64,000 bases of DNA from Lichenicola cladoniae (GTDB lineage Bacteria; Pseudomonadota; Alphaproteobacteria; Acetobacterales; Acetobacteraceae). Location: positions 3,725,501 through 3,789,500 of the forward strand of contig NZ_CP053708.1 of NCBI RefSeq assembly GCF_013201075.1, given 5' to 3'. Position numbers and translations under genes: made by a program. Shown here one piece after another: positions 1 through 64,000 of this stretch; position 1 is the first letter of the stretch, and each line of letters opens with the position of its first letter. Under the pieces are notes generated by a model. The model did not search any database. It had not been told where the DNA came from and worked only from the letters and a program-made list of their open reading frames with translations.

Positions 1-692
<692 letters not shown>

Positions 693-941
693 GTCTGCTC
701 CTTGGAGCGCATCCTGCGCACGCGTGTCGTTGGCCGAACCTTACCGCACGCAGCTTAACGAAGCAGCGCACCGGCTGGCTTCACAATAAGCTCCATGCCT
801 TACCGAATCGTTTCCGTGTCGTGCCCAGCAGGCTACCAGCCCAGAACTCTTTTGCCTGAGAACAAATAGGGCACAGACGCACGAATTGCCACTGTCTTGG
901 CCGATTTTCTTTGTGTCGGCGACGCGGGACCGGGCCTGGCG

Positions 942-2021
942 TCACCGGATCGGCCGCGAGCCGGGCGGCGGACGCTGCAGCCGCCAGACATAGGCGATGA
1001 TCCCGGCGACCACCTGGAAATGTTCCTGCGGGATCTCCTGGTCGAGCGGCACGGTGTAGAGCGCCCGGGCCAGCGGCGGATTCGCGACCAGCGGCACCTT
1101 GTTGTCCTCGGCGATGGCGCGAATCCGGGCCGCGATCTGGTCCACGCCCTTGGCGATGATCCTCGGAGCACCCTTGCCACCCTGGTCGTAGGCGAGCGCC
1201 ACCGCGAAATGGGTCGGGTTGACGATCACCACCGTTGCCCGGGACACCGCATCCATCATGCGCCGCTTCGAACGCTGCCGGCGTATCTGGCGCTGGCGGG
1301 CCTTCACGTGCGGGTCGCCGTCGCTTTCGCGCTGCTCGTCGCGCAGTTCCTGCTTGCTCATGCGCAGCTTCGACATGTGCCGGTAGCGCACCCAGCCCAC
1401 GTCCAGCCCGGCGATGACCGCCTGCACCCCCAGCAACATTAGCAGCGCATGCATCACCACCCCGGCGGCACGGTTCGCCAGCGTTCCGGCGTCCCAGGCG
1501 GTCGAGCCCAGGAGCACGGGCCATAATCCTTCGAGGACGTGACGCAGCACGAGCGCGAACGCGATCAGCTTGACCAGCGCCTTCAGCGTCTCCATCAGAT
1601 TGTCGCCGCCGACGATCCGCATCAGCCCTTTGGCCGGGCTCAACCGGCCGAGTTGCGGCATCAGCCCGGCCGGACGGAGCAGGAACCCGGTCTGCAGCAG
1701 CGTGATCCCCACCACGCCGCCGACCGCCGCAAGAACGACCGGCGCCGCGAGGCCGACACCGAGCAACAGCATCTCGCGGATGACCGCCGTGCCGCCGGCG
1801 CTCATGTCGACCTGCCCGACGCTGCTCATCAGGCGCTGCATCCCCAGGATGAAATGCGTGGTCCGCGCCGGACCGGTCATCGACATCGCCAGCAGCGCGC
1901 AACCGATCACCGTCACCGACTGCAACTCGCGGGACAGGGCGACCTGCCCCTCCCCGCGCGCAGTCTCGAGGCGCCGCGCCGACGGGCCCTCGGTCCGGTC
2001 GTCCTTTTCCGAAGCGGCCAC
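942..2021 (-). CDS. flhB: Flagellar export apparatus switch protein FlhB
   Basis: FlhB is the inner-membrane gate and substrate-specificity switch of the flagellar type III export apparatus. The 359-residue protein has a hydrophilic N terminus (EGPSARRLETAR), four hydrophobic segments between about residues 35 and 210, and a cytoplasmic domain with the autocleavage motif NPTH at 268-271. The start is GTG, 6 bases after the fliR stop. It is the last gene of the minus-strand run flgB-flgC-fliE-fliQ-fliR-flhB. The C terminus is somewhat shorter than in enteric FlhB. The intact NPTH argues against a diverged virulence homologue that has lost switching. Confidence 0.96.
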   Translation of the reverse strand: MAASEKDDRTEGPSARRLETARGEGQVALSRELQSVTVIGCALLAMSMTGPARTTHFILGMQRLMSSVGQVDMSAGGTAVIREMLLLGVGLAAPVVLAAVGGVVGITLLQTGFLLRPAGLMPQLGRLSPAKGLMRIVGGDNLMETLKALVKLIAFALVLRHVLEGLWPVLLGSTAWDAGTLANRAAGVVMHALLMLLGVQAVIAGLDVGWVRYRHMSKLRMSKQELRDEQRESDGDPHVKARQRQIRRQRSKRRMMDAVSRATVVIVNPTHFAVALAYDQGGKGAPRIIAKGVDQIAARIRAIAEDNKVPLVANPPLARALYTVPLDQEIPQEHFQVVAGIIAYVWRLQRPPPGSRPIR

Positions 2022-2027
2022 CCGGCG

Positions 2028-2801
2028 TCAGAGCCCGGGAAGCGAGGCGAAGCTGGTCGAGACGCTGGAAAGCCATCCTTCCAGCATCCGCTGCAGCACC
2101 AGCCCGAATACCAGCAGCCCGCCGAGCACCTGTCCTGGCAGTGCCAGCGAATAGACCTGCAGCGACGGAACCAGCCGTGCCAGCAGGCCGAGCATCACCT
2201 GCCAGACCAGCCCGGCAATCACCAAAGGTGCTGCCAGCTGCAACGACATTGCGAAGCAGGCTTCCGTCGCCCGGGCCACGCTCTGCGCCGCATCGCCCAC
2301 TGGCAGCAGGGTGCCGGGCGGAAACAGCCGGTAGCTGCCGGCCAGGGCGCCGAGCGGCAAGGCATACAGACCCGAGGACAGGATCAGCACGGGACCGGCC
2401 AGTGCCAGCAGCCGGCTGGTGCCGCTGGTCTGCGACCCGAGCTCGGGATCCGGCTGCAACACGCTGGACAGGCCGATCTGCACCGCCGCGATCTGGCCGG
2501 CGATCGGCAGGGCCAGCGCCATCAACCTCGCCAGCCAGCCGATCAGCAGGCCGACCAGCAACTCGCCGCCGACCAATGCCAATATCCGCAACGGCTGTTC
2601 GCCGACATGCGGGATCAGCGTTTCGACACCGGGCAGGATCAGCCCGGTGATCGCCAAGGCGAGCCCGGCGCGCACCATCATCGGCGCGTCGCTCTCACCG
2701 AAACCCGGCAGGACCATGATCGCCGCACTGACCCGCGATAGCACGATCGCGAAGCCGAACGCCCAGTCCGGCAGGGAGGCGAGCAGCAGGTCATCGGTCA
2801 T
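2028..2801 (-). CDS. fliR: Flagellar export protein FliR
   Basis: FliR is an integral-membrane core subunit of the flagellar type III export gate, which it forms with FliP and FliQ. The 257-residue product is highly hydrophobic with about six predicted membrane spans. It shows family features such as the early LSRVSAAIMVLPGFG segment and the LLVGLLIGW stretch. It lies 27 bases downstream of fliQ and 6 bases before flhB, the usual fliQ-fliR-flhB order. The ATG at 2801 has only a weak ribosome site, so expression is probably coupled to fliQ. Confidence 0.94.
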   Translation of the reverse strand: MTDDLLLASLPDWAFGFAIVLSRVSAAIMVLPGFGESDAPMMVRAGLALAITGLILPGVETLIPHVGEQPLRILALVGGELLVGLLIGWLARLMALALPIAGQIAAVQIGLSSVLQPDPELGSQTSGTSRLLALAGPVLILSSGLYALPLGALAGSYRLFPPGTLLPVGDAAQSVARATEACFAMSLQLAAPLVIAGLVWQVMLGLLARLVPSLQVYSLALPGQVLGGLLVFGLVLQRMLEGWLSSVSTSFASLPGL

Positions 2802-2828
2802 CCGCGACCGGGCCCGCCGCCGGCACGG

Positions 2829-3101
2829 TTATTGGCCACCGGACGCGATCAGCCGGTCGAACAGCAAATGCGTGTAGTCGGTCAGCGTCACGAACATGAA
2901 CGGACCGGCGATGGTCAGCGCGACCCCGAGCGCCAGCAGCTTGGGCACGAACGCCAGCGTCGATTCATTGAGCTGGGTGACAGCCTGGATCAGCGAAATG
3001 ACCAGCCCGACCACCAGCGCCGCGACGAGCGCCGGCGCGGACAGCTTGAGCACCACCATGAACATGTCACGCAGGATCAACCCGACGTCACCTTCCTGCA
3101 T
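2829..3101 (-). CDS. fliQ: Flagellar export protein FliQ
   Basis: FliQ is a small two-helix membrane subunit of the flagellar export gate. The 90-residue product has two long hydrophobic helices (about residues 17-42 and 52-76), joined by the conserved QAVTQLNESTLAFVPK loop. I start it at the ATG at 3101. A longer reading from TTG at 3119 would place the AGGAGGG ribosome site inside the gene, whereas that site sits 5 bases before the 3101 ATG. It is flanked by fliE and fliR in the same direction. Confidence 0.95.
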   Translation of the reverse strand: MQEGDVGLILRDMFMVVLKLSAPALVAALVVGLVISLIQAVTQLNESTLAFVPKLLALGVALTIAGPFMFVTLTDYTHLLFDRLIASGGQ

Positions 3102-3137
3102 CTCGACCCTCCTGGCCAAAGTCTCCGAACACGTCGT

Positions 3138-3458
3138 TCAGATCGACATCTTCATGATGTCCTGGTACGCCTGCACCACACGATCGCGGATCGCGGTGGT
3201 GGATTGCAGCGCCATCTGGGCGCGGGACACGGCCATCACCACGTCGGTCAGGTTGCCCTCACCGGAAATACCCTTGGCCGCCGCGGCATCCGCTGCGTGG
3301 CCGGTCTGCACCACGCCCTGCAGCGCCTTCGCCAGCGTATCGCCGAAGCCGCTGCCGTCGGCTGCATCGGCGACACTATCGGTGCCGGACTGCGACTGCA
3401 TCCGCGCATAGGCATTTGCCGCCGTCGACGGTGCCACCAGAAGCCGGCCATCGCTCAT
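3138..3458 (-). CDS. fliE: Flagellar hook-basal body protein FliE
   Basis: FliE is the export-gate-proximal rod adaptor that joins the MS ring to the FlgB/FlgC rod. The 106-residue protein has the typical C-terminal signature ending in LQSTTAIRDRVVQAYQDIMK, and the GNLTDVVMAVSRAQMALQ helix before it. Its ATG overlaps the flgC stop (ATGA), indicating translational coupling. The stop is 36 bases before fliQ. Length is normal for the family. Confidence 0.95.
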   Translation of the reverse strand: MSDGRLLVAPSTAANAYARMQSQSGTDSVADAADGSGFGDTLAKALQGVVQTGHAADAAAAKGISGEGNLTDVVMAVSRAQMALQSTTAIRDRVVQAYQDIMKMSI

Positions 3459-3862
3459 TTGAGCAGATCGATCGCGCGGGTCATCATCGAGCGCGTCGCC
3501 TGCATGACATTGAGATTGGCACTGTAGGAACGCTCGGCCTCGCGCATGTCCATGAGCTCGACGAAACTGCTGACGTTCGGTGTCTTGACGTAGCCGCTGG
3601 CGTCCGCGGCCGGGTGCGACGGATCGTAGCGCGTGGTGAACGCGGCCATGTCGTGGCCGATCTCCTTGACGCTGACTTCGGACTGGCCGGATTGGCGATC
3701 CATCGTCTCGCCGAAGGTGACGGTCTTGCGACGATACGGGTCCGCGCCGGGGGTCGATCCGGTGGTGTCGACGTTGGCCAGGTTTTCGGCGATCACCCGC
3801 AGGCGCAGGCTCTGTGCATCCATCCCGGACGCAGAGATATCCATCGCGTTCGAGAGGTCCAT
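3455..3862 (-). CDS. flgC: Flagellar basal-body rod protein FlgC
   Basis: FlgC is a proximal rod subunit of the flagellar basal body. The 135-residue protein has the N-terminal rod motif (about residues 7-32, including RVIAENLANVDTTG) and the C-terminal helix with AERSYSANLNVMQATRSM. Both ends form the coiled-coil D0 domain in this family. It overlaps flgB by one base at its start and fliE by four bases at its end, so the three rod genes are coupled. Confidence 0.96.
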   Translation of the reverse strand: MDLSNAMDISASGMDAQSLRLRVIAENLANVDTTGSTPGADPYRRKTVTFGETMDRQSGQSEVSVKEIGHDMAAFTTRYDPSHPAADASGYVKTPNVSSFVELMDMREAERSYSANLNVMQATRSMMTRAIDLLK

Positions 3863-4242
3863 CAGCCTTTTCCGAGCGCCGTGGCATACATGCTCATGTA
3901 TTTGCCATACAGGTTGGTCACCAGGCGCTGCTGCGTTTCGGTGTCGGCGACCTTGGTCATCTGCTCGTCCAGCGCAACCGCGTTGCCGTCGATCGAGCGC
4001 TGGTGCGGACGCGTCTCGACGCTGCTGGCGGTGTCGACCGTTCCGGCCAAGTGCATCGGATTGGTTTGTACCGGCGCCACCTGGATATTGGCGAGGCTCT
4101 TGCTGAACGAGGTCTCGTCCCTCGGGACAAAACCCGGCGTGTCTGAGTTTGCGATGTTGCGGGCAAGCACGCGTTGCCGATCATCCAGCCAGTCGAGCCG
4201 GTTGGCCGCCAAACCCAAGAGATCAGTCTGACCCGCGCCCAT
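3862..4242 (-). CDS. flgB: Flagellar basal-body rod protein FlgB
   Basis: FlgB forms the rod segment nearest the MS ring. The 126-residue product carries the rod N-terminal motif RQRVLARNIANSDTPGF and the C-terminal region QQRLVTNLYGKYMSMYATALG. An AGGAG site lies 9 bases upstream of the ATG. It is the promoter-proximal gene of the six-gene minus-strand flagellar run. A weak sigma-54-like GG-N10-GC element sits at 4295-4308 on the minus strand. It diverges from fliO-fliP, with a 165-base shared intergenic region. Confidence 0.95.
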   Translation of the reverse strand: MGAGQTDLLGLAANRLDWLDDRQRVLARNIANSDTPGFVPRDETSFSKSLANIQVAPVQTNPMHLAGTVDTASSVETRPHQRSIDGNAVALDEQMTKVADTETQQRLVTNLYGKYMSMYATALGKG

Positions 4243-4378
4243 GGTAAAACGCTCCTGCAGCAGAAGCGACCACCGCTCCTTGATGCAGGATGACGCGATA
4301 TCCTTGCCGAACAGTTAATCCCGCCGGACGGCTCCTAACGTTGCATTAGGGAATTGCCTTGCATGCTGGGTTTCGCTG

Positions 4379-4391
4379 CCCCCCCCCCCCC
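4379..4391. repeat. 13-base poly-C homopolymer between flagellar operons
   Basis: Thirteen consecutive C residues lie 16 bases upstream of the fliO ATG at 4408. They fall between the divergent flgB and fliO genes. A frame open from an ATG at 4354 crosses the tract and joins fliO in frame only at certain tract lengths. Tracts of this kind are prone to slipped-strand length change and to sequencing error. Confidence 0.95.
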
Positions 4392-4407
4392 GGCAAAAGG
4401 CCGTCGC

Positions 4408-4674
4408 ATGCCCATGAACGACCTGTTGAGCGCCACCGGTGCGCTCGCCCTGGTGATCGGGCTGATCGTGCTGCTGCGGTTCGGCAGCCGGTTCGTGCAG
4501 TCGCGGCGTCCGCACGACGCGTCGATCCAGCTCCGGCTCACCGGGCAGCTTGCCCTCGATGGCCGCCGGCGGCTGCAACTGGTCCAGTGCGGGTCCGGGG
4601 AGGTGCTGCTGCTGACCGGAGGCGTCACCGACATCATGCTGCCCTGGCCGCACGCGGCGGGACCGTCGGCATGA
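4408..4674 (+). CDS. fliO: Flagellar biosynthetic protein FliO (short)
   Basis: FliO is a small membrane protein that stabilises FliP during export-gate assembly. The 88-residue product has one membrane helix (about residues 9-26, ALALVIGLIVLLRFG) and a basic cytoplasmic tail with a short beta-rich region (LALDGRRRLQLVQCGSGEVLLLTGG), as in the FliO domain. I chose the ATG at 4408, preceded by AAAAGG. ATG 4414 is an alternative, and a longer in-frame ATG at 4354 exists across the C tract. Its stop overlaps fliP (ATGA). Assignment rests on architecture and position rather than strong sequence identity. Confidence 0.8.
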   Translation: MPMNDLLSATGALALVIGLIVLLRFGSRFVQSRRPHDASIQLRLTGQLALDGRRRLQLVQCGSGEVLLLTGGVTDIMLPWPHAAGPSA

Positions 4675-5420
4675 CGCACCGTCGCATCGTGCAGGCGATC
4701 CTGCTGGCGCTGGCACTCTGCGTGGCGCCGGAGCTCGCCCACGCCCAGGCGGTGAGCATCGACCTGGGTCACGCCGGCGAGGCGGGCGCCACCGGCCGGC
4801 TGGTGCAGATCACCGCGCTGATCACGCTGCTGTCGCTGGCACCGAGCCTGATGGTGATGGTGACGGCCTTCACCCGGATCGTGATCGTGCTGTCGCTGTT
4901 GCGCAGTGCGCTCGGCGCGCAGGGAACGCCGCCGAACACGGTGCTGGTGGGGCTCGCACTGTTCCTGACCTTCTTCGTGATGCAGCCGGTGCTGCTGCAA
5001 TCCTGGACCAACGGTATCGTGCCGTTGATGGACGGGCGCATGGCCGAGCTCGATGGGCTGAAGGCGGCAGCGGAGCCGTTCCGCCATTTCATGCTGGCCA
5101 ATGCCAGGCCGCCGGACCTGCGCCTGTTCATGGATATCGCCAAGTTGCCCCCGCCCGCCACCGCCGCAGATACGCCGTGGCGCACGCTGGTGCCCGCCTT
5201 CATGATCGGCGAGCTGCGACGAGGGTTCGAGATGGGGTTCCTGCTCTATCTGCCGTTCCTGATCATCGACATCGTGGTGTCGAGCGTGCTGATGAGCCTC
5301 GGCATGATGATGCTGCCGCCGAGTTCGATCTCGCTGCCGTTCAAGCTCATATTCTTCGTGCTGATCGATGGCTGGCACATGGTCGCCGGCAGCCTGGTGC
5401 AGAGCTTCGCGCCGGGGTGA
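4671..5420 (+). CDS. fliP: Flagellar export gate protein FliP
   Basis: FliP forms the pentameric core of the flagellar type III export gate. The 249-residue protein starts with a cleavable signal peptide (hydrophobic to about residue 22, ending AHAQA), as is usual for FliP. Family motifs follow: MVMVTAFTRIVIVLSLLR, MQPVLLQSW, and the C-terminal GFLLYLPFLIIDIVV and MMMLPPSSISLPFKLIFF. It is coupled to fliO by a 4-base overlap. Confidence 0.97.
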   Translation: MTHRRIVQAILLALALCVAPELAHAQAVSIDLGHAGEAGATGRLVQITALITLLSLAPSLMVMVTAFTRIVIVLSLLRSALGAQGTPPNTVLVGLALFLTFFVMQPVLLQSWTNGIVPLMDGRMAELDGLKAAAEPFRHFMLANARPPDLRLFMDIAKLPPPATAADTPWRTLVPAFMIGELRRGFEMGFLLYLPFLIIDIVVSSVLMSLGMMMLPPSSISLPFKLIFFVLIDGWHMVAGSLVQSFAPG

Positions 5421-5473
5421 TGGCTGAAACTCCGAGGATAGCGGGCGTTACGACATTACCAAGGGAGCGCGTC

Positions 5474-5740
5474 ATGACCGAAGAGCACATGGAACAGACC
5501 ATCATCCATACCGATGGCCAGCAGGATACCGGCAACCACAAGAAGCCGGATGCGCCCGACGCCAAGGGCGCCGACAAGTTCGGCGGGACCCGTGCCGGCG
5601 CCGAAAACGTCGAACCGGCCGATCGGCACCGGAGCGAGGCCGAGAAAGCCGAGCTTCCGGATGCGGCACCGGATCTTACCAACCAGCACGGCGAGCATGC
5701 CGAGCGTGCGCCCGAACGCGACGAACGCGGTCGCCTCTAG
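5474..5740 (+). CDS. Small hydrophilic hypothetical protein
   Basis: I do not recognise this 88-residue protein. It is rich in Asp, Glu, Lys, Asn, Gln and Ala, has almost no hydrophobic residues and no cysteine, and is probably disordered. A GGGAG site lies 8 bases before the ATG at 5474. Composition resembles small stress or desiccation proteins, but no motif supports a function. It lies 53 bases after fliP in the same direction, so it may be expressed with fliOP, although nothing links it to flagella. Confidence 0.55.
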   Translation: MTEEHMEQTIIHTDGQQDTGNHKKPDAPDAKGADKFGGTRAGAENVEPADRHRSEAEKAELPDAAPDLTNQHGEHAERAPERDERGRL

Positions 5741-5821
5741 CCGGCCAGGGACGTCAGTCGCGGCGAAAATACGGGTCGGCGTCTCGTCAACACGCCGGTT
5801 CTCCCACGGACCCGGCGTCTA

Positions 5822-7486
5822 CTAGCTCCAGTAGCGCTGCATCGTGCGATAGTGGCGCCACTGTTTTGCCAACCTGCCGCCATTTGCGGTCGACTGGAAC
5901 GCCAGCCAGCCCGCGACCGCGCCGAGAGCCCGGTGCACATCCGGAGACCGGGTTCGAGCCGCCAGATCGTCGAGCAATGGCTGCGTCGTCGCAGCATCCT
6001 GGTCGAGACCAAGCCTATCCTGCAGCCTGGACAGGCATTGTGCATGTCGTCGCGACTGCATTGCGGTATCGAACAGCGGATGAAAAAACTCCGACGCGTA
6101 GCGCAGCTTTTTCAGAGTGATCCTGAGATCGTGTCGCTCGTCACTGGACAGGGCCCTGAACCGCCGCCCCTGCTTCAACGCCTTGCCGTGCAGGCGCGTC
6201 AGGATCCGTGCCGCAAGGATCGGCGCCGGCTGGGCGAGCGTCCCGAGGCCGTCGCTGTCCGCATCGTTTCGCCACCCACGCCGCGCAACCCACTGGCATA
6301 GCGACATCTGGAACCGACCATACCGGTCCGACGAGATCATCGCGCGAGCCGCCGCATAAGCCTCGAGCCGCGGCGCTTCGGCAACCCGGCGCAACCCGTC
6401 GAAGTCGGCATGGCCTCCGGTCAACCGGAGCGGCCCATCGAGCGTGGTCGTCAGGAAGACGTCCCATGCCCGCGCCTGTCCCAGTTCGTCGGCCGCCCAT
6501 TTCGCCTCGCGGGCGAGGTTGATCATCGTCGCCGACGGCAGCACCTGTTTCAACATCGAGAGGACAGACCGTATGCGTCGCAGGGCCACCCGCATCTGGT
6601 GCACGCCATCCACGCTGCGTCCGTCGAAGGCCACCATCTGGTTGGCATGCAGATGCGCCTGGGCTGCCCCGAACACGCAGGCGATCAGCTCATCGACCGT
6701 CGACCCGGGCGTCACTGCGGATGCGGCTGCCTTCTCCGCCGCAGGAACGGTATCGGAGGCAAGGAAGTAGCCACGGGTCACGATTTCCGTCGTGGCGATC
6801 CGTAACGGTACCGTCTCGAGAAGGCGCATGCCGATCTCGTAGAGAACGCCCTCGTCGCCTGACTGGAGCACAAGCTGGAGTTCGGTCAGAGGTTCACGAC
6901 GATCGCCGGCGATGATGATCCCGTCATCGAGCAAAAGATCGACCACCGCGCCCGAAAACTCCAGGCGCCTGATCCGACGCCTGATCCGGGTTGCAAACCT
7001 CGGGAGCAGCGTCAGGTCCGGCAGGCTGTCGGCAAGGGTCGGCGATAGCCACGTGATCTTGTCGTTTGCAAAACGAACAATATCGGGAGTTCCCGTATCG
7101 ATGGAAACTTCAAGCGTCGCCGGACGGGCCAGGCTCTGTCGAGGTTCTTGTTTCAGCAGCCGCTGCACGAAATTCTTGCCGCGTTTCTGCACGCTGAGAG
7201 AGATGCCGTTCTCGAACAGCATATTTTCGGACGTGTCATAATACGTGGAGTCGATGCGGCGGACGACACCTGCGTTGCGCGTGTGGTTGAGGATGATCGG
7301 TGCCTGCTGCAGCGACGTCAGGAAGTCTGGTGATGTCTGTAGCCGGAGCGTCTGGCTGCCCTGGACCAAAGCCGGAAGTTCGTCCGGCATCAACGCCACA
7401 TCCGGAGGGCCGACATGCTGTTTGACAGGGCGCCGGACGTCCCGAGCCGGGAGGTCGACGACCGATACGGTGTCAAGGCTACGCAT
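5822..7486 (-). CDS. CYTH-CHAD domain protein with degenerate CYTH site
   Basis: CYTH domains hydrolyse inorganic triphosphate or related substrates, and CHAD domains bind polyphosphate. The 554-residue protein has a CYTH-like half at about 40-250 (the RRIDSTYYDT strand is clear) and a CHAD half at about 275-545, with conserved histidines in DGVHQMRVALRRIRS and DERHDLRITLKKLRYASEFF. The first CYTH ExExK signature is missing (the aligned stretch reads QGSQTLRL) and the second acidic pair reads TELQLVL, so catalysis may be lost while polyphosphate binding is kept. I use ATG 7486; TTG 7495 is also possible. It is transcribed alone and convergent with the gene at 5474. Confidence 0.85.
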   Translation of the reverse strand: MRSLDTVSVVDLPARDVRRPVKQHVGPPDVALMPDELPALVQGSQTLRLQTSPDFLTSLQQAPIILNHTRNAGVVRRIDSTYYDTSENMLFENGISLSVQKRGKNFVQRLLKQEPRQSLARPATLEVSIDTGTPDIVRFANDKITWLSPTLADSLPDLTLLPRFATRIRRRIRRLEFSGAVVDLLLDDGIIIAGDRREPLTELQLVLQSGDEGVLYEIGMRLLETVPLRIATTEIVTRGYFLASDTVPAAEKAAASAVTPGSTVDELIACVFGAAQAHLHANQMVAFDGRSVDGVHQMRVALRRIRSVLSMLKQVLPSATMINLAREAKWAADELGQARAWDVFLTTTLDGPLRLTGGHADFDGLRRVAEAPRLEAYAAARAMISSDRYGRFQMSLCQWVARRGWRNDADSDGLGTLAQPAPILAARILTRLHGKALKQGRRFRALSSDERHDLRITLKKLRYASEFFHPLFDTAMQSRRHAQCLSRLQDRLGLDQDAATTQPLLDDLAARTRSPDVHRALGAVAGWLAFQSTANGGRLAKQWRHYRTMQRYWS

Positions 7487-7747
7487 ATCTACCAAAGGCT
7501 GGCTGTGACGGCACGCGGTCGATCATGCACATCTCTAGCAGAGGTTGTCATCAAACTGCAACTTTAAGAACGTCAAGAACCACGATATATTATAGTGCAA
7601 CGGCTATTGTTCCTGGCACGACCAACGAGGCACCGACATATTTGAAGCCTCTCGACGAATACTGTGTCGATCACATGACTATTATTAAACACCCTGGCCG
7701 ATCCTCCTCAGCCGGTGTACCGAGCAACCGGCCTGGGGATAGTGCGC
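7487..7747 (+). promoter_or_regulatory. Long leader upstream of the ornithine-type decarboxylase
   Basis: A 261-base region separates the divergent CYTH-CHAD and decarboxylase genes and is markedly more AT-rich than its surroundings around 7555-7690. A possible -10 element (TATATT) lies near 7588, with a weak -35 upstream. Just before the start codon, a GCCGGT/ACCGGC inverted repeat (about 7712-7733) could form a hairpin near the ribosome site. Decarboxylase leaders in proteobacteria are often polyamine-responsive. I cannot match this one to a known RNA family. Confidence 0.35.
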
Positions 7748-10105
7748 ATGGAATATGGACGCCGATTCAAGTTTCTGATCTGCGCGCCGGCTTTTAATCC
7801 GCTGGATCTCGAAGGCGCACGGCTCCACCAGATCCTCACCGAGATCGAGGAGGACGGCTACACCGTGCTTCGTGCCCGGCAGGAGGATGATGCCGAACTG
7901 GTCATCCGCACCGATGCCGCGATCGGTTGCGTGGTGGTGGACTGGGGCAAGAAGGGCGCATCCGGCAAATCCGCCGGACTGATCGACCTGGTTCGCAAAC
8001 GCGGCCTCGACGTTCCGATCATCATCCTGGTTCGCCGCCACCGGCTCGAGGACATCTCGGTGGACGTTCTAGACCATGTCGACGGCTTCATCTTTCTTGC
8101 CGAGGAAACCCCCGACTTCATCGCCAAGAACCTCGTCGCCCGGCTGCGGCAATATGCCGATACCCTCAAGACGCCGTTTTTCGGCGCGCTGGTGGATTAT
8201 GCCGAGCAGGGCAACATGCTTTGGACGTGTCCTGGGCACAATGGCGGTGCCTTCTACCGTCGGTCCCCGATCGGCCGTATCTTCGTGGAGCATCTCGGCG
8301 AAGCGGTGTTTCGCGACGACCTCGACAATTCGGTGCTGCAGCTCGGCGACCTGCTGACGCACGAAGGCCCGGCCCTGCGCGCCCAGCAGGAAGCTGCCGT
8401 CATCTTCGGCGCCGAACGCACCTACTTCGTGCTCAACGGGACATCGACCTCCAACAAGATCGCCTTGAGCGCGCTGCTCGCCGAGGGCGACGTGGTCCTG
8501 TTCGACCGCAACAACCACAAGGCCGCCCATCATGGCGCGCTTTTGCTCAGCGGTGCCACGCCGATCTTCATCGAGACCCTGCGCAATCCCCACGGTCTGA
8601 TCGGCCCGATGCGCCTGGAGGCGCTGGAGGAAGCAGCCCTGCGCGAGGCGGTGCGCGTTCATCCCCTCGTCAAGGACAAGGAGGCCTGGCGCCAGAAGCG
8701 GCCGTTCCGTGCCGCGGTGATCGAGCAATGCACCTACGACGGAACCATCTGCTCCGCCGAGGAGGTCCTGGCCCGGATCGGGCATCTCTGCGACTACATC
8801 CTGTTCGACGAAGCCTGGGCGGGCTTCATGAAGTTCCATCCGCTGTTTCGCGGCCGGTTCGGCATGGGCCTGCGCGACCTGGGGCCCGACGATCCGGGCA
8901 TCATCGTGACCCAGAGCACGCACAAGCAGCTCGCGAGCTTCTCACAGGCCTCCCAGATCCACATCAAGGATAGTCATCTCGCCGGCCAGGATCGCCAGGT
9001 CGGGCACCGGCGCTTCAACGAGACGTTCCTGCTGCATGCCTCGACCAGCCCGTTCTACCCGCTGTTCGCCTCGCTCGACGTCGGTGCGCAGATGATGAAG
9101 GGGCGCTCGGGCGAAGTGTTGTGGGACGACACGGTGCGGCTGGGCATCGAGCTCAGGAAGAAGATCCGGCTCAGCAGCCGTGAGTACCAAGAGAGCCAGC
9201 AGGATCCTGCCCGGCGCTGGTTCTTCGAACCGTTCGTTCCCAAGACCGTCCAGGCATCGGCGCGATCGGGCTCCTACGAAGGCATGCCGTGGGAGGACGC
9301 CCCGACCGACCTGCTGGCAAGCGATCCCGCCCAGTGGGAACTCCGCCCGGATGCAGCCTGGCATGGCTTCCCCGGCGTCCATCCGGGGTGGGCCATGACC
9401 GATCCCAACAAGCTCACCCTGCTGACGCCCGGCTTCGACGCCGATAGCCCGGACGGCTACGCCGAGCACGGGATACCGGCCCCGGTAGTGTCGGAATATC
9501 TGCGCCAGAACCGGATCGTCGCGGAAAAGAACGACCTCAACTCGCTGCTGTTCCTGCTGACGCCGGGCGTCGAAAGCAGCAAGGCGGGAACGCTTCTGTC
9601 GCATCTGGTAACGTTCAAGAAGCTGCATGACGAGAATGCGCTGCTCGACTTCGTCATGCCGGACTTCGTCGCCCGCCGCCCGCAGCGCTACAAGGGCGTC
9701 AGGCTTCGCGACCTGTGCAGGGAGATGCACCGGTTCTACCGGGGTGCACGGCTCAGCGAACTACAGGCGGCGCAATTCCAGGCGCGGCATCTGCCCGAGC
9801 TTGCCATGCTTCCGCACGAGGCAGCGCGCGAACTGGTGCGCAACCGGGTTGATTACGTGCCCCTTGACGAAACGTCCGGCCGGATTGCCGCTACCCTGTG
9901 GCTGGTCTATCCGCCGGGGATCGCCACCATCGTCCCGGGCGAGCGACTGGACGACCGGGCGCAGCCGATGATCTCGTATCTCCAGGCGTTCGAACGCGCG
10001 TCGAACCTCTTTCCCGGCTTCGATACGGAAGTTCAGGGACTGTTTCGAGAGGTTAAGGATGGGATCATGCGGTTCTACACGTACGTCGTACGGGAAACCC
10101 GCTAA
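7748..10105 (+). CDS. Orn/Lys/Arg decarboxylase, probably ornithine decarboxylase
   Basis: This is a fold-type I, PLP-dependent basic amino acid decarboxylase of 785 residues with the usual layout: an N-terminal response-regulator-like wing domain (about 1-130), the PLP domain, and a C-terminal domain. The Schiff-base lysine is K393 in STHKQLASFSQ, the PLP-ring aspartate lies in FDEAW (about 354), and CPGHNGG is at 161. The stretch HASTSPFYPLFASLDV and the following residues look most like ornithine decarboxylases, giving putrescine and CO2, but lysine or arginine cannot be excluded. The adjacent SpeD supports a polyamine role. ATG 7748 is preferred over GTG 7715. Confidence 0.9.
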   Translation: MEYGRRFKFLICAPAFNPLDLEGARLHQILTEIEEDGYTVLRARQEDDAELVIRTDAAIGCVVVDWGKKGASGKSAGLIDLVRKRGLDVPIIILVRRHRLEDISVDVLDHVDGFIFLAEETPDFIAKNLVARLRQYADTLKTPFFGALVDYAEQGNMLWTCPGHNGGAFYRRSPIGRIFVEHLGEAVFRDDLDNSVLQLGDLLTHEGPALRAQQEAAVIFGAERTYFVLNGTSTSNKIALSALLAEGDVVLFDRNNHKAAHHGALLLSGATPIFIETLRNPHGLIGPMRLEALEEAALREAVRVHPLVKDKEAWRQKRPFRAAVIEQCTYDGTICSAEEVLARIGHLCDYILFDEAWAGFMKFHPLFRGRFGMGLRDLGPDDPGIIVTQSTHKQLASFSQASQIHIKDSHLAGQDRQVGHRRFNETFLLHASTSPFYPLFASLDVGAQMMKGRSGEVLWDDTVRLGIELRKKIRLSSREYQESQQDPARRWFFEPFVPKTVQASARSGSYEGMPWEDAPTDLLASDPAQWELRPDAAWHGFPGVHPGWAMTDPNKLTLLTPGFDADSPDGYAEHGIPAPVVSEYLRQNRIVAEKNDLNSLLFLLTPGVESSKAGTLLSHLVTFKKLHDENALLDFVMPDFVARRPQRYKGVRLRDLCREMHRFYRGARLSELQAAQFQARHLPELAMLPHEAARELVRNRVDYVPLDETSGRIAATLWLVYPPGIATIVPGERLDDRAQPMISYLQAFERASNLFPGFDTEVQGLFREVKDGIMRFYTYVVRETR

Positions 10106-10115
10106 GCCGACTGGT

Positions 10116-10150
10116 GGTGCCGGAGGGATCCGAAGATCCGCTCCGGCACC
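10116..10150. terminator. Bidirectional hairpin between convergent polyamine genes
   Basis: A 10-base arm GGTGCCGGAG (10116-10125) pairs with CTCCGGCACC (10141-10150). An inner GGATC/GATCC stem closes on a CGAA tetraloop. It sits in the 51-base gap between the decarboxylase stop and the convergent speD stop. There is no T-tract on either side. Position and symmetry suggest it ends transcription from both directions. Confidence 0.7.
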
Positions 10151-10156
10151 GGCTGG

Positions 10157-10621
10157 TCAGCCGATGCGACCGCGACGCTGCTCGTCCAGGTCGACGCGAA
10201 GCGCCTGGAACGTGCGCTGCATGACCGGGATCGCCAGGTGCGGATCGCAGGCGCCGCACATGAAGATGTCGACCGCAGCGAAGTCGCGCTCGGGCCATGT
10301 GTGGATCGAGATGTGGCTCTCCGCGAGCACGACCACACCGGACACGCCACCATTCGGCGTGAAATGATGGAAGTGGCTGTGCAGGATGGTTGCGCCGGCT
10401 GCCAGGGCCGCCTCGCGCAACGTGCGATCGATCAGATCCGGATCGGCAAGGTTGGTCGCGTCCCATAGATCGACCAGAAGATGCACACCTGCAAACTTCA
10501 TTCCGTCTTTCTCGACGAAGTAATCCTTAGCTTCGTCCATCGCGGCGATGGCGGAAACGGGTGACATCTGGATATTGCTCGGAAGATCCGAGACCATCCC
10601 CAGTTGAGCTAGTGCGTTCAT
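10157..10621 (-). CDS. speD: S-adenosylmethionine decarboxylase proenzyme
   Basis: SpeD makes decarboxylated S-adenosylmethionine, the aminopropyl donor for spermidine synthesis. The 154-residue proenzyme has the self-cleavage site in ESHISIHTWPE. Cleavage is expected between E101 and S102, turning S102 into the catalytic pyruvoyl group. The following MCGACDP segment and HSHFHHFTPNGG are also typical of the short bacterial form. I start at ATG 10621, with GAGGG 6 bases upstream; a GTG lies just before it. It converges on the decarboxylase, so putrescine and the aminopropyl donor are made by adjacent genes. No spermidine synthase gene is in the window. Confidence 0.95.
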   Translation of the reverse strand: MNALAQLGMVSDLPSNIQMSPVSAIAAMDEAKDYFVEKDGMKFAGVHLLVDLWDATNLADPDLIDRTLREAALAAGATILHSHFHHFTPNGGVSGVVVLAESHISIHTWPERDFAAVDIFMCGACDPHLAIPVMQRTFQALRVDLDEQRRGRIG

Positions 10622-10652
10622 CACGTACCCTCGAACCAGTAGACAGCCTGTT

Positions 10653-10680
10653 GGGCGGGTTCGCCCCCTTCGGCCAGGGG
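10653..10680 (-). promoter_or_regulatory. Overlapping alternative hairpins upstream of speD
   Basis: In the speD transcript two stems overlap: CCCC/GGGG (10665-10680) and GGGCG/CGCCC with a 4-base loop (10653-10666). They share bases, so only one can form fully at a time. They lie about 32-59 bases upstream of the ATG. This could be a control switch or simple GC-rich chance; the stems are short. Confidence 0.3.
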
Positions 10681-10804
10681 AGCGGATCTAGAAGTTTGCT
10701 ATGGTATACGCAAGAAAATTGAGCGCTTGGCTGACCTGCAACCATGCGGTCGAACCGAAAGCGAGCTGGCAAACGGGTAGTGCCCGTGAACGGAAGTGAA
10801 GGCG

Positions 10805-11824
10805 ATGTCACTGGACGTTAATGAAATCGACCGGATCGGACCCGATGGGATGGTCTGGAGCCTCTACTTCCAGCCGGGTGAGCAACCGGTCGGCGCGAGC
10901 CAGGCTGTCGTCTCGCAGCGTCTTGCCGGAAGGGCTTTACCCGACAAATCCTGGCTATGGCTGCATTTCGATGCGGTCCCGGCATTGGCGACGCAGCGTC
11001 TCGGCCGGCTCGGCTGGCTGCCCGAGATCGCTCGCGATGCCCTGATCGGCGCGGATGGCGGCCTGCGGCTGGAAGCCGAGGACGGTGCGGTGTTCGGTGC
11101 CCTTCCGGCCTTCGACGACACCCTGACCGATTTCGACAAGGAGCTCTGCGCGTTCCGGTTCGCCCTGCTGCCGGACCTGCTCATCACCACGCGTCGCCGC
11201 CGTGTGCCGGCGCTCTATCGCATCTACCGCTCGCTGGTGGCAGGAACCGAAGTCGCCTCGGCGGCCGCGTTGATCGACCTTGCGCTGCTCGAATTCGGCG
11301 GTGGCCTCCGGCACAATATCGGCGAGCTGGACGATTATCTCGACCAGGCCGAGGACGTGCTGCTGTCCGACGACCGGGACAGCAATCTGCATCATGTCGG
11401 TGGCATCGTCGGCAAGACCCGCCGGCGCTCGACCATGCTCAGGCGGGTGATCGCGCCGATGGACCGGATCATGCGGAGCGAGGACCTGGCACTGCCCGAA
11501 TGGGCGGAGGAAGATCTGCTCGACCGGTCGCGCAGGCAGCTTCATGCGGCGCTCGACGACCTGCTGGCGCTGCAGGATCGGGCACGTTCGCTGCAGGACG
11601 AGCTTGCCGCCCGCCAGGCGGAAGAGACCAACCGTCGCCTCTACGTCGTCTCCGTCATGACGACCCTCATGCTGCCGGCGACATTCGTGACCGGATTTTT
11701 CGGAATGAACACCGGTGGCATGTTTCTCTCGGGAAGCCACGCCGGTACCATCGAAGCCGGCTTCGTCTGCTTCCTGTTCATGGCCTTCACCTGGCTGCTG
11801 ATGAAGCGGGCGCGAATTTTGTAG
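10805..11824 (+). CDS. zntB: ZntB/CorA-family metal ion transporter
   Basis: CorA-family proteins form pentameric channels or transporters for divalent cations; the ZntB branch moves zinc. The 339-residue protein has a long soluble N-terminal domain and a helical stalk (about 170-270). Two C-terminal membrane helices end in a basic tail. The pore signature GMN is at 300-302, followed by TGG as in ZntB rather than the magnesium-type CorA loop. I use the ATG at 10805; a GTG 9 bases upstream is also open. It diverges from speD. The zinc assignment is by family resemblance only. Confidence 0.85.
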   Translation: MSLDVNEIDRIGPDGMVWSLYFQPGEQPVGASQAVVSQRLAGRALPDKSWLWLHFDAVPALATQRLGRLGWLPEIARDALIGADGGLRLEAEDGAVFGALPAFDDTLTDFDKELCAFRFALLPDLLITTRRRRVPALYRIYRSLVAGTEVASAAALIDLALLEFGGGLRHNIGELDDYLDQAEDVLLSDDRDSNLHHVGGIVGKTRRRSTMLRRVIAPMDRIMRSEDLALPEWAEEDLLDRSRRQLHAALDDLLALQDRARSLQDELAARQAEETNRRLYVVSVMTTLMLPATFVTGFFGMNTGGMFLSGSHAGTIEAGFVCFLFMAFTWLLMKRARIL

Positions 11825-11940
11825 GGGATCGCCGCGTGTGGGTCATGGAACAGTCACACCATAACGATCTGCATTTGATCTAAGACACGCCCGGCGCTTG
11901 CGAACAGCGCCGATCCCAGGGTAACCCGAGGCCTCCCACC

Positions 11941-12168
11941 GTGTTGAAGTCAACGATCGTCGTCGTCGAGAACATATTCGTCGGCGTGGCTGTCTCGCAG
12001 CGTCGTTCCGACTGGCTGTCGTTCTATGCGGTTCACCCGTCTGTGCAGACCATGCATAACGCGGTCCGGTCCGACCTGAACTCGATCCAGGCCGAAGCTC
12101 GCTCGGTCTTTCGGCAATCCCGATACAGATCACAACCGGCTACCGGAGAAACCGTGGCGCCTCGATAA
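11941..12168 (+). CDS. Small hypothetical protein in a 420-base gap
   Basis: This 75-residue frame starts at GTG with a GAGG element 9 bases upstream. The N-terminal part (STIVVVENIFVGVAVSQ) would form beta-strands, followed by a WLSFYAVHP segment and a polar, Arg-rich C terminus. I do not recognise a family. It is the only plausible gene in the 11825-12244 interval. Apart from it I see no clear terminator, repeat or RNA in that stretch. Composition is less GC-biased than in the neighbours, so it could be chance. Confidence 0.4.
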   Translation: MLKSTIVVVENIFVGVAVSQRRSDWLSFYAVHPSVQTMHNAVRSDLNSIQAEARSVFRQSRYRSQPATGETVAPR

Positions 12169-12244
12169 TCGAGTCACGCAGCGCGAACCCGCTTCTGCCC
12201 CCCACGTCCATCCGCCTATCGAAACCAAAAGCACCGGCCGGATA

Positions 12245-13687
12245 TCAGGCTCCGGCGAGGCCGCTACCGACCATCTTCGCCGGATCGACGGCATCGTCGA
12301 ATGCCTGCTCGGAGATGGTGCCGGATGCGAGTGCCGCCTCGCGCAGCGTCAAATCGTGCTCGGTCGCATGATGTGCGATTTTCGATGCCGCATCGTAGCC
12401 GATCACCGGCGACAGCGCCGTCACCAGCATCACCGAGTTCGCGACATGCTGGGCGATCCGCTTGGTGTTGAGCGTCGTGCCCTCGACCGAGAACCTGCGG
12501 AAATTGCAGGCACCGTCTGTCAGGTTGCGGATGCTGCGCAGCACGTTGTTGATGATGATCGGCCGCATCGCGTTGAGCTCGAAATTGCCCTGGCTGCCGG
12601 CGAACGCCACCGCGGTATCGTCGCCGATCACCTGGATGCCGATCATCACCACCGCCTCGCATTGGGTCGGATTGACCTTGCCGGGCATGATCGAAGAACC
12701 CGGCTCGTTCTCCGGGAGGAACAGTTCGCCCAGGCCGCAGCGCGGGCCGGAGCCGAGCCAGCGCATGTCGTTGGCAATCTTGATGAGCGCCACCGCAACC
12801 CCGCGCAGTGCGCCCGAGGTACGCACCATCGCATCGAGCGAGGCCTGGGCTGCAAACTTGTTGGGCGCGGTGATGAATTTCCGTCCGGTCAGCTCGGCGA
12901 TGCGGGCGGCGATATTGACACCGAAGCCGGCCGGTGCGGTCAGGCCGGTTCCCACCGCGGTACCGCCGGCGGCCAGTTCCAGCAGGCCTGGCCTGGTGGC
13001 GCTCAAGGCCGCCATCGCGTCGCGGAGCTGATAGGCATAGCCCGACCATTCCTGGCCGACGGTAAGCGGCACCGCATCCTCGAGATGGGTCCGGCCGATC
13101 TTGACCACGTCGTGCCATTCCGCCGCCTTGGCTTCGAGACACGCCGCCAGCGCGTCGAGCTCGGGCAGCAGCCGGTCGTCCAGCGCTTCCAGCGTCGCCA
13201 CGTGCATGGCGGTCGGGAAGGTGTCGTTGCTCGACTGGCCCATGTTCACGTCGTCGTTCGGATGCACCGGGCTCTTCGAGCCGGGCTCGCCGCCGAGCAG
13301 CTGGATCGCGCGGTTCGAGATCACCTCGTTGACGTTCATGTTCGACTGGGTGCCGGACCCGGTCTGGTAGACGAACAGCGGGAAGTGCGCATCGAGGGCA
13401 CCGGAGATCACCTCGTCCGCCGCCCGGATCATCGCATCCGCCTTCCATTGCGGAAGCCTGCCTTCGGCCGCGTTGACCAGCGCCGCAGCCTTCTTGACGA
13501 GGCCGTAGGCACGCGACACCGCGACCGGCATGCGCTCCTCCCCGATCGAGAAATGTTTGAGCGATCGCTGCGCCTGCGCACCCCAGTAGCGATCTGCCTG
13601 AACCTCGATCTCGCCCATCGAGTCTGTCTCGACACGCACCCCCGTGGCGTCGAGACCGATCGGGATATCCTGGAGAATGGGGTGCAT
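12245..13687 (-). CDS. fumC: Class II fumarate hydratase
   Basis: FumC interconverts fumarate and L-malate in the citric acid cycle without an iron-sulfur cluster. The 480-residue protein has the superfamily signature GSSIMPGKVNP near residue 335, the SSNDTFPTAMH substrate motif, and GRTHLEDAVPLTVGQEW containing the catalytic histidine region. The N terminus (about 20 residues before ETDSMGEIEV) is longer than usual. GAGG 7 bases upstream supports the ATG at 13687. It is followed upstream by an unrelated hypothetical gene, 17 bases away in the same direction. Confidence 0.96.
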   Translation of the reverse strand: MHPILQDIPIGLDATGVRVETDSMGEIEVQADRYWGAQAQRSLKHFSIGEERMPVAVSRAYGLVKKAAALVNAAEGRLPQWKADAMIRAADEVISGALDAHFPLFVYQTGSGTQSNMNVNEVISNRAIQLLGGEPGSKSPVHPNDDVNMGQSSNDTFPTAMHVATLEALDDRLLPELDALAACLEAKAAEWHDVVKIGRTHLEDAVPLTVGQEWSGYAYQLRDAMAALSATRPGLLELAAGGTAVGTGLTAPAGFGVNIAARIAELTGRKFITAPNKFAAQASLDAMVRTSGALRGVAVALIKIANDMRWLGSGPRCGLGELFLPENEPGSSIMPGKVNPTQCEAVVMIGIQVIGDDTAVAFAGSQGNFELNAMRPIIINNVLRSIRNLTDGACNFRRFSVEGTTLNTKRIAQHVANSVMLVTALSPVIGYDAASKIAHHATEHDLTLREAALASGTISEQAFDDAVDPAKMVGSGLAGA

Positions 13688-13704
13688 GTTCGACCTCGCG
13701 CCAG

Positions 13705-14889
13705 CTAGATCAGCATAAGCTTGTCGCCAAGCGCCATCCAGCCGGCAGGTTCCCTGACCAGGGCGGCGACGTCGTAGGCGCCGAACACCCGCGTCGCACC
13801 ACGCTTGGTGAAAATCTCCCAGACGATCGCCGAGGCTGGTCCGGCCTCACGGCCGATTTTCTTCGGCTGCAGTTTCGGAGTGAGAGGAGCGGCCCGCTGC
13901 AGGGCCGGTGGCGGCGATGACGGGCGGCTGGACGATGTCGTCTGGTGCGTTGCCGCCGAGTAGAAGGCCGTCGCGCCGGAACGCGTCGAGGCGCCGGATG
14001 ATGATCCGCTGGTCGAAGCGGGTTGCGCGCCCATCGGCAGCATCTCGATCGAATTGGCGGCAATCTGTTCGTTATAGGCGATCCAGTGCAGTTGCGCCGC
14101 CGCAGCGAAACAGGCGCCGGTGGTGGTCAGCTTCACGCCGGTCTTGATGACGGCCGCGGCGATCGCGGTCGGCATCGACGCGAGCGGCACGACGGAACCC
14201 ACCAGCTGGCTGCCGCGGACACCGAGCTTGATCGCCTTCATCGCCTCGACGAGCTTGCACCAGTCCTGGACCTGCTGCGCCTTGCTGTAGGTGTTGGCGA
14301 TGTAGCCGATCCGCGCCATGTGCATCGCGGTCAGGCCGGTCGCCTGGCCGTGATAGATCGTCCCGGCAATGTTCACGCCCGCGGTGGGCGGCGCCAGGCT
14401 CAGCAGGTTGCCCAGCGTCTGGAAGGCACTGCCACCGAGCTTCTTCCAGCGACGGCTGGTCAGGTAGTTCTGGGTGACCGGGCTTTGTCCACCGGTCTCG
14501 ATCGCGTATTCGTCGAAGAGCGGGTTGCGCTTGCCGGACAGCTTCTTCAGCGCCTCCTCGCCCTTGCCTTCCAGAAGCTTCGCGCCGTCGACGCCGGCCT
14601 GTGCCCCATAGGAGGTGGTCTTGATCGGGTGGTCGTAATAGGCGCCCTCGATCGTCGAGTTCAGCAGGGTGGCGGCCTGGATGACGATGTCATAGGTATC
14701 GGCCTTGGTCTGGCCGGACGCCTTGAGGGCCTGCTCCTGTGCCTGCTTGTCCGGAACCCAGGCAGCACCGGTGAAGTGGGCCTTGTTCGCCATCTGCGGC
14801 AAGGCAGGCAGGATCTTGACCATCTGGCAGGGTTTCTTTCGGCGGATCGTCGCAGGACACTCCTGCGACGGGCCGCCAGCATTGCCCAT
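13705..14889 (-). CDS. Unrecognised 394-residue protein, possible effector-like architecture
   Basis: I do not recognise this protein. The N terminus has two cysteines in a basic stretch (C11 and C21, around TIRRKKP) and a run of prolines. The middle (about 170-300) is rich in Gly, Ala and Thr and contains moderately hydrophobic helices (VVPLASMPTAIAAAVIKTG, then TTGACFAAAAQL). Residues about 305-360 form a Ser/Thr/Pro linker, and the last 50 residues look globular (KRGATRVFGAYDVAALV). Such a layout recalls secreted or contact-dependent proteins, but no toxin or secretion domain is identifiable and no immunity-like gene is beside it. It lies directly upstream of fumC in the same direction. 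Confidence 0.75.
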   Translation of the reverse strand: MGNAGGPSQECPATIRRKKPCQMVKILPALPQMANKAHFTGAAWVPDKQAQEQALKASGQTKADTYDIVIQAATLLNSTIEGAYYDHPIKTTSYGAQAGVDGAKLLEGKGEEALKKLSGKRNPLFDEYAIETGGQSPVTQNYLTSRRWKKLGGSAFQTLGNLLSLAPPTAGVNIAGTIYHGQATGLTAMHMARIGYIANTYSKAQQVQDWCKLVEAMKAIKLGVRGSQLVGSVVPLASMPTAIAAAVIKTGVKLTTTGACFAAAAQLHWIAYNEQIAANSIEMLPMGAQPASTSGSSSGASTRSGATAFYSAATHQTTSSSRPSSPPPALQRAAPLTPKLQPKKIGREAGPASAIVWEIFTKRGATRVFGAYDVAALVREPAGWMALGDKLMLI

Positions 14890-14947
14890 GCAACCGCCGA
14901 GCGTAACCTTGCCGGGCGGTCGTCATCAATTGATCACAAACACCCGA

Positions 14948-16507
14948 TCACACGTCGAACACCACGCCTTGCGCCAGTGGCAGGGTCTTGCCGTAGTTGA
15001 TGGTGTTGGTCGCCCTTCGCATGTACGCGCGCCAGCTGTCCGAACCGGACTCGCGGCCACCGCCGGTATCCTTCTCGCCGCCGAAAGCGCCGCCGATCTC
15101 CGCACCGGACGGGCCGATATTGACGTTTGCGATGCCGCAGTCGGAGCCCTCGACCGACACGAACCGCTCGGCCTCGTGCAGGTCGCGGGTAAAGATCGAC
15201 GAGGACAGTCCGGCCGCGACATCGTTCTGCAGGGCGATCGCCTGCTCGAGGCTGCGGTAGCGCATGACATACAGGATCGGCGCGAAGGTCTCCCGCTGCA
15301 TGATCGCCGGCTGACCACCCGCACCCGGCGGGAATTCGACCAGCGCCGGGCGCATATAGAACGCGTCCTCGCCCGCGACATCGACACGGTCGCCGCCATG
15401 GATCGTGCCGCCGGCCTGCTTCGCCTCGGCCAGGGCCGCAACCATGCCGTCATGGGCGGCATGGTCGATCAGCGGGCCGACCAGCACGCCGGGCACGCGG
15501 GGATCGCCCACGCGCACCGAGCCGTAGGCGGATTTCAGCCGGTCGACGAACACATCGTACACTTCCTCCTGCACGAACAACCGGCGCAGCGTGGTGCAGC
15601 GCTGTCCGGCCGTGCCCATCGCCGCGAACGCGACGCCGCGCAACGCCAGGTCGAGGTCGGCGGTGTCGGACACGATCGCCGCGTTGTTGCCGCCGAGCTC
15701 GAGTATCTGGCGGGCGAACCGTGCCGCCAGCTTCGGCGCCACCGCACGTCCCATCGCGGTCGATCCGGTCGCCGACACCAGCGCCACCAGCCGGTGCTCG
15801 ACCAGCGCCGCGCCGACGGCGGCATCGCCGATCAGCACCGAGGACAGCGCCTCCGGCGCGTCCGCCCCGAACCGCTGCCGGGCGCGCTCGAACAGCGCCT
15901 GCACGCCGAGTGCGGTCAGCGGGGTTTTCTCCGACGGTTTCCACACCACGCTGTTGCCGCACACCAGCGCAAGCGCCGCGTTCCAGGCCCAGACGGCGAC
16001 CGGGAAGTTGAACGCGGAGATGATGCCGACCACGCCGAGCGGATGCCAGCTCTCCATCATCCGGTGCTGCGGGCGTTCGGTGGCGATGGTCAGGCCATAC
16101 AGCTGGCGCGACAGCCCGACCGCGAAGTCGCAGATGTCGATCATCTCCTGGACCTCGCCCAGACCCTCCGACGTCACCTTGCCGGCCTCGAGCGTGACCA
16201 GCCGCCCCAGATCGTCCTTGGCGGCGCGAAGCTCCTCGCCGAGCAGCCGCACCAGCTCGCCACGGCGCGGGGCCGGCACGGTGCGCCAGGCCAGGTGGGC
16301 CTCGTGCGCGCGCTCGATCACCGGTGCGGCGGAAGCAGGGTCGACCACGGCCAGGCGGGCGGTCTCCTCGCCGGTCAGCGGCGACCGGGCGACCAGGTCA
16401 CCGCGTCGGAGCAAGGCCGGATCAACGCCGAACCCGGTCAGCAGCGCGACCGCCTCGGCGGCGACGGAGGCGGGACTGGTCGTGGTGGACTGGTCGAGGA
16501 TTGTCAT
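14948..16507 (-). CDS. amaB: Aldehyde dehydrogenase, aminoadipate-semialdehyde type
   Basis: The product belongs to the ALDH7-like branch, which oxidises 2-aminoadipate 6-semialdehyde (piperideine-6-carboxylate) to 2-aminoadipate in lysine degradation. The 519-residue protein has FNFPVAVWAWN at about 166, the general base E270 in LELGGNN, and the nucleophile C304 in AGQRCTTLRR. The late GAEIGGAFGGEKDTGGGRESG segment is also characteristic. The start is ATG 16507, 47 bases after the saccharopine dehydrogenase-like gene, with which it forms an apparent operon. The gene symbol is by analogy; substrate specificity is inferred from family and neighbour. Confidence 0.85.
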   Translation of the reverse strand: MTILDQSTTTSPASVAAEAVALLTGFGVDPALLRRGDLVARSPLTGEETARLAVVDPASAAPVIERAHEAHLAWRTVPAPRRGELVRLLGEELRAAKDDLGRLVTLEAGKVTSEGLGEVQEMIDICDFAVGLSRQLYGLTIATERPQHRMMESWHPLGVVGIISAFNFPVAVWAWNAALALVCGNSVVWKPSEKTPLTALGVQALFERARQRFGADAPEALSSVLIGDAAVGAALVEHRLVALVSATGSTAMGRAVAPKLAARFARQILELGGNNAAIVSDTADLDLALRGVAFAAMGTAGQRCTTLRRLFVQEEVYDVFVDRLKSAYGSVRVGDPRVPGVLVGPLIDHAAHDGMVAALAEAKQAGGTIHGGDRVDVAGEDAFYMRPALVEFPPGAGGQPAIMQRETFAPILYVMRYRSLEQAIALQNDVAAGLSSSIFTRDLHEAERFVSVEGSDCGIANVNIGPSGAEIGGAFGGEKDTGGGRESGSDSWRAYMRRATNTINYGKTLPLAQGVVFDV

Positions 16508-16554
16508 CGGTTCCGGCTCCCGGGCAGTGAACTCTGTATGGTGTGGGGCACCCG

Positions 16555-17655
16555 TCAGGCTGCCCGCGAGGATTGCCCGATGGTCTCGTAATGCCGGCCG
16601 AACCGGTTGGCGAGGAAGTCGGCAAGCGCGATCTCTTCCTGCCGGACGAAACCGTGGCCGCGCACCTTGTGTGCCGCCAGCATGTCGAGCACGGCGCAGA
16701 TGCCGGATGCGGTGGTGATCTGGATGGCGCTGCGGGTGACGCCGCCGATCGATGCCGAGCGGATATGGTTGGCGTAGTTTTCCTGCATCAGCTGCCCCCC
16801 GCGCATCCCGGTGACGGTCACGAACACGATCACCACGTCCTGCATGGTGATCGGGATCGCGGTCTCCAGGATGTCCTTGAGCAGTGGGCGGCGGTCGCGC
16901 AGGCCGAGATCGTGCAGCAGCATCCGCATGATCGCCGCATGGCCCGGATATCGGATGGTGCGGTAATTCAAGTTGCGCACCCGGCCGGCCAGCGTCTCGC
17001 ACAGCGACCCAAGGCCACCAGAGGTGTTGAACGCCTCGTAGGCGACACCGTCGAGCGCGAAACTCTCCAGCTCCTCCAGCGGCAGGGTCTGGCGCAGCAT
17101 GCCGTCGACGATCGCCTCGCACGGCTCGCAGTATTCGTTGATGACGCCGTCAGTGCTCCAGGTCAGGTTGTAGCCGAGCGCGTTGGACGGAAACTGCGGC
17201 AGCGCACCGACCCGCATGCGCACGTCCTGCAGGCTGTCGAAATGCTGCACCAGGTCGTGCGCCACGATGGTGATGAAGCCGGGCGCCAGGCCGCATTGCG
17301 GGATGAACGCGGTATCGGCGCCCTCCGCCAGGCCACGCACGATGCGGGTGCTGGCGACATCCTCGGTGAGATCGAGGTAGTGCGCCCGGGCGGCCTTGGC
17401 AGCGGTGGCGATCCGGGTGGTGAGCTGGAACGGACCGGCATTCAGGACCGCGAACATGCCACCCAGGGCGTTGGTCAGCGCCGCCTCGTCGGCGATGTCG
17501 ATGACCTGGCGCTCGACCGGCTGGCTGGTCTGCAGGCGTGCCAGCTGGTCGGCATCGCGATCGAGCACGGTAACCGCGTAGCTGCCGCACGATGCCAGCA
17601 GTTCGGCGATCATCGTCCCGATCTTGCCTGCCCCGATGATGGCGATTTTCTGCAT
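16555..17655 (-). CDS. Saccharopine dehydrogenase-like protein
   Basis: This 366-residue protein has an N-terminal Rossmann fold (IIGAGKIGTMIAELL) and the saccharopine dehydrogenase C-terminal fold. Conserved segments include PQCGLAPGFITIVAHDL and LGYNLTWSTDGVINEY. The glutamate-forming enzyme of this family cleaves saccharopine to glutamate and aminoadipate semialdehyde, which the downstream dehydrogenase would oxidise. The ATG at 17655 has GGAGAG 7 bases upstream; longer in-frame readings lack a ribosome site. No lysine-ketoglutarate reductase gene is visible nearby. Lysine 6-dehydrogenase or a related member is an alternative. Confidence 0.82.
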   Translation of the reverse strand: MQKIAIIGAGKIGTMIAELLASCGSYAVTVLDRDADQLARLQTSQPVERQVIDIADEAALTNALGGMFAVLNAGPFQLTTRIATAAKAARAHYLDLTEDVASTRIVRGLAEGADTAFIPQCGLAPGFITIVAHDLVQHFDSLQDVRMRVGALPQFPSNALGYNLTWSTDGVINEYCEPCEAIVDGMLRQTLPLEELESFALDGVAYEAFNTSGGLGSLCETLAGRVRNLNYRTIRYPGHAAIMRMLLHDLGLRDRRPLLKDILETAIPITMQDVVIVFVTVTGMRGGQLMQENYANHIRSASIGGVTRSAIQITTASGICAVLDMLAAHKVRGHGFVRQEEIALADFLANRFGRHYETIGQSSRAA

Positions 17656-17731
17656 GGGCAGGCTCTCCGTTTGCTTGATGTCCATCCTGACGCGAGCCGG
17701 GGCGACGGCGAGACGCCAAACGGCGGCGATA

Positions 17732-17768
17732 CGGCGGCAATCTCGGCGTATCGACGCGAATGCCGCCG
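17732..17768. promoter_or_regulatory. Inverted repeat between lysine genes and histidine kinase
   Basis: CGGCGGCA at 17732-17739 is mirrored by TGCCGCCG at 17761-17768, with a 21-base spacer and a further CGGCGGC copy at 17721. It lies in the 146-base divergent gap, 77 bases upstream of the saccharopine dehydrogenase ATG. It may be a regulator site. In this GC-rich genome it may also be chance. Confidence 0.25.
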
Positions 17769-17801
17769 ATGTGCCGAAATCGTGATCGGCCTGGTTGATC
17801 G

Positions 17802-20507
17802 ATGGCACGCGCTGACCAAATGATGCGTCGGTGCCGATCAGGCCCGGACAGCTACTGCGGATCCGACGTGTACGCATCAGACGACGTCAACGCGCTATTG
17901 GCCGCAACCGCATTTCTGCAGGACGGCGGCGATGCCGGGCTGCGGCTCCGCGCAACCGACTGGTCCGCCTCGTCGCTGGGCGAGCCGTCCGGATGGCCGC
18001 AAGGCCTCAAGGCGGCGATCGGCCTGCTGCTTCCCTCGCGTGCGCAGATCTGCCTGTTCTGGGGCCCGGAGCTGATCGCGTTCTACAATGACGGCTACAG
18101 CGTCGCGATCGGCGACAATCATCCCTCCGCACTTGGAAAGCCGGCGCGGGAGGGATGGTCCGCGCTGTGGGACGTGCTGGAACCACTGCTGCAGGGCGTG
18201 ATTCGCACCGGACAGGGATTCGAGGATGGCGGCCACCTGTTTGCACAGAAGCGGCACGGCTTCATCGAGCACACCTACTTCGACATCTCGTACAACCCGG
18301 TGCGCGGTGCCGAAGGCCGGGTCGAGGGCGTGTTCTGCATCGTCAGCGAACAGACCAGGCGCATCGTCGATGAGCGCCGGTTGAACACGCTGCGGATACT
18401 TTCACTGCGCCAGGGCATCGGCCACGCCGACGAGGCGGCACGCAGCTTCGTGGACGTGCTGGCCGATATCGGCCTGGCCGATACACCCTGTTCGATGGTG
18501 TATTTGCGCCAGCCGGACGGCACGCTCCGGTTTACGGCCGGCCATGGCGGCGAACCGGAACCCGACCTGCATCAGGTCCGGCCGCTGGGCGACCTGGCCG
18601 TCGACCCGAGGCTGGCGGCACTGGAGCGGGTCGCCCGGACCGGCCTGGTCGAGACGATCGATTGCCATCTGCTGGCCCGCTCGCCGGTGGAGGCCGCGAA
18701 CCGGCTGGTTCTTCTGCCGCTGCATGCGGGACGTGAAATCACCGGCGTGCTGGTGGCGACCGAGAACAGGCACGTCCAGCCGGGAGCGGATTACAGCCGC
18801 TTCTTCGAGCTGCTGGCAGCCCAGCTTTCTGCGTTGCTATCGGCGGCCCGCGTGCTCGCGGAGGAGCGTCATCGCACCGCCGCCCTGGAACAGCAGGTTG
18901 CGGCCGCCTTGGCCGAGCGCGCGACCACGGAGGCGCAGCTGCGGCAGTCGCAGAAGATGGAGGCGATCGGCAAGCTGACCGGCGGCGTCGCGCATGATTT
19001 CAATAACCTGCTCCAGGTGGTCAGCGGCAACCTGGAGCTGCTGAGCCGCGACGTCGCCGGCAACGAGCGTGCGGAGCGCCGGATCGGCAACGCGCTGGCC
19101 GGCGTGGCCCGGGGCGCCAGGCTGTCCGGCCAGCTTCTCGCCTTCAGCCGCAAGCAGACGCTGGTGCCCAGGGTGGTTTGCGTCGAGCGGCTGGTGGCCG
19201 GACTGGACGACATGCTCAGGCGATCGCTGGGCGAGGCGATCGAGATCCGCACCACGATCCGCGACCGGATCTGGAACGTGCTGATCGATCCGGCGCAGAT
19301 GGAGAACGCCCTGCTCAACCTGGCGATCAACGCCCGCGACGCGATGGAGGAGCAGGGGGATGGCCGCCGCCAGCTCGCCATCGAGGTGGACAACGTCCGG
19401 CTTGCCGAAGGCGATGCGCCGTTGCAGCCCGACGTATCCGCCGGCCACTACGTCATGGTCGCGGTCACCGATACCGGCAGCGGCATGACCCCCGATATCA
19501 TCGAACAGGTGTTCGAGCCGTTTTTCTCGACCAAGCAGGAGGGTCGTGGAACCGGCCTTGGGCTATCGATGGTGCAGGGTTTCGTCAGCCAGTCCGGCGG
19601 CCACATCAGGATCGAGAGCGAGCCCGGACACGGCACCACCATCCGGCTCTATTTGCCGCGAACGACCCGGGCCGAGGATACCGACCCCGCGATATCGGCC
19701 AGCCCGGTGCAGGGTGGCACCGAAACGATCCTGCTGGTGGAGGATGATGACGGCGTGCGCGATATCGCCGCCGCCATGGTCGGCGAGCTCGGCTACAGAG
19801 TGCTGAGCGCCAAGGATGCAGCCGGCGCGCTCGATGTGATCGGGAGCGGCGCCGACGTGGATCTGCTGTTCACCGACGTGATCATGCCGGGCTGGTTGCG
19901 CGGTCCGGAACTCGCCCGCAAAGCGCGCGAACGCATCCCCGGCCTGCCTGTGCTGTTCACCTCCGGCTATGCCGACGACGCGATCCTGCAGGGCGGCCCG
20001 CTCGATGCCGGTGTGGGCCTGCTGGCCAAGCCGTACACGCGCGAGGCACTGGCGCAGAAGCTGCGGCAGGTACTGCCGATGTCGGGACCGGACCACGATG
20101 GCGGGCCGGCTCGCGACATGGCCGGGTCAAGGACGGTCCTGCGGCTGCTTCTGGTCGAGGACGACAAGCTGATCCGAGACAACAGCGCCGAGCTGCTTAC
20201 CGAGGACGGTCATGTGGTGACCCGGGCAGCCAGTGCGGAAAGGGCGATCGAGGTCCTGGAGCAGGGGCAGATCGACGTGCTGATCACCGATCTCGGCCTG
20301 CCCGGGATCGACGGGCTGGAACTGGCGCGCATCGCCCGGCGGCAACGGCCGCTGCTCGGCCTGGTGTTCTCCACCGGCACCGATAGTCCAGACATCCTGG
20401 CATCGGGCCCGCTGGCGGACGCGGTGCTGCTTCGCAAGCCCTATGACAGGAAGTCCCTGGTCGCCGCGGTCGCGGCGGCGTCGGTGGTTCGCCGGTCAGT
20501 GCCGTAG
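17802..20507 (+). CDS. Hybrid sensor histidine kinase with two receiver domains
   Basis: The 901-residue protein has an N-terminal PAS-like sensor (about 40-195), a GAF-like domain (about 205-350) and a short coiled coil. The kinase core follows, with phospho-accepting H398 in GGVAHDFNN and ATP-binding boxes NLAINARDAM, DTGSGM and GTGLGLSMVQGF. Two receiver domains end it, with phospho-aspartates D692 (FTDVIMPG) and D830 (ITDLGLPG). No transmembrane helix is evident, so it is probably a cytoplasmic kinase. No DNA-binding output is present and no partner regulator lies nearby. The start is uncertain: ATG at 17802, 17820 or 17823, or GTG 17867. The 3' end overlaps the next gene, convergent, by 12 bases. 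Confidence 0.9.
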   Translation: MARADQMMRRCRSGPDSYCGSDVYASDDVNALLAATAFLQDGGDAGLRLRATDWSASSLGEPSGWPQGLKAAIGLLLPSRAQICLFWGPELIAFYNDGYSVAIGDNHPSALGKPAREGWSALWDVLEPLLQGVIRTGQGFEDGGHLFAQKRHGFIEHTYFDISYNPVRGAEGRVEGVFCIVSEQTRRIVDERRLNTLRILSLRQGIGHADEAARSFVDVLADIGLADTPCSMVYLRQPDGTLRFTAGHGGEPEPDLHQVRPLGDLAVDPRLAALERVARTGLVETIDCHLLARSPVEAANRLVLLPLHAGREITGVLVATENRHVQPGADYSRFFELLAAQLSALLSAARVLAEERHRTAALEQQVAAALAERATTEAQLRQSQKMEAIGKLTGGVAHDFNNLLQVVSGNLELLSRDVAGNERAERRIGNALAGVARGARLSGQLLAFSRKQTLVPRVVCVERLVAGLDDMLRRSLGEAIEIRTTIRDRIWNVLIDPAQMENALLNLAINARDAMEEQGDGRRQLAIEVDNVRLAEGDAPLQPDVSAGHYVMVAVTDTGSGMTPDIIEQVFEPFFSTKQEGRGTGLGLSMVQGFVSQSGGHIRIESEPGHGTTIRLYLPRTTRAEDTDPAISASPVQGGTETILLVEDDDGVRDIAAAMVGELGYRVLSAKDAAGALDVIGSGADVDLLFTDVIMPGWLRGPELARKARERIPGLPVLFTSGYADDAILQGGPLDAGVGLLAKPYTREALAQKLRQVLPMSGPDHDGGPARDMAGSRTVLRLLLVEDDKLIRDNSAELLTEDGHVVTRAASAERAIEVLEQGQIDVLITDLGLPGIDGLELARIARRQRPLLGLVFSTGTDSPDILASGPLADAVLLRKPYDRKSLVAAVAAASVVRRSVP

Positions 20508-21566
20508 CAGGGCGAGCAGCACCTCGGCGAGAATGAGCACGACGATCACGAACTCCATGGCCGCCGCGCGACCGCCCGAGGCTTCCTCGTAAAGGGCGGT
20601 GTAGGTATCGCGGATGATCGACAGCTTGCGATCGACGGCGGCGCTCACCACGCTGACCCGGAACAGATCCAGCGCCGCGGTGTAGATCCGGGCGAGATAG
20701 ACGTCCTCGGTGACCTGCAGCGCGTTGTCCACCTTCTCGGTCAGCTCGGTCACTTCGGCGACCAGCGCATAGAAGCGGCGGGCCAGGCTGGCGAAGCGGC
20801 GCGAGCTCAGGAAGCCGCCGATCCGATGGGTCCTCTCGACGAGGTCGTACATGCGCGGCAGTTCGTCATCGAGCAGCTCGTCGTAGTAGCGCATCTCGAG
20901 CAGCTGGGCGTTCGCCACCTCGATCACGTCCAGCACATCGGAGTCGCCCCGTGGCTCGTACAGGAAGCCACGGTCCCAGGTCAGCACCACTAGGTCGTCG
21001 GTGTAGTAGGAGAAGCGCTTGCGCATCAGGTCGGCGCGCGCGCCTTCGGACAGGGGCAGAACCTCGCCGGAGAGCAGCGGCGTCAGGTCGTATCCGTCCA
21101 GCAACGAGGCCGCCGTCATCGGCCGGTCGAAGGCGTGCACCACGCCGACCAGGTAGTCTTCCTGGAGATCCGATCGTTGCGGACGCGTCATCGCGGTATC
21201 CAGCACTGCATGCATCTCGCCGGCGAGGCGCATCCAGACCGGATGGTCGGAGCCCGGACCGACCGCCACATCGATCGCATTCAGCAGATCGGAGAACTCA
21301 GGCCAGCCAAGATCCTTGACCGGCACCGCAAGCGAGAGGGTGAGCACGCCGAAATCATAGAGCCGCGCCGTAACGACCGCGGTGACCTGGCTGTCCGGCA
21401 GCGTAAGCAGCACCGGCTCGAGCGGCAGCACGATCGGCGGCACGTCGTAGGACATTGCCTTGGGCAAGGTCGTGTTGAGGCGTTTGCGTGCGCTGCTGGT
21501 GCCGGTGTGGCGGTGCCAGAGCTCCGCTGCCTGGACCAGATCGGCGGAGTAGGAAAAGTCGAACAA
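20496..21566 (-). CDS. RMD1/DUF155-like C-terminally anchored protein
   Basis: The 356-residue protein ends in a single hydrophobic helix (AAAMEFVIVVLILAEVLLALL), preceded by long helices such as VYLARIYTAALDLFRVSVVS. The middle contains YYTDDLVVLTWDRGFLYEP. This layout is that of the RMD1/DUF155 family, whose bacterial members have no firm function. The annotated start is TTG 21566. The frame stays open upstream with protein-like sequence, and a GAGGAG site precedes a CTG near 21623, so the true N terminus may be about 19 residues longer with a rare start codon. Family assignment is by architecture. Confidence 0.65.
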   Translation of the reverse strand: MFDFSYSADLVQAAELWHRHTGTSSARKRLNTTLPKAMSYDVPPIVLPLEPVLLTLPDSQVTAVVTARLYDFGVLTLSLAVPVKDLGWPEFSDLLNAIDVAVGPGSDHPVWMRLAGEMHAVLDTAMTRPQRSDLQEDYLVGVVHAFDRPMTAASLLDGYDLTPLLSGEVLPLSEGARADLMRKRFSYYTDDLVVLTWDRGFLYEPRGDSDVLDVIEVANAQLLEMRYYDELLDDELPRMYDLVERTHRIGGFLSSRRFASLARRFYALVAEVTELTEKVDNALQVTEDVYLARIYTAALDLFRVSVVSAAVDRKLSIIRDTYTALYEEASGGRAAAMEFVIVVLILAEVLLALLRH

Positions 21567-21786
21567 CCGATATGCGATGATCTCGGCCGAAACGATTTTC
21601 AGCGCGTCCCGGGCTGACAGCAGAAAGCTCCTCGATCGGTCAATGACTTGTCGAGCGTAGCACGATCGATCGCTCCTGTCTGCCCGCCGCGGCCACCGGC
21701 GGCTTGCTACAGACCGGATGGCGCCTTGAAGCGGTGGCGTAACGTCACGATGGTGCGGCTTGCATGGGCGAGAAAGGCGGGGCGAA

Positions 21787-22380
21787 GTGATCCGGATCGA
21801 GACCGAGCGGCTGATACTGCGAACGCCGACGGAGGCGGATCTCGATGCCTACCTGGCCTATCGCAACGAGCCGGCCGCGCTGCTGGCGCAGCACCTAGAG
21901 CCCGCAGATCGGCAGGAGGCGCGGGCGTTCCTGCTCGCCCAGCAAGAGCTTTCCGAGGACGCGGCAGGCTGGCGGATGCTGGGGATCGAGCAAAAGCATC
22001 GGTCGGACGCCAAGGGCAGGATCGTCGGCGAGGTCGGCGTGTTCGTGGAGGCAAACAAGCCGGACGAAGGAAATGTGGGATGGTGGCTACATTCCGAGGC
22101 ACGCGGACGTGGCCTCGCGACCGAGGCGGCGTTCGCGCTGCTCGGGTGGTGCTTCGACGCGCGCAGGCTGCACCGGGTGACCTCGGCATGCCTGGCGGAC
22201 AACGCGGGATCGTTACGCATCATGCAACGGCTGGGAATGCGCATCGAAAGCCGGATGCAGGAGAGCCGCAAGCTTGGCGACGAATGGCATGACGAGATCG
22301 AATGCGCGATGCTGTCACGCGAATGGAACGAACGCAGCGACTGCAGCCGATCCTTGGCCGAGTTTCGCTCGCCGAACTGA
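21787..22380 (+). CDS. RimJ/RimL-type GNAT acetyltransferase
   Basis: GNAT enzymes move an acetyl group from acetyl-CoA to an amine. The 197-residue product begins with the RimJ/RimL pattern IETERLILRTPTEADLDAY. It has the acetyl-CoA loop in EARGRGLATEA (about residue 105) and the terminal part RLHRVTSACLADNAGSLRIMQRLGMR. I use GTG 21787, preceded by a GGCGGGG purine stretch; a TTG 27 bases upstream is possible. The substrate cannot be told. It stands alone and ends 5 bases from the convergent SDR gene. Confidence 0.85.
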   Translation: MIRIETERLILRTPTEADLDAYLAYRNEPAALLAQHLEPADRQEARAFLLAQQELSEDAAGWRMLGIEQKHRSDAKGRIVGEVGVFVEANKPDEGNVGWWLHSEARGRGLATEAAFALLGWCFDARRLHRVTSACLADNAGSLRIMQRLGMRIESRMQESRKLGDEWHDEIECAMLSREWNERSDCSRSLAEFRSPN

Positions 22381-22385
22381 AACCG

Positions 22386-23162
22386 TCAGTCGTGGTAGAG
22401 AACCGAGCGCCCGCCATCGATCGCAATGCTCGCGGCATTGATGAAAGGCGCCTCGTCGGACGCGAGAAACACCGCGGTCATCGCGACTTCCTCTGGGCGC
22501 CCGATGCGCTTCGGCGGATGCAGCGACTCCGCGCGGCTGCGTTCTGCGGCCGGATCGGCGAACGTGGCCCAGTAGTCGCGGGCGATCTCGGTATCGATGT
22601 AGCCGGGCGCGATGGCGTTCACCCGCACGCCCCGAGCCGCATATTCGATCCCGAGCGCTCGCGTGAGACCGAGCAGGCCGTGCTTGGCGACCGGATAGGG
22701 AAATGTTCCTGGAATGATCGTGCTCGAATGGCTCGATGCGATATTCACGATCGCTCCCTGCCCCTGCTCCAGCATGGAGGGCAGGGCGGCGCGGCACATA
22801 TGCCAGACCCCGTCGAGATCGACCGCGAAGCAGCGCCGCCACTCCTCCGCCGATGTCTGCAGCGGCTCATGGAACACGTTGATGCCGGCATTGTTGACGA
22901 GGATGTCGAGCCGTCCGAACGCGGCCAGCGTCCGTGCCACGACCGCTTCCGCCGAAGCCGGCAGCGAGACATCGGTCTCGACGAACAGGGCGCGAGCCCC
23001 CTGCCCGCTCAACTCGGCCGCAATGGCGGCGCCGGTCACCGGATCCTTTTCCGCAATCACCACCGCAGCGCCCTCGAGCGCAAAACGCCGGGCGATGGCA
23101 GCACCGATGCCGCGGCCGGCGCCGGTGACGATCGCGACCTTATCGGCGAGGCGGCCGGCCAT
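22386..23162 (-). CDS. SDR-family sugar dehydrogenase
   Basis: A classical short-chain dehydrogenase of 258 residues. It has the cofactor motif TGAGRGIGAAIA at about 14-25, NNAG at about 90, the catalytic serine in ASSHSS and the YPVAK active-site tyrosine and lysine. The C terminus FLASDEAPFINAASIAIDGG is typical. As the last gene of the sugar operon, coupled to the dehydratase gene by an ATGA overlap, it probably oxidises an aldose or a downstream keto-acid with NAD(P). The exact substrate is unknown. Confidence 0.88.
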   Translation of the reverse strand: MAGRLADKVAIVTGAGRGIGAAIARRFALEGAAVVIAEKDPVTGAAIAAELSGQGARALFVETDVSLPASAEAVVARTLAAFGRLDILVNNAGINVFHEPLQTSAEEWRRCFAVDLDGVWHMCRAALPSMLEQGQGAIVNIASSHSSTIIPGTFPYPVAKHGLLGLTRALGIEYAARGVRVNAIAPGYIDTEIARDYWATFADPAAERSRAESLHPPKRIGRPEEVAMTAVFLASDEAPFINAASIAIDGGRSVLYHD

Positions 23163-24334
23163 CACCAATCCACCACGGTGCCATCGGGAAGCACTGCCTC
23201 GGTCGCCGCAAGGATCTCCTGCTTGAACGGGTGCCTGGCCGCGACCGTTTCGTCGATCTCGATGCCGAGGCCCGGCGCTTCGGGAAGCTGCCAGTATCCG
23301 TCGACCATGCGGATCGGGCCCTGCAGCACCTCGCCGTACCACGGCACGGCACCGGCCATCTCTTCCTGGATCACGAAGTTCGGGGTCGCGATGTCGAAAT
23401 GCAGTGCTGCCACGCCGGCGAGAGGCCCAAGCGGATTATGCGGCGCGATCCCGACACCCGCCACTTCCGCCGCCGCCGCGATCTTGCGCGCTTCGGTAAA
23501 GCCGCCGACATGGCAGAGATCGGGCTGCGCGATATCGATCGAACGGTCGCGGAACAGCGGCGCGAATTCCCAGCGATCGACCAGCCGCTCGCCGGCCGCA
23601 AGCGGCACATGGGTGCGTGCCGCGAGCATGCGCATGCCATCGGTGTCCTGTGGCGGCAGCGGCTCCTCGACGAACAGCGGCCGTCCCTCGGCAATCGCGT
23701 CGATGTAGTGGAGGGCCGCGCCGACGGAGGCGCAGCGACCGTGGAAATCGACCATCAGCTCCACGTCGTCCCCGACGGCCTTGCGCAGTTCGGCCATCAT
23801 CCGGGCCACGTTGTCGATCTCGCGTGGCGGAGCCGTATAGTGGGTGTACGGGATGAACACGACCTTCATGGCCGTGTAGCCACGCGCCAGGACCTCGTGC
23901 GCGCGCTCCACCAGCGGTCCGACCGACATGCTATTGTACACTGCATCGATCTGGCCGAGGCCCAGATGCGTGTAGACTTTGACCTTGTCGCGCATCTTGC
24001 CGCCGAGAAGCCGCCATACGGGCACGCCGAGACTCTTGCCCAGTATGTCCCACAGCGCCACCTCGATGCCGGCGACGGCGCTGGTGCCGATCACGCCGAT
24101 GCGCCAGAAACCATGCTTTTGCATGATGCGCAGCAACTGCTCGATATCGCGCGGATCGCGACCGATGATGAGCGGCGCCAGATCCTCGACCGCACCCGCG
24201 ACCGCGCGGGTCTTCCACTCCAGCGTCGCCTCGCCCCAGCCATACAGGCCGGGCTGGTCGGTATCGACACGCACGAAGATCCAGTTGCGCATCTCGGCAT
24301 TGACGACGACGGTACGAATACCGGTGATTTTCAT
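23162..24334 (-). CDS. Enolase-superfamily sugar-acid dehydratase (DgoD-like)
   Basis: The 390-residue protein belongs to the mandelate racemase branch of the enolase superfamily, close to galactonate dehydratases. Metal ligands are visible in DFHGR, EEPLPP and GERLVDR, and the catalytic histidine in GIAPHNPLGPLAG. The N-terminal capping domain starts MKITGIRTV. These enzymes dehydrate an aldonic acid to a 2-keto-3-deoxy acid. It overlaps genes on both sides by 3-4 bases within the operon. Galactonate is the best guess from similarity, but gluconate, fuconate or another aldonate is possible. Confidence 0.88.
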   Translation of the reverse strand: MKITGIRTVVVNAEMRNWIFVRVDTDQPGLYGWGEATLEWKTRAVAGAVEDLAPLIIGRDPRDIEQLLRIMQKHGFWRIGVIGTSAVAGIEVALWDILGKSLGVPVWRLLGGKMRDKVKVYTHLGLGQIDAVYNSMSVGPLVERAHEVLARGYTAMKVVFIPYTHYTAPPREIDNVARMMAELRKAVGDDVELMVDFHGRCASVGAALHYIDAIAEGRPLFVEEPLPPQDTDGMRMLAARTHVPLAAGERLVDRWEFAPLFRDRSIDIAQPDLCHVGGFTEARKIAAAAEVAGVGIAPHNPLGPLAGVAALHFDIATPNFVIQEEMAGAVPWYGEVLQGPIRMVDGYWQLPEAPGLGIEIDETVAARHPFKQEILAATEAVLPDGTVVDW

Positions 24335-25260
24335 GCGGCTTTCCTGACGAGCCCGGTCGCTTCACGCGGACGGAACGATACCGACCGGCTAAGTGTTTCG
24401 CCGGGTGCCAGCACAACCAGTCCGGCAAGATCGGCCGAGCGATGGGCGTTTGCCGCATGGGTCATCGGCTCGAAGCAGAAATAGTCCCCGGTAAAGTCCG
24501 GTTCGAAGCGACGGTCCGACATGAAGACGTAATAATCCTCGAAGGCCAGGTCCGCGTCGATCGCCAACGCCAGCTGCCGCTCGGGCCAGGCGATCTCGGC
24601 GGTGCCGTTCCAGCCTGCAAACCCGTTATTGATCCAGCGCCGCGGCGGCATCGTCGGCTGCCGGAAATCGAGGTCCGGCGGAACCGCCTCGCGTACGCCG
24701 GGCATGAACTCGGCTTCTTCCGGATAGAAGCCCCTGGCAGAAGCCTGGAGCGTGGTGCCCGGCGTCAGCGGATAATAGGGGTGCAGGCCGAGGCCGAACG
24801 GCAACGCGCTACCGCCCTGGTTGGTGACCCCCAGCGCGACGACGAGTTTTTGGTCGGTCACCGTATAATTGATGGTCGCCGCATAGGCGTACGGGCTGAG
24901 GCGATCAGCGTCGCGGGTCATGGCGAAGGCGACGGACGTATCGGTGCGTGCGGAAACCGACCAATGGGACAGCCAGCCATCGCCATGCAGATAATGCCGG
25001 TCCCAGGGCTGGTTCGGCTGGAACTCGTACTCGCTACCCGCAAAGGAGAACCGGTTATCCAGCACCCGGTTGCAGAACGGCAGCAGCGGGAAGCAGGCTG
25101 CCTTCAACGGATCGCCGCCATGCGCCCTGCCGTCCCGCATCAACGGGATCTCGATGCCGTTGGTATCCCGCCAGACAAAACCGGCAATGACCGCGCCCCG
25201 GCGATCGAGATCGACACTCAACCGACCGGCCGTCAGGCGCACCGCATCCACGTCCGGCAT
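24331..25260 (-). CDS. Aldose 1-epimerase (mutarotase)
   Basis: Aldose 1-epimerases interconvert alpha and beta anomers of free sugars, feeding stereospecific dehydrogenases. The 309-residue protein has the family histidines in DRHYLHGDGW and GLGLHPYYPL and the late glutamate in CFEPMTHAAN. It is coupled to the dehydrogenase gene upstream (TGATG) and to the dehydratase gene downstream (ATGA). A mutarotase here suggests the imported substrate is a reducing sugar rather than an acid. Confidence 0.9.
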   Translation of the reverse strand: MPDVDAVRLTAGRLSVDLDRRGAVIAGFVWRDTNGIEIPLMRDGRAHGGDPLKAACFPLLPFCNRVLDNRFSFAGSEYEFQPNQPWDRHYLHGDGWLSHWSVSARTDTSVAFAMTRDADRLSPYAYAATINYTVTDQKLVVALGVTNQGGSALPFGLGLHPYYPLTPGTTLQASARGFYPEEAEFMPGVREAVPPDLDFRQPTMPPRRWINNGFAGWNGTAEIAWPERQLALAIDADLAFEDYYVFMSDRRFEPDFTGDYFCFEPMTHAANAHRSADLAGLVVLAPGETLSRSVSFRPREATGLVRKAA

Positions 25261-26306
25261 CAATCCTCGACCCGGATGATGATCTTGCCCGACCGGCCGG
25301 TTGCCGCCAGCGCATAGGCGGCCGGCGCCTCGGTCAGGGCGAAGCGGTCGGTAATGAGATCGCGCGGATACAGCTTCCAGTCGGCAAGATCCTCGGCGCA
25401 CTGGTCCATGTTGTGCAGGCTGGTCACCCACGAGCCGATGATGCGTCGCTGCTGGTGCATGAGGTCGTCGCTGACCTTGAAGGTGACCTCGCCGGTTTCG
25501 CCGATATAGACGCAGCGGCCCCAGCTATGGGTCGCCTGGAGCGCCAGCAGCCGTCCGCGCGCATTGCCCGAGCAGTCGAGCGTCACCGTTGCGCCGCCAC
25601 GCGTGACGGTCCGGACCGCCTCGAGCGTGTCCGGGCCGGCGACGAACCCGTGCGTCACCAGGCCGAGCCGCGTCGCGGTGTCCACCCGATCCTGCTGGGT
25701 GTCGACGCCGATGGTCATTTTCGCACCACGGCCTTTGGCCAGCATCAGCGCCGCGAGCCCGACCGGGCCCAGCCCCACCACCATCACGGTATCGCTTCCC
25801 GAGACCTCCCCGCGCAGGATCCCCTCATAGGCCGTGCCGACGCCGCACGAGATGAAGCAGCCATCCTCGTAGGTGAGCGTGTCCGGTAGCTTGACGAGAT
25901 CCTTCTCGTCGGCGACCAGATACTGGGCGTGGCCACCGTCCCGCTGCCAGCCATAGGCGGCGCGCATCGGATCCGTGCAGCTAATCTGGTAACCCTTTCG
26001 GCAGCTCCGGCAGAAACCGCATCCCGAGATGTGATATACGGCGACGCGATCGCCTTCCTTGAAGTGCCGGCAGCCCGCACCGAGGCTCTCGATCTGGCCG
26101 CTCGGCTCGTGGCCGGCAACGACCCCCATGTAGCGCGCACCCTTCTCGCCGACATGCTTGTGATAGATATAATGGATATCGCTGCCGCACAGGCCGGATG
26201 CCTTCATGCGCAGCCGAACCTGGCCGATCCCCGGCACCGGAACAGCAACTTCGCGCAGATCGACCTGATCGTTCCCCGGGAGGTAGGCCGCAAGCATCAT
26301 GGACAT
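25260..26306 (-). CDS. Zinc-dependent medium-chain sugar/polyol dehydrogenase
   Basis: The 348-residue protein is a medium-chain alcohol dehydrogenase. It has the catalytic zinc ligand region GLCGSDIHYIY and GHEPSG, the structural zinc cysteine cluster CGFCRSCRKGYQISC at about 95-110, and the NAD(P) fold GLGPVGLAALMLA. It resembles sorbitol, idonate and threonine dehydrogenases. I take the ATG at 26306, with GAGGG 8 bases upstream, over a TTG two codons earlier. It probably oxidises the imported sugar or polyol; the substrate is not determinable from sequence. Confidence 0.88.
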   Translation of the reverse strand: MSMMLAAYLPGNDQVDLREVAVPVPGIGQVRLRMKASGLCGSDIHYIYHKHVGEKGARYMGVVAGHEPSGQIESLGAGCRHFKEGDRVAVYHISGCGFCRSCRKGYQISCTDPMRAAYGWQRDGGHAQYLVADEKDLVKLPDTLTYEDGCFISCGVGTAYEGILRGEVSGSDTVMVVGLGPVGLAALMLAKGRGAKMTIGVDTQQDRVDTATRLGLVTHGFVAGPDTLEAVRTVTRGGATVTLDCSGNARGRLLALQATHSWGRCVYIGETGEVTFKVSDDLMHQQRRIIGSWVTSLHNMDQCAEDLADWKLYPRDLITDRFALTEAPAAYALAATGRSGKIIIRVED

Positions 26307-26335
26307 CTTCAACGACCCTCAACTGTAATTCGGTG

Positions 26336-27325
26336 TCAGCCGTGCCGGCCCGAGCGACGCGCGGCCGCGACGTTCAGCAGCACCGCCGCCACGATGATCA
26401 CGCCGCGCACCACGTCCTGCACGAACGAGTTGATGCCGTACAGCACCAGCCCGTCCGAGATGACGGTAATGGTCAGTACCCCGAGCAGCGTGCCCAGCAT
26501 CGAACCGCGCCCGCCCGACAACGACGTGCCGCCCACCACGACCGCGGCGATCACATCGAACTCCAGGCCCGATGCGGCGCCCGCATTCCCGGTACCCAGG
26601 CGTCCCAGCAGCATGATCGCGGTGATGGCCGCCATCAGGCCGGAGATCGCGAACACCACGATCCGGATGCGCGTCACGTTGATGCCGCACAGATGTGCTG
26701 CATTGGCATTGCCGCCGACCGCGTAGACCGAACGTCCGAACGCCGTCTTGCGGGACGCGAACACGAAGGCTCCGAACAGCACGAACATCACGATCGCCGA
26801 AACCGGCAGGCCGAGCAGGTTGCCGCCGATCCAGTCCAGCGTATCGTTGTCGTCGAACGAGATCGGCAGCGCATTGGTCATGAACAGGGCAAGCCCGCGC
26901 AGCGCACTCCAGAGACCGAGGGTCGCCACGAAGGACGGCACGGTGAACACGGCGCGCAACACACCTGCAGACGCGCCGAGGGCGCTGCCGAGCACCAGGC
27001 CGCCAGCCAGTGCGACAGGAAGCGGCAGGTGCCACTTCAGGAGAAACGCCATGATGACCGAGATGAAGGCCACCATCGGCCCGACGCTGATATCGATCTC
27101 GCCAGCAACGATCACCAGGGTCTGCGCCCAGGCCGCGATGCCGATCGTGGCGCCGTCGCGCAGGATATTGACCTGGTTGTTGACGCTGAGGAACCCGGGC
27201 GATATCGCGCCGAAGACGACATAGAGTATCGCCACGATCGCGATGAGGCCGATCTCGTTCATGTGTCCCAAAAGGGACGGCAGAAGCCTGCGGGCCGGGA
27301 TGGACGACGCTGTCGATGCACTCAT
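26336..27325 (-). CDS. Sugar ABC transporter permease (RbsC family)
   Basis: Inner-membrane permease of a ribose-type sugar importer, 329 residues with 8-10 hydrophobic segments. Characteristic stretches are VIVAGEIDISVGPMVAF (the EAA-like cytoplasmic coupling region of this family), GGNANAAHLCGINV and VVVGGTSLSGGRGSMLGTLLG. The ATG at 27325 has GGGAG upstream and lies 13 bases after the ATPase gene. It would work with the ATPase (27339-28835) and the binding protein (28872-29846). Confidence 0.94.
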   Translation of the reverse strand: MSASTASSIPARRLLPSLLGHMNEIGLIAIVAILYVVFGAISPGFLSVNNQVNILRDGATIGIAAWAQTLVIVAGEIDISVGPMVAFISVIMAFLLKWHLPLPVALAGGLVLGSALGASAGVLRAVFTVPSFVATLGLWSALRGLALFMTNALPISFDDNDTLDWIGGNLLGLPVSAIVMFVLFGAFVFASRKTAFGRSVYAVGGNANAAHLCGINVTRIRIVVFAISGLMAAITAIMLLGRLGTGNAGAASGLEFDVIAAVVVGGTSLSGGRGSMLGTLLGVLTITVISDGLVLYGINSFVQDVVRGVIIVAAVLLNVAAARRSGRHG

Positions 27326-27338
27326 GGGAGGCTCCCTT

Positions 27339-28835
27339 TCATCCGATGCAGGCAGCGAGAAGCTGCTCGGCATCGATCGCCGGAGCGACATGTTCTTCGG
27401 CCATGATGCCGTCGCGCAGGACCAGGACCCGATCGCAGACCTGGTCCAGTTCCTCGATCTCGCTCGACACGAACAGGATCGCCCGTCCTTCGGCAGCAAG
27501 GGCACGGATGATGTCGTAGATCTGGATCTTCGCCTCGACATCGACGCCGCGTGTCGGCTCGTCCATCAGCAGGATACGCGACTGCGCATGGATCCAGCGG
27601 CCGATCACCACCTTCTGCTGGTTGCCGCCCGACAGCGTCGCGATCGGCGTCTGCATCCGGGCGGTCTTCACATGCAGCCGCTCGACCACGGCGCGGGTCG
27701 CGAGCTCGATGGCCGGCGCCGACAGGATGCCTCGACGCTGGACGCGGCCGAAATCGGTCAGGACCGTATTCTCGTCGACACCCAGCAACGGCACGATGCC
27801 GTTCTCCTTGCGGCTCTCGGGCGTGTAGCCGAAACCGCGACGCATCATCGCCTTGTAGCCCGGCTTCTGGATCTTCTCGGTTCCAACATGGATTTCGCCA
27901 GCCGTTGGTGCACGCAGGCCCATGATGATCTCCAGGAGCTCCGTACGGCCCGAGCCGAGCAAACCGGCGATACCGAGCACCTCCCCCTCATGCAGATCGA
28001 GGTCGATGCCGGCGAGCTTCGGCGGCGACGCGATCCCCCGCACCGACAGGACGGTCTTGCCGATCCTGCTCCTGTGGGGAGCGCGCGTCTGTTCCGCACC
28101 GCCGAGCATCATCTGCACGATGTCCTCGGTCTTCGCGCCGGCCACCGGAAGCGTGGAGGCGACGCGGCCGTCGCGCATCACCGTGGCACTGTCGGCCAGG
28201 CGACGGATCTCGTTCATGCGATGGCTGACGTATAGAATGGCGACCCGATCGGCCGCGGCGTTGCGTACCGCCTCGCAGACCTGATCGACTTCCGCCGCTG
28301 CAAGGGAACTGGTCGGCTCGTCGAGAATGACCAGGCGCGGCGAGCCCAGGAAGGCGCGGGCGATCTCGACCATCTGGCGGGATGCGGGACTGAGGGTGCT
28401 TGCGAGTTGTCGCGGATCGAGCGTCAGCCCCAGGCGACGCATCGCCGCCGCCGACTGCTCGGCCATCCCGTGATGATCGAGCATCCCGGACCGTCTCGGC
28501 CAGTCACCGAGGAACATGTTCTCGGCGATGCTCATGTCGGGAACCAGGCTCAATTCCTGGTAGACGGCACGGAGCCCGCGTCGGGCGGCTTCGCGGGTCC
28601 GGCGCAGGCCGGACTCGACGAACGGCCGGCCATCGAGAAGAACGTCCCCGCTATCGGGTGTTTCAGCACCGGTCAGCAGGCGAATGAGGGTCGACTTCCC
28701 GGCGCCGTTCTTGCCGAGGATCGCGCGGACCTCGCCGGGCATCACGCTGAAATCGACCCGGTCCAGCGCCACGACGCCGGGATAGGTCCTGGTCGCGGCA
28801 CGAAGCTCCGCGACCGGGCCCTGGTGCCCGCTCAT
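27339..28835 (-). CDS. Sugar ABC transporter ATPase (RbsA family)
   Basis: A 498-residue double ATP-binding cassette protein that energises the adjacent permease. The N-terminal cassette has Walker A GKNGAGKST at about 41 and DEPTSSLAAAEV. The C-terminal cassette has the degenerate GLLGSGRTEL Walker A usual for RbsA proteins, LSGGNQQKVV and DEPTRGVD. The first cassette's signature reads LSPASRQMVEIARA, lacking the glycine of LSxG, a known variation in this family. Position between binding protein and permease genes confirms the role. Confidence 0.94.
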   Translation of the reverse strand: MSGHQGPVAELRAATRTYPGVVALDRVDFSVMPGEVRAILGKNGAGKSTLIRLLTGAETPDSGDVLLDGRPFVESGLRRTREAARRGLRAVYQELSLVPDMSIAENMFLGDWPRRSGMLDHHGMAEQSAAAMRRLGLTLDPRQLASTLSPASRQMVEIARAFLGSPRLVILDEPTSSLAAAEVDQVCEAVRNAAADRVAILYVSHRMNEIRRLADSATVMRDGRVASTLPVAGAKTEDIVQMMLGGAEQTRAPHRSRIGKTVLSVRGIASPPKLAGIDLDLHEGEVLGIAGLLGSGRTELLEIIMGLRAPTAGEIHVGTEKIQKPGYKAMMRRGFGYTPESRKENGIVPLLGVDENTVLTDFGRVQRRGILSAPAIELATRAVVERLHVKTARMQTPIATLSGGNQQKVVIGRWIHAQSRILLMDEPTRGVDVEAKIQIYDIIRALAAEGRAILFVSSEIEELDQVCDRVLVLRDGIMAEEHVAPAIDAEQLLAACIG

Positions 28836-28871
28836 GCGCCGGTGGCCGTCATCGCACCGACCGTTCCGGCA

Positions 28872-29846
28872 TCATGGAATTCCGTCGCTGTGTGCACCGA
28901 GCCAAGCGTTCGCCTCGTCCGTCGTGGTGTAGAGGCCGATATCCGCCGGCACGATCCGGCTGCCCTTGCTCTTGCCATCGACGGCGTCCATCGCCTGCTG
29001 GATCGCAAGGCGTCCCACCGACTTGCCTGAGATATCCACGACCGCCTTGAGAATGGTGTGGGCCGCCAGCGCGTGACCGATATCGCTGGTCATGTCGCTG
29101 CCGAAGACCACGACCTTGCTGTTCCCGGCATGCTGCACGGCCTTGGTCGCACCGAGCGTGGCACCGCCGGACTCACCGAAGAATGCATCGAGATCGGGAT
29201 GCGCGGTCATTATTTTCTCGGCGACTGCCACGGAGGTGTCGACGGTCGTGCCTTGCTGGTTGTCGACGAACGTCGCGCCGGGCACGCGAGCCAGCAGCGC
29301 CGTTTCGAAACCCTTGCGGCGGTTGATGCAGACTTCGACGAACTCGCAATTCACCACGGCGAGCTTCGGCGCGGTGAGACCGGCCTTGACGAAATAATCC
29401 GCCGCAGCGCCGCCGAGTTTCGAGCCGAATGCGACAGGGTCGCCGACGACATACGCATAGACGTATTTCTTCATCGCGGTGTCGTTGACGCAGGTATTGT
29501 AGCAGACGATGGGGATACCGGCCTGATGCGCCCGCTTGATCGCGTGCACCGAACCATCGGCCGATACGGCCGACAGCAGGATGGCCTTGACGTTGGCGGA
29601 GACGAGCGTGTCGATGAACCCGCTTTCCTTGGACGGATCGTCCTGCGCGGTGGTTTCCACCAGGCGGATCGGACGCTTCAGGGCGGCGGCGCCATCCTGC
29701 ACGCCCTTGCGGACACCGGCGTAGTATCCTTGCGAATCGAGGTAGATCGCACCGATTCCGACCGGATCGGCGGAATGGGCAACCTGTGCGGATCCGACAA
29801 GCGCCACCGCGCTCGCCATGATCATGAACGACCTGAACGATCTCAT
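28872..29846 (-). CDS. Periplasmic sugar-binding protein of ABC importer
   Basis: The 324-residue protein starts with a signal peptide (hydrophobic to about residue 25, cleavage after AHSA) and a Peripla_BP_4-type sugar-binding fold: IGAIYLDSQGYYAGVRKG, LSAVSADGSVHAIKRA and FGSDMTSDIGHAL. It would capture the sugar in the periplasm for the RbsC/RbsA-type transporter. It is the first gene of the seven-gene minus-strand operon (29846 to 22386). The ligand is unknown. Confidence 0.93.
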   Translation of the reverse strand: MRSFRSFMIMASAVALVGSAQVAHSADPVGIGAIYLDSQGYYAGVRKGVQDGAAALKRPIRLVETTAQDDPSKESGFIDTLVSANVKAILLSAVSADGSVHAIKRAHQAGIPIVCYNTCVNDTAMKKYVYAYVVGDPVAFGSKLGGAAADYFVKAGLTAPKLAVVNCEFVEVCINRRKGFETALLARVPGATFVDNQQGTTVDTSVAVAEKIMTAHPDLDAFFGESGGATLGATKAVQHAGNSKVVVFGSDMTSDIGHALAAHTILKAVVDISGKSVGRLAIQQAMDAVDGKSKGSRIVPADIGLYTTTDEANAWLGAHSDGIP

Positions 29847-29903
29847 TTCGACCCTCCCTCTGCGACATCCCTGCTTCCCGATCGTCCGGTGCGGGTATTA
29901 TGA

Positions 29904-29918
29904 TGTGGTAGCGCCACA
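29904..29918. promoter_or_regulatory. Candidate operator TGTGG-N5-CCACA
   Basis: A perfect inverted repeat (TGTGG, TAGCG spacer, CCACA) sits in the 91-base gap between the sugar-binding protein gene and the divergent regulator, 20 bases before the regulator ATG. FadR-type regulators bind short inverted repeats in just such gaps, so it is a good candidate for autoregulated control of both transcripts. Confidence 0.5.
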
Positions 29919-29937
29919 ATAGTCGGATCATTCATCG

Positions 29938-30657
29938 ATGCAAGTCGGATCAGCCAGCCGCCCTCGGGTGCATCGGGAGGTGGTGGCCGAACTCGCGAGA
30001 CGCATTGTTTCCGGTGAGATCGCGCCGGGCGACGGGTTTCCGAACACCATCCAGCTGAGCGTCGATCTCGGCGTCAGCCGGTCGGCGTTGCGGGAGGCGC
30101 TCAAGGTTCTTTCGGCCAAGGGCATGCTGGAGGTGCGTCCCCGCACCGGCACGCGGGTACGGCCGCGCGACAGCTGGAACCTGATGGACCCCGAGCTTCT
30201 GTCCTGGTGCCGGCCGGAGCTGGACCCCGAGCTGCTGCGCAGCCTGCTCGAGTGCCGCCTGCTGATCGAGCCGGGCGCCGCCGCCCTTGCAGCCGCCAGG
30301 GCGAACGCGGCTCAGCTTGCGGGGATCGAGGCCGCGTTCGACCGCATGAACAAGGCTGCCGACCTGAACGCGCGCATCGAGGCGGATCTCGAATTCCATG
30401 TCGCGGTGTTGAAGGCGAGCGGCAACCTGTTCCTGGCGCAATGGGCCGGTACGGTCTCCTCGATCCTGTTGGCCACCTTCCGCATCTCTGCTGAAATGAC
30501 CACGTCCGAGAGCGACGCCTTCACCGCGCATCGCGACGTGATGGAGTCGATCCGGCTGCGCAACGCGTCGCGTGCGGACCGGGCGATGCGGCATCTGTTG
30601 TCGATCGCAGCGAAGGATCTTCACATCAAGGCGGCACAGGCCCGCTCCAACCGGTAG
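29938..30657 (+). CDS. FadR-type GntR transcriptional regulator
   Basis: The 239-residue protein has a GntR winged helix at about 8-75 (VSGEIAPGDGFPNTIQLSVD, then SRSALREALKVLSAKGMLEVRPRTGTRV, read in pieces) and an FCD ligand-binding domain. The FCD domain shows metal/effector residues around ADLEFHVAVLKASGN and the late FTAHRDVMES. Divergent from the sugar operon, it is probably its repressor, released by a sugar acid as in DgoR. The start is ATG 29938. Ligand identity would follow that of the dehydratase. Confidence 0.9.
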   Translation: MQVGSASRPRVHREVVAELARRIVSGEIAPGDGFPNTIQLSVDLGVSRSALREALKVLSAKGMLEVRPRTGTRVRPRDSWNLMDPELLSWCRPELDPELLRSLLECRLLIEPGAAALAAARANAAQLAGIEAAFDRMNKAADLNARIEADLEFHVAVLKASGNLFLAQWAGTVSSILLATFRISAEMTTSESDAFTAHRDVMESIRLRNASRADRAMRHLLSIAAKDLHIKAAQARSNR

Positions 30658-30674
30658 GGGGACCGGTACGCGCA

Positions 30675-30692
30675 GTGCCGGATTGCCGGCAC
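30675..30692 (+). terminator. Hairpin after the GntR gene
   Basis: GTGCCGG (30675-30681) and CCGGCAC (30686-30692) form a 7-base stem with a 4-base loop, 18 bases past the regulator stop. No T-run follows. It may end the regulator transcript ahead of the hydroxyacid dehydrogenase gene. The rest of 30658-30847 shows nothing else. Confidence 0.4.
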
Positions 30693-30847
30693 CCAAACGC
30701 ATGGTGCTGGTGTTCGGCCGGCTCGAACGGACGCGGGTGCTCGATGAGGCGACGAGCCGTGCGGCGAAACTATCCCGCGTTCGCATCGCTGGTCGTGATG
30801 ACGAATGATTGCCGCAAGGCGGGCACAACGATGGGCGGGAGACGCAC

Positions 30848-31849
30848 GTGACACGAGTTGCAGTTCTGGACGATTGGCAGGGTGTCGCGCGGCAGAGCGC
30901 CGACTGGTCCGAGGTTGCCGCGCAGGCGGACATCGTCTTCTTCCAGGAGGCCTTCGCGGACGAGGACGCGGCGGTCGCGGCACTTGCCGACTTCGACATC
31001 CTGCTGTCGATGCGCGAACGCATGCCGATGCCGCGCAGCCTGATCGTCCGGTTGCCGAAGCTCGCCATGGTCGGGATCACCCTCAAGGTGAACGCGGCAC
31101 TCGATGTCGCCGCCTGCACCGAGCGGGGCGTCCTGGTCTGCCATACCGATGGCTATGGCGGTGCGGATCACGCAACCGCGGAGCTGGCGCTGGGCCTGCT
31201 CATCTCAGCGGCCCGGGGCATCCCGACCGGCGATTCCAACATCCGGGCGGGGCGCTTCCAGCATGGCATACCGACCGGCATCGGCCTGGCCGGCAAGACG
31301 CTCGGGATCGTCGGGCTCGGCCGCCAGGGCTCCAGGATGGCCCGCTATGCCGAAGCCCTCGACATGAACGTGCTGGCCTGGAGCGACAACCTCACGCGCG
31401 AGAAGGCTGCCGGGGAAGGTGCCGAACTCGTCTCCAAGCAGGAGCTGTTCGAGCGCTCGGATGCGATCAGCCTGCATGTCGTGCTGTCGCCGCGCAGCCG
31501 CGGCATCATCGGGGCCGAAGACATCGCCCGCATGAAGCCGGGGGCGATATTGGTGAATACCTCGCGCGGACCACTGGTGGATGAGGCCGCGCTGATCGAG
31601 GCGGTGCAGGCCGGCCATATCACTGCCGCCCTGGACGTGTTCGACCACGAGCCGCTGCCTGCGGACCATCCGCTTCGCTCGGCCCCCAACACGGTGCTGA
31701 CGCCGCATCTCGGCTATGGCGTCGCCGAGACCTGGGCCTCCTTCTATCCGCAGAGCGCCGAGAATGCTCTCGCCTTCATCGCCGGCTCGCCGATCCGCGT
31801 GCTCAATCCGGATGCCGCCGGCAACCGGGAGCAGGCGACCCACGGATAG
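30848..31849 (+). CDS. D-2-hydroxyacid dehydrogenase
   Basis: NAD-dependent oxidoreductase of the D-isomer 2-hydroxyacid family, 333 residues. Visible motifs are the cofactor loop GLGRQGSRMA (about 160), the catalytic arginine in NTSRGPLVDE, the glutamate in DVFDHEPLP and the histidine in TPHLGYG. GTG 30848 is chosen because GGGAG lies about 7 bases upstream. It sits downstream of the sugar regulator and may reduce a keto-acid product of that pathway, but glyoxylate or hydroxypyruvate reduction is equally possible. It appears monocistronic. Confidence 0.88.
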   Translation: MTRVAVLDDWQGVARQSADWSEVAAQADIVFFQEAFADEDAAVAALADFDILLSMRERMPMPRSLIVRLPKLAMVGITLKVNAALDVAACTERGVLVCHTDGYGGADHATAELALGLLISAARGIPTGDSNIRAGRFQHGIPTGIGLAGKTLGIVGLGRQGSRMARYAEALDMNVLAWSDNLTREKAAGEGAELVSKQELFERSDAISLHVVLSPRSRGIIGAEDIARMKPGAILVNTSRGPLVDEAALIEAVQAGHITAALDVFDHEPLPADHPLRSAPNTVLTPHLGYGVAETWASFYPQSAENALAFIAGSPIRVLNPDAAGNREQATHG

Positions 31850-31935
31850 AGGCGTCTGTTTGGCCATGTGCAGGTGCGGGCGAACGACTGGACCCGCCGA
31901 ACGTTGGGCTCGCTCAAACGAGGAGACTGGGACAG

Positions 31936-32334
31936 ATGAGCAAGAATGGAACGACCTGGTACGTGGTCGCGGACGGCGGCAAGGCCCGCATCCTGACGCT
32001 CGGCGACAACGGCATGCACACCCTGCAGCAGTTCGACAATAGCGGGCATGGCGACACCGACGAGGATCCAAGCGGCGGCACCAGCCAACTCAAGGCACCC
32101 AAATCCGATCCGCATGCGCAAGCCAAGTCGCACTTCGCCAAGCTGGTGGCCGCCCGGCTCAACGAAGCGGTCCGGACCGGCAAGGTCGACGAGATCGTGC
32201 TGGCGGCGTCCGCGCATGTGCTGCACGACATTCGCGAGGAACTCGACAAGGCAGCGACGGCGAAGCTCACCAAGTCGCTGAGCAAGGACCTTACGAATAC
32301 GCCGGACCACGATCTGGCCTCGCACTTCGCCTGA
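31936..32334 (+). CDS. Host-attachment-type (eRF1-like fold) small protein
   Basis: The 132-residue protein resembles the family annotated as required for attachment to host cells. It begins TTWYVVADGGKARIL, contains a DEDPSGGTSQLKAPKSDPHAQAK-like polar stretch and continues FAKLVAARLNEAV and LAASAHVLHDIREEL. The family shares an eRF1-like fold and its biochemical role is unclear; the attachment name comes from a single system. GAGGAG lies shortly upstream of the ATG. It stands between unrelated genes. Confidence 0.8.
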   Translation: MSKNGTTWYVVADGGKARILTLGDNGMHTLQQFDNSGHGDTDEDPSGGTSQLKAPKSDPHAQAKSHFAKLVAARLNEAVRTGKVDEIVLAASAHVLHDIREELDKAATAKLTKSLSKDLTNTPDHDLASHFA

Positions 32335-32393
32335 ATCGTACAACAAGGTTACGGGCCACCGGCCCGTTGCCGATCCCATCCGGAGGGTTTCAT

Positions 32394-32744
32394 TTGCGCA
32401 TCATGACGTCAGCTTTCGCCACCTCGCGATCCGGTCGTTTTCTGCTGGCCGTGCCGTTACTGGTTGCGGCCTGCGGCGAGGTCGGTGCGCCGACCAAGGC
32501 CGACATCCAGCAGGTGATCCAGACCCGCATGCAGGCTGCCAACCAGCAGACGTCGAACAACACGCTGGGCCTGTTCAGCGGTCCGTATGACGTCAACGAC
32601 TTCAGCGTGACCGCAGCCGACTGCACCGCCAAGGATAACGGCGTCTATGGCTGCGCAGTGACCGCGGTGACCAAGAAGGGCACCAATACGGCCCAGCTGC
32701 AGTTCAAGAAGGTCAACGGCGCCTGGACCCTGGTTCAGCCCTGA
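32394..32744 (+). CDS. Small putative lipoprotein
   Basis: The 116-residue product has a lipoprotein signal peptide with lipobox LLVAAC, lipidated Cys at about residue 27. The mature part is short and polar: an early coiled region (TKADIQQVIQTRMQAANQQ), and two cysteines (in ADCTAKDNGVYGCAV) that could form a disulfide. The start is taken as TTG 32394, 6 bases after GGAGGG; ATG 32403 is too far from that site. The 3' end overlaps the convergent nitroreductase gene by 10 bases. Function unknown. Confidence 0.75.
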   Translation: MRIMTSAFATSRSGRFLLAVPLLVAACGEVGAPTKADIQQVIQTRMQAANQQTSNNTLGLFSGPYDVNDFSVTAADCTAKDNGVYGCAVTAVTKKGTNTAQLQFKKVNGAWTLVQP

Positions 32745-33313
32745 GACACAAGTCGGCCGGTCCATTCGGTAACGTGATCCGACAGGGCCGGCCGCCTGAC
32801 CAGGGCGGGCACATCGCGCGGGGTTCCGACGAACAGGAACCCGGCGAGCGTATCCGGCGGCACGAAGCCGAGTGCCGCCTGGACGCCGGGATCGTAGGCG
32901 TTGGCGCCGGTCACCCAGATTGCACCGAAACCCTCGGCATGGATTGCGTTCAGCAGGTTCATCGCACCGGCTGCCACGGTCATGAGTTGCTCGGCCTGCG
33001 GTATCTTGTGATCCGGCCGCAGGTGCGCGCCAAGCGCCACGATCAGAGGCGCACGCAGGAACTTCCCGCGCTGCTTCTCGACCATTGGCGGTGTGGCGTC
33101 CGGCTCGCGAGCCAGCAGCGCCCGGCCGACGATATCGGCCAGGGCAGTCCGGGCCTCGCCGCGAATCAGCACGTAGCGCCACGGCGCCAGCCTGCCATGG
33201 TCGGGCGCACGCAATCCGGTTTCCAGGATGCGCTCGAGCACCTGACCGTCCGGCGCCGGATCCTGCAGGGCCGAGAGGGAAACGCGGCTCAACATCGTGT
33301 CGATAGCGAGCAT
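32735..33313 (-). CDS. Nitroreductase-family flavoprotein (YdjA-like)
   Basis: The 192-residue protein is an FMN-dependent nitroreductase of the short YdjA-like branch. It has the flavin-phosphate segment RAPDHGRLAPWRYVLI at about 30-45, MVEKQRGKFLRAPLIVALGA, and GAMNLLNAIHAEGFGAIWVTG. Such enzymes transfer electrons from NAD(P)H to nitro or quinone compounds; the natural substrate is unknown. The ATG at 33313 has GAGGG 10 bases upstream. It follows the hypothetical gene at 33319-33867 by 5 bases, so the two are probably co-transcribed. Confidence 0.87.
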   Translation of the reverse strand: MLAIDTMLSRVSLSALQDPAPDGQVLERILETGLRAPDHGRLAPWRYVLIRGEARTALADIVGRALLAREPDATPPMVEKQRGKFLRAPLIVALGAHLRPDHKIPQAEQLMTVAAGAMNLLNAIHAEGFGAIWVTGANAYDPGVQAALGFVPPDTLAGFLFVGTPRDVPALVRRPALSDHVTEWTGRLVSQG

Positions 33314-33318
33314 GTGTC

Positions 33319-33867
33319 TCAGTCCCTCGATGGCCAAGCGATCGGCACATGGCCCAGATCGTAGCCATGCAGGCGGGCAACGGTCAGGGCCGCGGCGGGC
33401 ACCGACCAGGCCAGCGAGCGCGGGGTCGCCAGCAACCGGCCGGATGCGGCAAGTGCACGGGCCAACGCCCGGACCGCCTCGGTCAGCGATGTCCTCGGCT
33501 CGCGGGCCGGTACAAGCCGCGCGAGTAGGCGATCGAGCGCCGGTTCCTCCGCATGCTGGGCGGCTGCCAGGGCTCGCAGCAGGCCGACTTCATCGGGTGT
33601 CAGCTCAGGTTCCTCCGGCATCGCGACATCGAGCCTGACCGGCCCCGCATCGCCGTCGGTGGCACTGGTTCCATGGCCGATCATGGTGCGGATCAGTGAT
33701 GCAGCCTGTTCGAGATCCGGGCTCTCGAGGCTGTCGGTCGACGATCCGGAACGCGGAGACAGTATCCTTCGGAGCAGCCGGATCGCGACCCGCTCCTCGT
33801 CCGCCATGGACGCAACCTGCAGCGACGGCTTGGCGATGCCGTCACCCACAGGGCGGTTTGTGCTCAT
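33319..33867 (-). CDS. Hypothetical protein upstream of nitroreductase gene
   Basis: I do not recognise this 182-residue protein. It is rich in Ala, Leu, Arg and Glu, has no signal peptide or membrane helix, and is predicted largely helical. The N-terminal part contains EERVAIRLLRRILSPRSG and the middle LTPDEVGLLRALAAAQHAEE. The ATG at 33867 is the most likely start. The tight link to the nitroreductase gene and codon use like the neighbours support a real gene. Confidence 0.65.
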   Translation of the reverse strand: MSTNRPVGDGIAKPSLQVASMADEERVAIRLLRRILSPRSGSSTDSLESPDLEQAASLIRTMIGHGTSATDGDAGPVRLDVAMPEEPELTPDEVGLLRALAAAQHAEEPALDRLLARLVPAREPRTSLTEAVRALARALAASGRLLATPRSLAWSVPAAALTVARLHGYDLGHVPIAWPSRD

Positions 33868-33966
33868 GCGATTAAACCTCGACCAGACGCTAGCAATGAG
33901 AACCGTTCGCAACACGCCGGCAAGCAGAAAGATCCACCGGCCGGCGCCCGGCAGATCGCGCGCCGT

Positions 33967-34518
33967 CTAGCCTGGACGGCCGAGTTCGTGCGCGATGGCC
34001 TCGCTCAACGGCTTCTCGTCCACGCTGACATCGGGAGCGAAGCGGCCGGCAACACTGCCGTTCCGGCCGATCAGGAATTTTTCGAAGTTCCAGAGAATGT
34101 CGCCGTTCTCGGATACGACGCCATGCTTGGCGAGGCGCTCGCGCATCTGTCCATCCGGCTTCTCGAGTGCGGTCGGAGCGGCCGTGACCAGCGCCTCGTA
34201 GAGCGGATGGCGCTCGGGGCCATTGACCTCGACCTTGGAGAATAGCGGGAAATCCACGCCGTAGGTGGTGGTGCAGAATTCCTGGATGTCGGCCTCGGTG
34301 CCGGGCTCCTGGTCGCGGAACTGGTTGCATGGGAAGCCCAGCACGACCAGCCCGTCCGCCTTGTGTGCGGTATACGCCCGTTCCAGCGACTCGTATTGCG
34401 GCGTCAGGCCGCACTTGGAGGCCACGTTCACGACCAGCACGACCTGGCCCGCATAATCCGCCAGCGATCCGCTGCTGCCGTCGATCCGGCGCAAGGCGAT
34501 GTCCTTGAGGTCGGGCAT
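33967..34518 (-). CDS. Glutathione peroxidase family thiol peroxidase
   Basis: The 183-residue protein reduces hydrogen peroxide or organic peroxides using thioredoxin or glutathione. It has the catalytic cysteine C36 in ASKCGLTPQYESLE, a cysteine rather than selenocysteine. The glutamine lies in GFPCNQFRDQEPGT and the tryptophan/asparagine in WNFEKFLIGRNG. GGAG before the ATG at 34518 sets the start. It is a single gene on the minus strand. Confidence 0.94.
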   Translation of the reverse strand: MPDLKDIALRRIDGSSGSLADYAGQVVLVVNVASKCGLTPQYESLERAYTAHKADGLVVLGFPCNQFRDQEPGTEADIQEFCTTTYGVDFPLFSKVEVNGPERHPLYEALVTAAPTALEKPDGQMRERLAKHGVVSENGDILWNFEKFLIGRNGSVAGRFAPDVSVDEKPLSEAIAHELGRPG

Positions 34519-34639
34519 GAACGTAACTCCTGCGACGGGCGGCGGATCGGAGGATCCGGCCGCACCGGCGACTGAGGTTGGCGCGTGTACGGTCGCGAGG
34601 CAAGCGAGGTGCTCTCGCCTCCCGGATGGTGATGGTGCG

Positions 34640-35089
34640 TCAGTAGAAGCCGGGACCGAACCCACCACCGAAACCTGGCCCCCAGGCGCCGCCCCAGGGA
34701 CCGAAATTCCAGCCCGGGTCACTGTACATCTGCGCGGTCATCTGCTGCTGATCGGCCAGGTTCTGCTGAAACTTTTGCTGCTTGTACGTCGAATAGGCCT
34801 GCGCCGAACCGACATAGAGGCAGCCGCAGACCAGCGGGTCCGAATAGAGATACACGTAGTTGCCGTTCACGGCGCGCATGACGAAGTGATGCGGCGGCAG
34901 CTTCTGCAGCATCGCCTGGCGTGCCGGCGTATCGGCCGGACGCGCGATGAAGCCGGCCGCCACCAGCATGTCGGTCTTGGCGACGACGCGGTCCTGTTCG
35001 GTGGCACACGCCCCGAGCAGGAGCGGCAGCAGGAGTGCGGCCGCGCAGGCGGGCGTACGGATCGGCGTTCGGATACTGGACTGGATCAT
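34640..35089 (-). CDS. Putative lipoprotein with Gly/aromatic-rich tail
   Basis: The 149-residue product has a lipobox (LLLGAC, Cys 28) after a hydrophobic stretch. The centre ([34 protein letters not shown]) contains a CGC cysteine pair. The last 24 residues are a Gly/Trp/Phe/Pro repeat tail such as [14 protein letters not shown] start at ATG 35089, with GAAGG 7 bases upstream. Function unknown; an envelope location is likely. Confidence 0.75.
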
Positions 35090-35226
35090 CACAACGCCTT
35101 CATGCATTGGCGACATCGGGAACACGGTATGCCCATGATGACGCCGGGAGACGCAGGCCGTTCCCACATCCGTCAAGGGCATGCGGGAGTGGCCTCGCGA
35201 TAATCGATCCTGTAGGGAAAGCGTCC

Positions 35227-35868
35227 ATGGATGCCAGTGAAAACTCCCTGCCCCGCGCCCCCGACCTCCACCCGGCGACGGCTCGACACGCGACGATCCA
35301 GCGCGTCACCGGCGAGACCGACATCACCCTGTCGCTGACCCTCGACGGGACCGGCCGGTCGCGGATCGAGACCGGGATCGGCTTCCTCGACCACATGTTG
35401 ACCGCCCTCGCCGGGCACGCGCTGTTCGACCTCGAGATCAAGGCGATCGGCGACCTTCATACCGACTTCCACCACACCACCGAGGATATCGGCATCGTGC
35501 TGGGCCAGGCACTGGTGCAGGCGATCGGCAACAAGGCAGGCATCCGTCGCTACGGCCATGCGGTGGTGCCGATGGACGAGGCGCTGGTCGAGGCGGCGAT
35601 CGACATGTCCGGCCGGTCGTTCCTGGTCTGGAACGTGACGTTTCCGCGCGACAAGATCGGCGAGATGGACACCGAGCTGTTCGAGGAGTTCTTCCGCGGG
35701 TTCGCCGGCAACGCGCAGCTCGCCCTGCACGTGACCCAGAAGGCCGGGACCAACAACCACCATATCGCCGAGGGCTGCTTCAAGGCGGTGGCGCGTGCGC
35801 TGCGGGCGGCGGTCGAAGCCGATCCGCGCACCGCCGGCGTGGTGCCCTCGACCAAGGGGGTTCTGTGA
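35227..35868 (+). CDS. hisB: Imidazoleglycerol-phosphate dehydratase
   Basis: HisB converts imidazole glycerol phosphate to imidazole acetol phosphate in histidine synthesis. The 213-residue protein has the manganese-binding HHTTEDIGI motif at about 81 and the second motif [13 protein letters not shown] near 180, plus [13 protein letters not shown]. It is a stand-alone dehydratase with no phosphatase domain. An AGGGAAA site precedes the ATG at 35227. It is the first gene of the his run and overlaps the next gene by GTGA. Confidence 0.97.
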
Positions 35869-36257
35869 GGCTCTACAGCACGCATTTCGGACCGGCCGAC
35901 GCGTCCCGTCCGGAGCAGCCGCCGATGCTGGTGCCCGAGGGGTTCTCGTGGTGGGGCCTGCTGATCGGATGGCTCGTGCTGCTGCGGCCGGGAAGCTGGC
36001 TGGTGGCGATGCTGGCCGGTATCGCCACGCTGCTGATCGGCATGCTGTCGCAGCGGCTCGAGGCGGCCTGGGTGCTGCTGCCCGGATTGCATCTGGCGGT
36101 GGCACTGTTCGCCAACGACTGGCGCCGCTGGGAATTCGGCCTGGCCGGCATGACGCCCGGGCCGATCGTGGCCGCATCCGACCGCGATACCGCCCTGCTC
36201 CGCCTCCTCGACCTGCGGCCCGATCTTCTCGGCCGGGCCCCGGCCGCTCTCTCGTGA
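35865..36257 (+). CDS. Small membrane protein in the his operon (DUF2628-like)
   Basis: The 130-residue protein contains two or three hydrophobic stretches (about 27-58 and 65-85, including [12 protein letters not shown] and [15 protein letters not shown]), followed by a soluble tail with a [11 protein letters not shown] segment. It resembles DUF2628-type proteins found in histidine operons of this group. It overlaps hisB and hisH by four bases each (GTGA), so it is translated with them. Its role is unknown, and a link to histidine synthesis is only positional. Confidence 0.8.
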
Positions 36258-36925
36258 GCGGCCGGGCCAGCCGCGAACGGGCGGCCGGCGGCCGCATCGC
36301 CGTCGTCGATTACCAGAGCGGCAACCTCGCCTCCGCCTCACGGGCGCTGGAGGAAGCGGCATCTCGTGCCGGCATCGATGTCGAGGTCAGCGTGACCTCC
36401 GACCCGGACTGGATCCGCACCGCCGACCGGATCGTGCTGCCGGGACAGGGCGCATTCGCCGACTGCGCGCGCGGCCTGTCCGCGGTGCACGGTCTGCGCG
36501 CGGCGATCGAGGATGCGACCGGGGCCGGCACGCCGTTCCTCGGCATCTGCGTCGGCATGCAGCTGATGGCCGAGCGCGGCCTCGAGCATGGCGAAACACC
36601 TGGCCTCGGCTGGATCCGGGGAGAGATCGCACCGATGCATGCACCGGGCCTGCGCCTGCCGCAAATGGGCTGGAACGAGCTGGTGTTCACACCGGGCGCC
36701 CATCCGCTCACCGAAGGGCTCGAGCCCGGTGACCACGGCTATTTCGTCCATTCCTATGCCCTGACCGACTATGATCCCGCCGACCTGGTCGCCTCCACCG
36801 AGTACGGTGGCGACGTTCCGGCCCTGGTCGCGCGCGGCAACCGCGCCGGTACCCAGTTCCATGTCGAGAAAAGCCAGCGCGTCGGGCTGCGCATCCTGGC
36901 CAACTTCCTGCGCTGGGCTCCCTGA
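36254..36925 (+). CDS. hisH: Imidazole glycerol phosphate synthase, glutaminase subunit
   Basis: HisH supplies ammonia from glutamine to HisF. The 223-residue class I amidotransferase has the nucleophile C99 in LGICVGMQLM, the oxyanion strand LPGQGAF and the catalytic histidine and glutamate in QFHVEKSQ (the usual proline there is valine). GTG 36254 overlaps the preceding stop. The N terminus carries about 12 extra Arg/Gly/Ala-rich residues before RIAVVDYQSGN, so a later start is possible. It pairs with hisF at 38291. Confidence 0.95.
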   Translation: MSGRASRERAAGGRIAVVDYQSGNLASASRALEEAASRAGIDVEVSVTSDPDWIRTADRIVLPGQGAFADCARGLSAVHGLRAAIEDATGAGTPFLGICVGMQLMAERGLEHGETPGLGWIRGEIAPMHAPGLRLPQMGWNELVFTPGAHPLTEGLEPGDHGYFVHSYALTDYDPADLVASTEYGGDVPALVARGNRAGTQFHVEKSQRVGLRILANFLRWAP

Positions 36926-36926
36926 C

Positions 36927-38291
36927 ATGACGACGACAGGGCACGATACCCGACCCGATCTGGTGGCCGAACGGGTCAGCGTCCTCAGCGACGACGACAT
37001 GCAGTCGCTCTGCGAGGCCACCAACGCGGCGATCCTGGATGGCGGCGGTTTCGGCTGGGTCTCGTCGCCCGGGCGACGCACGCTGGAACAATATTTCCGA
37101 GGCATCCTGCTGGTGCCTGAGCGGGTGCTGTTCGTGGGCCGGCTCGACGGCACCATCGTCGGCGCCACCCAGTTGCTGCGGCCGCCGCGCAATAACGAGG
37201 CGCAGGCGATGAACGCCACGCTCATGCACAGCTACATCGCCCCCTATGCACGCGGCCACGGCCTGGCCCGGCTGATGACCGAGGCGGTCGAAGATTGTGC
37301 GCGGGGCCTCGGCTACCAGGTGCTGAACCTCGATGTGCGCGAGAGCCAGAAGGCCGCCATCTCGCTCTACAAGAGCCTCGGCTACGAGCATTGGGGCACA
37401 CATCCGCATTATGCCCGTGTCGCCGGCGAGGTGGTCGGCGGCTTCTTTTTCACCAAGCGGCTGCAGGACGGTGCCCGCCCGCCTGCGCCCAGGACGGAGC
37501 ACGCGGCCGCCATGCCCCGTCCCTCGCACAAGACCGACAAGCCCGTGCCCAGCCCGAGATCCCTCACCCTCTATCCCGCGATCGACCTCAAGGACGGGGT
37601 CTGCGTCCGGCTCCGGCGCGGCGAGATGGACGACGCCACCGTCTATTCCGACGATCCGGGCGCGCAGGCGCGGGCCTGGGTCGCTGCCGGCTGCCGCTGG
37701 CTGCACGTGGTCGACCTGAACGGCGCGTTCGCGGGACGGTCGGTCAACGAGGAGGCGATCGAGGCGATCATCGACAATGCCGAGGTGCCCGTGCAGCTCG
37801 GCGGCGGCATACGCGACATGGCGGCGATCGAGCGCTGGCTGTCCGCCGGAATTGCCCGCGTCATTCTCGGCAGCGCGTCGGTGAAAAATCCCGATCTCGT
37901 TCGCGAGGCCTGCCGCGCATTTCCGGGCCGGATCGTCTGCGGCATCGATGCGCGCGACGGGCGGGTGGCGACCGAGGGCTGGGCGGAAGTATCGGACCTG
38001 TCGGCGACCGAACTGGCGCTCCGCATGCAGGATGCCGGGGTCACGGCGATCGTGTTCACCGAGATCGCCCGCGACGGCATGCTGACCGGGCTCGATATCG
38101 ACCAGACCTGCGCGCTCTCGGCGCGGCTCTCGACGCCGGTGGTGGCGAGCGGCGGGGTCGGGCGGATCGAGCATCTGCATGCGCTGCGGGCGGCGTCTGC
38201 CCATTTCACCGGGATCGAGGGCGTGATCGTCGGACGTGCGCTCTATGACGGCCGGATCGAGCCGCGCGATGCGCTCGCGGCGCTGACCTGA
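36927..38291 (+). CDS. hisA: GNAT acetyltransferase-HisA fusion protein
   Basis: One uninterrupted 454-residue frame joins two enzymes. Residues about 1-180 are a GNAT N-acetyltransferase with the acetyl-CoA loop [11 protein letters not shown] and the [19 protein letters not shown] segment. Residues about 181-210 are a Pro/Ala/Lys linker. From about 211 the protein is HisA, the phosphoribosylformimino-AICAR-phosphate isomerase, with [15 protein letters not shown] (base D220), GGGIRDM and [10 protein letters not shown]. No start codon directly precedes the HisA part (arginine replaces the usual Met); the only internal ATG, 37512, lies 15 codons upstream with no well-placed ribosome site. The gene follows hisH by one base and abuts hisF. 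Confidence 0.92.
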
Positions 38292-39073
38292 TGCTCAAGC
38301 TGCGAGTAATCCCCTGCCTGGACGTCAAGGACGGGCGGGTAGTGAAGGGGGTGAACTTCGTCTCCCTGCGCGACGCCGGCGACCCGGTCGAACAGGCCGC
38401 TGTCTACGACGCGGCCGGCGCGGACGAGCTGACCTTCCTCGATATCACCGCCAGCCACGAGCAGCGCGACACCATCCTCGATGTGGTCAGCCGGACCGCC
38501 GCACGCATTTTCCTGCCGCTCACCGTCGGAGGTGGAATTCGCACCACCGGCGACATGCGCCGGCTTCTGCTGGCCGGTGCCGACAAATGCGCGATGAACT
38601 CGGCCGCGGTCTCGAGGCCGGAACTGGTTTCCGAGGCAGCACTCAAGTTCGGCAGCCAGTGCGTGGTGGTGGGCGTCGATGCACGCTCGGACGGACATGG
38701 CGGCTGGGAGGTGTTCACCCATGGCGGCCGTACCGGCACCGGGCTGGATGCGGTGGCGTGGTGCCGCCAGGTGGCCGCGCGCGGCGCCGGCGAGATCCTG
38801 CTGACCAGCATGGACCGTGACGGCACCGGACAGGGGTTCGACCTCGACCTGCTGCGGGCGGTGTGCGGCGCGGTGACCGTGCCGGTGGTGGCGTCGGGCG
38901 GCGTCGGCACGCCGACCCATTTTGTCGAAGGCGCCGAGGCCGGTGCATCCGGTCTGCTGGCCGCCAGCGTGTTCCATTTCGGGCAGCTCACCATTGCCCA
39001 GGTCAAGCAGGCGCTGCGCGATGCCGGCCTGCCGGTCCGGCCACCCGTATCCAGTCAGGATTTCGACCGATGA
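38291..39073 (+). CDS. hisF: Imidazole glycerol phosphate synthase, cyclase subunit
   Basis: HisF is the TIM-barrel cyclase that uses ammonia from HisH to form imidazole glycerol phosphate and AICAR. The 260-residue protein has the catalytic aspartates in [13 protein letters not shown] (D11) and [13 protein letters not shown], and the phosphate-binding GGGIRTTGD and [13 protein letters not shown] 38291 overlaps the fusion-gene stop by one base, and the end overlaps hisE by ATGA. Confidence 0.97.
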
Positions 39074-39588
39074 CCAAGCCGCCGAAACGCGACGCCAAGG
39101 CTCCGAAGAACACCGTTCCGGGGAAGAAAACCGCCATCGGTGGCAAGGCGCTCGCGGTCGAGAAAAGTGCGATACCGAGGGTCGAAGGCCGGCGTGTGGT
39201 CAGCAAGAAGCTGGCGAAGACCGCCGCGTTCGACATGTCCGGAGCGACCGCCGACGTGCTGGACCGGCTGTTCGAAGTGGTGACGTCGCGTCGCAATGCC
39301 GATCCGAACATCAGCCATTCCGCCCGGCTGCTGTCGCGCGGCACCGCGAAGGTGGCGCAGAAATTCGGCGAGGAAGCGGTCGAGTGCCTGATCGAGGCGG
39401 TGATGGGCAACAGCTCGAAGCTGATCGGCGAGAGTGCCGACGTACTCTATCATCTGATCGTGCTGTGGGTGGATGCGGGGGTGAACCCCGGCGAGGTCTG
39501 GTCCGAACTGCAGCGCCGAGAAGGCACCAGCGGCATCGCCGAGAAGGCCGCGCGCCCGGGGCCTATCGCGAACCGAAGCGGAGGCTGA
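39070..39588 (+). CDS. hisE: Phosphoribosyl-ATP pyrophosphatase with basic N-terminal extension
   Basis: HisE hydrolyses phosphoribosyl-ATP to phosphoribosyl-AMP in the second step of histidine synthesis. The catalytic all-helical core occupies about residues 60-165, with [16 protein letters not shown] and [18 protein letters not shown]. The protein is 172 residues against about 105-110 usual. The extra N-terminal segment of about 55 residues is Lys/Ala/Thr-rich and probably disordered. An internal start could skip it, but the ATG at 39070 is coupled to hisF and no better ribosome site is seen inside. Confidence 0.93.
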
Positions 39589-39592
39589 GATC

Positions 39593-39988
39593 ATGCCGGT
39601 CAGCGGCCTCGGACCATACGACGACCAGAACATCTTCGCCCGCATCCTGCGCGGCGAGATCCCGTGCCGGCGCGCCTACGAGGACGAGCATGCGCTCGCC
39701 TTCCACGACATCGCCCCGCAGGCGCCTGCGCATGTGCTGGTGATCCCGAAGGGCGCCTACGTGTCGTTCGCCGACTTCTCGGCGACGGCGTCTGAGGCCG
39801 AGATCGCCGGGTTCTTCCGGGCAGTCGGCAGGGTCGCCCGCGAACTCGGGCTGGAGCAGCCGGGCTATCGGCTGCTGGCGAATACCGGCGTGCATGGCGG
39901 ACAGGAAGTGCCGCACTTCCATGTCCATCTGTTCGGCGGCGCCGGCCTCGGGCCGATGCTCGACCACAGGATCGCACAGCCGGCGTGA
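39593..39988 (+). CDS. HIT-family nucleotide-binding protein
   Basis: HIT proteins hydrolyse or transfer nucleotide phosphates such as AMP-lysine or AMP-N adducts. The 131-residue protein has the histidine triad HFHVHLFGG near residue 111 and IFARILRGEIPC near the start. It follows hisE by 4 bases, as often seen in alphaproteobacterial his clusters, so co-expression is likely. The metabolic reason for the link is not established. Confidence 0.94.
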   Translation: MPVSGLGPYDDQNIFARILRGEIPCRRAYEDEHALAFHDIAPQAPAHVLVIPKGAYVSFADFSATASEAEIAGFFRAVGRVARELGLEQPGYRLLANTGVHGGQEVPHFHVHLFGGAGLGPMLDHRIAQPA

Positions 39989-40011
39989 CCGCAAGCATTG
40001 GAGCCCCGATC

Positions 40012-40893
40012 ATGAGCCAGGACGATCCCGACCGGCATGATTTCGCGACGCCGCATCTTGCCGCCAGCGTCATGGCGCATGGTGCCGAGCTCTGCAGGCT
40101 GCAGAACGGAGCTGGGCTGGATTATCTGTGGCCGGCGGCCCCGGCGTGGCCACGGCACGCGCCGGTACTGTTCCCGATCGTTGGCCGCCTCGCCGACGAC
40201 ACGCTGGTTCATGACGGCAAGAGCTACCGGCTGACTCAGCACGGCTTCGCACGCGACCGGCGGTTCACCTGGATCGAACGGTCCGCAACCGGATGCCTGT
40301 TGCGGCTAGAGGACGATGCCGAAACCCAGGCAATGTATCCGTTCCGGTTCCGTTTCGAGGTCCGTTACGCAGTGACGGATGCGACGCTCGAGATCACCTA
40401 CACCGTCATCAACACCGGCAGCGCGGTGCTTCCCGCGTCGATCGGCGCCCATCCGGCGTTCCGCTGGCCGCTCGATCCGACCCGGGCCAAGGAAGACTAC
40501 GCGCTTACCTTCGACCATGACGAAACCGCGCCGCTCTACGGAGTCGAGAGCGGCCTGCTGACCGTCACCGACCGCGCCTCACCGATAGCCGGACGACGTC
40601 TCGCGCTGAACGACGGGTTGTTCACCGCCGACGCGCTGATCCTGCCGAACCCCGACAGCCGATCGGTGCGGCTGGCCGCGGCCGACGGGCCCGCCCTGAC
40701 CGTCTCCTGGGAGGGTTTCGACCAGCTCGGGATCTGGTCGAAACCCGGCGCGGACTTCGTGTGCATCGAACCCTGGTGCGGCATGGCAAGCCCGGCCGAC
40801 TTCGTCGGCGAGTTCATCCGCAAACCCTGGTTGATGCTGCTCCCACCGGGCGAAAGCCACGCCGCCATCCACCGGATGACCGTAGAGGCGTAA
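40012..40893 (+). CDS. Aldose 1-epimerase-like protein (LacX type)
   Basis: The 293-residue protein has the galactose mutarotase fold. The active-site histidines lie in LTQHGFARDRRF and SIGAHPAFRWP, and a glutamate in CIEPWCGMASP, as in the LacX-like subgroup. It may act on an aldose or sugar phosphate; the substrate is unclear. ATG 40012 has GGAG 8 bases upstream; a GTG at 39985 overlapping the HIT gene stop is the alternative. It is the last plus-strand gene of the his-HIT run and converges on the gene at 40915. Confidence 0.88.
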   Translation: MSQDDPDRHDFATPHLAASVMAHGAELCRLQNGAGLDYLWPAAPAWPRHAPVLFPIVGRLADDTLVHDGKSYRLTQHGFARDRRFTWIERSATGCLLRLEDDAETQAMYPFRFRFEVRYAVTDATLEITYTVINTGSAVLPASIGAHPAFRWPLDPTRAKEDYALTFDHDETAPLYGVESGLLTVTDRASPIAGRRLALNDGLFTADALILPNPDSRSVRLAAADGPALTVSWEGFDQLGIWSKPGADFVCIEPWCGMASPADFVGEFIRKPWLMLLPPGESHAAIHRMTVEA

Positions 40894-40914
40894 CCCCGGC
40901 CCGGTCGGTTCGGC

Positions 40915-42030
40915 TTATCGCTGGCCGAACGATGTTGTTTCAAACAGGTCTGACAAGCCATGCGGCTGCGACCGCCAATATTGTTTCGGCGCACTGACAT
41001 GCGCGCCGAGCTTGGCGGCGGCATGCCAGGGCCAACGCGGATCGTAGAGCATGGCGCGGGCCAGCGAGACCGCATCGGCTTCGTCGCCGGCGATGATCGC
41101 CTCTGCCTGTTCCGGCTCGGTGATCAACCCGACCGCGATCGTCGGCAGCCCGGTTTCCGCCTTCACCCTGGCGGCAAACGGCACCTGGTAGTTCGGCGCG
41201 AGCGGGATTGCCTGCGACGGCGAGACACCGCCGCTGCTGACGTGGATCGCGGCACAGCCGATCGCGCCCAGCACCTTCGACAACGCGATGGTGCCGTCGA
41301 CATCCCAGCCGCCCGGCACCCAGTCGGTAGCCGAGATACGGACCCAGACCGGACGCCCGGCCGGGAACGCAGCACGCACCGCCTCGAAGATCTCGATCGG
41401 GAACCGCATCCGGTTCTCCAGGCTGCCGCCGTATTCGTCGTCACGATGGTTGGCGAGCGGCGACAGGAACTGGTGCAGCAGGTAGCCATGCGCCGCGTGG
41501 ATCTCGATCCCGTCCAGGCCGATCCGCGCGGCGCGGTGCGCGGCCGAGACGAAATCGTTGCGGATGCGCTCGAGCCCAGCACGGTCGAGTGCCGTGGGCG
41601 GCACGTCGCCATCCGCATGCGGCACTGCGGAGGGCGCCTCGGTCTGCCAGCCCTGCTTCTGGTCCGGCGCGATCTGGGTGCCACCGTCCCATGGCGCACG
41701 GCTGGACCCCTTGCGACCGGCATGGCTGAGCTGGACCGCGACGGGCATGTTCGAGTTCGCCCGGATCGCGGTCAATACACGCAAGAGGGCCGCCTCGTTG
41801 GCGTCGGAATAGAGGCCGAGATCGGCGGGGGAAATGCGGGCTTCCGGCGAAATCGCCGTCGCCTCGAGAGTTAGCAGGCCGGCGCCGGACAGGGCCATGT
41901 GGCCGAGATGGATCATGTGCCATTCGCCGGCGGACCCATCCTCGGCAGAATACTGGCACATCGGCGCGATGACGATGCGATTGGCAAGCGCGAGCGAACC
42001 CAGGCGCCACGTGTCGAACAACCGGCTCAT
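40915..42030 (-). CDS. namA: Old yellow enzyme, YqjM/NamA-type NADPH dehydrogenase
   Basis: FMN-dependent ene-reductase of 371 residues that reduces alpha,beta-unsaturated carbonyls and nitro compounds with NADPH. The classic motifs are visible: APMCQYSAEDG with the YqjM-type flavin-tuning cysteine, GIEIHAAHGYLLHQFLSP with the substrate-binding HAAH, and the DDEYGGSLENRMRF signature. GAGAG before ATG 42030 supports the start. It is a single gene on the minus strand beside the light-sensor locus; no functional link is implied. Confidence 0.93.
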   Translation of the reverse strand: MSRLFDTWRLGSLALANRIVIAPMCQYSAEDGSAGEWHMIHLGHMALSGAGLLTLEATAISPEARISPADLGLYSDANEAALLRVLTAIRANSNMPVAVQLSHAGRKGSSRAPWDGGTQIAPDQKQGWQTEAPSAVPHADGDVPPTALDRAGLERIRNDFVSAAHRAARIGLDGIEIHAAHGYLLHQFLSPLANHRDDEYGGSLENRMRFPIEIFEAVRAAFPAGRPVWVRISATDWVPGGWDVDGTIALSKVLGAIGCAAIHVSSGGVSPSQAIPLAPNYQVPFAARVKAETGLPTIAVGLITEPEQAEAIIAGDEADAVSLARAMLYDPRWPWHAAAKLGAHVSAPKQYWRSQPHGLSDLFETTSFGQR

Positions 42031-42167
42031 GCGATCTCTCCTGTCCGGTGGCGCACAAGCAGTCACGATGCCCATCTCGAACGATCGAGATATCTATCTG
42101 TCGCCCGAGACGTCAAGCATGCCTCCCCCAGAAGCTCAGGAGGCGAACCCGGCGAAGGAGAGTGGCG

Positions 42168-44348
42168 CTAGGGCCTCGGCGGGAAGATCGCACTGTCGCC
42201 ACAAAGACCTTCGAACATCGGGCGCGCGAAGTAGAAGCCTTGCATGAACCTGCCTCCGACCGATCGCAAGGCCTCGACTTCACCGATCCGTTCGACGCCC
42301 TCGAGTATGACCTCGGTTCCAATTTTGGCGCACATCGCGATCAGACCTGCAATGATCGCGAGGCGCGCCTGGTTATGGTCGCAATCCTTTACGACAGCCT
42401 GATCGAGCTTGATGATATCGGGCCTCAGATCCGCAAGCCGGGAGAGGCCGGAATAACCGGTTCCGAAATCATCCAAGGCCATTTTGAAGCCCAACCGGCG
42501 GTACTCGCCCATGACGTTGAGGAGATGCGCCGTGTCTATGACCGTTTCCGTCTCTATCAGTTCGAAGGTCAGCTGGCTGCATTGGAAGCCGGTCCGGGCG
42601 GCGACGTTCAGTGTCTCGCGCATGCACGAGATGGGGTCATAGATCGCGTTCGGCAGCAGGTTGATGTTGAGTCTTCGATCCAGCTTGAGGCGAGCCGCCA
42701 TCTCTATGGCCTTGGTCCTGCATGCCTGGTCGAAGACATAGAGATTATCGTGCGTGACCTGGGAGAGGACGTGAGACGCGCGTTCACCTTCCGGTCCGCG
42801 AACGAGGGCCTCGTAGGCATAGATGTGATTGTCGGCCAGATCGACGATCGGCTGGAACGCCATGCTGAACTGGAACAGGTCGACATCAGGTTTCAGCGCA
42901 GCGATATTGGTCAACGGTGCCGACAGGTATGGCAATGACGTCGGCCTGAAGGGCGGCAGTGGGACGATGGCGTCCACAACCTCGATGCGTGGATCGTTGC
43001 CCGCGGTTGAAAGCTGGGACAGCGTTCTCCGTGCCAGGAGACCTGAACGACCGGCCAGACTGAAGACCTTGTTTCGACCGGCTCGCTTCGCGTCATACAG
43101 CGCAGTATCCGCATTGCCCAGCATCTGTTTCAGGTCGGCGTTGCCTCCGTCGGACACGCCGGCGCTGATCGTCAATCCAACCGGCGTGCCCTCATGCATC
43201 ATCTGCAGGCTTGCCACGCCCACACGTGATCGCTCGATGATATGCTCTGCCTGATCGAACGTAACGCCAGCCATCAACACGGCGAACTCTTCACCGCCCA
43301 GGCGGCCGACGAGATCGGTGTCCCGGGCTTCCATCTGCAGCACCTGGGCAACCGCCCGAAGCGCGCCGTCTCCGATGACGTGACCATGGGTATCGTTGAC
43401 CATCTTGAAATGATCGACGTCCACCATCGCGATACAGCATTCCGTGCCGGCTCTTGCATGGCGGAGCAACTCCTGCTCGGCAAGATCGAAGAACGAGCGC
43501 CGGTTGAGAACGCCGGTCAGAAAGTCGGTGGTCAGTGCGCGCCGCAGCTCTTCAGCCGAGTGACGCCGCTGCGTGATGTCGCGCACCACCATCAAGTAGC
43601 GCATCAGCGGCGGATCGATGTTGTCCACGTCCAGCGGCGACACCATGCACGTCGCCCAGAAGCGACTTCCATCCGCCCGAACCCGCCATCCCTCGTCGAG
43701 ATGCCAACCGTCCCGGTCGGCGATGACCAGACGCTGGTTGAACTCGGCTTCACTGGACCCGGCCGACGCGACAATGCTGCTCGAGTGTCTTGTGAGCGCT
43801 TCGGCCGTGTCGATCCCGAACAACCGCGTTCCCGACAGGTTCCAGTCGCAGATCTGTCCGGACAGGGTGAGCCCGAGTATCGCGTAATCATCGGCACCCT
43901 GCAGCAGGGCGGTGAACCAGGCCTCGTTTTCCTTGACCCGACGCTCCTGTGCCACCTGGGTGCTGATATCGGACAGCACGGCCAGGTGCCGGTTGGCATC
44001 CATGCGCACGACGGTCAGCGCCAGCACCGCCGGATCCTGCCCCAGTGCCACCGCGCCAAGATGAACCCGCACCCCGTCGCAGACAGTGCCGCGGACGATC
44101 GGTTTCGCGAGCAGGGTCCTCAGGTCGGGCAGGAATGGCTCGAGCAGCTGGACCAGGTTATCGAGCGGACATTCCGGCGTCGCCAGCGGCATCGTCAGGC
44201 AGGAGAAGGCCGGATTGACCATGCTGATCGTACCGTCGCGGTCGAACTGCGCCATGCCATGCGGGCATAGATACATGAACTCGAGCAGCGATTCCTGATC
44301 AGGTTCGTGAAAATCATCCTCGAGCGGCTCCTGCGCTCGCTCAGACAC
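42168..44348 (-). CDS. PAS-PAS-GGDEF-EAL cyclic-di-GMP enzyme coupled to PYP
   Basis: The 726-residue protein has two PAS-like domains (about 18-135 and 140-262), a diguanylate cyclase domain with an intact GGEEF site at 351-355 and an inhibitory RxxD site at 342-345, and an EAL phosphodiesterase domain with E513, N563, E596, D626-D627, K647 and E683 all present. Both activities, making and breaking cyclic-di-GMP, therefore look competent. No membrane helix is seen. Its GTG/ATG-proximal region overlaps the stop of the photoactive-yellow-protein gene by 8 bases, so the two are translated together and the PYP is the obvious light input. Confidence 0.95.
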   Translation of the reverse strand: MSERAQEPLEDDFHEPDQESLLEFMYLCPHGMAQFDRDGTISMVNPAFSCLTMPLATPECPLDNLVQLLEPFLPDLRTLLAKPIVRGTVCDGVRVHLGAVALGQDPAVLALTVVRMDANRHLAVLSDISTQVAQERRVKENEAWFTALLQGADDYAILGLTLSGQICDWNLSGTRLFGIDTAEALTRHSSSIVASAGSSEAEFNQRLVIADRDGWHLDEGWRVRADGSRFWATCMVSPLDVDNIDPPLMRYLMVVRDITQRRHSAEELRRALTTDFLTGVLNRRSFFDLAEQELLRHARAGTECCIAMVDVDHFKMVNDTHGHVIGDGALRAVAQVLQMEARDTDLVGRLGGEEFAVLMAGVTFDQAEHIIERSRVGVASLQMMHEGTPVGLTISAGVSDGGNADLKQMLGNADTALYDAKRAGRNKVFSLAGRSGLLARRTLSQLSTAGNDPRIEVVDAIVPLPPFRPTSLPYLSAPLTNIAALKPDVDLFQFSMAFQPIVDLADNHIYAYEALVRGPEGERASHVLSQVTHDNLYVFDQACRTKAIEMAARLKLDRRLNINLLPNAIYDPISCMRETLNVAARTGFQCSQLTFELIETETVIDTAHLLNVMGEYRRLGFKMALDDFGTGYSGLSRLADLRPDIIKLDQAVVKDCDHNQARLAIIAGLIAMCAKIGTEVILEGVERIGEVEALRSVGGRFMQGFYFARPMFEGLCGDSAIFPPRP

Positions 44349-44718
44349 GCGAGATCAGTATCCAGCGCGGTGAGGATGTAAGCCCGGTCAACATGCGAAG
44401 CCGCACCCGGGTCGGCCGCATCCGGAACGTCAGCACATACGGGATGATCTCATCGAGTTCGGTCTCGTTATTGAGACGCTCTGCAACCAGGTAGTTGTTC
44501 ATGCAGGGCGCGACGTCGAAGAAACAATGCCGTCCGACCACCCGGTCGCGGCTCAGTCCTGAACAACGCTCCTCGTACTGATTGTATTTTTCGACCATGG
44601 ACCCGGCATCCAGGCCGAGAACTCCGAATGACAGGCCATCCATCGCCTGCACGGTCATGTTCGAGAGGGCTTCGAGCATGTGTTCCGCCTCGAACGCTAA
44701 ACTCGTTTCAATATTCAA
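44341..44718 (-). CDS. pyp: Photoactive yellow protein homologue
   Basis: PYP is a blue-light receptor: a small PAS protein with p-coumarate thioester-linked to one cysteine. This 125-residue protein has the same length as the classic Halorhodospira protein, and its central part aligns without gaps. DVAPC places the chromophore cysteine at C72 (classic C69), and Tyr45 and Glu49 match the phenolate-binding Tyr42 and Glu46. The arginine at classic position 52 is a leucine here. The N terminus LAFEAEHMLEALSNM matches the PYP cap, which supports the TTG start at 44718 despite a poor ribosome site. It is followed by the GGDEF-EAL gene and diverges from an acyl-CoA ligase gene. Confidence 0.9.
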   Translation of the reverse strand: MNIETSLAFEAEHMLEALSNMTVQAMDGLSFGVLGLDAGSMVEKYNQYEERCSGLSRDRVVGRHCFFDVAPCMNNYLVAERLNNETELDEIIPYVLTFRMRPTRVRLRMLTGLTSSPRWILISRV

Positions 44719-44816
44719 GATTTTTGACCATGAATCATCTATACCGACGCGGGCTTGCCTCTACAAGTATGGACTGATTTGGTTCATGACACGTTAAGCT
44801 GACACTGTTTAAAATA

Positions 44817-46085
44817 ATGGAAGTCGAAAGCGGGATGTTCGCCGTCGACAACTTAATGAGAAAGAGCAAGCCCGCCGTGATGAGACGACCGAGGGCATGG
44901 TGGGGAAGCGATCGCGCGACCTTGTCGAGGGTGCTGGCACACCAGCTTCATGCGGAGTTTGCTCGGCTCCGGCTTGGCAGTACCAGCGCCGTCCCGCCCT
45001 GGCTGTGGAACGATGAAACGGTCCTCTCGGAGATGCTCGGCGAGGATGTGGACTCGCTCGACCTCATGTCGCTGTCGGCCGCCGTCGCGGAACTGCTTCC
45101 TGGTTACAGCGTCGAGCCGGGACTCATTCGGACGGCGGCATTCGGAGCATGGTGCGCCGCCGCTGCGGACAGCGTGCGGGACCAACCGACCACCGTAACG
45201 TTCCGGTCGTCCGGAAGTACTGGAATCTCCAGGTCCACGACCCACCCGCTCGCCCAACTCGAAGAGGAAGCCGCGTCGCTCGCCATACTGTTGGGAACCG
45301 GCCGCCGCCGGGTGATGTCGGCCGTCCCGGCCCATCATGCCTACGGCTTCATCCATTCGGTGTTGCTGCCGCGACATCTCGGCGGTCTGCCGCTGGAAGA
45401 TCTTCGACATCATAATCCATCCGAACTGACCGTGCAGCTGCGGCCTGGGGATCTGGTGCTCGGTCATCCGGCTTTCTGGCACGCGGCAGTGCGGGGTATG
45501 CTCAAACCGTTCCCGGCGGACGTCGTCGCCGTGACATCTTCAGCGCCATGCCCGCCGGCCACGGCTCTTGATCTGGAGCGTGCCGGGCTTGTGCGGCTGG
45601 TGCAGGTCTATGGCACTTCCGAGACCGCCGGGATCGGATGGCGGGACGATCCGCTCGCGCGATACACCCTGCTTCCGGCCTGGCAACGCGACGGGCATGG
45701 GTTGAAGCGTGACGGACAGCCGGTCGAGCCGCCGGATCGACTGGACTGGGACGGGAACGACCGCTTCCACGTGCTCGGCCGTCACGACCAGTCGATCCAG
45801 ATCGGCGGGCTGAATGTCGATCCCAAACAGGTGCGCGATACATTGTCGGCACATCCCGAAGTCGCCTGTGTCGCGGTCCGGATGATGCGTGCCGACGAGG
45901 GCCAGCGACTCAAGGCGTTCGTCGTTCCTCGAATCGAAGATTGCGACCGGACGCGCCTGAGAGCCGATCTGCGCCGCTTCGCCACCGCGGCGTTGCCTCC
46001 GCAGGATCGGCCAGGCGCCTATAGTTTCGGTCCGGCCTTGCCGGTGAACGATCTGGGAAAGGCCGCTGACTGGCTCGTCGTCTGA
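44817..46085 (+). CDS. AMP-forming ligase, probable p-coumaroyl-CoA ligase for PYP
   Basis: The 422-residue protein is a compact adenylate-forming acyl-CoA ligase with the phosphate loop SSGSTG at 131-136 (arginine replaces the usual lysine after it), YGTSETAG at 265-272, the hinge region GRHDQSIQIGGLNV at 321-334 and the catalytic lysine K415 in LGKAADW. It is shorter than typical 500-560-residue ligases. Small ligases of this kind lie beside pyp genes in Rhodobacter, where they make p-coumaroyl-CoA for chromophore loading. The divergent pyp gene 98 bases away gives this assignment. The ATG at 44817 lacks a good ribosome site; ATG 44835 or 44880 is possible. Confidence 0.82.
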   Translation: MEVESGMFAVDNLMRKSKPAVMRRPRAWWGSDRATLSRVLAHQLHAEFARLRLGSTSAVPPWLWNDETVLSEMLGEDVDSLDLMSLSAAVAELLPGYSVEPGLIRTAAFGAWCAAAADSVRDQPTTVTFRSSGSTGISRSTTHPLAQLEEEAASLAILLGTGRRRVMSAVPAHHAYGFIHSVLLPRHLGGLPLEDLRHHNPSELTVQLRPGDLVLGHPAFWHAAVRGMLKPFPADVVAVTSSAPCPPATALDLERAGLVRLVQVYGTSETAGIGWRDDPLARYTLLPAWQRDGHGLKRDGQPVEPPDRLDWDGNDRFHVLGRHDQSIQIGGLNVDPKQVRDTLSAHPEVACVAVRMMRADEGQRLKAFVVPRIEDCDRTRLRADLRRFATAALPPQDRPGAYSFGPALPVNDLGKAADWLVV

Positions 46086-46323
46086 TGTCCTGAAGGTGGT
46101 TATGAAGCGCCAGGTCGAGCCTTTCGAGAAACCTGCATAGGCTGAACCCGACATCGTGGGATCTGGATAGCCCGACTGTCATGCTGAGAACCCACGGCGG
46201 CTCGCCAGGAAATGATCACATCCGGGGCTTGGTCAACTGCCAACGATCGAGATCATGTAGGCGCTTTTCACAACGATCGAAGCCTGCCCCGGTCTGGATC
46301 GTGCCGATCTACAGCCAGAGGCC

Positions 46324-47184
46324 TCATGCAGCCCAGCGCGCAACCAGTGCGCCGATCGCGCGGAGCAAGGCTTCGCCGTCATCCATATCGAGATCCGATT
46401 TCTCGTAATACACCGCAATCAACAGCGGCGAACGGCCTGGCGGATAGGCGATCGCGTAGTCGTTGCACACCGAATTGGTTGTCCCGGTCCGGTCGCCCGT
46501 GGTCCAGCCCTCCGGGAAGCCGGCGCGGACCCGCCGCCCGCCGACGACGTTGGCCGCCATCCAGCGGTTGTTCAATGCACGCGTGGGTGGACGAAGCACG
46601 TCGCCGAGACTGATGCGGGCGGCCACCGCCGCAATCGCGCGCGGGGTGGTGGTGTCCTTCATGCCGGACCAGCCCCCGACGAGTTCGTAGCGATCCACGC
46701 GCGTGACCGTGTCGCCAAGCGAGCGCAGCCAGCCGGTAAGCGCCGGTGGCCCGCCGATGCGGCGGAGGAGCAGGTTGGCCGCGGTGTTGTCGCTCCGCTC
46801 CAGGATCGCCTCGACGAGCGTTCCGACGGCGAGCACGCCGGCCGCGACATGCGCGGTCGTTATCGGCGAGGCCGGCAGCAGGTCGTGCTGGCCATAGGGG
46901 ACCAGGTGGGCGAGGTCGTCGTGCCCCGCATCCACGCGGGCGAACACCATCGCGGCGAGCGGCCCCTTGAACGTGCTTGCAAGCAGGAAGCGCTCGTCGG
47001 CACGGTGGGCAAGGGTGCGTCCGGTTCCGGTATCCTGCACGAAGACGCCGAGGCGCCCTCCGTGTTGCCGCTCGAGCGCGGCGATCGCGTCGCCGCCCTC
47101 GGCGCGGGCAGGACCAGCCCTTCCGGCAACGATCGCGCCGAATCCGGCGGCAACGAAGCCGCGACGGGAAGGCCATGCATTCAT
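46324..47184 (-). CDS. Class A beta-lactamase-like protein, Tat-type signal
   Basis: The 286-residue protein begins with a twin-arginine-like signal (SRRGFVAAGFGAIVAGRAGPARA). It has the serine beta-lactamase motifs STFK (70-73), SDN (131-133) and an omega-loop glutamate (E167 in DRYE). The third motif reads RTG (232-234) instead of KTG, as in the carbenicillinase group, and the residue near position 170 is not the usual asparagine. It would hydrolyse beta-lactams in the periplasm, but altered loops make the spectrum uncertain. No regulator is adjacent. The 46086-46323 gap before it shows no gene or terminator that I can support. Confidence 0.85.
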   Translation of the reverse strand: MNAWPSRRGFVAAGFGAIVAGRAGPARAEGGDAIAALERQHGGRLGVFVQDTGTGRTLAHRADERFLLASTFKGPLAAMVFARVDAGHDDLAHLVPYGQHDLLPASPITTAHVAAGVLAVGTLVEAILERSDNTAANLLLRRIGGPPALTGWLRSLGDTVTRVDRYELVGGWSGMKDTTTPRAIAAVAARISLGDVLRPPTRALNNRWMAANVVGGRRVRAGFPEGWTTGDRTGTTNSVCNDYAIAYPPGRSPLLIAVYYEKSDLDMDDGEALLRAIGALVARWAA

Positions 47185-47253
47185 ATCAAGTCGTTCCCAT
47201 CTGCATTCGGTGGCGTGGCCTTGCTTACCACTGAACGTGATGGGAAGCCGAGA

Positions 47254-47517
47254 TCAGCAGGGCTGGATGACGATGCCGCCGAAGCGAGCTTCGTCCGCAC
47301 AACATTTCACGCCATCGATAACGCAATCATGGCAAGGGTAATCCAGGCCTGTTTCCACATAACGGGTAAGATAACCGCCGAAAATGGTCTGATTGAAAAA
47401 TTCGAGAAATTCACCCTCGGGCGACGATGCGCGTTGTTTACAACTGGAACAGACGTACCGACGGTATCTCGGATTCGCCTGTACGGTGACACCAAAGATT
47501 GGACAATGCCGGAGCAT
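47254..47517 (-). CDS. Cysteine-rich small protein, putative metal binder
   Basis: The 87-residue protein has eight cysteines (C5, C23, C26, C62, C65, C72, C73, C87), with two CxxC pairs (CSSC at 23-26 and CHDC at 62-65). They suggest a zinc or iron-sulfur site. Segments ASSPEGEFLEFFNQTIFGG and DEARFGGIVIQP look like conserved surface and C-terminal motifs of a family whose name I cannot give. The ATG at 47517 is the start; ORF length and codon use support a gene. It lies just downstream of the beta-lactamase start, on the same strand. Confidence 0.6.
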   Translation of the reverse strand: MLRHCPIFGVTVQANPRYRRYVCSSCKQRASSPEGEFLEFFNQTIFGGYLTRYVETGLDYPCHDCVIDGVKCCADEARFGGIVIQPC

Positions 47518-47663
47518 AACCTCGCGTGATGCTCCAGTTGCGGCGGGCGTCGAGCCCCGAGGCCGGTGAGACGCGAACATGAGCGATCGGAAGTATCGTC
47601 GGATGCGGAGCCTCGCCGGCTTCATGGCAAGGCTGGCCTGCAACGGCGAGCTTCATCGTCCTC

Positions 47664-47795
47664 GTGAGTCTCGATAGGTCGATCTTCCATGGCCTGCTGA
47701 CATTGCTTTCCGCTGTTGTGCTGACTGGCGCTTTGATCATCCTCGTCTACGCGAAGACCGGAGCAGAATGGAGATGGCGCTCCGGAAATTCATGA
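47664..47795 (+). CDS. Possible 43-residue single-helix membrane peptide
   Basis: A GTG-initiated frame in the 303-base gap 47518-47820 encodes a hydrophobic helix (LLTLLSAVVLTGALIILVY) flanked by polar ends, typical of small membrane proteins. There is no ribosome site before the GTG and the gap shows no other gene, terminator or repeat. It may be chance. Confidence 0.2.
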   Translation: MSLDRSIFHGLLTLLSAVVLTGALIILVYAKTGAEWRWRSGNS

Positions 47796-47820
47796 GCCGG
47801 ATCGCCGCGCCGCGGACGGA

Positions 47821-49710
47821 CTACTCCGCCGCCAACCCGAGCGCCTGGCGGTCGAACAGCCGGCGATAAAGACCGCCCTCGTTGGTCAGCAGCCGGTGAT
47901 GTGGGCCGTCCTCGACCAGTTCGCCGCGCGAGAATACCAGGATGCGGTCGAGCGCCACCACCGTCGAGAGCCGGTGGGCGATGACGATGACCGTGCGCCC
48001 GACCATCAGCCGTTGCATCGCCTCCTGAACCAGCGCCTCGCTTTCCGAATCCAGGCTCGACGTCGCCTCGTCCAGGATCAGTATCCGCGAGCCTGCCAGG
48101 AAGGCGCGCGCGATGGCGATGCGCTGGCGCTCGCCGCCGGACAGCTTGACGCCGCGCTCGCCGACCAGTGTCGCATACCCCTTGGGCAGCCGGGAAATGA
48201 ACTCCGATGCATTGGCCAGCGCCGCCGCCGCCTCGATTTCGGCCAGGGTCGCGTCCGGTCGCGCATAGGCGATGTTCTCCGCAAGCGACCGATGGAACAG
48301 CAGCGGCTCCTGCGGCACGATCGCGATCTGCGCGCGCAGGCTTTCCTGGGTGATGCCGGCAATATCCTGCCCGTCGATCAGGATGCGTCCCGAGGTGACG
48401 TCGTACAGCCGCTGCACCAGCTTGGTGGCCGTGGTCTTGCCGGAGCCGGACGGGCCGACCAGTGCCACCCGGCTGCCGGCGGGGATATCGATCGAGAGGT
48501 CGCGGAACAGCGGCAGGGTCTGCCCGGTGTAATGGAAGCCGACCTGCTCGAACCGGATCTCGCCGGCGGTGATGCGGATCGGGCGGGCGTCCGGGCGGTC
48601 CTGCACGCCGGCCGGCTCGTCATAAAGCGCGACCAGTTCCTCCATCTCGTTCACCGAGCGCTGGACGACGCTGATCTGCTGGCCGATGTCGCGCAGGTAG
48701 CCCTGCACCAGGAACACCATGGTCAGCACATATGCGATGTCGCCGGCGCCGGCCCGGCCATGCCACCAGAGCCAGAGCACCGAGCCGACCATCAGGATAC
48801 GCAGCCCGACCAGGCACAAATTCTGCAGGTTGCCGCTGTCGGTGCCGCGCAGCCACATCCGCGTGGTGCGTCCGGACCAGCGCTGCAGCACCCGCGACAG
48901 CCGCGCATCCTCGCGGCCCTCGGCCCCGAACGCCTTGACCACCGCGTTGCAGGTGATCGCATCGGCCAGGGCAGCACCCATGCGGGTGTCCCAGACATTG
49001 GCGAGGCGTGCGGACGGCGCGACATAGTTGAGGGTGAGCAGTGCCGACAGCACCGCGAACCCGACCGAGCCCAACCCGAGCAGCAGCCCCATCAGCGGCC
49101 AGCGCAACGCCAGCACCACGGTCGTGCCGGCCAGCACGCACATCTCGGGCAGCAGCATCAGCAGCAGCGTGTCGTCCAGCATGTCGACCGCCCACATGCC
49201 GCGGGTCAGCCGGCGCACCGTGGAGCCGGCGAAATGGTTGGCGTGCCAGTCGGTCGAGAAGCGCTGCACCCGCGCGAACGCGGTGCGCGCGATGCCGCTC
49301 ATGATGCGCAGCGTCAGGTGGGTGATCGAGATGAAGGCGAGCCGGCGTCCGAGCAGGCTGACGATGCCGAGCAGCGTCAGGCCGCCCAGCATCAGCAGCG
49401 TGTCGTGCCGGGTGGCGAACGCCTCGGGGGAGCGGGTGGCGCCGGCACCGAGCAGATGCGGCGGCAACCTGGTGACGTCGTCGACCAGACGCCCGGCCAG
49501 GATCGGCGTCACCACGTCGGTCAGCGTCGCCAGGATCATGCCGCCGGCGACCATGGACACCAGCAACGGCGACGATGCCCATCGCCGGAACAGGAACTTC
49601 AGTACATCGACGAACACGCCGCGCCCGCTACGCCTGGTCGGCACGCCCACGGTGGCTGCCTGTATCGCAACGCCAAGGTCCGGGGAAGGCAGTTCGGGCT
49701 CGGCGGTCAC
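47821..49710 (-). CDS. ABC exporter, fused permease and ATPase
   Basis: The 629-residue half-transporter has an N-terminal region of about 75 polar residues, six membrane helices (about 60-320) and an ATP-binding cassette. The cassette has Walker A GPSGSGKTT, LSGGERQRIAIARAF and DEATSSLDSE. It is of the MsbA/multidrug type and would work as a homodimer exporting lipid or drug. GTG 49710 has AGGAA 6 bases upstream; longer readings lie in low-complexity sequence. The substrate is unknown. Confidence 0.9.
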   Translation of the reverse strand: MTAEPELPSPDLGVAIQAATVGVPTRRSGRGVFVDVLKFLFRRWASSPLLVSMVAGGMILATLTDVVTPILAGRLVDDVTRLPPHLLGAGATRSPEAFATRHDTLLMLGGLTLLGIVSLLGRRLAFISITHLTLRIMSGIARTAFARVQRFSTDWHANHFAGSTVRRLTRGMWAVDMLDDTLLLMLLPEMCVLAGTTVVLALRWPLMGLLLGLGSVGFAVLSALLTLNYVAPSARLANVWDTRMGAALADAITCNAVVKAFGAEGREDARLSRVLQRWSGRTTRMWLRGTDSGNLQNLCLVGLRILMVGSVLWLWWHGRAGAGDIAYVLTMVFLVQGYLRDIGQQISVVQRSVNEMEELVALYDEPAGVQDRPDARPIRITAGEIRFEQVGFHYTGQTLPLFRDLSIDIPAGSRVALVGPSGSGKTTATKLVQRLYDVTSGRILIDGQDIAGITQESLRAQIAIVPQEPLLFHRSLAENIAYARPDATLAEIEAAAALANASEFISRLPKGYATLVGERGVKLSGGERQRIAIARAFLAGSRILILDEATSSLDSESEALVQEAMQRLMVGRTVIVIAHRLSTVVALDRILVFSRGELVEDGPHHRLLTNEGGLYRRLFDRQALGLAAE

Positions 49711-49772
49711 GGCGGTTCCTGTGCGTCCGACGCCGGTGCACCTGTTGCCCTGGGTCGTCAGGGGAAGAGGAT

Positions 49773-50669
49773 CTAGGCCAGATCCGCCGTCGGTGGAACC
49801 GGAAGACGTGCGTGCGACACGCTTACGGAGCGGTCCAGCAAGCCTCCGGCGAGTGCGGCCGGCCAGACCAGTGGGCCACGCATGGACATGGCCCAATGCT
49901 TCGGCTGGCCGCTACCGCGATCGTGCGGATCCGGATTGCCGCCCGGGCTGCGGAGAGCAAGCATCATGGGAAGGTCATCGAGAAACACTTTTACCAGGGT
50001 CGGATCATAGCGACGGCCAGCCTCGACGGCGATGTGTCGCGCTGCATTCTCGATCGACCATGCGGTCCCGTTAAGTCGCTCCGACGCCAAGGCATCGAAT
50101 GCATCGGCGAGTGCGACGATCCGCGCGCCGATCGGGATATCGTCGGCGGCGAGTCTTCGCGGGTAGCCTTCGCCGTTCCAAAACTCGTGGTGACACAGAG
50201 CCAGCTCGGCTGCGAACTCGAACGCCGGCGACGGGGTGCCGACCAGCAGGCGTGCCCCGACCTCGGTATGGCGTTGCAGGATGCCGAGCTCACGCTCGTC
50301 CAGCAGTCCGGATTTGCACAGAATCGCCTCGGGAACCGAGATCATGCCGATGTCGTACAGCGGGATCGCTGCGATCAGCCCTTCGGTCTCGGCTGGCTCA
50401 AGCCCGGCGAGTGTCGCCAGCCTGCGTACCATCGCCCCGACCCGGACCTGCGACGGGCTGGCGGACAGACGTGCCAGCTTCGCCAGCATTGTGTCGGGCG
50501 CGGCGTGAAATATGGTGAGAACCAGCCTGCGCCGAATCCGTTGGTGCCGAACCAGCAGCCAGACTCGCAGCAGCCACCAGACCGCCAGCAGAAGCCCGGT
50601 AGACAAGAGTGCGAGCGGTAGCACGGAGGCCAGAAAATGAGAGCCGGGAGAACGAGCCGTCAAAAACAA
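49773..50669 (-). CDS. HD-GYP-like protein with degenerate metal site
   Basis: HD-GYP proteins hydrolyse cyclic-di-GMP at a bimetal centre. This 298-residue protein has an N-terminal membrane helix (about 15-38). Its HD-GYP-type domain keeps HTEVGA and CHHEFWNGEGYP (GYP at 168-170), but the hallmark HD pair is YD at 105-106, and an earlier metal histidine position is glutamine (SQVRVGAM). Catalysis is doubtful; it may be a cyclic-di-GMP sensor. The start is TTG 50669 with AAGGA 8 bases upstream. It lies about 60 bases upstream of the ABC exporter gene. Confidence 0.8.
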   Translation of the reverse strand: MFLTARSPGSHFLASVLPLALLSTGLLLAVWWLLRVWLLVRHQRIRRRLVLTIFHAAPDTMLAKLARLSASPSQVRVGAMVRRLATLAGLEPAETEGLIAAIPLYDIGMISVPEAILCKSGLLDERELGILQRHTEVGARLLVGTPSPAFEFAAELALCHHEFWNGEGYPRRLAADDIPIGARIVALADAFDALASERLNGTAWSIENAARHIAVEAGRRYDPTLVKVFLDDLPMMLALRSPGGNPDPHDRGSGQPKHWAMSMRGPLVWPAALAGGLLDRSVSVSHARLPVPPTADLA

Positions 50670-50828
50670 GTCGGGTGTCCTTCTACACTCGTGTTTACAG
50701 CCAGTCGCGCCTTCGCGTTATTTCATCGTAAATACAACCTGGGGCTTTGCCTAGATGATACGTTCGGCCACACGCGGCACGCTTGTTAGGGTCGTTATGC
50801 AATCGGAATGTATCTTGGAGTTTCAGCC

Positions 50829-51539
50829 GTGAGCAGCAAGTCCGCCGCTGACGGTACGCTTCCGGCACGGAGCGCGCTCCTCCTTAAGGTCAAGAAAATG
50901 ACGCAACGGGAGGTTGTATCTTTCATCGAGGCGCTGGCACTCGCCAACCCGAATGCCAGCAGCGAACTGGTGTTCACCAACGCGTACACGTTGCTGGTTT
51001 CGGTCGTCCTGTCTGCGCAGGCGACCGACGTATCGGTGAACAAGGCGACGGTCGGGCTGTTCGCCGATGCACCGGATCCGGCCACCATGGTCCGGCTTGG
51101 CGAGGACGGCGTGGCCCGCCATATCCGCACGATCGGCCTGTGGCGGGCGAAGGCGAAGAACGTGGTCGCCTTGTCGCAGGTGCTGATCGACCGGCATGGC
51201 GGCGAGGTGCCATCCGACCGGCTCTCGCTTGAGGCGCTGCCCGGGGTCGGGCGAAAGACCGCCAACGTCGTGCTGAACGTCGTTTTCGGCGAAAGCACGA
51301 TGGCGGTCGACACCCATATCCTGCGACTGGGCAACCGCACCGGACTGGCGCCGGGTGCGACGCCACGCGCGGTCGAGGACCAGCTGGTCAAGCGCATCCC
51401 GCGCGACATGCTGCGCCCATCGCATCACTGGCTGATCCTGCACGGTCGCTACGTGTGCAAGGCCCGTGCGCCCGAATGCTGGCACTGTGTCGGCCGGCCC
51501 TACTGCCACTACCCCGACAAGCGCCTGGAGCCCGTCTGA
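50829..51539 (+). CDS. nth: Endonuclease III
   Basis: Endonuclease III removes oxidised pyrimidines in base-excision repair and nicks abasic sites. The 236-residue protein has the helix-hairpin-helix LPGVGRKTANVVL with the catalytic lysine, the catalytic aspartate in AVDTHILRLGNRTGL, and a [4Fe-4S] cluster Cys-X6-Cys-X2-Cys-X5-Cys near the C terminus. GTG 50829 is chosen because GGAG lies 8 bases upstream; a longer ATG reading at 50808 contains it. Gene order is divergent from the HD-GYP-like gene. Confidence 0.96.
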   Translation: MSSKSAADGTLPARSALLLKVKKMTQREVVSFIEALALANPNASSELVFTNAYTLLVSVVLSAQATDVSVNKATVGLFADAPDPATMVRLGEDGVARHIRTIGLWRAKAKNVVALSQVLIDRHGGEVPSDRLSLEALPGVGRKTANVVLNVVFGESTMAVDTHILRLGNRTGLAPGATPRAVEDQLVKRIPRDMLRPSHHWLILHGRYVCKARAPECWHCVGRPYCHYPDKRLEPV

Positions 51540-51593
51540 GACTGGGTTCTCCCGCCGGCGCGACACGTCCCGGCCGGTCTCCGCAGTGCGACG

Positions 51594-53858
51594 CTATTCC
51601 AACCGCGCCATCGGGAGTGTCGGGCGTCGGCCGCCGCCGGGAACCGGTGCGGCGGGCACCCAGGGGCGGTGGCCCCGATACGTGCGGGCGCTCTCGACAC
51701 GAATGCCTACGGCACGCAGCCAGACCGCTTCCGGTCCGTCGCGCCAGACGCTGAAGCGGTCGATCCGGGGGATGCCGTGGCAGGTACCATGCGCGGGCCT
51801 CGACGAGACGACAAGGGCGATGCCGTCGCAGTCGTCCGGTTCGGTGGCGGGCTTGGCGTCATCGCCGGTCTCGCCTGCGTCGCGCAACAGCAATACCGAC
51901 TGGCGGCGGATCGTGATGATGCAGGCGGCCGGGTTGCAGACGACATCGCCGGCCGGGTTCGCCCCGGCATCGGCGAACGGAACCGGCGCGGCGGTGATGG
52001 CCCACGCACGACGCCAGTCCGACAGTGTGATCGGATCGGCCCAGGAGGCCTGCTCGACCAGCATGGTGCGGCCGCGATGCAGGGCGATCAGCCTGCCGTC
52101 GCCGGAGACAAGCAGGTCAGGCGCATGCACCAGCCACGGCGAGGCAAGCCCGATCGCCAGCGGCACCGCCGCCAGCAGGCGCCAGCGCTGCCGCCAGAGA
52201 CACAGCCAGAGCAGGCCGAAGGTCACCGTCAGCAGGCCCCAGACCGGCGAGGCCGGTACCGCCAGGCTCGCCGCCGGGAACGCGGCGACCTCGCGCGCCA
52301 GCCACAGGATCAGGTCGATGCCGGCGCCCATCTGCCGCAGCGTCACCCATTCGAGGCCGAACGGCATCAGCAGCAGCGACAGCAGGCCCTGCGGCAGCAC
52401 CCAGAAGGCGGTCAGCGGCACCGCCACCAGGTTGGCCAGCACGAAATAGAACTGCACCCGACCGAAATGGAATGCGGCATAGGGCAGCGACGCGGCGCCG
52501 GCGACCAGGCTGGTGAAGAACAGCTGGAACACGTGCAGGCCAACGCGCCTGCGCCAGCCGAGCAGGCCCTGCGCGTGCAACCGCACCATCATCGGCCGCA
52601 ACGCCTCGTAGCCGGCCAGCAGCGCCATCACGGCGGCGAAACTCATCTGGTAGCCGACATCGAGCAGCGTTGCCGGCGACGCCAGCAGCAGCAGGATCGC
52701 GGCGATGGCCAGGGTGCGCATGCTGACCGCCCGGCGGCCGACCAGCAGCCCGAGCACGGCGATCCCGGCCATCGCCAGGCTGCGCAGGCCCGGCAGGTGC
52801 AGGCCGGTCAGCACCATGTAGCCGCAACCGGCCGCCAGCGCGCCGAGGGCGGCGATCTGGCGCATCGGCAGGCGCAGGCTGCCCCACTCCCACGCAGCCA
52901 GGACGATACGCAGGATGAGGAGCGTCAGCCCCATGACGATGCCGAGATGCAGCCCCGCCACCGCCAGCAGGTGGGCCAGCCCGGAGGCGGCGAAGGCGTC
53001 GCGGTCGGTCTGCGGGATGGCGCTGCTGAGTCCGGTGAGGAGTGTGGCCGCCACCGCTCCCCGCGGGCCGGGCAGCACGACCATGATCCGGGCGGCGATC
53101 GTCTCGCGTAGCCGGCGCACCGAACCCCACACGCCGCCGTCGGACCGGTGCGACAGCAACACGACCGGAGACAGCGCAGAGCCGGAGCCGGCGAGACCGG
53201 AAAAGAACGCGTCGCGCTGCGGGTCCCGGCCGCCCGGGTAATCGGGCGGTGACGGTGCGTGCAGCAGCGTGCGGATCCGCACCAGGTCCCCGGTCGCCAG
53301 CATGGTCCGGTCGGTGTCGCGCAGCCTGATCCGCAGGCGCCGGCCGGCGAGCGGTTCGGGATCTTCCCCGCCGGCGGCCGGCGTCGCCAGCGTCACCGCG
53401 CCGAGCGTCACCCGGCGCCGTCCGTCGGCCAGCAGGTCGATCTCGTCGATCCGGCCAATCGTCAGCGACGCCTTGCGCGGCAGGTCGGCCGGCGGCGGCA
53501 TGCGCCGGGTGGTCGCCTGCGACACCAGGAACCCGACCGACATGGCCAGCAGCGCGGCCGCGACGGCGCGCGTGGACACACGGGTCCGGGCGCCCGCAAA
53601 CAGCAGGAGCGACACGCCGGTCATCGACAGCCCGACCGCGAGTCCCGGTTCCCGGGTCAGCCCGAAATAGGCGAGGATGCCGATCGACACGCACATCGGC
53701 AGCCACAGCACCAGCCTGTCGCGATCGGCTTCCAGGCTTGCCTGGAGGTCCGACCAGGTCCGACGGGCCCGGCGGCGCCAGTGGGAACGCCGCAACGCGC
53801 CCCGCGTGACGGGGACGAACGAGGGCCGAACGCTGGGTGGATCGGCAAATCGTTGCAC
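51594..53858 (-). CDS. comEC: ComEC/Rec2-family DNA uptake channel
   Basis: ComEC carries single-stranded DNA across the inner membrane in natural transformation. The 754-residue protein has an N-terminal basic region, a soluble OB-like part (about 135-250) and a polytopic competence domain with the signature LAHLLAVAGLHLG. The C-terminal domain (about 600-730) lacks the HxHxDH metallo-beta-lactamase motif found in many ComEC proteins. GTG 53858 is the start. It diverges from gltX; a dprA gene lies in the same region at 58243. Confidence 0.9.
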   Translation of the reverse strand: MQRFADPPSVRPSFVPVTRGALRRSHWRRRARRTWSDLQASLEADRDRLVLWLPMCVSIGILAYFGLTREPGLAVGLSMTGVSLLLFAGARTRVSTRAVAAALLAMSVGFLVSQATTRRMPPPADLPRKASLTIGRIDEIDLLADGRRRVTLGAVTLATPAAGGEDPEPLAGRRLRIRLRDTDRTMLATGDLVRIRTLLHAPSPPDYPGGRDPQRDAFFSGLAGSGSALSPVVLLSHRSDGGVWGSVRRLRETIAARIMVVLPGPRGAVAATLLTGLSSAIPQTDRDAFAASGLAHLLAVAGLHLGIVMGLTLLILRIVLAAWEWGSLRLPMRQIAALGALAAGCGYMVLTGLHLPGLRSLAMAGIAVLGLLVGRRAVSMRTLAIAAILLLLASPATLLDVGYQMSFAAVMALLAGYEALRPMMVRLHAQGLLGWRRRVGLHVFQLFFTSLVAGAASLPYAAFHFGRVQFYFVLANLVAVPLTAFWVLPQGLLSLLLMPFGLEWVTLRQMGAGIDLILWLAREVAAFPAASLAVPASPVWGLLTVTFGLLWLCLWRQRWRLLAAVPLAIGLASPWLVHAPDLLVSGDGRLIALHRGRTMLVEQASWADPITLSDWRRAWAITAAPVPFADAGANPAGDVVCNPAACIITIRRQSVLLLRDAGETGDDAKPATEPDDCDGIALVVSSRPAHGTCHGIPRIDRFSVWRDGPEAVWLRAVGIRVESARTYRGHRPWVPAAPVPGGGRRPTLPMARLE

Positions 53859-53957
53859 GATCGTAAGCTTAGCGGCACCCTGCCCACCTGACCATCGACC
53901 TGACCATCGACAGCCGGCTCTACAGAAGCCGGCGAACGCGTGTTACAGGACCGCCTC

Positions 53958-55376
53958 ATGACCGTCCGTACGCGCTTCGCGCCGAGCCCCACCGGGTTGC
54001 TGCATATCGGCAACGCCCGCGCCGCCCTCTTCAACTTCCTTTTTGCCCGCCACCATGGCGGCCAGTTCCTGCTCCGGATCGAGGATACCGACCGGGAGCG
54101 CTCCACCCAGCATGCGGTGGACGTGATCCTGGACGGGCTCGACTGGATGGGCCTGAACCCGGACGAGCCGCCGGTCTACCAGTCGACCCGGCAGGCGCGG
54201 CACACCGAGGTGGCCCTGGCGCTGCTCGAGGCCGGCCACGCCTATCGCTGCTACTGCACCGCCGACGAGCTCAGGCAGATGCGCGAGCAGGCCACCGCCG
54301 AAGGCCGGCCGCCGCGCTACAATGGCATGTGGCGCGACCGCGATCCGTCCGAGGCGCCCGAGGGCGCGGCCTACACCATCCGCCTGCGTGCGCCGCAGGA
54401 TGGCGAGACCGTGGTGAACGACCTCGTGCAGGGGGAGATCCGCGTCGCCAACGCCGAGATGGACGACATGATCATCCTGCGCGGCGACGGATCGCCGACC
54501 TACCTGCATGCGGTGGTGTGCGACGACCACGACATGGCGATCACCCACGTGATCCGGGGCGACGACCACATGACCAACACCTTCCGGCAGTCGCAGATCT
54601 ATGCGGCGATGGACTGGGACCGGCCGGCATTCGCCCATCTGCCGCTGATCCATGGACCGGACGGCGCCAAGCTGAGCAAGCGGCACGGCGCCCAGAGCGT
54701 GGTCGAGTTCCGCGAGCAGGGGTTCCTGCCCGAGGCGCTGAACAACTACCTGTTGCGGCTCGGCTGGGGCCACGGCGACGCCGAAGTGCTGGCGCGCGAC
54801 GAGCAGATCCGGCTGTTCGACCTGGACGGCGTCGGCCGGTCCGCCAGCCGCATGGACTACGTCAAGCTGACCCACCTGAACGGCATCTGGCTGCGGCAGG
54901 CCGACGACGACCGGCTCACCGCCGACGTGCTGGCGCGCCTCGCCGGGCGCGACGGGCTGGTGCTGGACGACGTCGCCGCCCGACGTATCCGCATGCTGAT
55001 GCCGGGGCTGAAGGAGCGCGCCAAGACGCTGGTCGACCTCGCCGACGGCTCGGCGTTCCTGGCGCGTTTGGTGCCGCTGCCGTTCGATGCCAAGGCGAGT
55101 TCGCTGATGACGCCGGATGCCCGCGCGCTGCTGCGCGGCTTCGCCGGCGAGATCTCGCTGCTGGAGCCGTTCACCGCGATCGAGATCGATGCCGCCCTGC
55201 GCCGGTTCGCCGAGCAGGAGGGCCGCAAGCTGGGCCAGGTGGCGCAGCCGCTCCGCGCCGCCGTCACCGGCAGCAGCATGAGCCCGGGGATCGACATCAC
55301 GCTTGCCGCATTGGGGCGCGACGAGACGCTGGCCCGGATCGGCGAGGCGATCGGCGGGGAACCACTCGATGCCTGA
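53958..55376 (+). CDS. gltX: Glutamyl-tRNA synthetase
   Basis: GltX charges tRNA(Glu), and in some bacteria also tRNA(Gln). The 472-residue class I synthetase has the HIGN version of the HIGH motif in [14 protein letters not shown] and the KLSKRHG motif near residue 240. A DTDRERS stretch is at about 43. The ATG at 53958 is used. It begins the long plus-strand run that continues through pyrB to rnr; its end overlaps pyrB by 8 bases. Confidence 0.96.
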
Positions 55377-56334
55377 CAGCCAGCGCATGTTCGCCAATGC
55401 AGACGGCAGCCGGCATCTGCTCGGGCTGCAGGGCATGCATCCGACCAGGATCGAGCCGTTCCTGGACCTGGCCGAGAGCTACGTGCTGCTGAACCGGCAG
55501 CGCAAGACGCAGCGCGACCTGCTGCGCGGGCGCACGCTGATCAACCTGTTCTTCGAGGACAGCACCCGCACCCGGACCAGCTTCGAGCTGGCCGGCAAGC
55601 GACTCGGCGCCGACGTGATCAACATGACCGTCTCGACCTCGTCGGTGAACAAGGGCGAGACCCTGCTGGACACCGCGGCGACGCTGAACGCCATGCGGAC
55701 CGACCTGCTGGTAGTGCGCCACGCGCAGTCCGGCGCCCCGGCGCTGCTGGCGCAGAAGGTCGAGGCCAGCGTGATCAATGCCGGCGACGGCACCCACGAG
55801 CATCCGACCCAGGCGCTGCTGGACGCGCTCACCATCCGGCGCCGGTGCGGCTCGCTGGCCGGGCTGGTGGTGGCGATCTGCGGCGACGTGGCGCATTCCC
55901 GCGTGGCGCGGTCCAACATCCACCTGCTGACCGCGATGGGCAGCCGGGTCAGGGTGATCGGGCCGCCGACCCTGATCCCCGCCGAGATCGAGCGGCTCGG
56001 CGTCGAGGTGTTCCACGACATGGACCAGGGGCTCGACGGCGTGGACGTGATCATGATGCTGCGGCTGCAGCGCGAGCGCATGACCGGCGGGCTGGTGCCG
56101 AGTGCTCGCGAGTATTTCAGGTTCTTCGGCCTCGACGCCGCCCGGCTGGCACGCGCGAAGCCGGGCGCGCTGGTGATGCATCCCGGCCCGATGAATCGCG
56201 GCGTCGAGATCGACAGCCAGGTTGCCGACCATCCGGAGCAGAGCGTGATCCAGGAACAGGTGGAGATGGGCGTTGCCGTCCGGATGGCGGTGCTGGACCG
56301 GCTCTCGCGCGGCCAGGATCGGACCGACCGATGA
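55369..56334 (+). CDS. pyrB: Aspartate carbamoyltransferase catalytic subunit
   Basis: PyrB joins carbamoyl phosphate and aspartate in the second step of pyrimidine synthesis. The 321-residue protein has the carbamoyl-phosphate motif [12 protein letters not shown] at about 64 and [11 protein letters not shown] near the end. The ATG at 55369 lies inside the gltX end, which suggests coupling. It overlaps the next gene by ATGA, the usual arrangement with a dihydroorotase-like gene. No regulatory pyrI subunit is present. Confidence 0.97.
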
Positions 56335-57611
56335 GTGCCGTGCTGTTCGACGCCGTGCGGCTGATCGACCCGGCGACCGGGCTGGACCGTCCGGGCCGGC
56401 TGCTGGTCGAGAACGGGATCATCGCCGGGCTCGACATGGCGGCCGGCGACAGCGTGCCCGAGGGTGCCACCGTGATCGACGGGCATGGGGCCGTGCTGTG
56501 TCCCGGCCTGGTCGACATGCGGGTGACGCTGGGCGAGCCCGGCTACGAATATCGCGAGACCATCGCCCAGGCCGCCGAGGCCGCGTCCGCCGGCGGCATC
56601 ACCACCATCTGCGTGCTGCCCAACACCCGGCCGGCGATCGACGATCCGGCGCTGGTGCGGCTGCTGCGCGCCCTCGGCGACGAGACCGGGCGGCTGACTA
56701 TCCTGCCGTACGGCGCCGTCACCCGCGGCTGCGCCGGCGAGGACATGGCCGAGCTCGGTTTGCTGCGCGAGGCCGGTGCGGTCGCGTTCACCGACGGCAC
56801 CCGCGCGATCGCCGACGCCAGGCTGATGCGGCAGGCGCTCTCCTACGCCGGCGGGTTCGGCGCGATGGTGATGCAGCATCCCGAGGATCCGTCGCTCGCG
56901 CGCGGCGGCGTCGCCACCGAGGGTGAACTGGCCACGCGGCTCGGGCTGCCGGGCATACCCGCCGCCGCCGAGGCGATCCTGGTGGCGCGCGACCTGCGCC
57001 TCGCCCAGCTCAGCGGCGGCGCACTGCATCTGTGCCACATCTCGACCGCCGAGACGGTCGCGCTGATACGACAGGCCAAGGCTGACGGCGTCCGCGTCAC
57101 CTGCGACACGGCACCACCCTATTTCGACCTGAACGAGACGGCGATCGGCGATTTCCGCACCTACGCCAAGCTGTCGCCGCCGCTGCGCCCCGAGGCCGAC
57201 CGGCTGGCGATCTGCGAAGGACTCGCCGACGGGACCATCGACGCGATCGGCTCCGACCACATGCCGTGCGACCCGGACGACAAGCGGCTGCCGTTCGCGC
57301 AGGCGATGGCCGGCGGGGTCGGGCTGGCAACCCTGCTCGGGGTAACGCTGGCGCGCGTGCATGACGGTACCATCGGGCTGATGCGCGCGCTGGAACTGCT
57401 GACGGCCGGCCCGGCCCGGATCGTCGGCAGCCACGCCGGGCGGCTGGCGGTCGGGGCACCCGCCGACCTGTGCCTGTTCGACCTGGAGCGGGCCTGGCAG
57501 GTGGTCGCCGGCCAATTGCCCGGACACGCGCAGAACACCCCATTCGACGGACGCGCTCTCGAGGGCCGGGTGATCGGCACCTGGAAAGCCGGGCGCCGGG
57601 TGTTCGGATGA
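56331..57611 (+). CDS. pyrC: Dihydroorotase-like protein, probably non-catalytic
   Basis: Dihydroorotases close carbamoyl aspartate to dihydroorotate. This 426-residue amidohydrolase lies directly after pyrB, but the metal-binding HxH that should follow PGLVDM reads RVT ([14 protein letters not shown]). Some later ligands are kept ([15 protein letters not shown]). Similar proteins lacking the first histidines act as structural partners of PyrB rather than enzymes, with an active dihydroorotase encoded elsewhere. That is the likely role here. The gene symbol is positional. Confidence 0.85.
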
Positions 57612-58246
57612 GCGCCGCACCCGCCGTCGACGGGATCGTCCTGTTCGCGGCGGCCGGGCTCCTGTCCTACGTGATCGGCAGCATCCCGTTCGGGCTGATC
57701 ATCACCGATCTCGGCGGTGCCGGCGACATCCGCCAGATCGGCTCCGGCAATATCGGCGCGACCAACGTGCTGCGCACCGGACGGCGCGGCCTGGCGGCGG
57801 CGACGCTGCTGCTCGACGGGTTCAAGGGCTTCTTCGCGGTGGTGCTCTGCGGGGCATTGCTGCCGCTGCTGCTGCCCGATGTAGCGGCGCTGGCCGCGGT
57901 CTGCGTGGTCGCCGGCCACTGCCTCCCGGTGTGGCTGAAATTTCGCGGCGGCAAGGGCGTGGCGACCGGGCTCGGCGTCGCCCTGGGGCTGGACTGGCGG
58001 GTCGGGCTGATCTGCTGCGTGCTCTGGCTGCTGGTGGCACGGCTGACCCGGATCTCGTCGGCGGGGGCGCTGGCCGCGATGTTCGTGCTCGGGCCGCTGC
58101 TGCTCGCCTTCGATGGCGGGCACCTGGTGAACCCGGTCCCCTGGGCGGGGCTGGCGGTCGGGCTCGGCGTGTTCCTGCGCCACAAGGACAATATCGGCCG
58201 CCTGCTCGCCGGCACCGAACCGAGGATCGGCCGCAAGACCGCATGA
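57608..58246 (+). CDS. plsY: Acyl-phosphate glycerol-3-phosphate acyltransferase
   Basis: PlsY makes lysophosphatidic acid from acyl phosphate and glycerol 3-phosphate at the inner membrane. The 212-residue protein has about five membrane helices and the family motifs YVIGSIPFGLII, GSGNIGATNVLR and KFRGGKGVATGLG, which bind phosphate and the acyl donor. It is coupled to its neighbours by ATGA overlaps at both ends. Confidence 0.96.
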   Translation: MSAAPAVDGIVLFAAAGLLSYVIGSIPFGLIITDLGGAGDIRQIGSGNIGATNVLRTGRRGLAAATLLLDGFKGFFAVVLCGALLPLLLPDVAALAAVCVVAGHCLPVWLKFRGGKGVATGLGVALGLDWRVGLICCVLWLLVARLTRISSAGALAAMFVLGPLLLAFDGGHLVNPVPWAGLAVGLGVFLRHKDNIGRLLAGTEPRIGRKTA

Positions 58247-59376
58247 GATCTCTGCCGGCTTCGCTCGCCGCGACCCTGCGGCTGGTCCGCACCGACGGCG
58301 TCGGTCCGGCCACCTACCGGCGACTGATGCAGCGCTTCAGCACCCCCGAGGCGGCACTCGATGCGTTGCCCGCCCTCGCCCGCAATGCCGGACGCCAGAT
58401 CAGGGCGCCGATCCCGTCGCTCGGCATGGCGGAGGACGAGATCGACGGGCTGGCGAAGCTCGGCGGCCGCTTCCTGGTCCTGGGCACGCCCGACTATCCA
58501 CCCCTGCTGGCCCAGCTTGCCGACGCGCCGCCGGTGCTGGCGGTGCTGGGCGATCCCGCGATCCTGCACCGACGCTCGGTGGCCATGGTCGGATCGCGCA
58601 ATGCCTCGTCGGCCGGGCTTCGCATCGCCGAGGCGCTCGCCGCCGAGCTCGGGGGCGCCGGGCTGATCGTGGTGTCCGGCCTGGCGCGCGGGATCGACGG
58701 CGCCGCGCATCGGGGCGCGATGCATGTCGGTCCGACCGTGGCGGCGATCGCCGGCGGGCTCGACCAGCCGTATCCGCCGGAACATACCGACCTGCAGGCA
58801 CGGATCGCGCTGACCGGCTGCGTGGTCGCAGAGGCGCCGCTCGGCACCGCGCCGCAGAGCCGTCACTTTCCGCGCCGCAACCGGATCATCGCCGGCCTGT
58901 CGCTTGGCTGCATCGTGGTCGAGGCGGCGCCGCGCTCCGGCAGCCTGATCACCGCCAACCTCACCCTGGATTACGGCCGCGAGCTGTTCGCGGTGCCGGG
59001 CTCGCCGCTGGACCCGCGCTCGCGTGGCTCCAACGACCTGCTGCGCGGCCGCGCGCATCTGACCGAGACCGCCGAGGACGTGCTGCGCGAGCTCCCGGAG
59101 ATGCCGACCTACCTGGGACCGGACGGGTTCGGCGAACCACTGCCGGGATGGGGCGCCGAGGGTCCGGAAGACTGGAAACAACTCGAGAGTGTGCGCGTTG
59201 CAGTGTTGCAACTCCTGAGCCACGCACCGACCCCAGTTGACGATCTTGTGCGCCGCTGCCAGTTCTCGGTGTCCGCCGTGCTGGCGGTACTGACCGAACT
59301 GGAGCTTGCAGGCCGCGTCGAGTCCCATCCCGGGAACCGCGTCGGCCTTCTGGATCACCCGTTTCGGTCGGACTGA
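58243..59376 (+). CDS. dprA: DNA processing protein DprA
   Basis: DprA loads RecA onto incoming single-stranded DNA in natural transformation. The 377-residue protein has a helical N-terminal part and a Rossmann core with MVGSRNAS, SGLARGIDGAAH and RHFPRRNRIIAGLS. It ends in a C-terminal winged-helix-like tail (PTPVDDLVRRCQFSVSAVLAVLTELELAG). It overlaps plsY by ATGA. With comEC at 51594 it suggests a competence capacity, though no regulator is seen. Confidence 0.95.
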   Translation: MRSLPASLAATLRLVRTDGVGPATYRRLMQRFSTPEAALDALPALARNAGRQIRAPIPSLGMAEDEIDGLAKLGGRFLVLGTPDYPPLLAQLADAPPVLAVLGDPAILHRRSVAMVGSRNASSAGLRIAEALAAELGGAGLIVVSGLARGIDGAAHRGAMHVGPTVAAIAGGLDQPYPPEHTDLQARIALTGCVVAEAPLGTAPQSRHFPRRNRIIAGLSLGCIVVEAAPRSGSLITANLTLDYGRELFAVPGSPLDPRSRGSNDLLRGRAHLTETAEDVLRELPEMPTYLGPDGFGEPLPGWGAEGPEDWKQLESVRVAVLQLLSHAPTPVDDLVRRCQFSVSAVLAVLTELELAGRVESHPGNRVGLLDHPFRSD

Positions 59377-59423
59377 CGGCCCAGGCGGCGGCTCAGGTCC
59401 GAGCACCGCACCCCGGAGAATGC

Positions 59424-62180
59424 ATGACCGACGTCGTCGTGGTCGAGTCGCCTGCCAAGGCGAAAACGATCAACAAGTATCTGGGCGACGGCTTCACCGT
59501 GCTCGCCTCGTTCGGTCACGTCCGTGACCTGCCGCCCAAGGATGGCAGCGTCCGGCCGGACGAGAACTTCGCGATGGACTGGGAAGCCGATGAGCGCGGC
59601 AACCGCCAGATCGCGGCCATCGCCAAGGCGCTGAAGGGCGCCAAGCGCCTCTATCTCGCCACCGATCCGGATCGCGAGGGCGAGGCGATCAGCTGGCATG
59701 TCCGCGCGATGCTGGAGGAGCGCAACCTGCTCCGCGGCGTCGACGTGCAGCGGGTGACGTTCAACGAGATCACCAAGGGCGCCATCAAGACCGCGATGGG
59801 CCGTCCGCGCGAGCTCGATATGCCGCTGATCGAGGCCTACCTGGCCCGGCGGGCGCTCGACTACCTGGTCGGCTTCACCCTGTCGCCGGTGCTGTGGCGC
59901 AAGCTGCCGGGCAGCCGCAGCGCGGGCCGCGTGCAGTCGGTGGCGCTCAGGCTGATCTGCGAGCGCGAAGCCGAGATCGAGATCTTCAAGCCGCGCGAGT
60001 ACTGGTCGATCCTGGCGCAGATGACCACGCCGGCCGGCGCGCCGTTCAATGCCCGCCTCACCCACCTGGACGGCAAAAAACTCGACCAGTTCGACCTGAA
60101 CAACCAGGACAAGGCATTCGCCGCCAGGACGGCGGTCGAGGCCGGGCAGTTCTCGGTAACATCGGTCGAGCGGCGCAAGGTCAAGCGCAACCCGCCTGCC
60201 CCGTTCACCACCTCGACCCTGCAGCAGGAAGCCAGCCGCAAGCTCGGCATGGGCGCCCAGGCGACGATGCGGGCGGCGCAGCAGCTGTACGAGGGCATCG
60301 AGCTCGGCGGCGAGACCACCGGCCTGATCACCTACATGCGGACCGACGGCGTGCAGATGGCGCGGGAAGCGATCGACGCCATCCGCGAGCATATCGGCGA
60401 GCAGTTCGGCCGCGACTACCTGCCCGGCCTGGCACGGGAATATTCGACCAAGGCCAAGAACGCCCAGGAAGCGCATGAGGCGGTGCGGCCGACCGACGTC
60501 AACCGTGCGCCCGAGGAGATCGGCCGCTATCTGTCCGACGAGCAGCGCCGGCTGTACGAGCTGATCTGGAAGCGCGCCGTCGCCAGCCAGATGCAGTCGG
60601 CCGAGCTCGACCAGGTGATCGTCGAGATCGCCGAACCGACCGCGAAAGCCAAGCTGCGTGCCACCGGCTCGATCATCGCCTTCGACGGTTTCCTCAAGCT
60701 CTACACCGAGGGCCGCGACGACGACGCGAAGCCTGGCTCGGAAGAAGAGGACAGCCGGATGCTGCCGCCGATGCGCGAGCAGGACACGCTGAAGCGCGGC
60801 ACCGTAAGCGCCGACCAGCACTTCACCCAGCCGCCGCCGCGCTTCTCCGAGGCCAGTCTGGTCAAGAAGATGGAAGAGATCGGCATCGGCCGGCCATCGA
60901 CCTACGCGTCGATCCTGTCCGTGCTGCGCGATCGCGACTATGTGCGGATGGAGAACAAGCGCTTCGTGCCGGAGGATCGCGGCCGTCTCGTCACCGCGTT
61001 CCTGACCAGCTTCTTCGAGCGTTATGTCGACCCGCATTTCACCGCGGGCCTCGAGGAACAGCTCGACGACATCTCCGACGGCCGGGCCGACTGGCGCGAT
61101 GTGATGGCCAAGTTCTGGGGCGCGTTCTCGCACGCCGTCGCCCAGACCAAGGACCTCAAGATCTCGGACGTCATCGACGCGCTCGATGCCGATCTGAGCC
61201 CGCATTTCTTCCCGGTGAACGCCGATGGCAGCGATCCGCGCCTGTGCAAGGCCTGCGGCACCGGCCGGCTCGGGCTGAAGCTCGGCCGCTACGGCAGCTT
61301 CATCGGCTGCTCGAACTATCCGAACTGCCAGTTCACCCGCAGGCTGGTGATCGACTCCAAGGACGGCGAGGGCGGCGAGACCCTCAAGGATGGCATGCGG
61401 GCGCTCGGCACCCATCCCGCCACCGGCGAGGACGTCACCGTCAAGCGCGGGCCATGGGGCCTCTACGTGCAGCAGGGCGAGCCCGACCCGAACGATAAGA
61501 AGGCCAAGCCCAAGCGCACCACCCTGCCGAAGGGGTTCGAGGGCGACACCGTCACCCTGGAGCAGGCGGTCGGACTGCTGTCGCTGCCGAGGCTGGTGGG
61601 CATGCATCCCGAAATGGGTGAGCCGATCGAGGCGGGCATCGGCCGGTTCGGGCCGTATGTGAAGATGGGCGCGATCTTTGCCTCGCTCGACAAGGATGAC
61701 GACATCCTGCTGGTCGGCATGAACCGGGCGATGGACGTGCTGGGCAAGAAGCTGGCCTCGGTGCGCGCACTCGGCGAGCATCCGAAGGACAAGGAGGCGG
61801 TGCTGGTCCGCAAGGGTCGGTTCGGTCCGTACGTCCAGCATGGGCAGATGGTCGCCAACCTGCCGCGCGAACGCACCATGGAGGATTTCACCCTCGAGGA
61901 TGCGCTGCCGCTGCTTGCCGAGAAGGGCAAGATGCTAAAGCCCAAGGGCAAGAAGGGCGCGAAGGCCAAGCCGGTGCGCAAGGCCGCGGCCAAGGTGACG
62001 GCAAAGCCGGACACGGTCGAGGCGGCCGAGAAACCGGCGGCCAAGCGCGCGGCAGCTGCAAAGCCAGCCGCCAAGGCCGAGGCCAAGACCAAGGCGAGCG
62101 CCAAGCCGGCGGCGAAGAAGAAGCCATCCGCGAAGATCGCAGCCAGCGCGACCGCCCCGGTCGCCAAGAAGCGGGCCTGA
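59424..62180 (+). CDS. topA: DNA topoisomerase I with Lys/Ala-rich tail
   Basis: TopA relaxes negative supercoils through a 5'-phosphotyrosine intermediate. The 918-residue protein has the TOPRIM residues in ESPAKAK and DPDREGEA, the active tyrosine in TYMRTDG, one Cys4 zinc finger (about residue 610, CKAC...CSNYPNC) and topoisomerase C-terminal repeats. The last about 100 residues are Lys/Ala/Pro-rich, a histone-H1-like tail usual in high-GC proteobacteria. ATG 59424 follows CCGGAG about 8 bases upstream. Confidence 0.97.
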   Translation: MTDVVVVESPAKAKTINKYLGDGFTVLASFGHVRDLPPKDGSVRPDENFAMDWEADERGNRQIAAIAKALKGAKRLYLATDPDREGEAISWHVRAMLEERNLLRGVDVQRVTFNEITKGAIKTAMGRPRELDMPLIEAYLARRALDYLVGFTLSPVLWRKLPGSRSAGRVQSVALRLICEREAEIEIFKPREYWSILAQMTTPAGAPFNARLTHLDGKKLDQFDLNNQDKAFAARTAVEAGQFSVTSVERRKVKRNPPAPFTTSTLQQEASRKLGMGAQATMRAAQQLYEGIELGGETTGLITYMRTDGVQMAREAIDAIREHIGEQFGRDYLPGLAREYSTKAKNAQEAHEAVRPTDVNRAPEEIGRYLSDEQRRLYELIWKRAVASQMQSAELDQVIVEIAEPTAKAKLRATGSIIAFDGFLKLYTEGRDDDAKPGSEEEDSRMLPPMREQDTLKRGTVSADQHFTQPPPRFSEASLVKKMEEIGIGRPSTYASILSVLRDRDYVRMENKRFVPEDRGRLVTAFLTSFFERYVDPHFTAGLEEQLDDISDGRADWRDVMAKFWGAFSHAVAQTKDLKISDVIDALDADLSPHFFPVNADGSDPRLCKACGTGRLGLKLGRYGSFIGCSNYPNCQFTRRLVIDSKDGEGGETLKDGMRALGTHPATGEDVTVKRGPWGLYVQQGEPDPNDKKAKPKRTTLPKGFEGDTVTLEQAVGLLSLPRLVGMHPEMGEPIEAGIGRFGPYVKMGAIFASLDKDDDILLVGMNRAMDVLGKKLASVRALGEHPKDKEAVLVRKGRFGPYVQHGQMVANLPRERTMEDFTLEDALPLLAEKGKMLKPKGKKGAKAKPVRKAAAKVTAKPDTVEAAEKPAAKRAAAAKPAAKAEAKTKASAKPAAKKKPSAKIAASATAPVAKKRA

Positions 62181-64000
62181 TGCCGAAGCGGCCACCGGGC
62201 GCGCCGGCCGCGTCCAGGGCCGACCAGGAGAAACGGGCGACCGGATCGGTGCCGTCTCGCGAGGAACTGCGCCGGTTCGTCTCGGAGACAGCCGGCCGGG
62301 TCGGCAAGCGCGAGATCGCGCGCGCGTTCGGGCTCGGCCCGGAACATCGGGTGGCGTTGCGCAGCCTGCTGAACGAGCTGGAGCGCGACGGCGAGTTGGC
62401 CAATGCCGGCGCCAGGCGGTTCACCACGCCGGGACGCCTGCCTGAATCGATGATCGTCCAGGTGACCGGGACGGATTCCAGCGGCGACGCGCTGGCCCGT
62501 CCGGTGAACTGGGACGGGCCCGGCCCGCCGCCCGCCATCTACATGCATCCCGAGCCGAAGGGTCGGCCCGCTTTGGCGCCCGGCCAGCGCGTGCTGGCCA
62601 GGCTGCGCTCGATCGGCCACGGCAAATACGAGGGCCGCACGCTCAAGCGCATCGAGGCGCAGCCCGGCCGCGTGCTCGGCGTATATCGCCCGGCCGAGCC
62701 GTCGGACGAGCCGTATCGTCGCGGCCAGGTGAAGGAAGCCGGCCGGATCATGCCGACCGATCGCCGGGTGAAGGCGGAGTGGAGCGTGCCGATCGGCGAG
62801 ACCGGCGAGGCCGAGCCGGACGAGATCGTGCTGGCGGAGCCCCTGCCCCATAACGGCTACGGGTTGAAGCCGGTCCGCGTGGTCGAACGTCTCGGGCGCC
62901 TAGGGGATGCGCGCTCGGTCAGCCTGATCTGCCTCTACACGCACGACATTCCGCAGGTGTTTCCGGACGAGGCGATCGAGGAAGCCGAGGCCGCCATCGA
63001 GGTCGGGCTGGATGGTCGCACCGACCTGCGCGACGTGCCCTTGGTGACGATCGACGGCGAGGATGCGCGCGACTTCGACGATGCCGTGTTTGCCGAGCCG
63101 GACCCCGAGGGCGGCTGGCGCCTGATCGTGGCGATCGCGGATGTGGCGCACTACGTCCAGGCCGGCTCGGCGCTCGACCGCGAGGCGCGCAAGCGCGGCA
63201 ACTCGGTGTATTTCCCCGATCGCGTGGTGCCGATGCTGCCGGAGGCGCTGTCGAACGGATGGTGCTCGCTGCGTCCGGAGGAACCGCGCGGCTGCCTGTA
63301 CGTCGAAATGCGGATCGGCGCCGACGGTGCCAAGCACTCGCACCGGTTCGGCCGCGGGCTGATGCGCAGCGCGGCCCGGCTGACCTACGAGCAGGTGCAG
63401 TCGGCAGCCGATGGCGAGATCGCGCTGACGCTGCCGGACGGGTTGCTGGCGAGCCTGTATGGCGCCTACCGGTCGCTGCTCGGGGCGCGCGAGCGTCGCG
63501 GCACGCTGGATCTCGACCTCCCCGAGCGCAAGGTGGTGCTGGACGAGGGCAAGGTGGTGGCGATCACGCCGCGGCCGCGCCTCGACAGCCACCGGCTGAT
63601 CGAGGAGTTCATGGTGCTGGCCAACGTCGCCACCGCCCAGGAGCTGGAGCGGCTGCACCAGCCCTGCATGTACCGGGTGCACGCGCCGCCCTCGCCGGAA
63701 AAGATCGAGAACCTCCGCAGCTTCCTCGGCACGCTGGACATCAGCCTGAAGCCTGCCGGCGAGATCAGGCCGACCGATCTCGACCGTGTGCTGAAGGAGG
63801 TGGCCGGCACCGAGCAGGGCCCACAGGTCAACGAGATGGTGCTGCGCAGCCAGAGCCAGGCGGAATACAGCCCGGAGAACCAGGGGCATTTCGGGCTGGC
63901 GCTGCCGGAATACGCCCATTTCACCAGCCCGATCCGCCGCTATGCCGACCTGCTGGTGCATCGCGCCCTGATCGCCGGCCTGAAGCTCGGCCCGGATGGG
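62180..64000 (+). CDS. rnr: Ribonuclease R, 5' part (cut by window end)
   Basis: RNase R is a processive 3'-5' exoribonuclease that degrades structured RNA. The 607 visible residues include an N-terminal winged-helix region (REEIARAF-like, GKREIARAFGLG), cold-shock domains and the RNB catalytic start DGEDARDFDDAV with metal-binding aspartates. TSPIRRYADLLVHRAL marks the RNB end. The C-terminal S1 domain and tail lie outside the window. ATG 62180 overlaps the topA stop by one base (TGATG). Confidence 0.95.
   Translation, partial: MPKRPPGAPAASRADQEKRATGSVPSREELRRFVSETAGRVGKREIARAFGLGPEHRVALRSLLNELERDGELANAGARRFTTPGRLPESMIVQVTGTDSSGDALARPVNWDGPGPPPAIYMHPEPKGRPALAPGQRVLARLRSIGHGKYEGRTLKRIEAQPGRVLGVYRPAEPSDEPYRRGQVKEAGRIMPTDRRVKAEWSVPIGETGEAEPDEIVLAEPLPHNGYGLKPVRVVERLGRLGDARSVSLICLYTHDIPQVFPDEAIEEAEAAIEVGLDGRTDLRDVPLVTIDGEDARDFDDAVFAEPDPEGGWRLIVAIADVAHYVQAGSALDREARKRGNSVYFPDRVVPMLPEALSNGWCSLRPEEPRGCLYVEMRIGADGAKHSHRFGRGLMRSAARLTYEQVQSAADGEIALTLPDGLLASLYGAYRSLLGARERRGTLDLDLPERKVVLDEGKVVAITPRPRLDSHRLIEEFMVLANVATAQELERLHQPCMYRVHAPPSPEKIENLRSFLGTLDISLKPAGEIRPTDLDRVLKEVAGTEQGPQVNEMVLRSQSQAEYSPENQGHFGLALPEYAHFTSPIRRYADLLVHRALIAGLKLGPDG

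What the first reader, a model, noticed from the sequence alone, without database searches (positions are those of the whole stretch)
42168..46085. Self-contained PYP light-sensing locus with cyclic-di-GMP output
Three linked genes: a 125-residue photoactive yellow protein homologue with Tyr45, Glu49 and Cys72 matching the classic chromophore residues (Y42, E46, C69) and a gap-free central alignment; a PAS-PAS-GGDEF-EAL enzyme with both catalytic sites intact, overlapping pyp by 8 bases; and a divergent compact adenylate-forming ligase fit to make p-coumaroyl-CoA. Light input, chromophore activation and second-messenger output are all encoded within 4 kb. A direct PYP link to a dual GGDEF-EAL protein is known only in fused forms to my recollection; a free-standing, translationally coupled version would be unusual.
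Basis: partly seen in the sequence, partly recalled or inferred. Interest (0 to 1): 0.9.

Follow-up and report, generated by a model that had tools for sequence, protein, structure and literature searches.

The report
Blue-light sensor wired to c-di-GMP enzyme
A small protein that looks like a blue-light sensor sits in an operon with an enzyme that, by its motifs, can both make and break the bacterial messenger c-di-GMP; such pairs are already published, but the start of the enzyme belongs to an unnamed domain that accompanies this branch of light sensors almost without exception and may be where the sensor plugs in.

Summary
The three genes are real and at the stated coordinates. The pyp product keeps Tyr45, Glu49 and Cys72, resembles 'clade C' PYPs, and overlaps its partner gene by 8 bases. 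The partner is PAS-like/PAS/GGDEF/EAL with catalytic motifs intact; a 4-coumarate-CoA-ligase-like gene diverges upstream. New here: the partner's N-terminal domain ('partN', residues 17-141), whose window copy matches no Pfam or NCBIfam family, is a near-obligate companion of clade-C PYPs. In 50 genomes chosen for such a pyp, 93 of 93 partN hits lay downstream of one; 58 of 59 clade-C-scoring pyps had it immediately downstream, 0 of 15 others. In 392 genomes drawn from the family of a Massilia, 95 of 96 strong-partN genomes carried such a pyp, and 95 of 95 the reverse. Behind partN the output changes (GGDEF, GGDEF-EAL, histidine kinase). I read partN as the PYP receiver. Partner genes without adjacent pyp exist, and a co-divergence test was not robust.

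The parts
44341..44718 (-). pyp, clade-C-like photoactive yellow protein, 125 aa, TTG start
42168..44348 (-). partner gene: partN - PAS - GGDEF - EAL, 726 aa, GTG start
44341..44348 (-). 8-base overlap of pyp and partner; also 8 bases in the second genomic copy
43926..44300 (-). partN: partner residues 17-141, divergent PAS-like domain, near-obligate behind clade-C pyp; proposed PYP receiver
43569..43880 (-). second PAS domain (PAS_9), residues 157-260
43068..43529 (-). GGDEF domain, GGEEF active site with RxxD five residues upstream
42219..42872 (-). EAL domain; best NCBIfam model RimA (290 bits, below its cut-off of 430); 63% identical to a stand-alone EAL gene beside pyp in Lichenicoccus (L041)
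44817..46085 (+). pyp-type 4-coumarate-CoA ligase-like gene, divergent from pyp
44719..44816 (.). 98-base intergenic region between divergent pyp and ligase; one promoter-like match on + strand (1 found in 44600-44900, shuffles mean 0.2)

Best explanation
A clade-C PYP, loaded with p-coumarate by the neighbouring ligase, acts as a separate light-sensing subunit. It docks on the N-terminal PAS-like domain (partN) of the co-translated partner, probably as a PAS-PAS contact. Its light-driven change is passed through the helix after partN to the second PAS and on to the GGDEF/EAL pair, shifting c-di-GMP. Shown: gene content, motifs, overlap, and the near-exclusive pairing of clade-C pyp with partN across genomes and outputs. 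Inferred: chromophore binding, docking, control of activity. The sign of the light effect cannot be predicted.
For: 50 whole genomes holding a clade-C pyp: 93 of 93 partN hits lie on the same strand downstream of one (59 with the match starting within 200 bp, 34 within 4 kb); 58 of 59 pyps >=140 bits have partN immediately downstream, 0 of 15 lower-scoring pyps. 392 drawn genomes of the family of G323: 95 with both, 1 partN only, 0 pyp only, 296 neither. Window's family, 299 genomes: 17 of 20 partN hits >=100 bits directly follow a pyp or (G270) a pyp fragment; the other 5 hits score <24 bits. 79 of the 80 kept loci have partN right after pyp; in L144 the contig ends. First partner after 82 clade-C pyps in those loci: GGDEF 59, GGDEF+EAL 12, HK 3, EAL 1, no such output found 6, none 1; the 3 kinases confirmed by Pfam. 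All 93 partN-linked PYPs lie on one side of a branch, SH-aLRT 99. PYP divergence tracks partN more than PAS2 or GGDEF of the same gene.
Against: No experiment, no structure or complex model. partN genes without adjacent pyp: G143, G235, G156, G416, a second site in G440, distant partN-EAL genes in G361, G422, G441 and (on another contig) G418. The co-divergence contrast vanishes without Massilia/Pseudoduganella, 0.45 against 0.39. The 50 genomes were chosen for a pyp; related genomes are not independent; searches scored only about 10-13 candidates per genome. Window pyp is atypical: Cys65 at Phe62, Ser53 at Thr50. A PAS-like domain could instead sense a ligand or dimerise.
Confidence: 0.6

Rival explanations
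1. partN is an ordinary ligand-sensing or dimerisation PAS (perhaps for p-coumarate or its CoA ester) that travels with pyp because the operon spreads as one piece; PYP acts on the second PAS, the output domain or another protein.
For: partN has weak PAS signatures; copies without adjacent pyp exist; operon linkage alone gives co-occurrence; the co-divergence contrast is not robust.
Against: partN persists while outputs behind it change, including kinases with no second PAS between (L091, L095, second genes of L100 and L105). Many operons carry it in two genes (34 further hits). Lower-scoring pyps, which keep the chromophore residues, lack it: 0 of 15.
Confidence: 0.25
2. PYP and the partner are only co-transcribed; PYP signals elsewhere and light does not act on this GGDEF-EAL protein.
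For: No direct test. The genome has 37 other GGDEF hits that could serve c-di-GMP.
Against: Near-strict pairing of clade-C pyp with partN genes.
Confidence: 0.1
3. The PYP is not a working photoreceptor: too divergent, or without chromophore supply in this organism.
For: Cys at Phe62, Leu at Phe96, Ser at Thr50. The only aromatic lyase found is distant and, translated by eye, fits neither the TAL nor the HAL selectivity motif as I recall them.
Against: Tyr/Glu/Cys kept in both genomic copies; ligase next door with intact motifs; p-coumarate could be taken up.
Confidence: 0.1

Closest known systems
Clade C PYPs next to GGDEF/EAL genes (Xing, Gumerov, Zhulin 2022, PMC9664959)
   Same: Free-standing PYP with adjacent c-di-GMP gene; loss of Phe92 and Phe96, retained Met100; model in which PYP modulates the adjacent GGDEF/EAL protein.
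   Different: The parts read (abstract, section 4, passages) do not describe a shared N-terminal domain in the neighbours. The window PYP keeps Trp119 and its partner joins GGDEF and EAL in one chain.
pyp operons with GGDEF/EAL (Dohmen et al. 2025, PMC12826048)
   Same: 113 predicted pyp operons: GGDEF in 29, EAL in 22, pCL in 42.
   Different: Section 8 says information is insufficient for mechanistic explanations; no partN-like domain in the parts read (abstract, sections 5 and 8, passages).
Ppd of Thermochromatium tepidum (PYP-phytochrome-GGDEF/EAL fusion; as described in PMC9664959, PMC12826048)
   Same: PYP input to GGDEF/EAL output.
   Different: There PYP is fused with a phytochrome and carries E46Q; here PYP is a separate protein with Glu, and the partner has no phytochrome match.
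Idiomarina loihiensis PYP and adjacent GGDEF (as cited in PMC9664959)
   Same: Free PYP proposed to act on a neighbouring c-di-GMP gene and biofilm.
   Different: Clade A according to that paper; I did not examine its partner for partN.
Lichenicoccus roseus locus (L041 in G086)
   Same: pyp, then partN-PAS-GGDEF (41% over 417 aligned positions), then EAL (63% over 230).
   Different: Two separate genes there, one gene in the window.

Membership tests
PYP family | Cys for thioester, with Tyr42 and Glu46 equivalents | tested here: met
   Cys72, Tyr45, Glu49
PYP family | Curated TIGR02373 score >=143 bits | tested here: not met
   68.6 bits; PMC9664959 reports that this model covers about 20% of BLAST-identified homologues
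PYP family | Binds p-coumarate and shows a photocycle | not testable with these tools
   needs protein
PYP clade C (Xing 2022) | Loss of Phe92 and Phe96, retained Met100 | tested here: met
   Ile, Leu, Met at those positions
PYP clade C (Xing 2022) | Loss of conserved Trp119 | tested here: not met
   Trp in both genomic copies; Tyr in 82% of partN-linked PYPs. The paper gives this as lost conservation, not as a strict criterion
PYP clade C (Xing 2022) | Groups with Burkholderiales PYPs in a tree | tested here: met
   one side of a branch with SH-aLRT 99, quick method, few columns; not placed on the published tree
Dual GGDEF-EAL c-di-GMP enzyme | Intact GGDEF and EAL catalytic motifs | tested here: met
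Dual GGDEF-EAL c-di-GMP enzyme | Cyclase and phosphodiesterase activity | not testable with these tools
   needs assay
pyp-type 4-coumarate-CoA ligase | TIGR02372 score >=334.7 | tested here: not met
   269.7. Of 8 other pyp-linked ligases scanned, 6 beside clade-C pyps are below (241-316); 2 beside other pyps are above (345, 363), one of which (L113) lies between an other-clade pyp and a clade-C pyp
pyp-type 4-coumarate-CoA ligase | Adenylate-forming motifs and C-terminal Lys | tested here: met
   (motif names recalled)
PAS domain (for partN) | Recognised by a curated Pfam PAS model | tested here: not met
   window partN: 0 families at E<=1. Of 103 members, 10 match PAS_8, 6 PAS, 5 PAS_4 at E<=1, best E 0.0003; cut-offs not shown per member
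PAS domain (for partN) | PAS fold in a structure or model | not tested
   prediction switched off

The most novel reading that the evidence does not exclude
partN is a dedicated, portable PYP-receiver domain: one sensory subunit (clade-C PYP) plugs into any protein carrying it, so cyclases, phosphodiesterases and histidine kinases, often two genes in one operon, take the same light signal. This would supply the missing direct partner for a whole branch of the PYP family.
Probability: 0.55. Interest if true: 0.8.

Novelty: new variant of a known kind. Interest (0 to 1): 0.6.

Why it matters
How free PYPs pass on their signal is an open question: PMC9664959 says the downstream partner of H. halophila PYP was never identified, and a 2026 abstract (PMC13250908, seen only in the search listing) says it remains unidentified. 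If partN is the receiver, the question becomes a binding and activity test on two small domains, and partN would be a modular blue-light input for engineered signalling.

Tried and rejected
Rejected: 'known only as fusions', contradicted by two papers. Rejected: partN as a second PYP-type domain; profile comparison gives probability 4.6%. Considered: a shorter pyp starting at Met14; disfavoured because Phe9 is nearly invariant in the clade. Considered: unlinked partN genes serving another photoreceptor; Pfam on 9 ORFs near five of them (G143, G235, G156, G416, G440) showed no photoreceptor domain, but 4 of the 9 had no match at all, and neighbours of the G361, G422, G441 and G418 genes were not scanned. 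Tried: co-divergence test: 0.59 vs 0.20 (GGDEF) and 0.10 (PAS2) in 71 loci; 0.67 vs 0.27 when controlling for GGDEF alone; 0.78 vs 0.18 in 54 Burkholderiales-like loci; 0.45 vs 0.39 in 49 loci without Massilia/Pseudoduganella (bootstrap fraction 0.60); 0.38 vs 0.13 for 45 second partners (fraction 0.79). Tree of first against second partN copies: clustered, not resolved, long branches. Contact prediction between the proteins was not attempted: too few diverse pairs. Literature searches for a described partner domain: (open-licence PMC papers only; supplements not readable here).
Full report
OBSERVATION. The window lies in an unnamed 6.06 Mb genome. A same-family genome, G086, gives partN hits at the same contig coordinates and scores as G312, reached through a Lichenicoccus roseus record, so the family is probably Acetobacteraceae. 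pyp (44341-44718, -) and the partner (42168-44348, -) overlap by 8 bases; the ligase (44817-46085, +) starts 98 bases away in the opposite direction. PYP identity rests on TIGR02373 (E 5e-19, below cut-off), alignment to solved PYPs and the three chromophore residues. Partner motifs for cyclase, RxxD site and phosphodiesterase are intact. In the own-genome search the window ligase was the top TIGR02372 hit (269.6 bits); the next was 90.

WHAT IS ALREADY KNOWN. PMC9664959 (abstract, section 4 and passages read) defines three PYP clades; clade C lost conservation of Phe92, Phe96 and Trp119, keeps Met100, had no characterised member, and is often adjacent to GGDEF genes. PMC12826048 (abstract, sections 5 and 8 and passages read) lists GGDEF in 29, EAL in 22 and pCL in 42 of 113 predicted pyp operons. 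The window locus is therefore a member of a published kind.

THE PARTNER DOMAIN. Sixteen partner genes from the window's family share an N-terminal domain of about 130 residues with ten invariant columns (A2). The window copy matches no Pfam family at E<=1 and no NCBIfam family at E<=0.01. A few of 103 members give weak PAS or sensor-kinase hits, as does the profile against solved PAS domains (best E 0.0098). A4 held the window copy, 79 of 82 first-partner matches (L089 fragments and L125 left out) and 23 of 49 second ones. I call the domain partN. A scan with a seven-sequence clade alignment found 272 relatives and kept the best 80 loci, mostly Burkholderiales. In 79 of 80 a partN match follows pyp immediately (split by a frame change in L089); in L144 the contig ends about 150 bases after pyp. 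Of 82 clade-C pyps there, 53 have two partN matches within 4.5 kb, 28 one, 1 none; the 53 include L089 (one split gene), L086 and L138 (second match behind the next pyp), and L110 and L154 (both matches in one ORF).

EXCLUSIVITY. I could search 50 of the 80 loci's genomes whole in one call. All 93 partN hits at E<=1e-6 lie downstream of a clade-C pyp on the same strand: 59 start within 200 bp (two of them pieces of one split gene in G343) and 34 within 4 kb. Of 59 pyps scoring >=140 bits, 58 have partN within 200 bp; the exception (G336) has an in-frame TAG. None of 15 lower-scoring pyps has it downstream, though one (G348) lies within 5 kb of a clade-C operon on the other strand. These genomes were selected for a pyp. 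In 392 genomes drawn from the family of G323 (record title Massilia sp. 9I), 96 have strong partN and 95 have clade-C pyp, 95 in common. Before that count I set aside one weak partN genome (G587, E 5.6e-5) and eight genomes whose only pyp hit scored under 30 bits. Fisher p is about 1e-91 but takes genomes as independent, and about 10 candidates per genome were scored. In 299 genomes of the window's own family there are 20 partN hits >=100 bits in 15 genomes, up to 13 candidates per genome scored; 17 follow a pyp (G270 only a fragment), three do not (G143, G235, G156). G235 has no pyp by the clade profile; for G156 only the single-sequence search was run. partN genes away from pyp also occur in G416, G440, G361, G422, G441 and G418; all of these but G416 have a clade-C pyp elsewhere in the genome. 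Exclusivity is strong, not absolute.

OUTPUT SWAPPING. Behind partN: GGDEF, GGDEF+EAL, EAL, HisKA-HATPase (L091, L095, second genes of L100 and L105), PAS-HisKA-HATPase-REC (L127), GGDEF with kinase domains (L046), and PAS plus an unmatched region (L086, L049). Of the domains seen, only partN is common to all. The window protein looks like a fusion of two neighbours that are separate in Lichenicoccus. In the same genome a second pyp (58% identical, Tyr/Glu/Cys kept) overlaps by 8 bases a gene that is partN alone, 137 aa, ending near the position after which the window partner continues to its second PAS; no further match to the partner was found behind it. A pCL-like gene (>150 bits) lies in 24 of the 80 fetched stretches.

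TREE AND SIGNATURES. In a tree of 119 PYPs (quick method, SH-aLRT only, few columns) all 93 partN-linked PYPs lie on one side of a branch at 99, with two other rows inside: L144 (contig end) and L046_7971 (first of a tandem pyp-pyp-partN). Clade-specific residues of the window protein include Asn75, Val78, Ala79, Thr97, Arg99, Leu107 and Arg108, candidates for an interface (inference).

CO-DIVERGENCE. With 71 loci of one architecture, partial correlation of PYP distance with partN was 0.59 (bootstrap 0.33-0.73), with GGDEF 0.20 and with PAS2 0.10. Subsets gave 0.78 vs 0.18, 0.45 vs 0.39 and, for second partners, 0.38 vs 0.13. This is supportive but depends on the Massilia group.

MECHANISM. 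The simplest reading is a two-protein photoreceptor: PYP as separate light subunit, partN as its receiver, output variable. Gene facts are shown; chromophore loading, docking and control are inferred; the sign of the light effect is unknown. The only aromatic lyase found in the genome is about 0.6 Mb off, so p-coumarate supply is open.

Noticed in passing
L039:8001-8763 (G000:C1 about 4277991-4278753): Second intact pyp in the window's genome followed by a partN-only gene; the region lies between two same-strand 348-aa ORFs (L039 4614-5660; L195 7485-8531) that look IS30-like (recalled, not searched). Could be a relic or a free partN.
   Followed up: partly
L077 about 1310-2870 (-) (G000:C1:4368003-4369328): Only aromatic ammonia lyase hit of the genome; translated by eye, its selectivity site fits neither the HAL nor the TAL motif as I recall them, and it lies beside what looks like an ornithine-cyclodeaminase-type gene (by eye, not searched).
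   Followed up: no
L049:6871-7995, L138:588-1700, L086:2913-3992: partN-PAS proteins whose last 120-135 residues match no Pfam family in the two scanned (L049, L086); possibly a further output type.
   Followed up: partly
L239:2847-5309 (G707): Two successive partN genes behind pyp, one ending in a partial GGDEF, the other in a PAS-like stretch and an unmatched region.
   Followed up: partly
L046:7971-8757 (G143): Tandem pyp genes before one partN gene.
   Followed up: no
window 49773-50669 (-): Gene with an HD_5 domain (106 bits), possibly a further c-di-GMP phosphodiesterase of HD-GYP type near the locus.
   Followed up: no
window 46324-47184 (-): Class A beta-lactamase (NF033103, 244.7 bits, over cut-off) next to the ligase; apparently unrelated.
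   Followed up: no
window 44341-44718: pyp is 56.6% G+C against 66.7% for the window, a hint of transfer.
   Followed up: no
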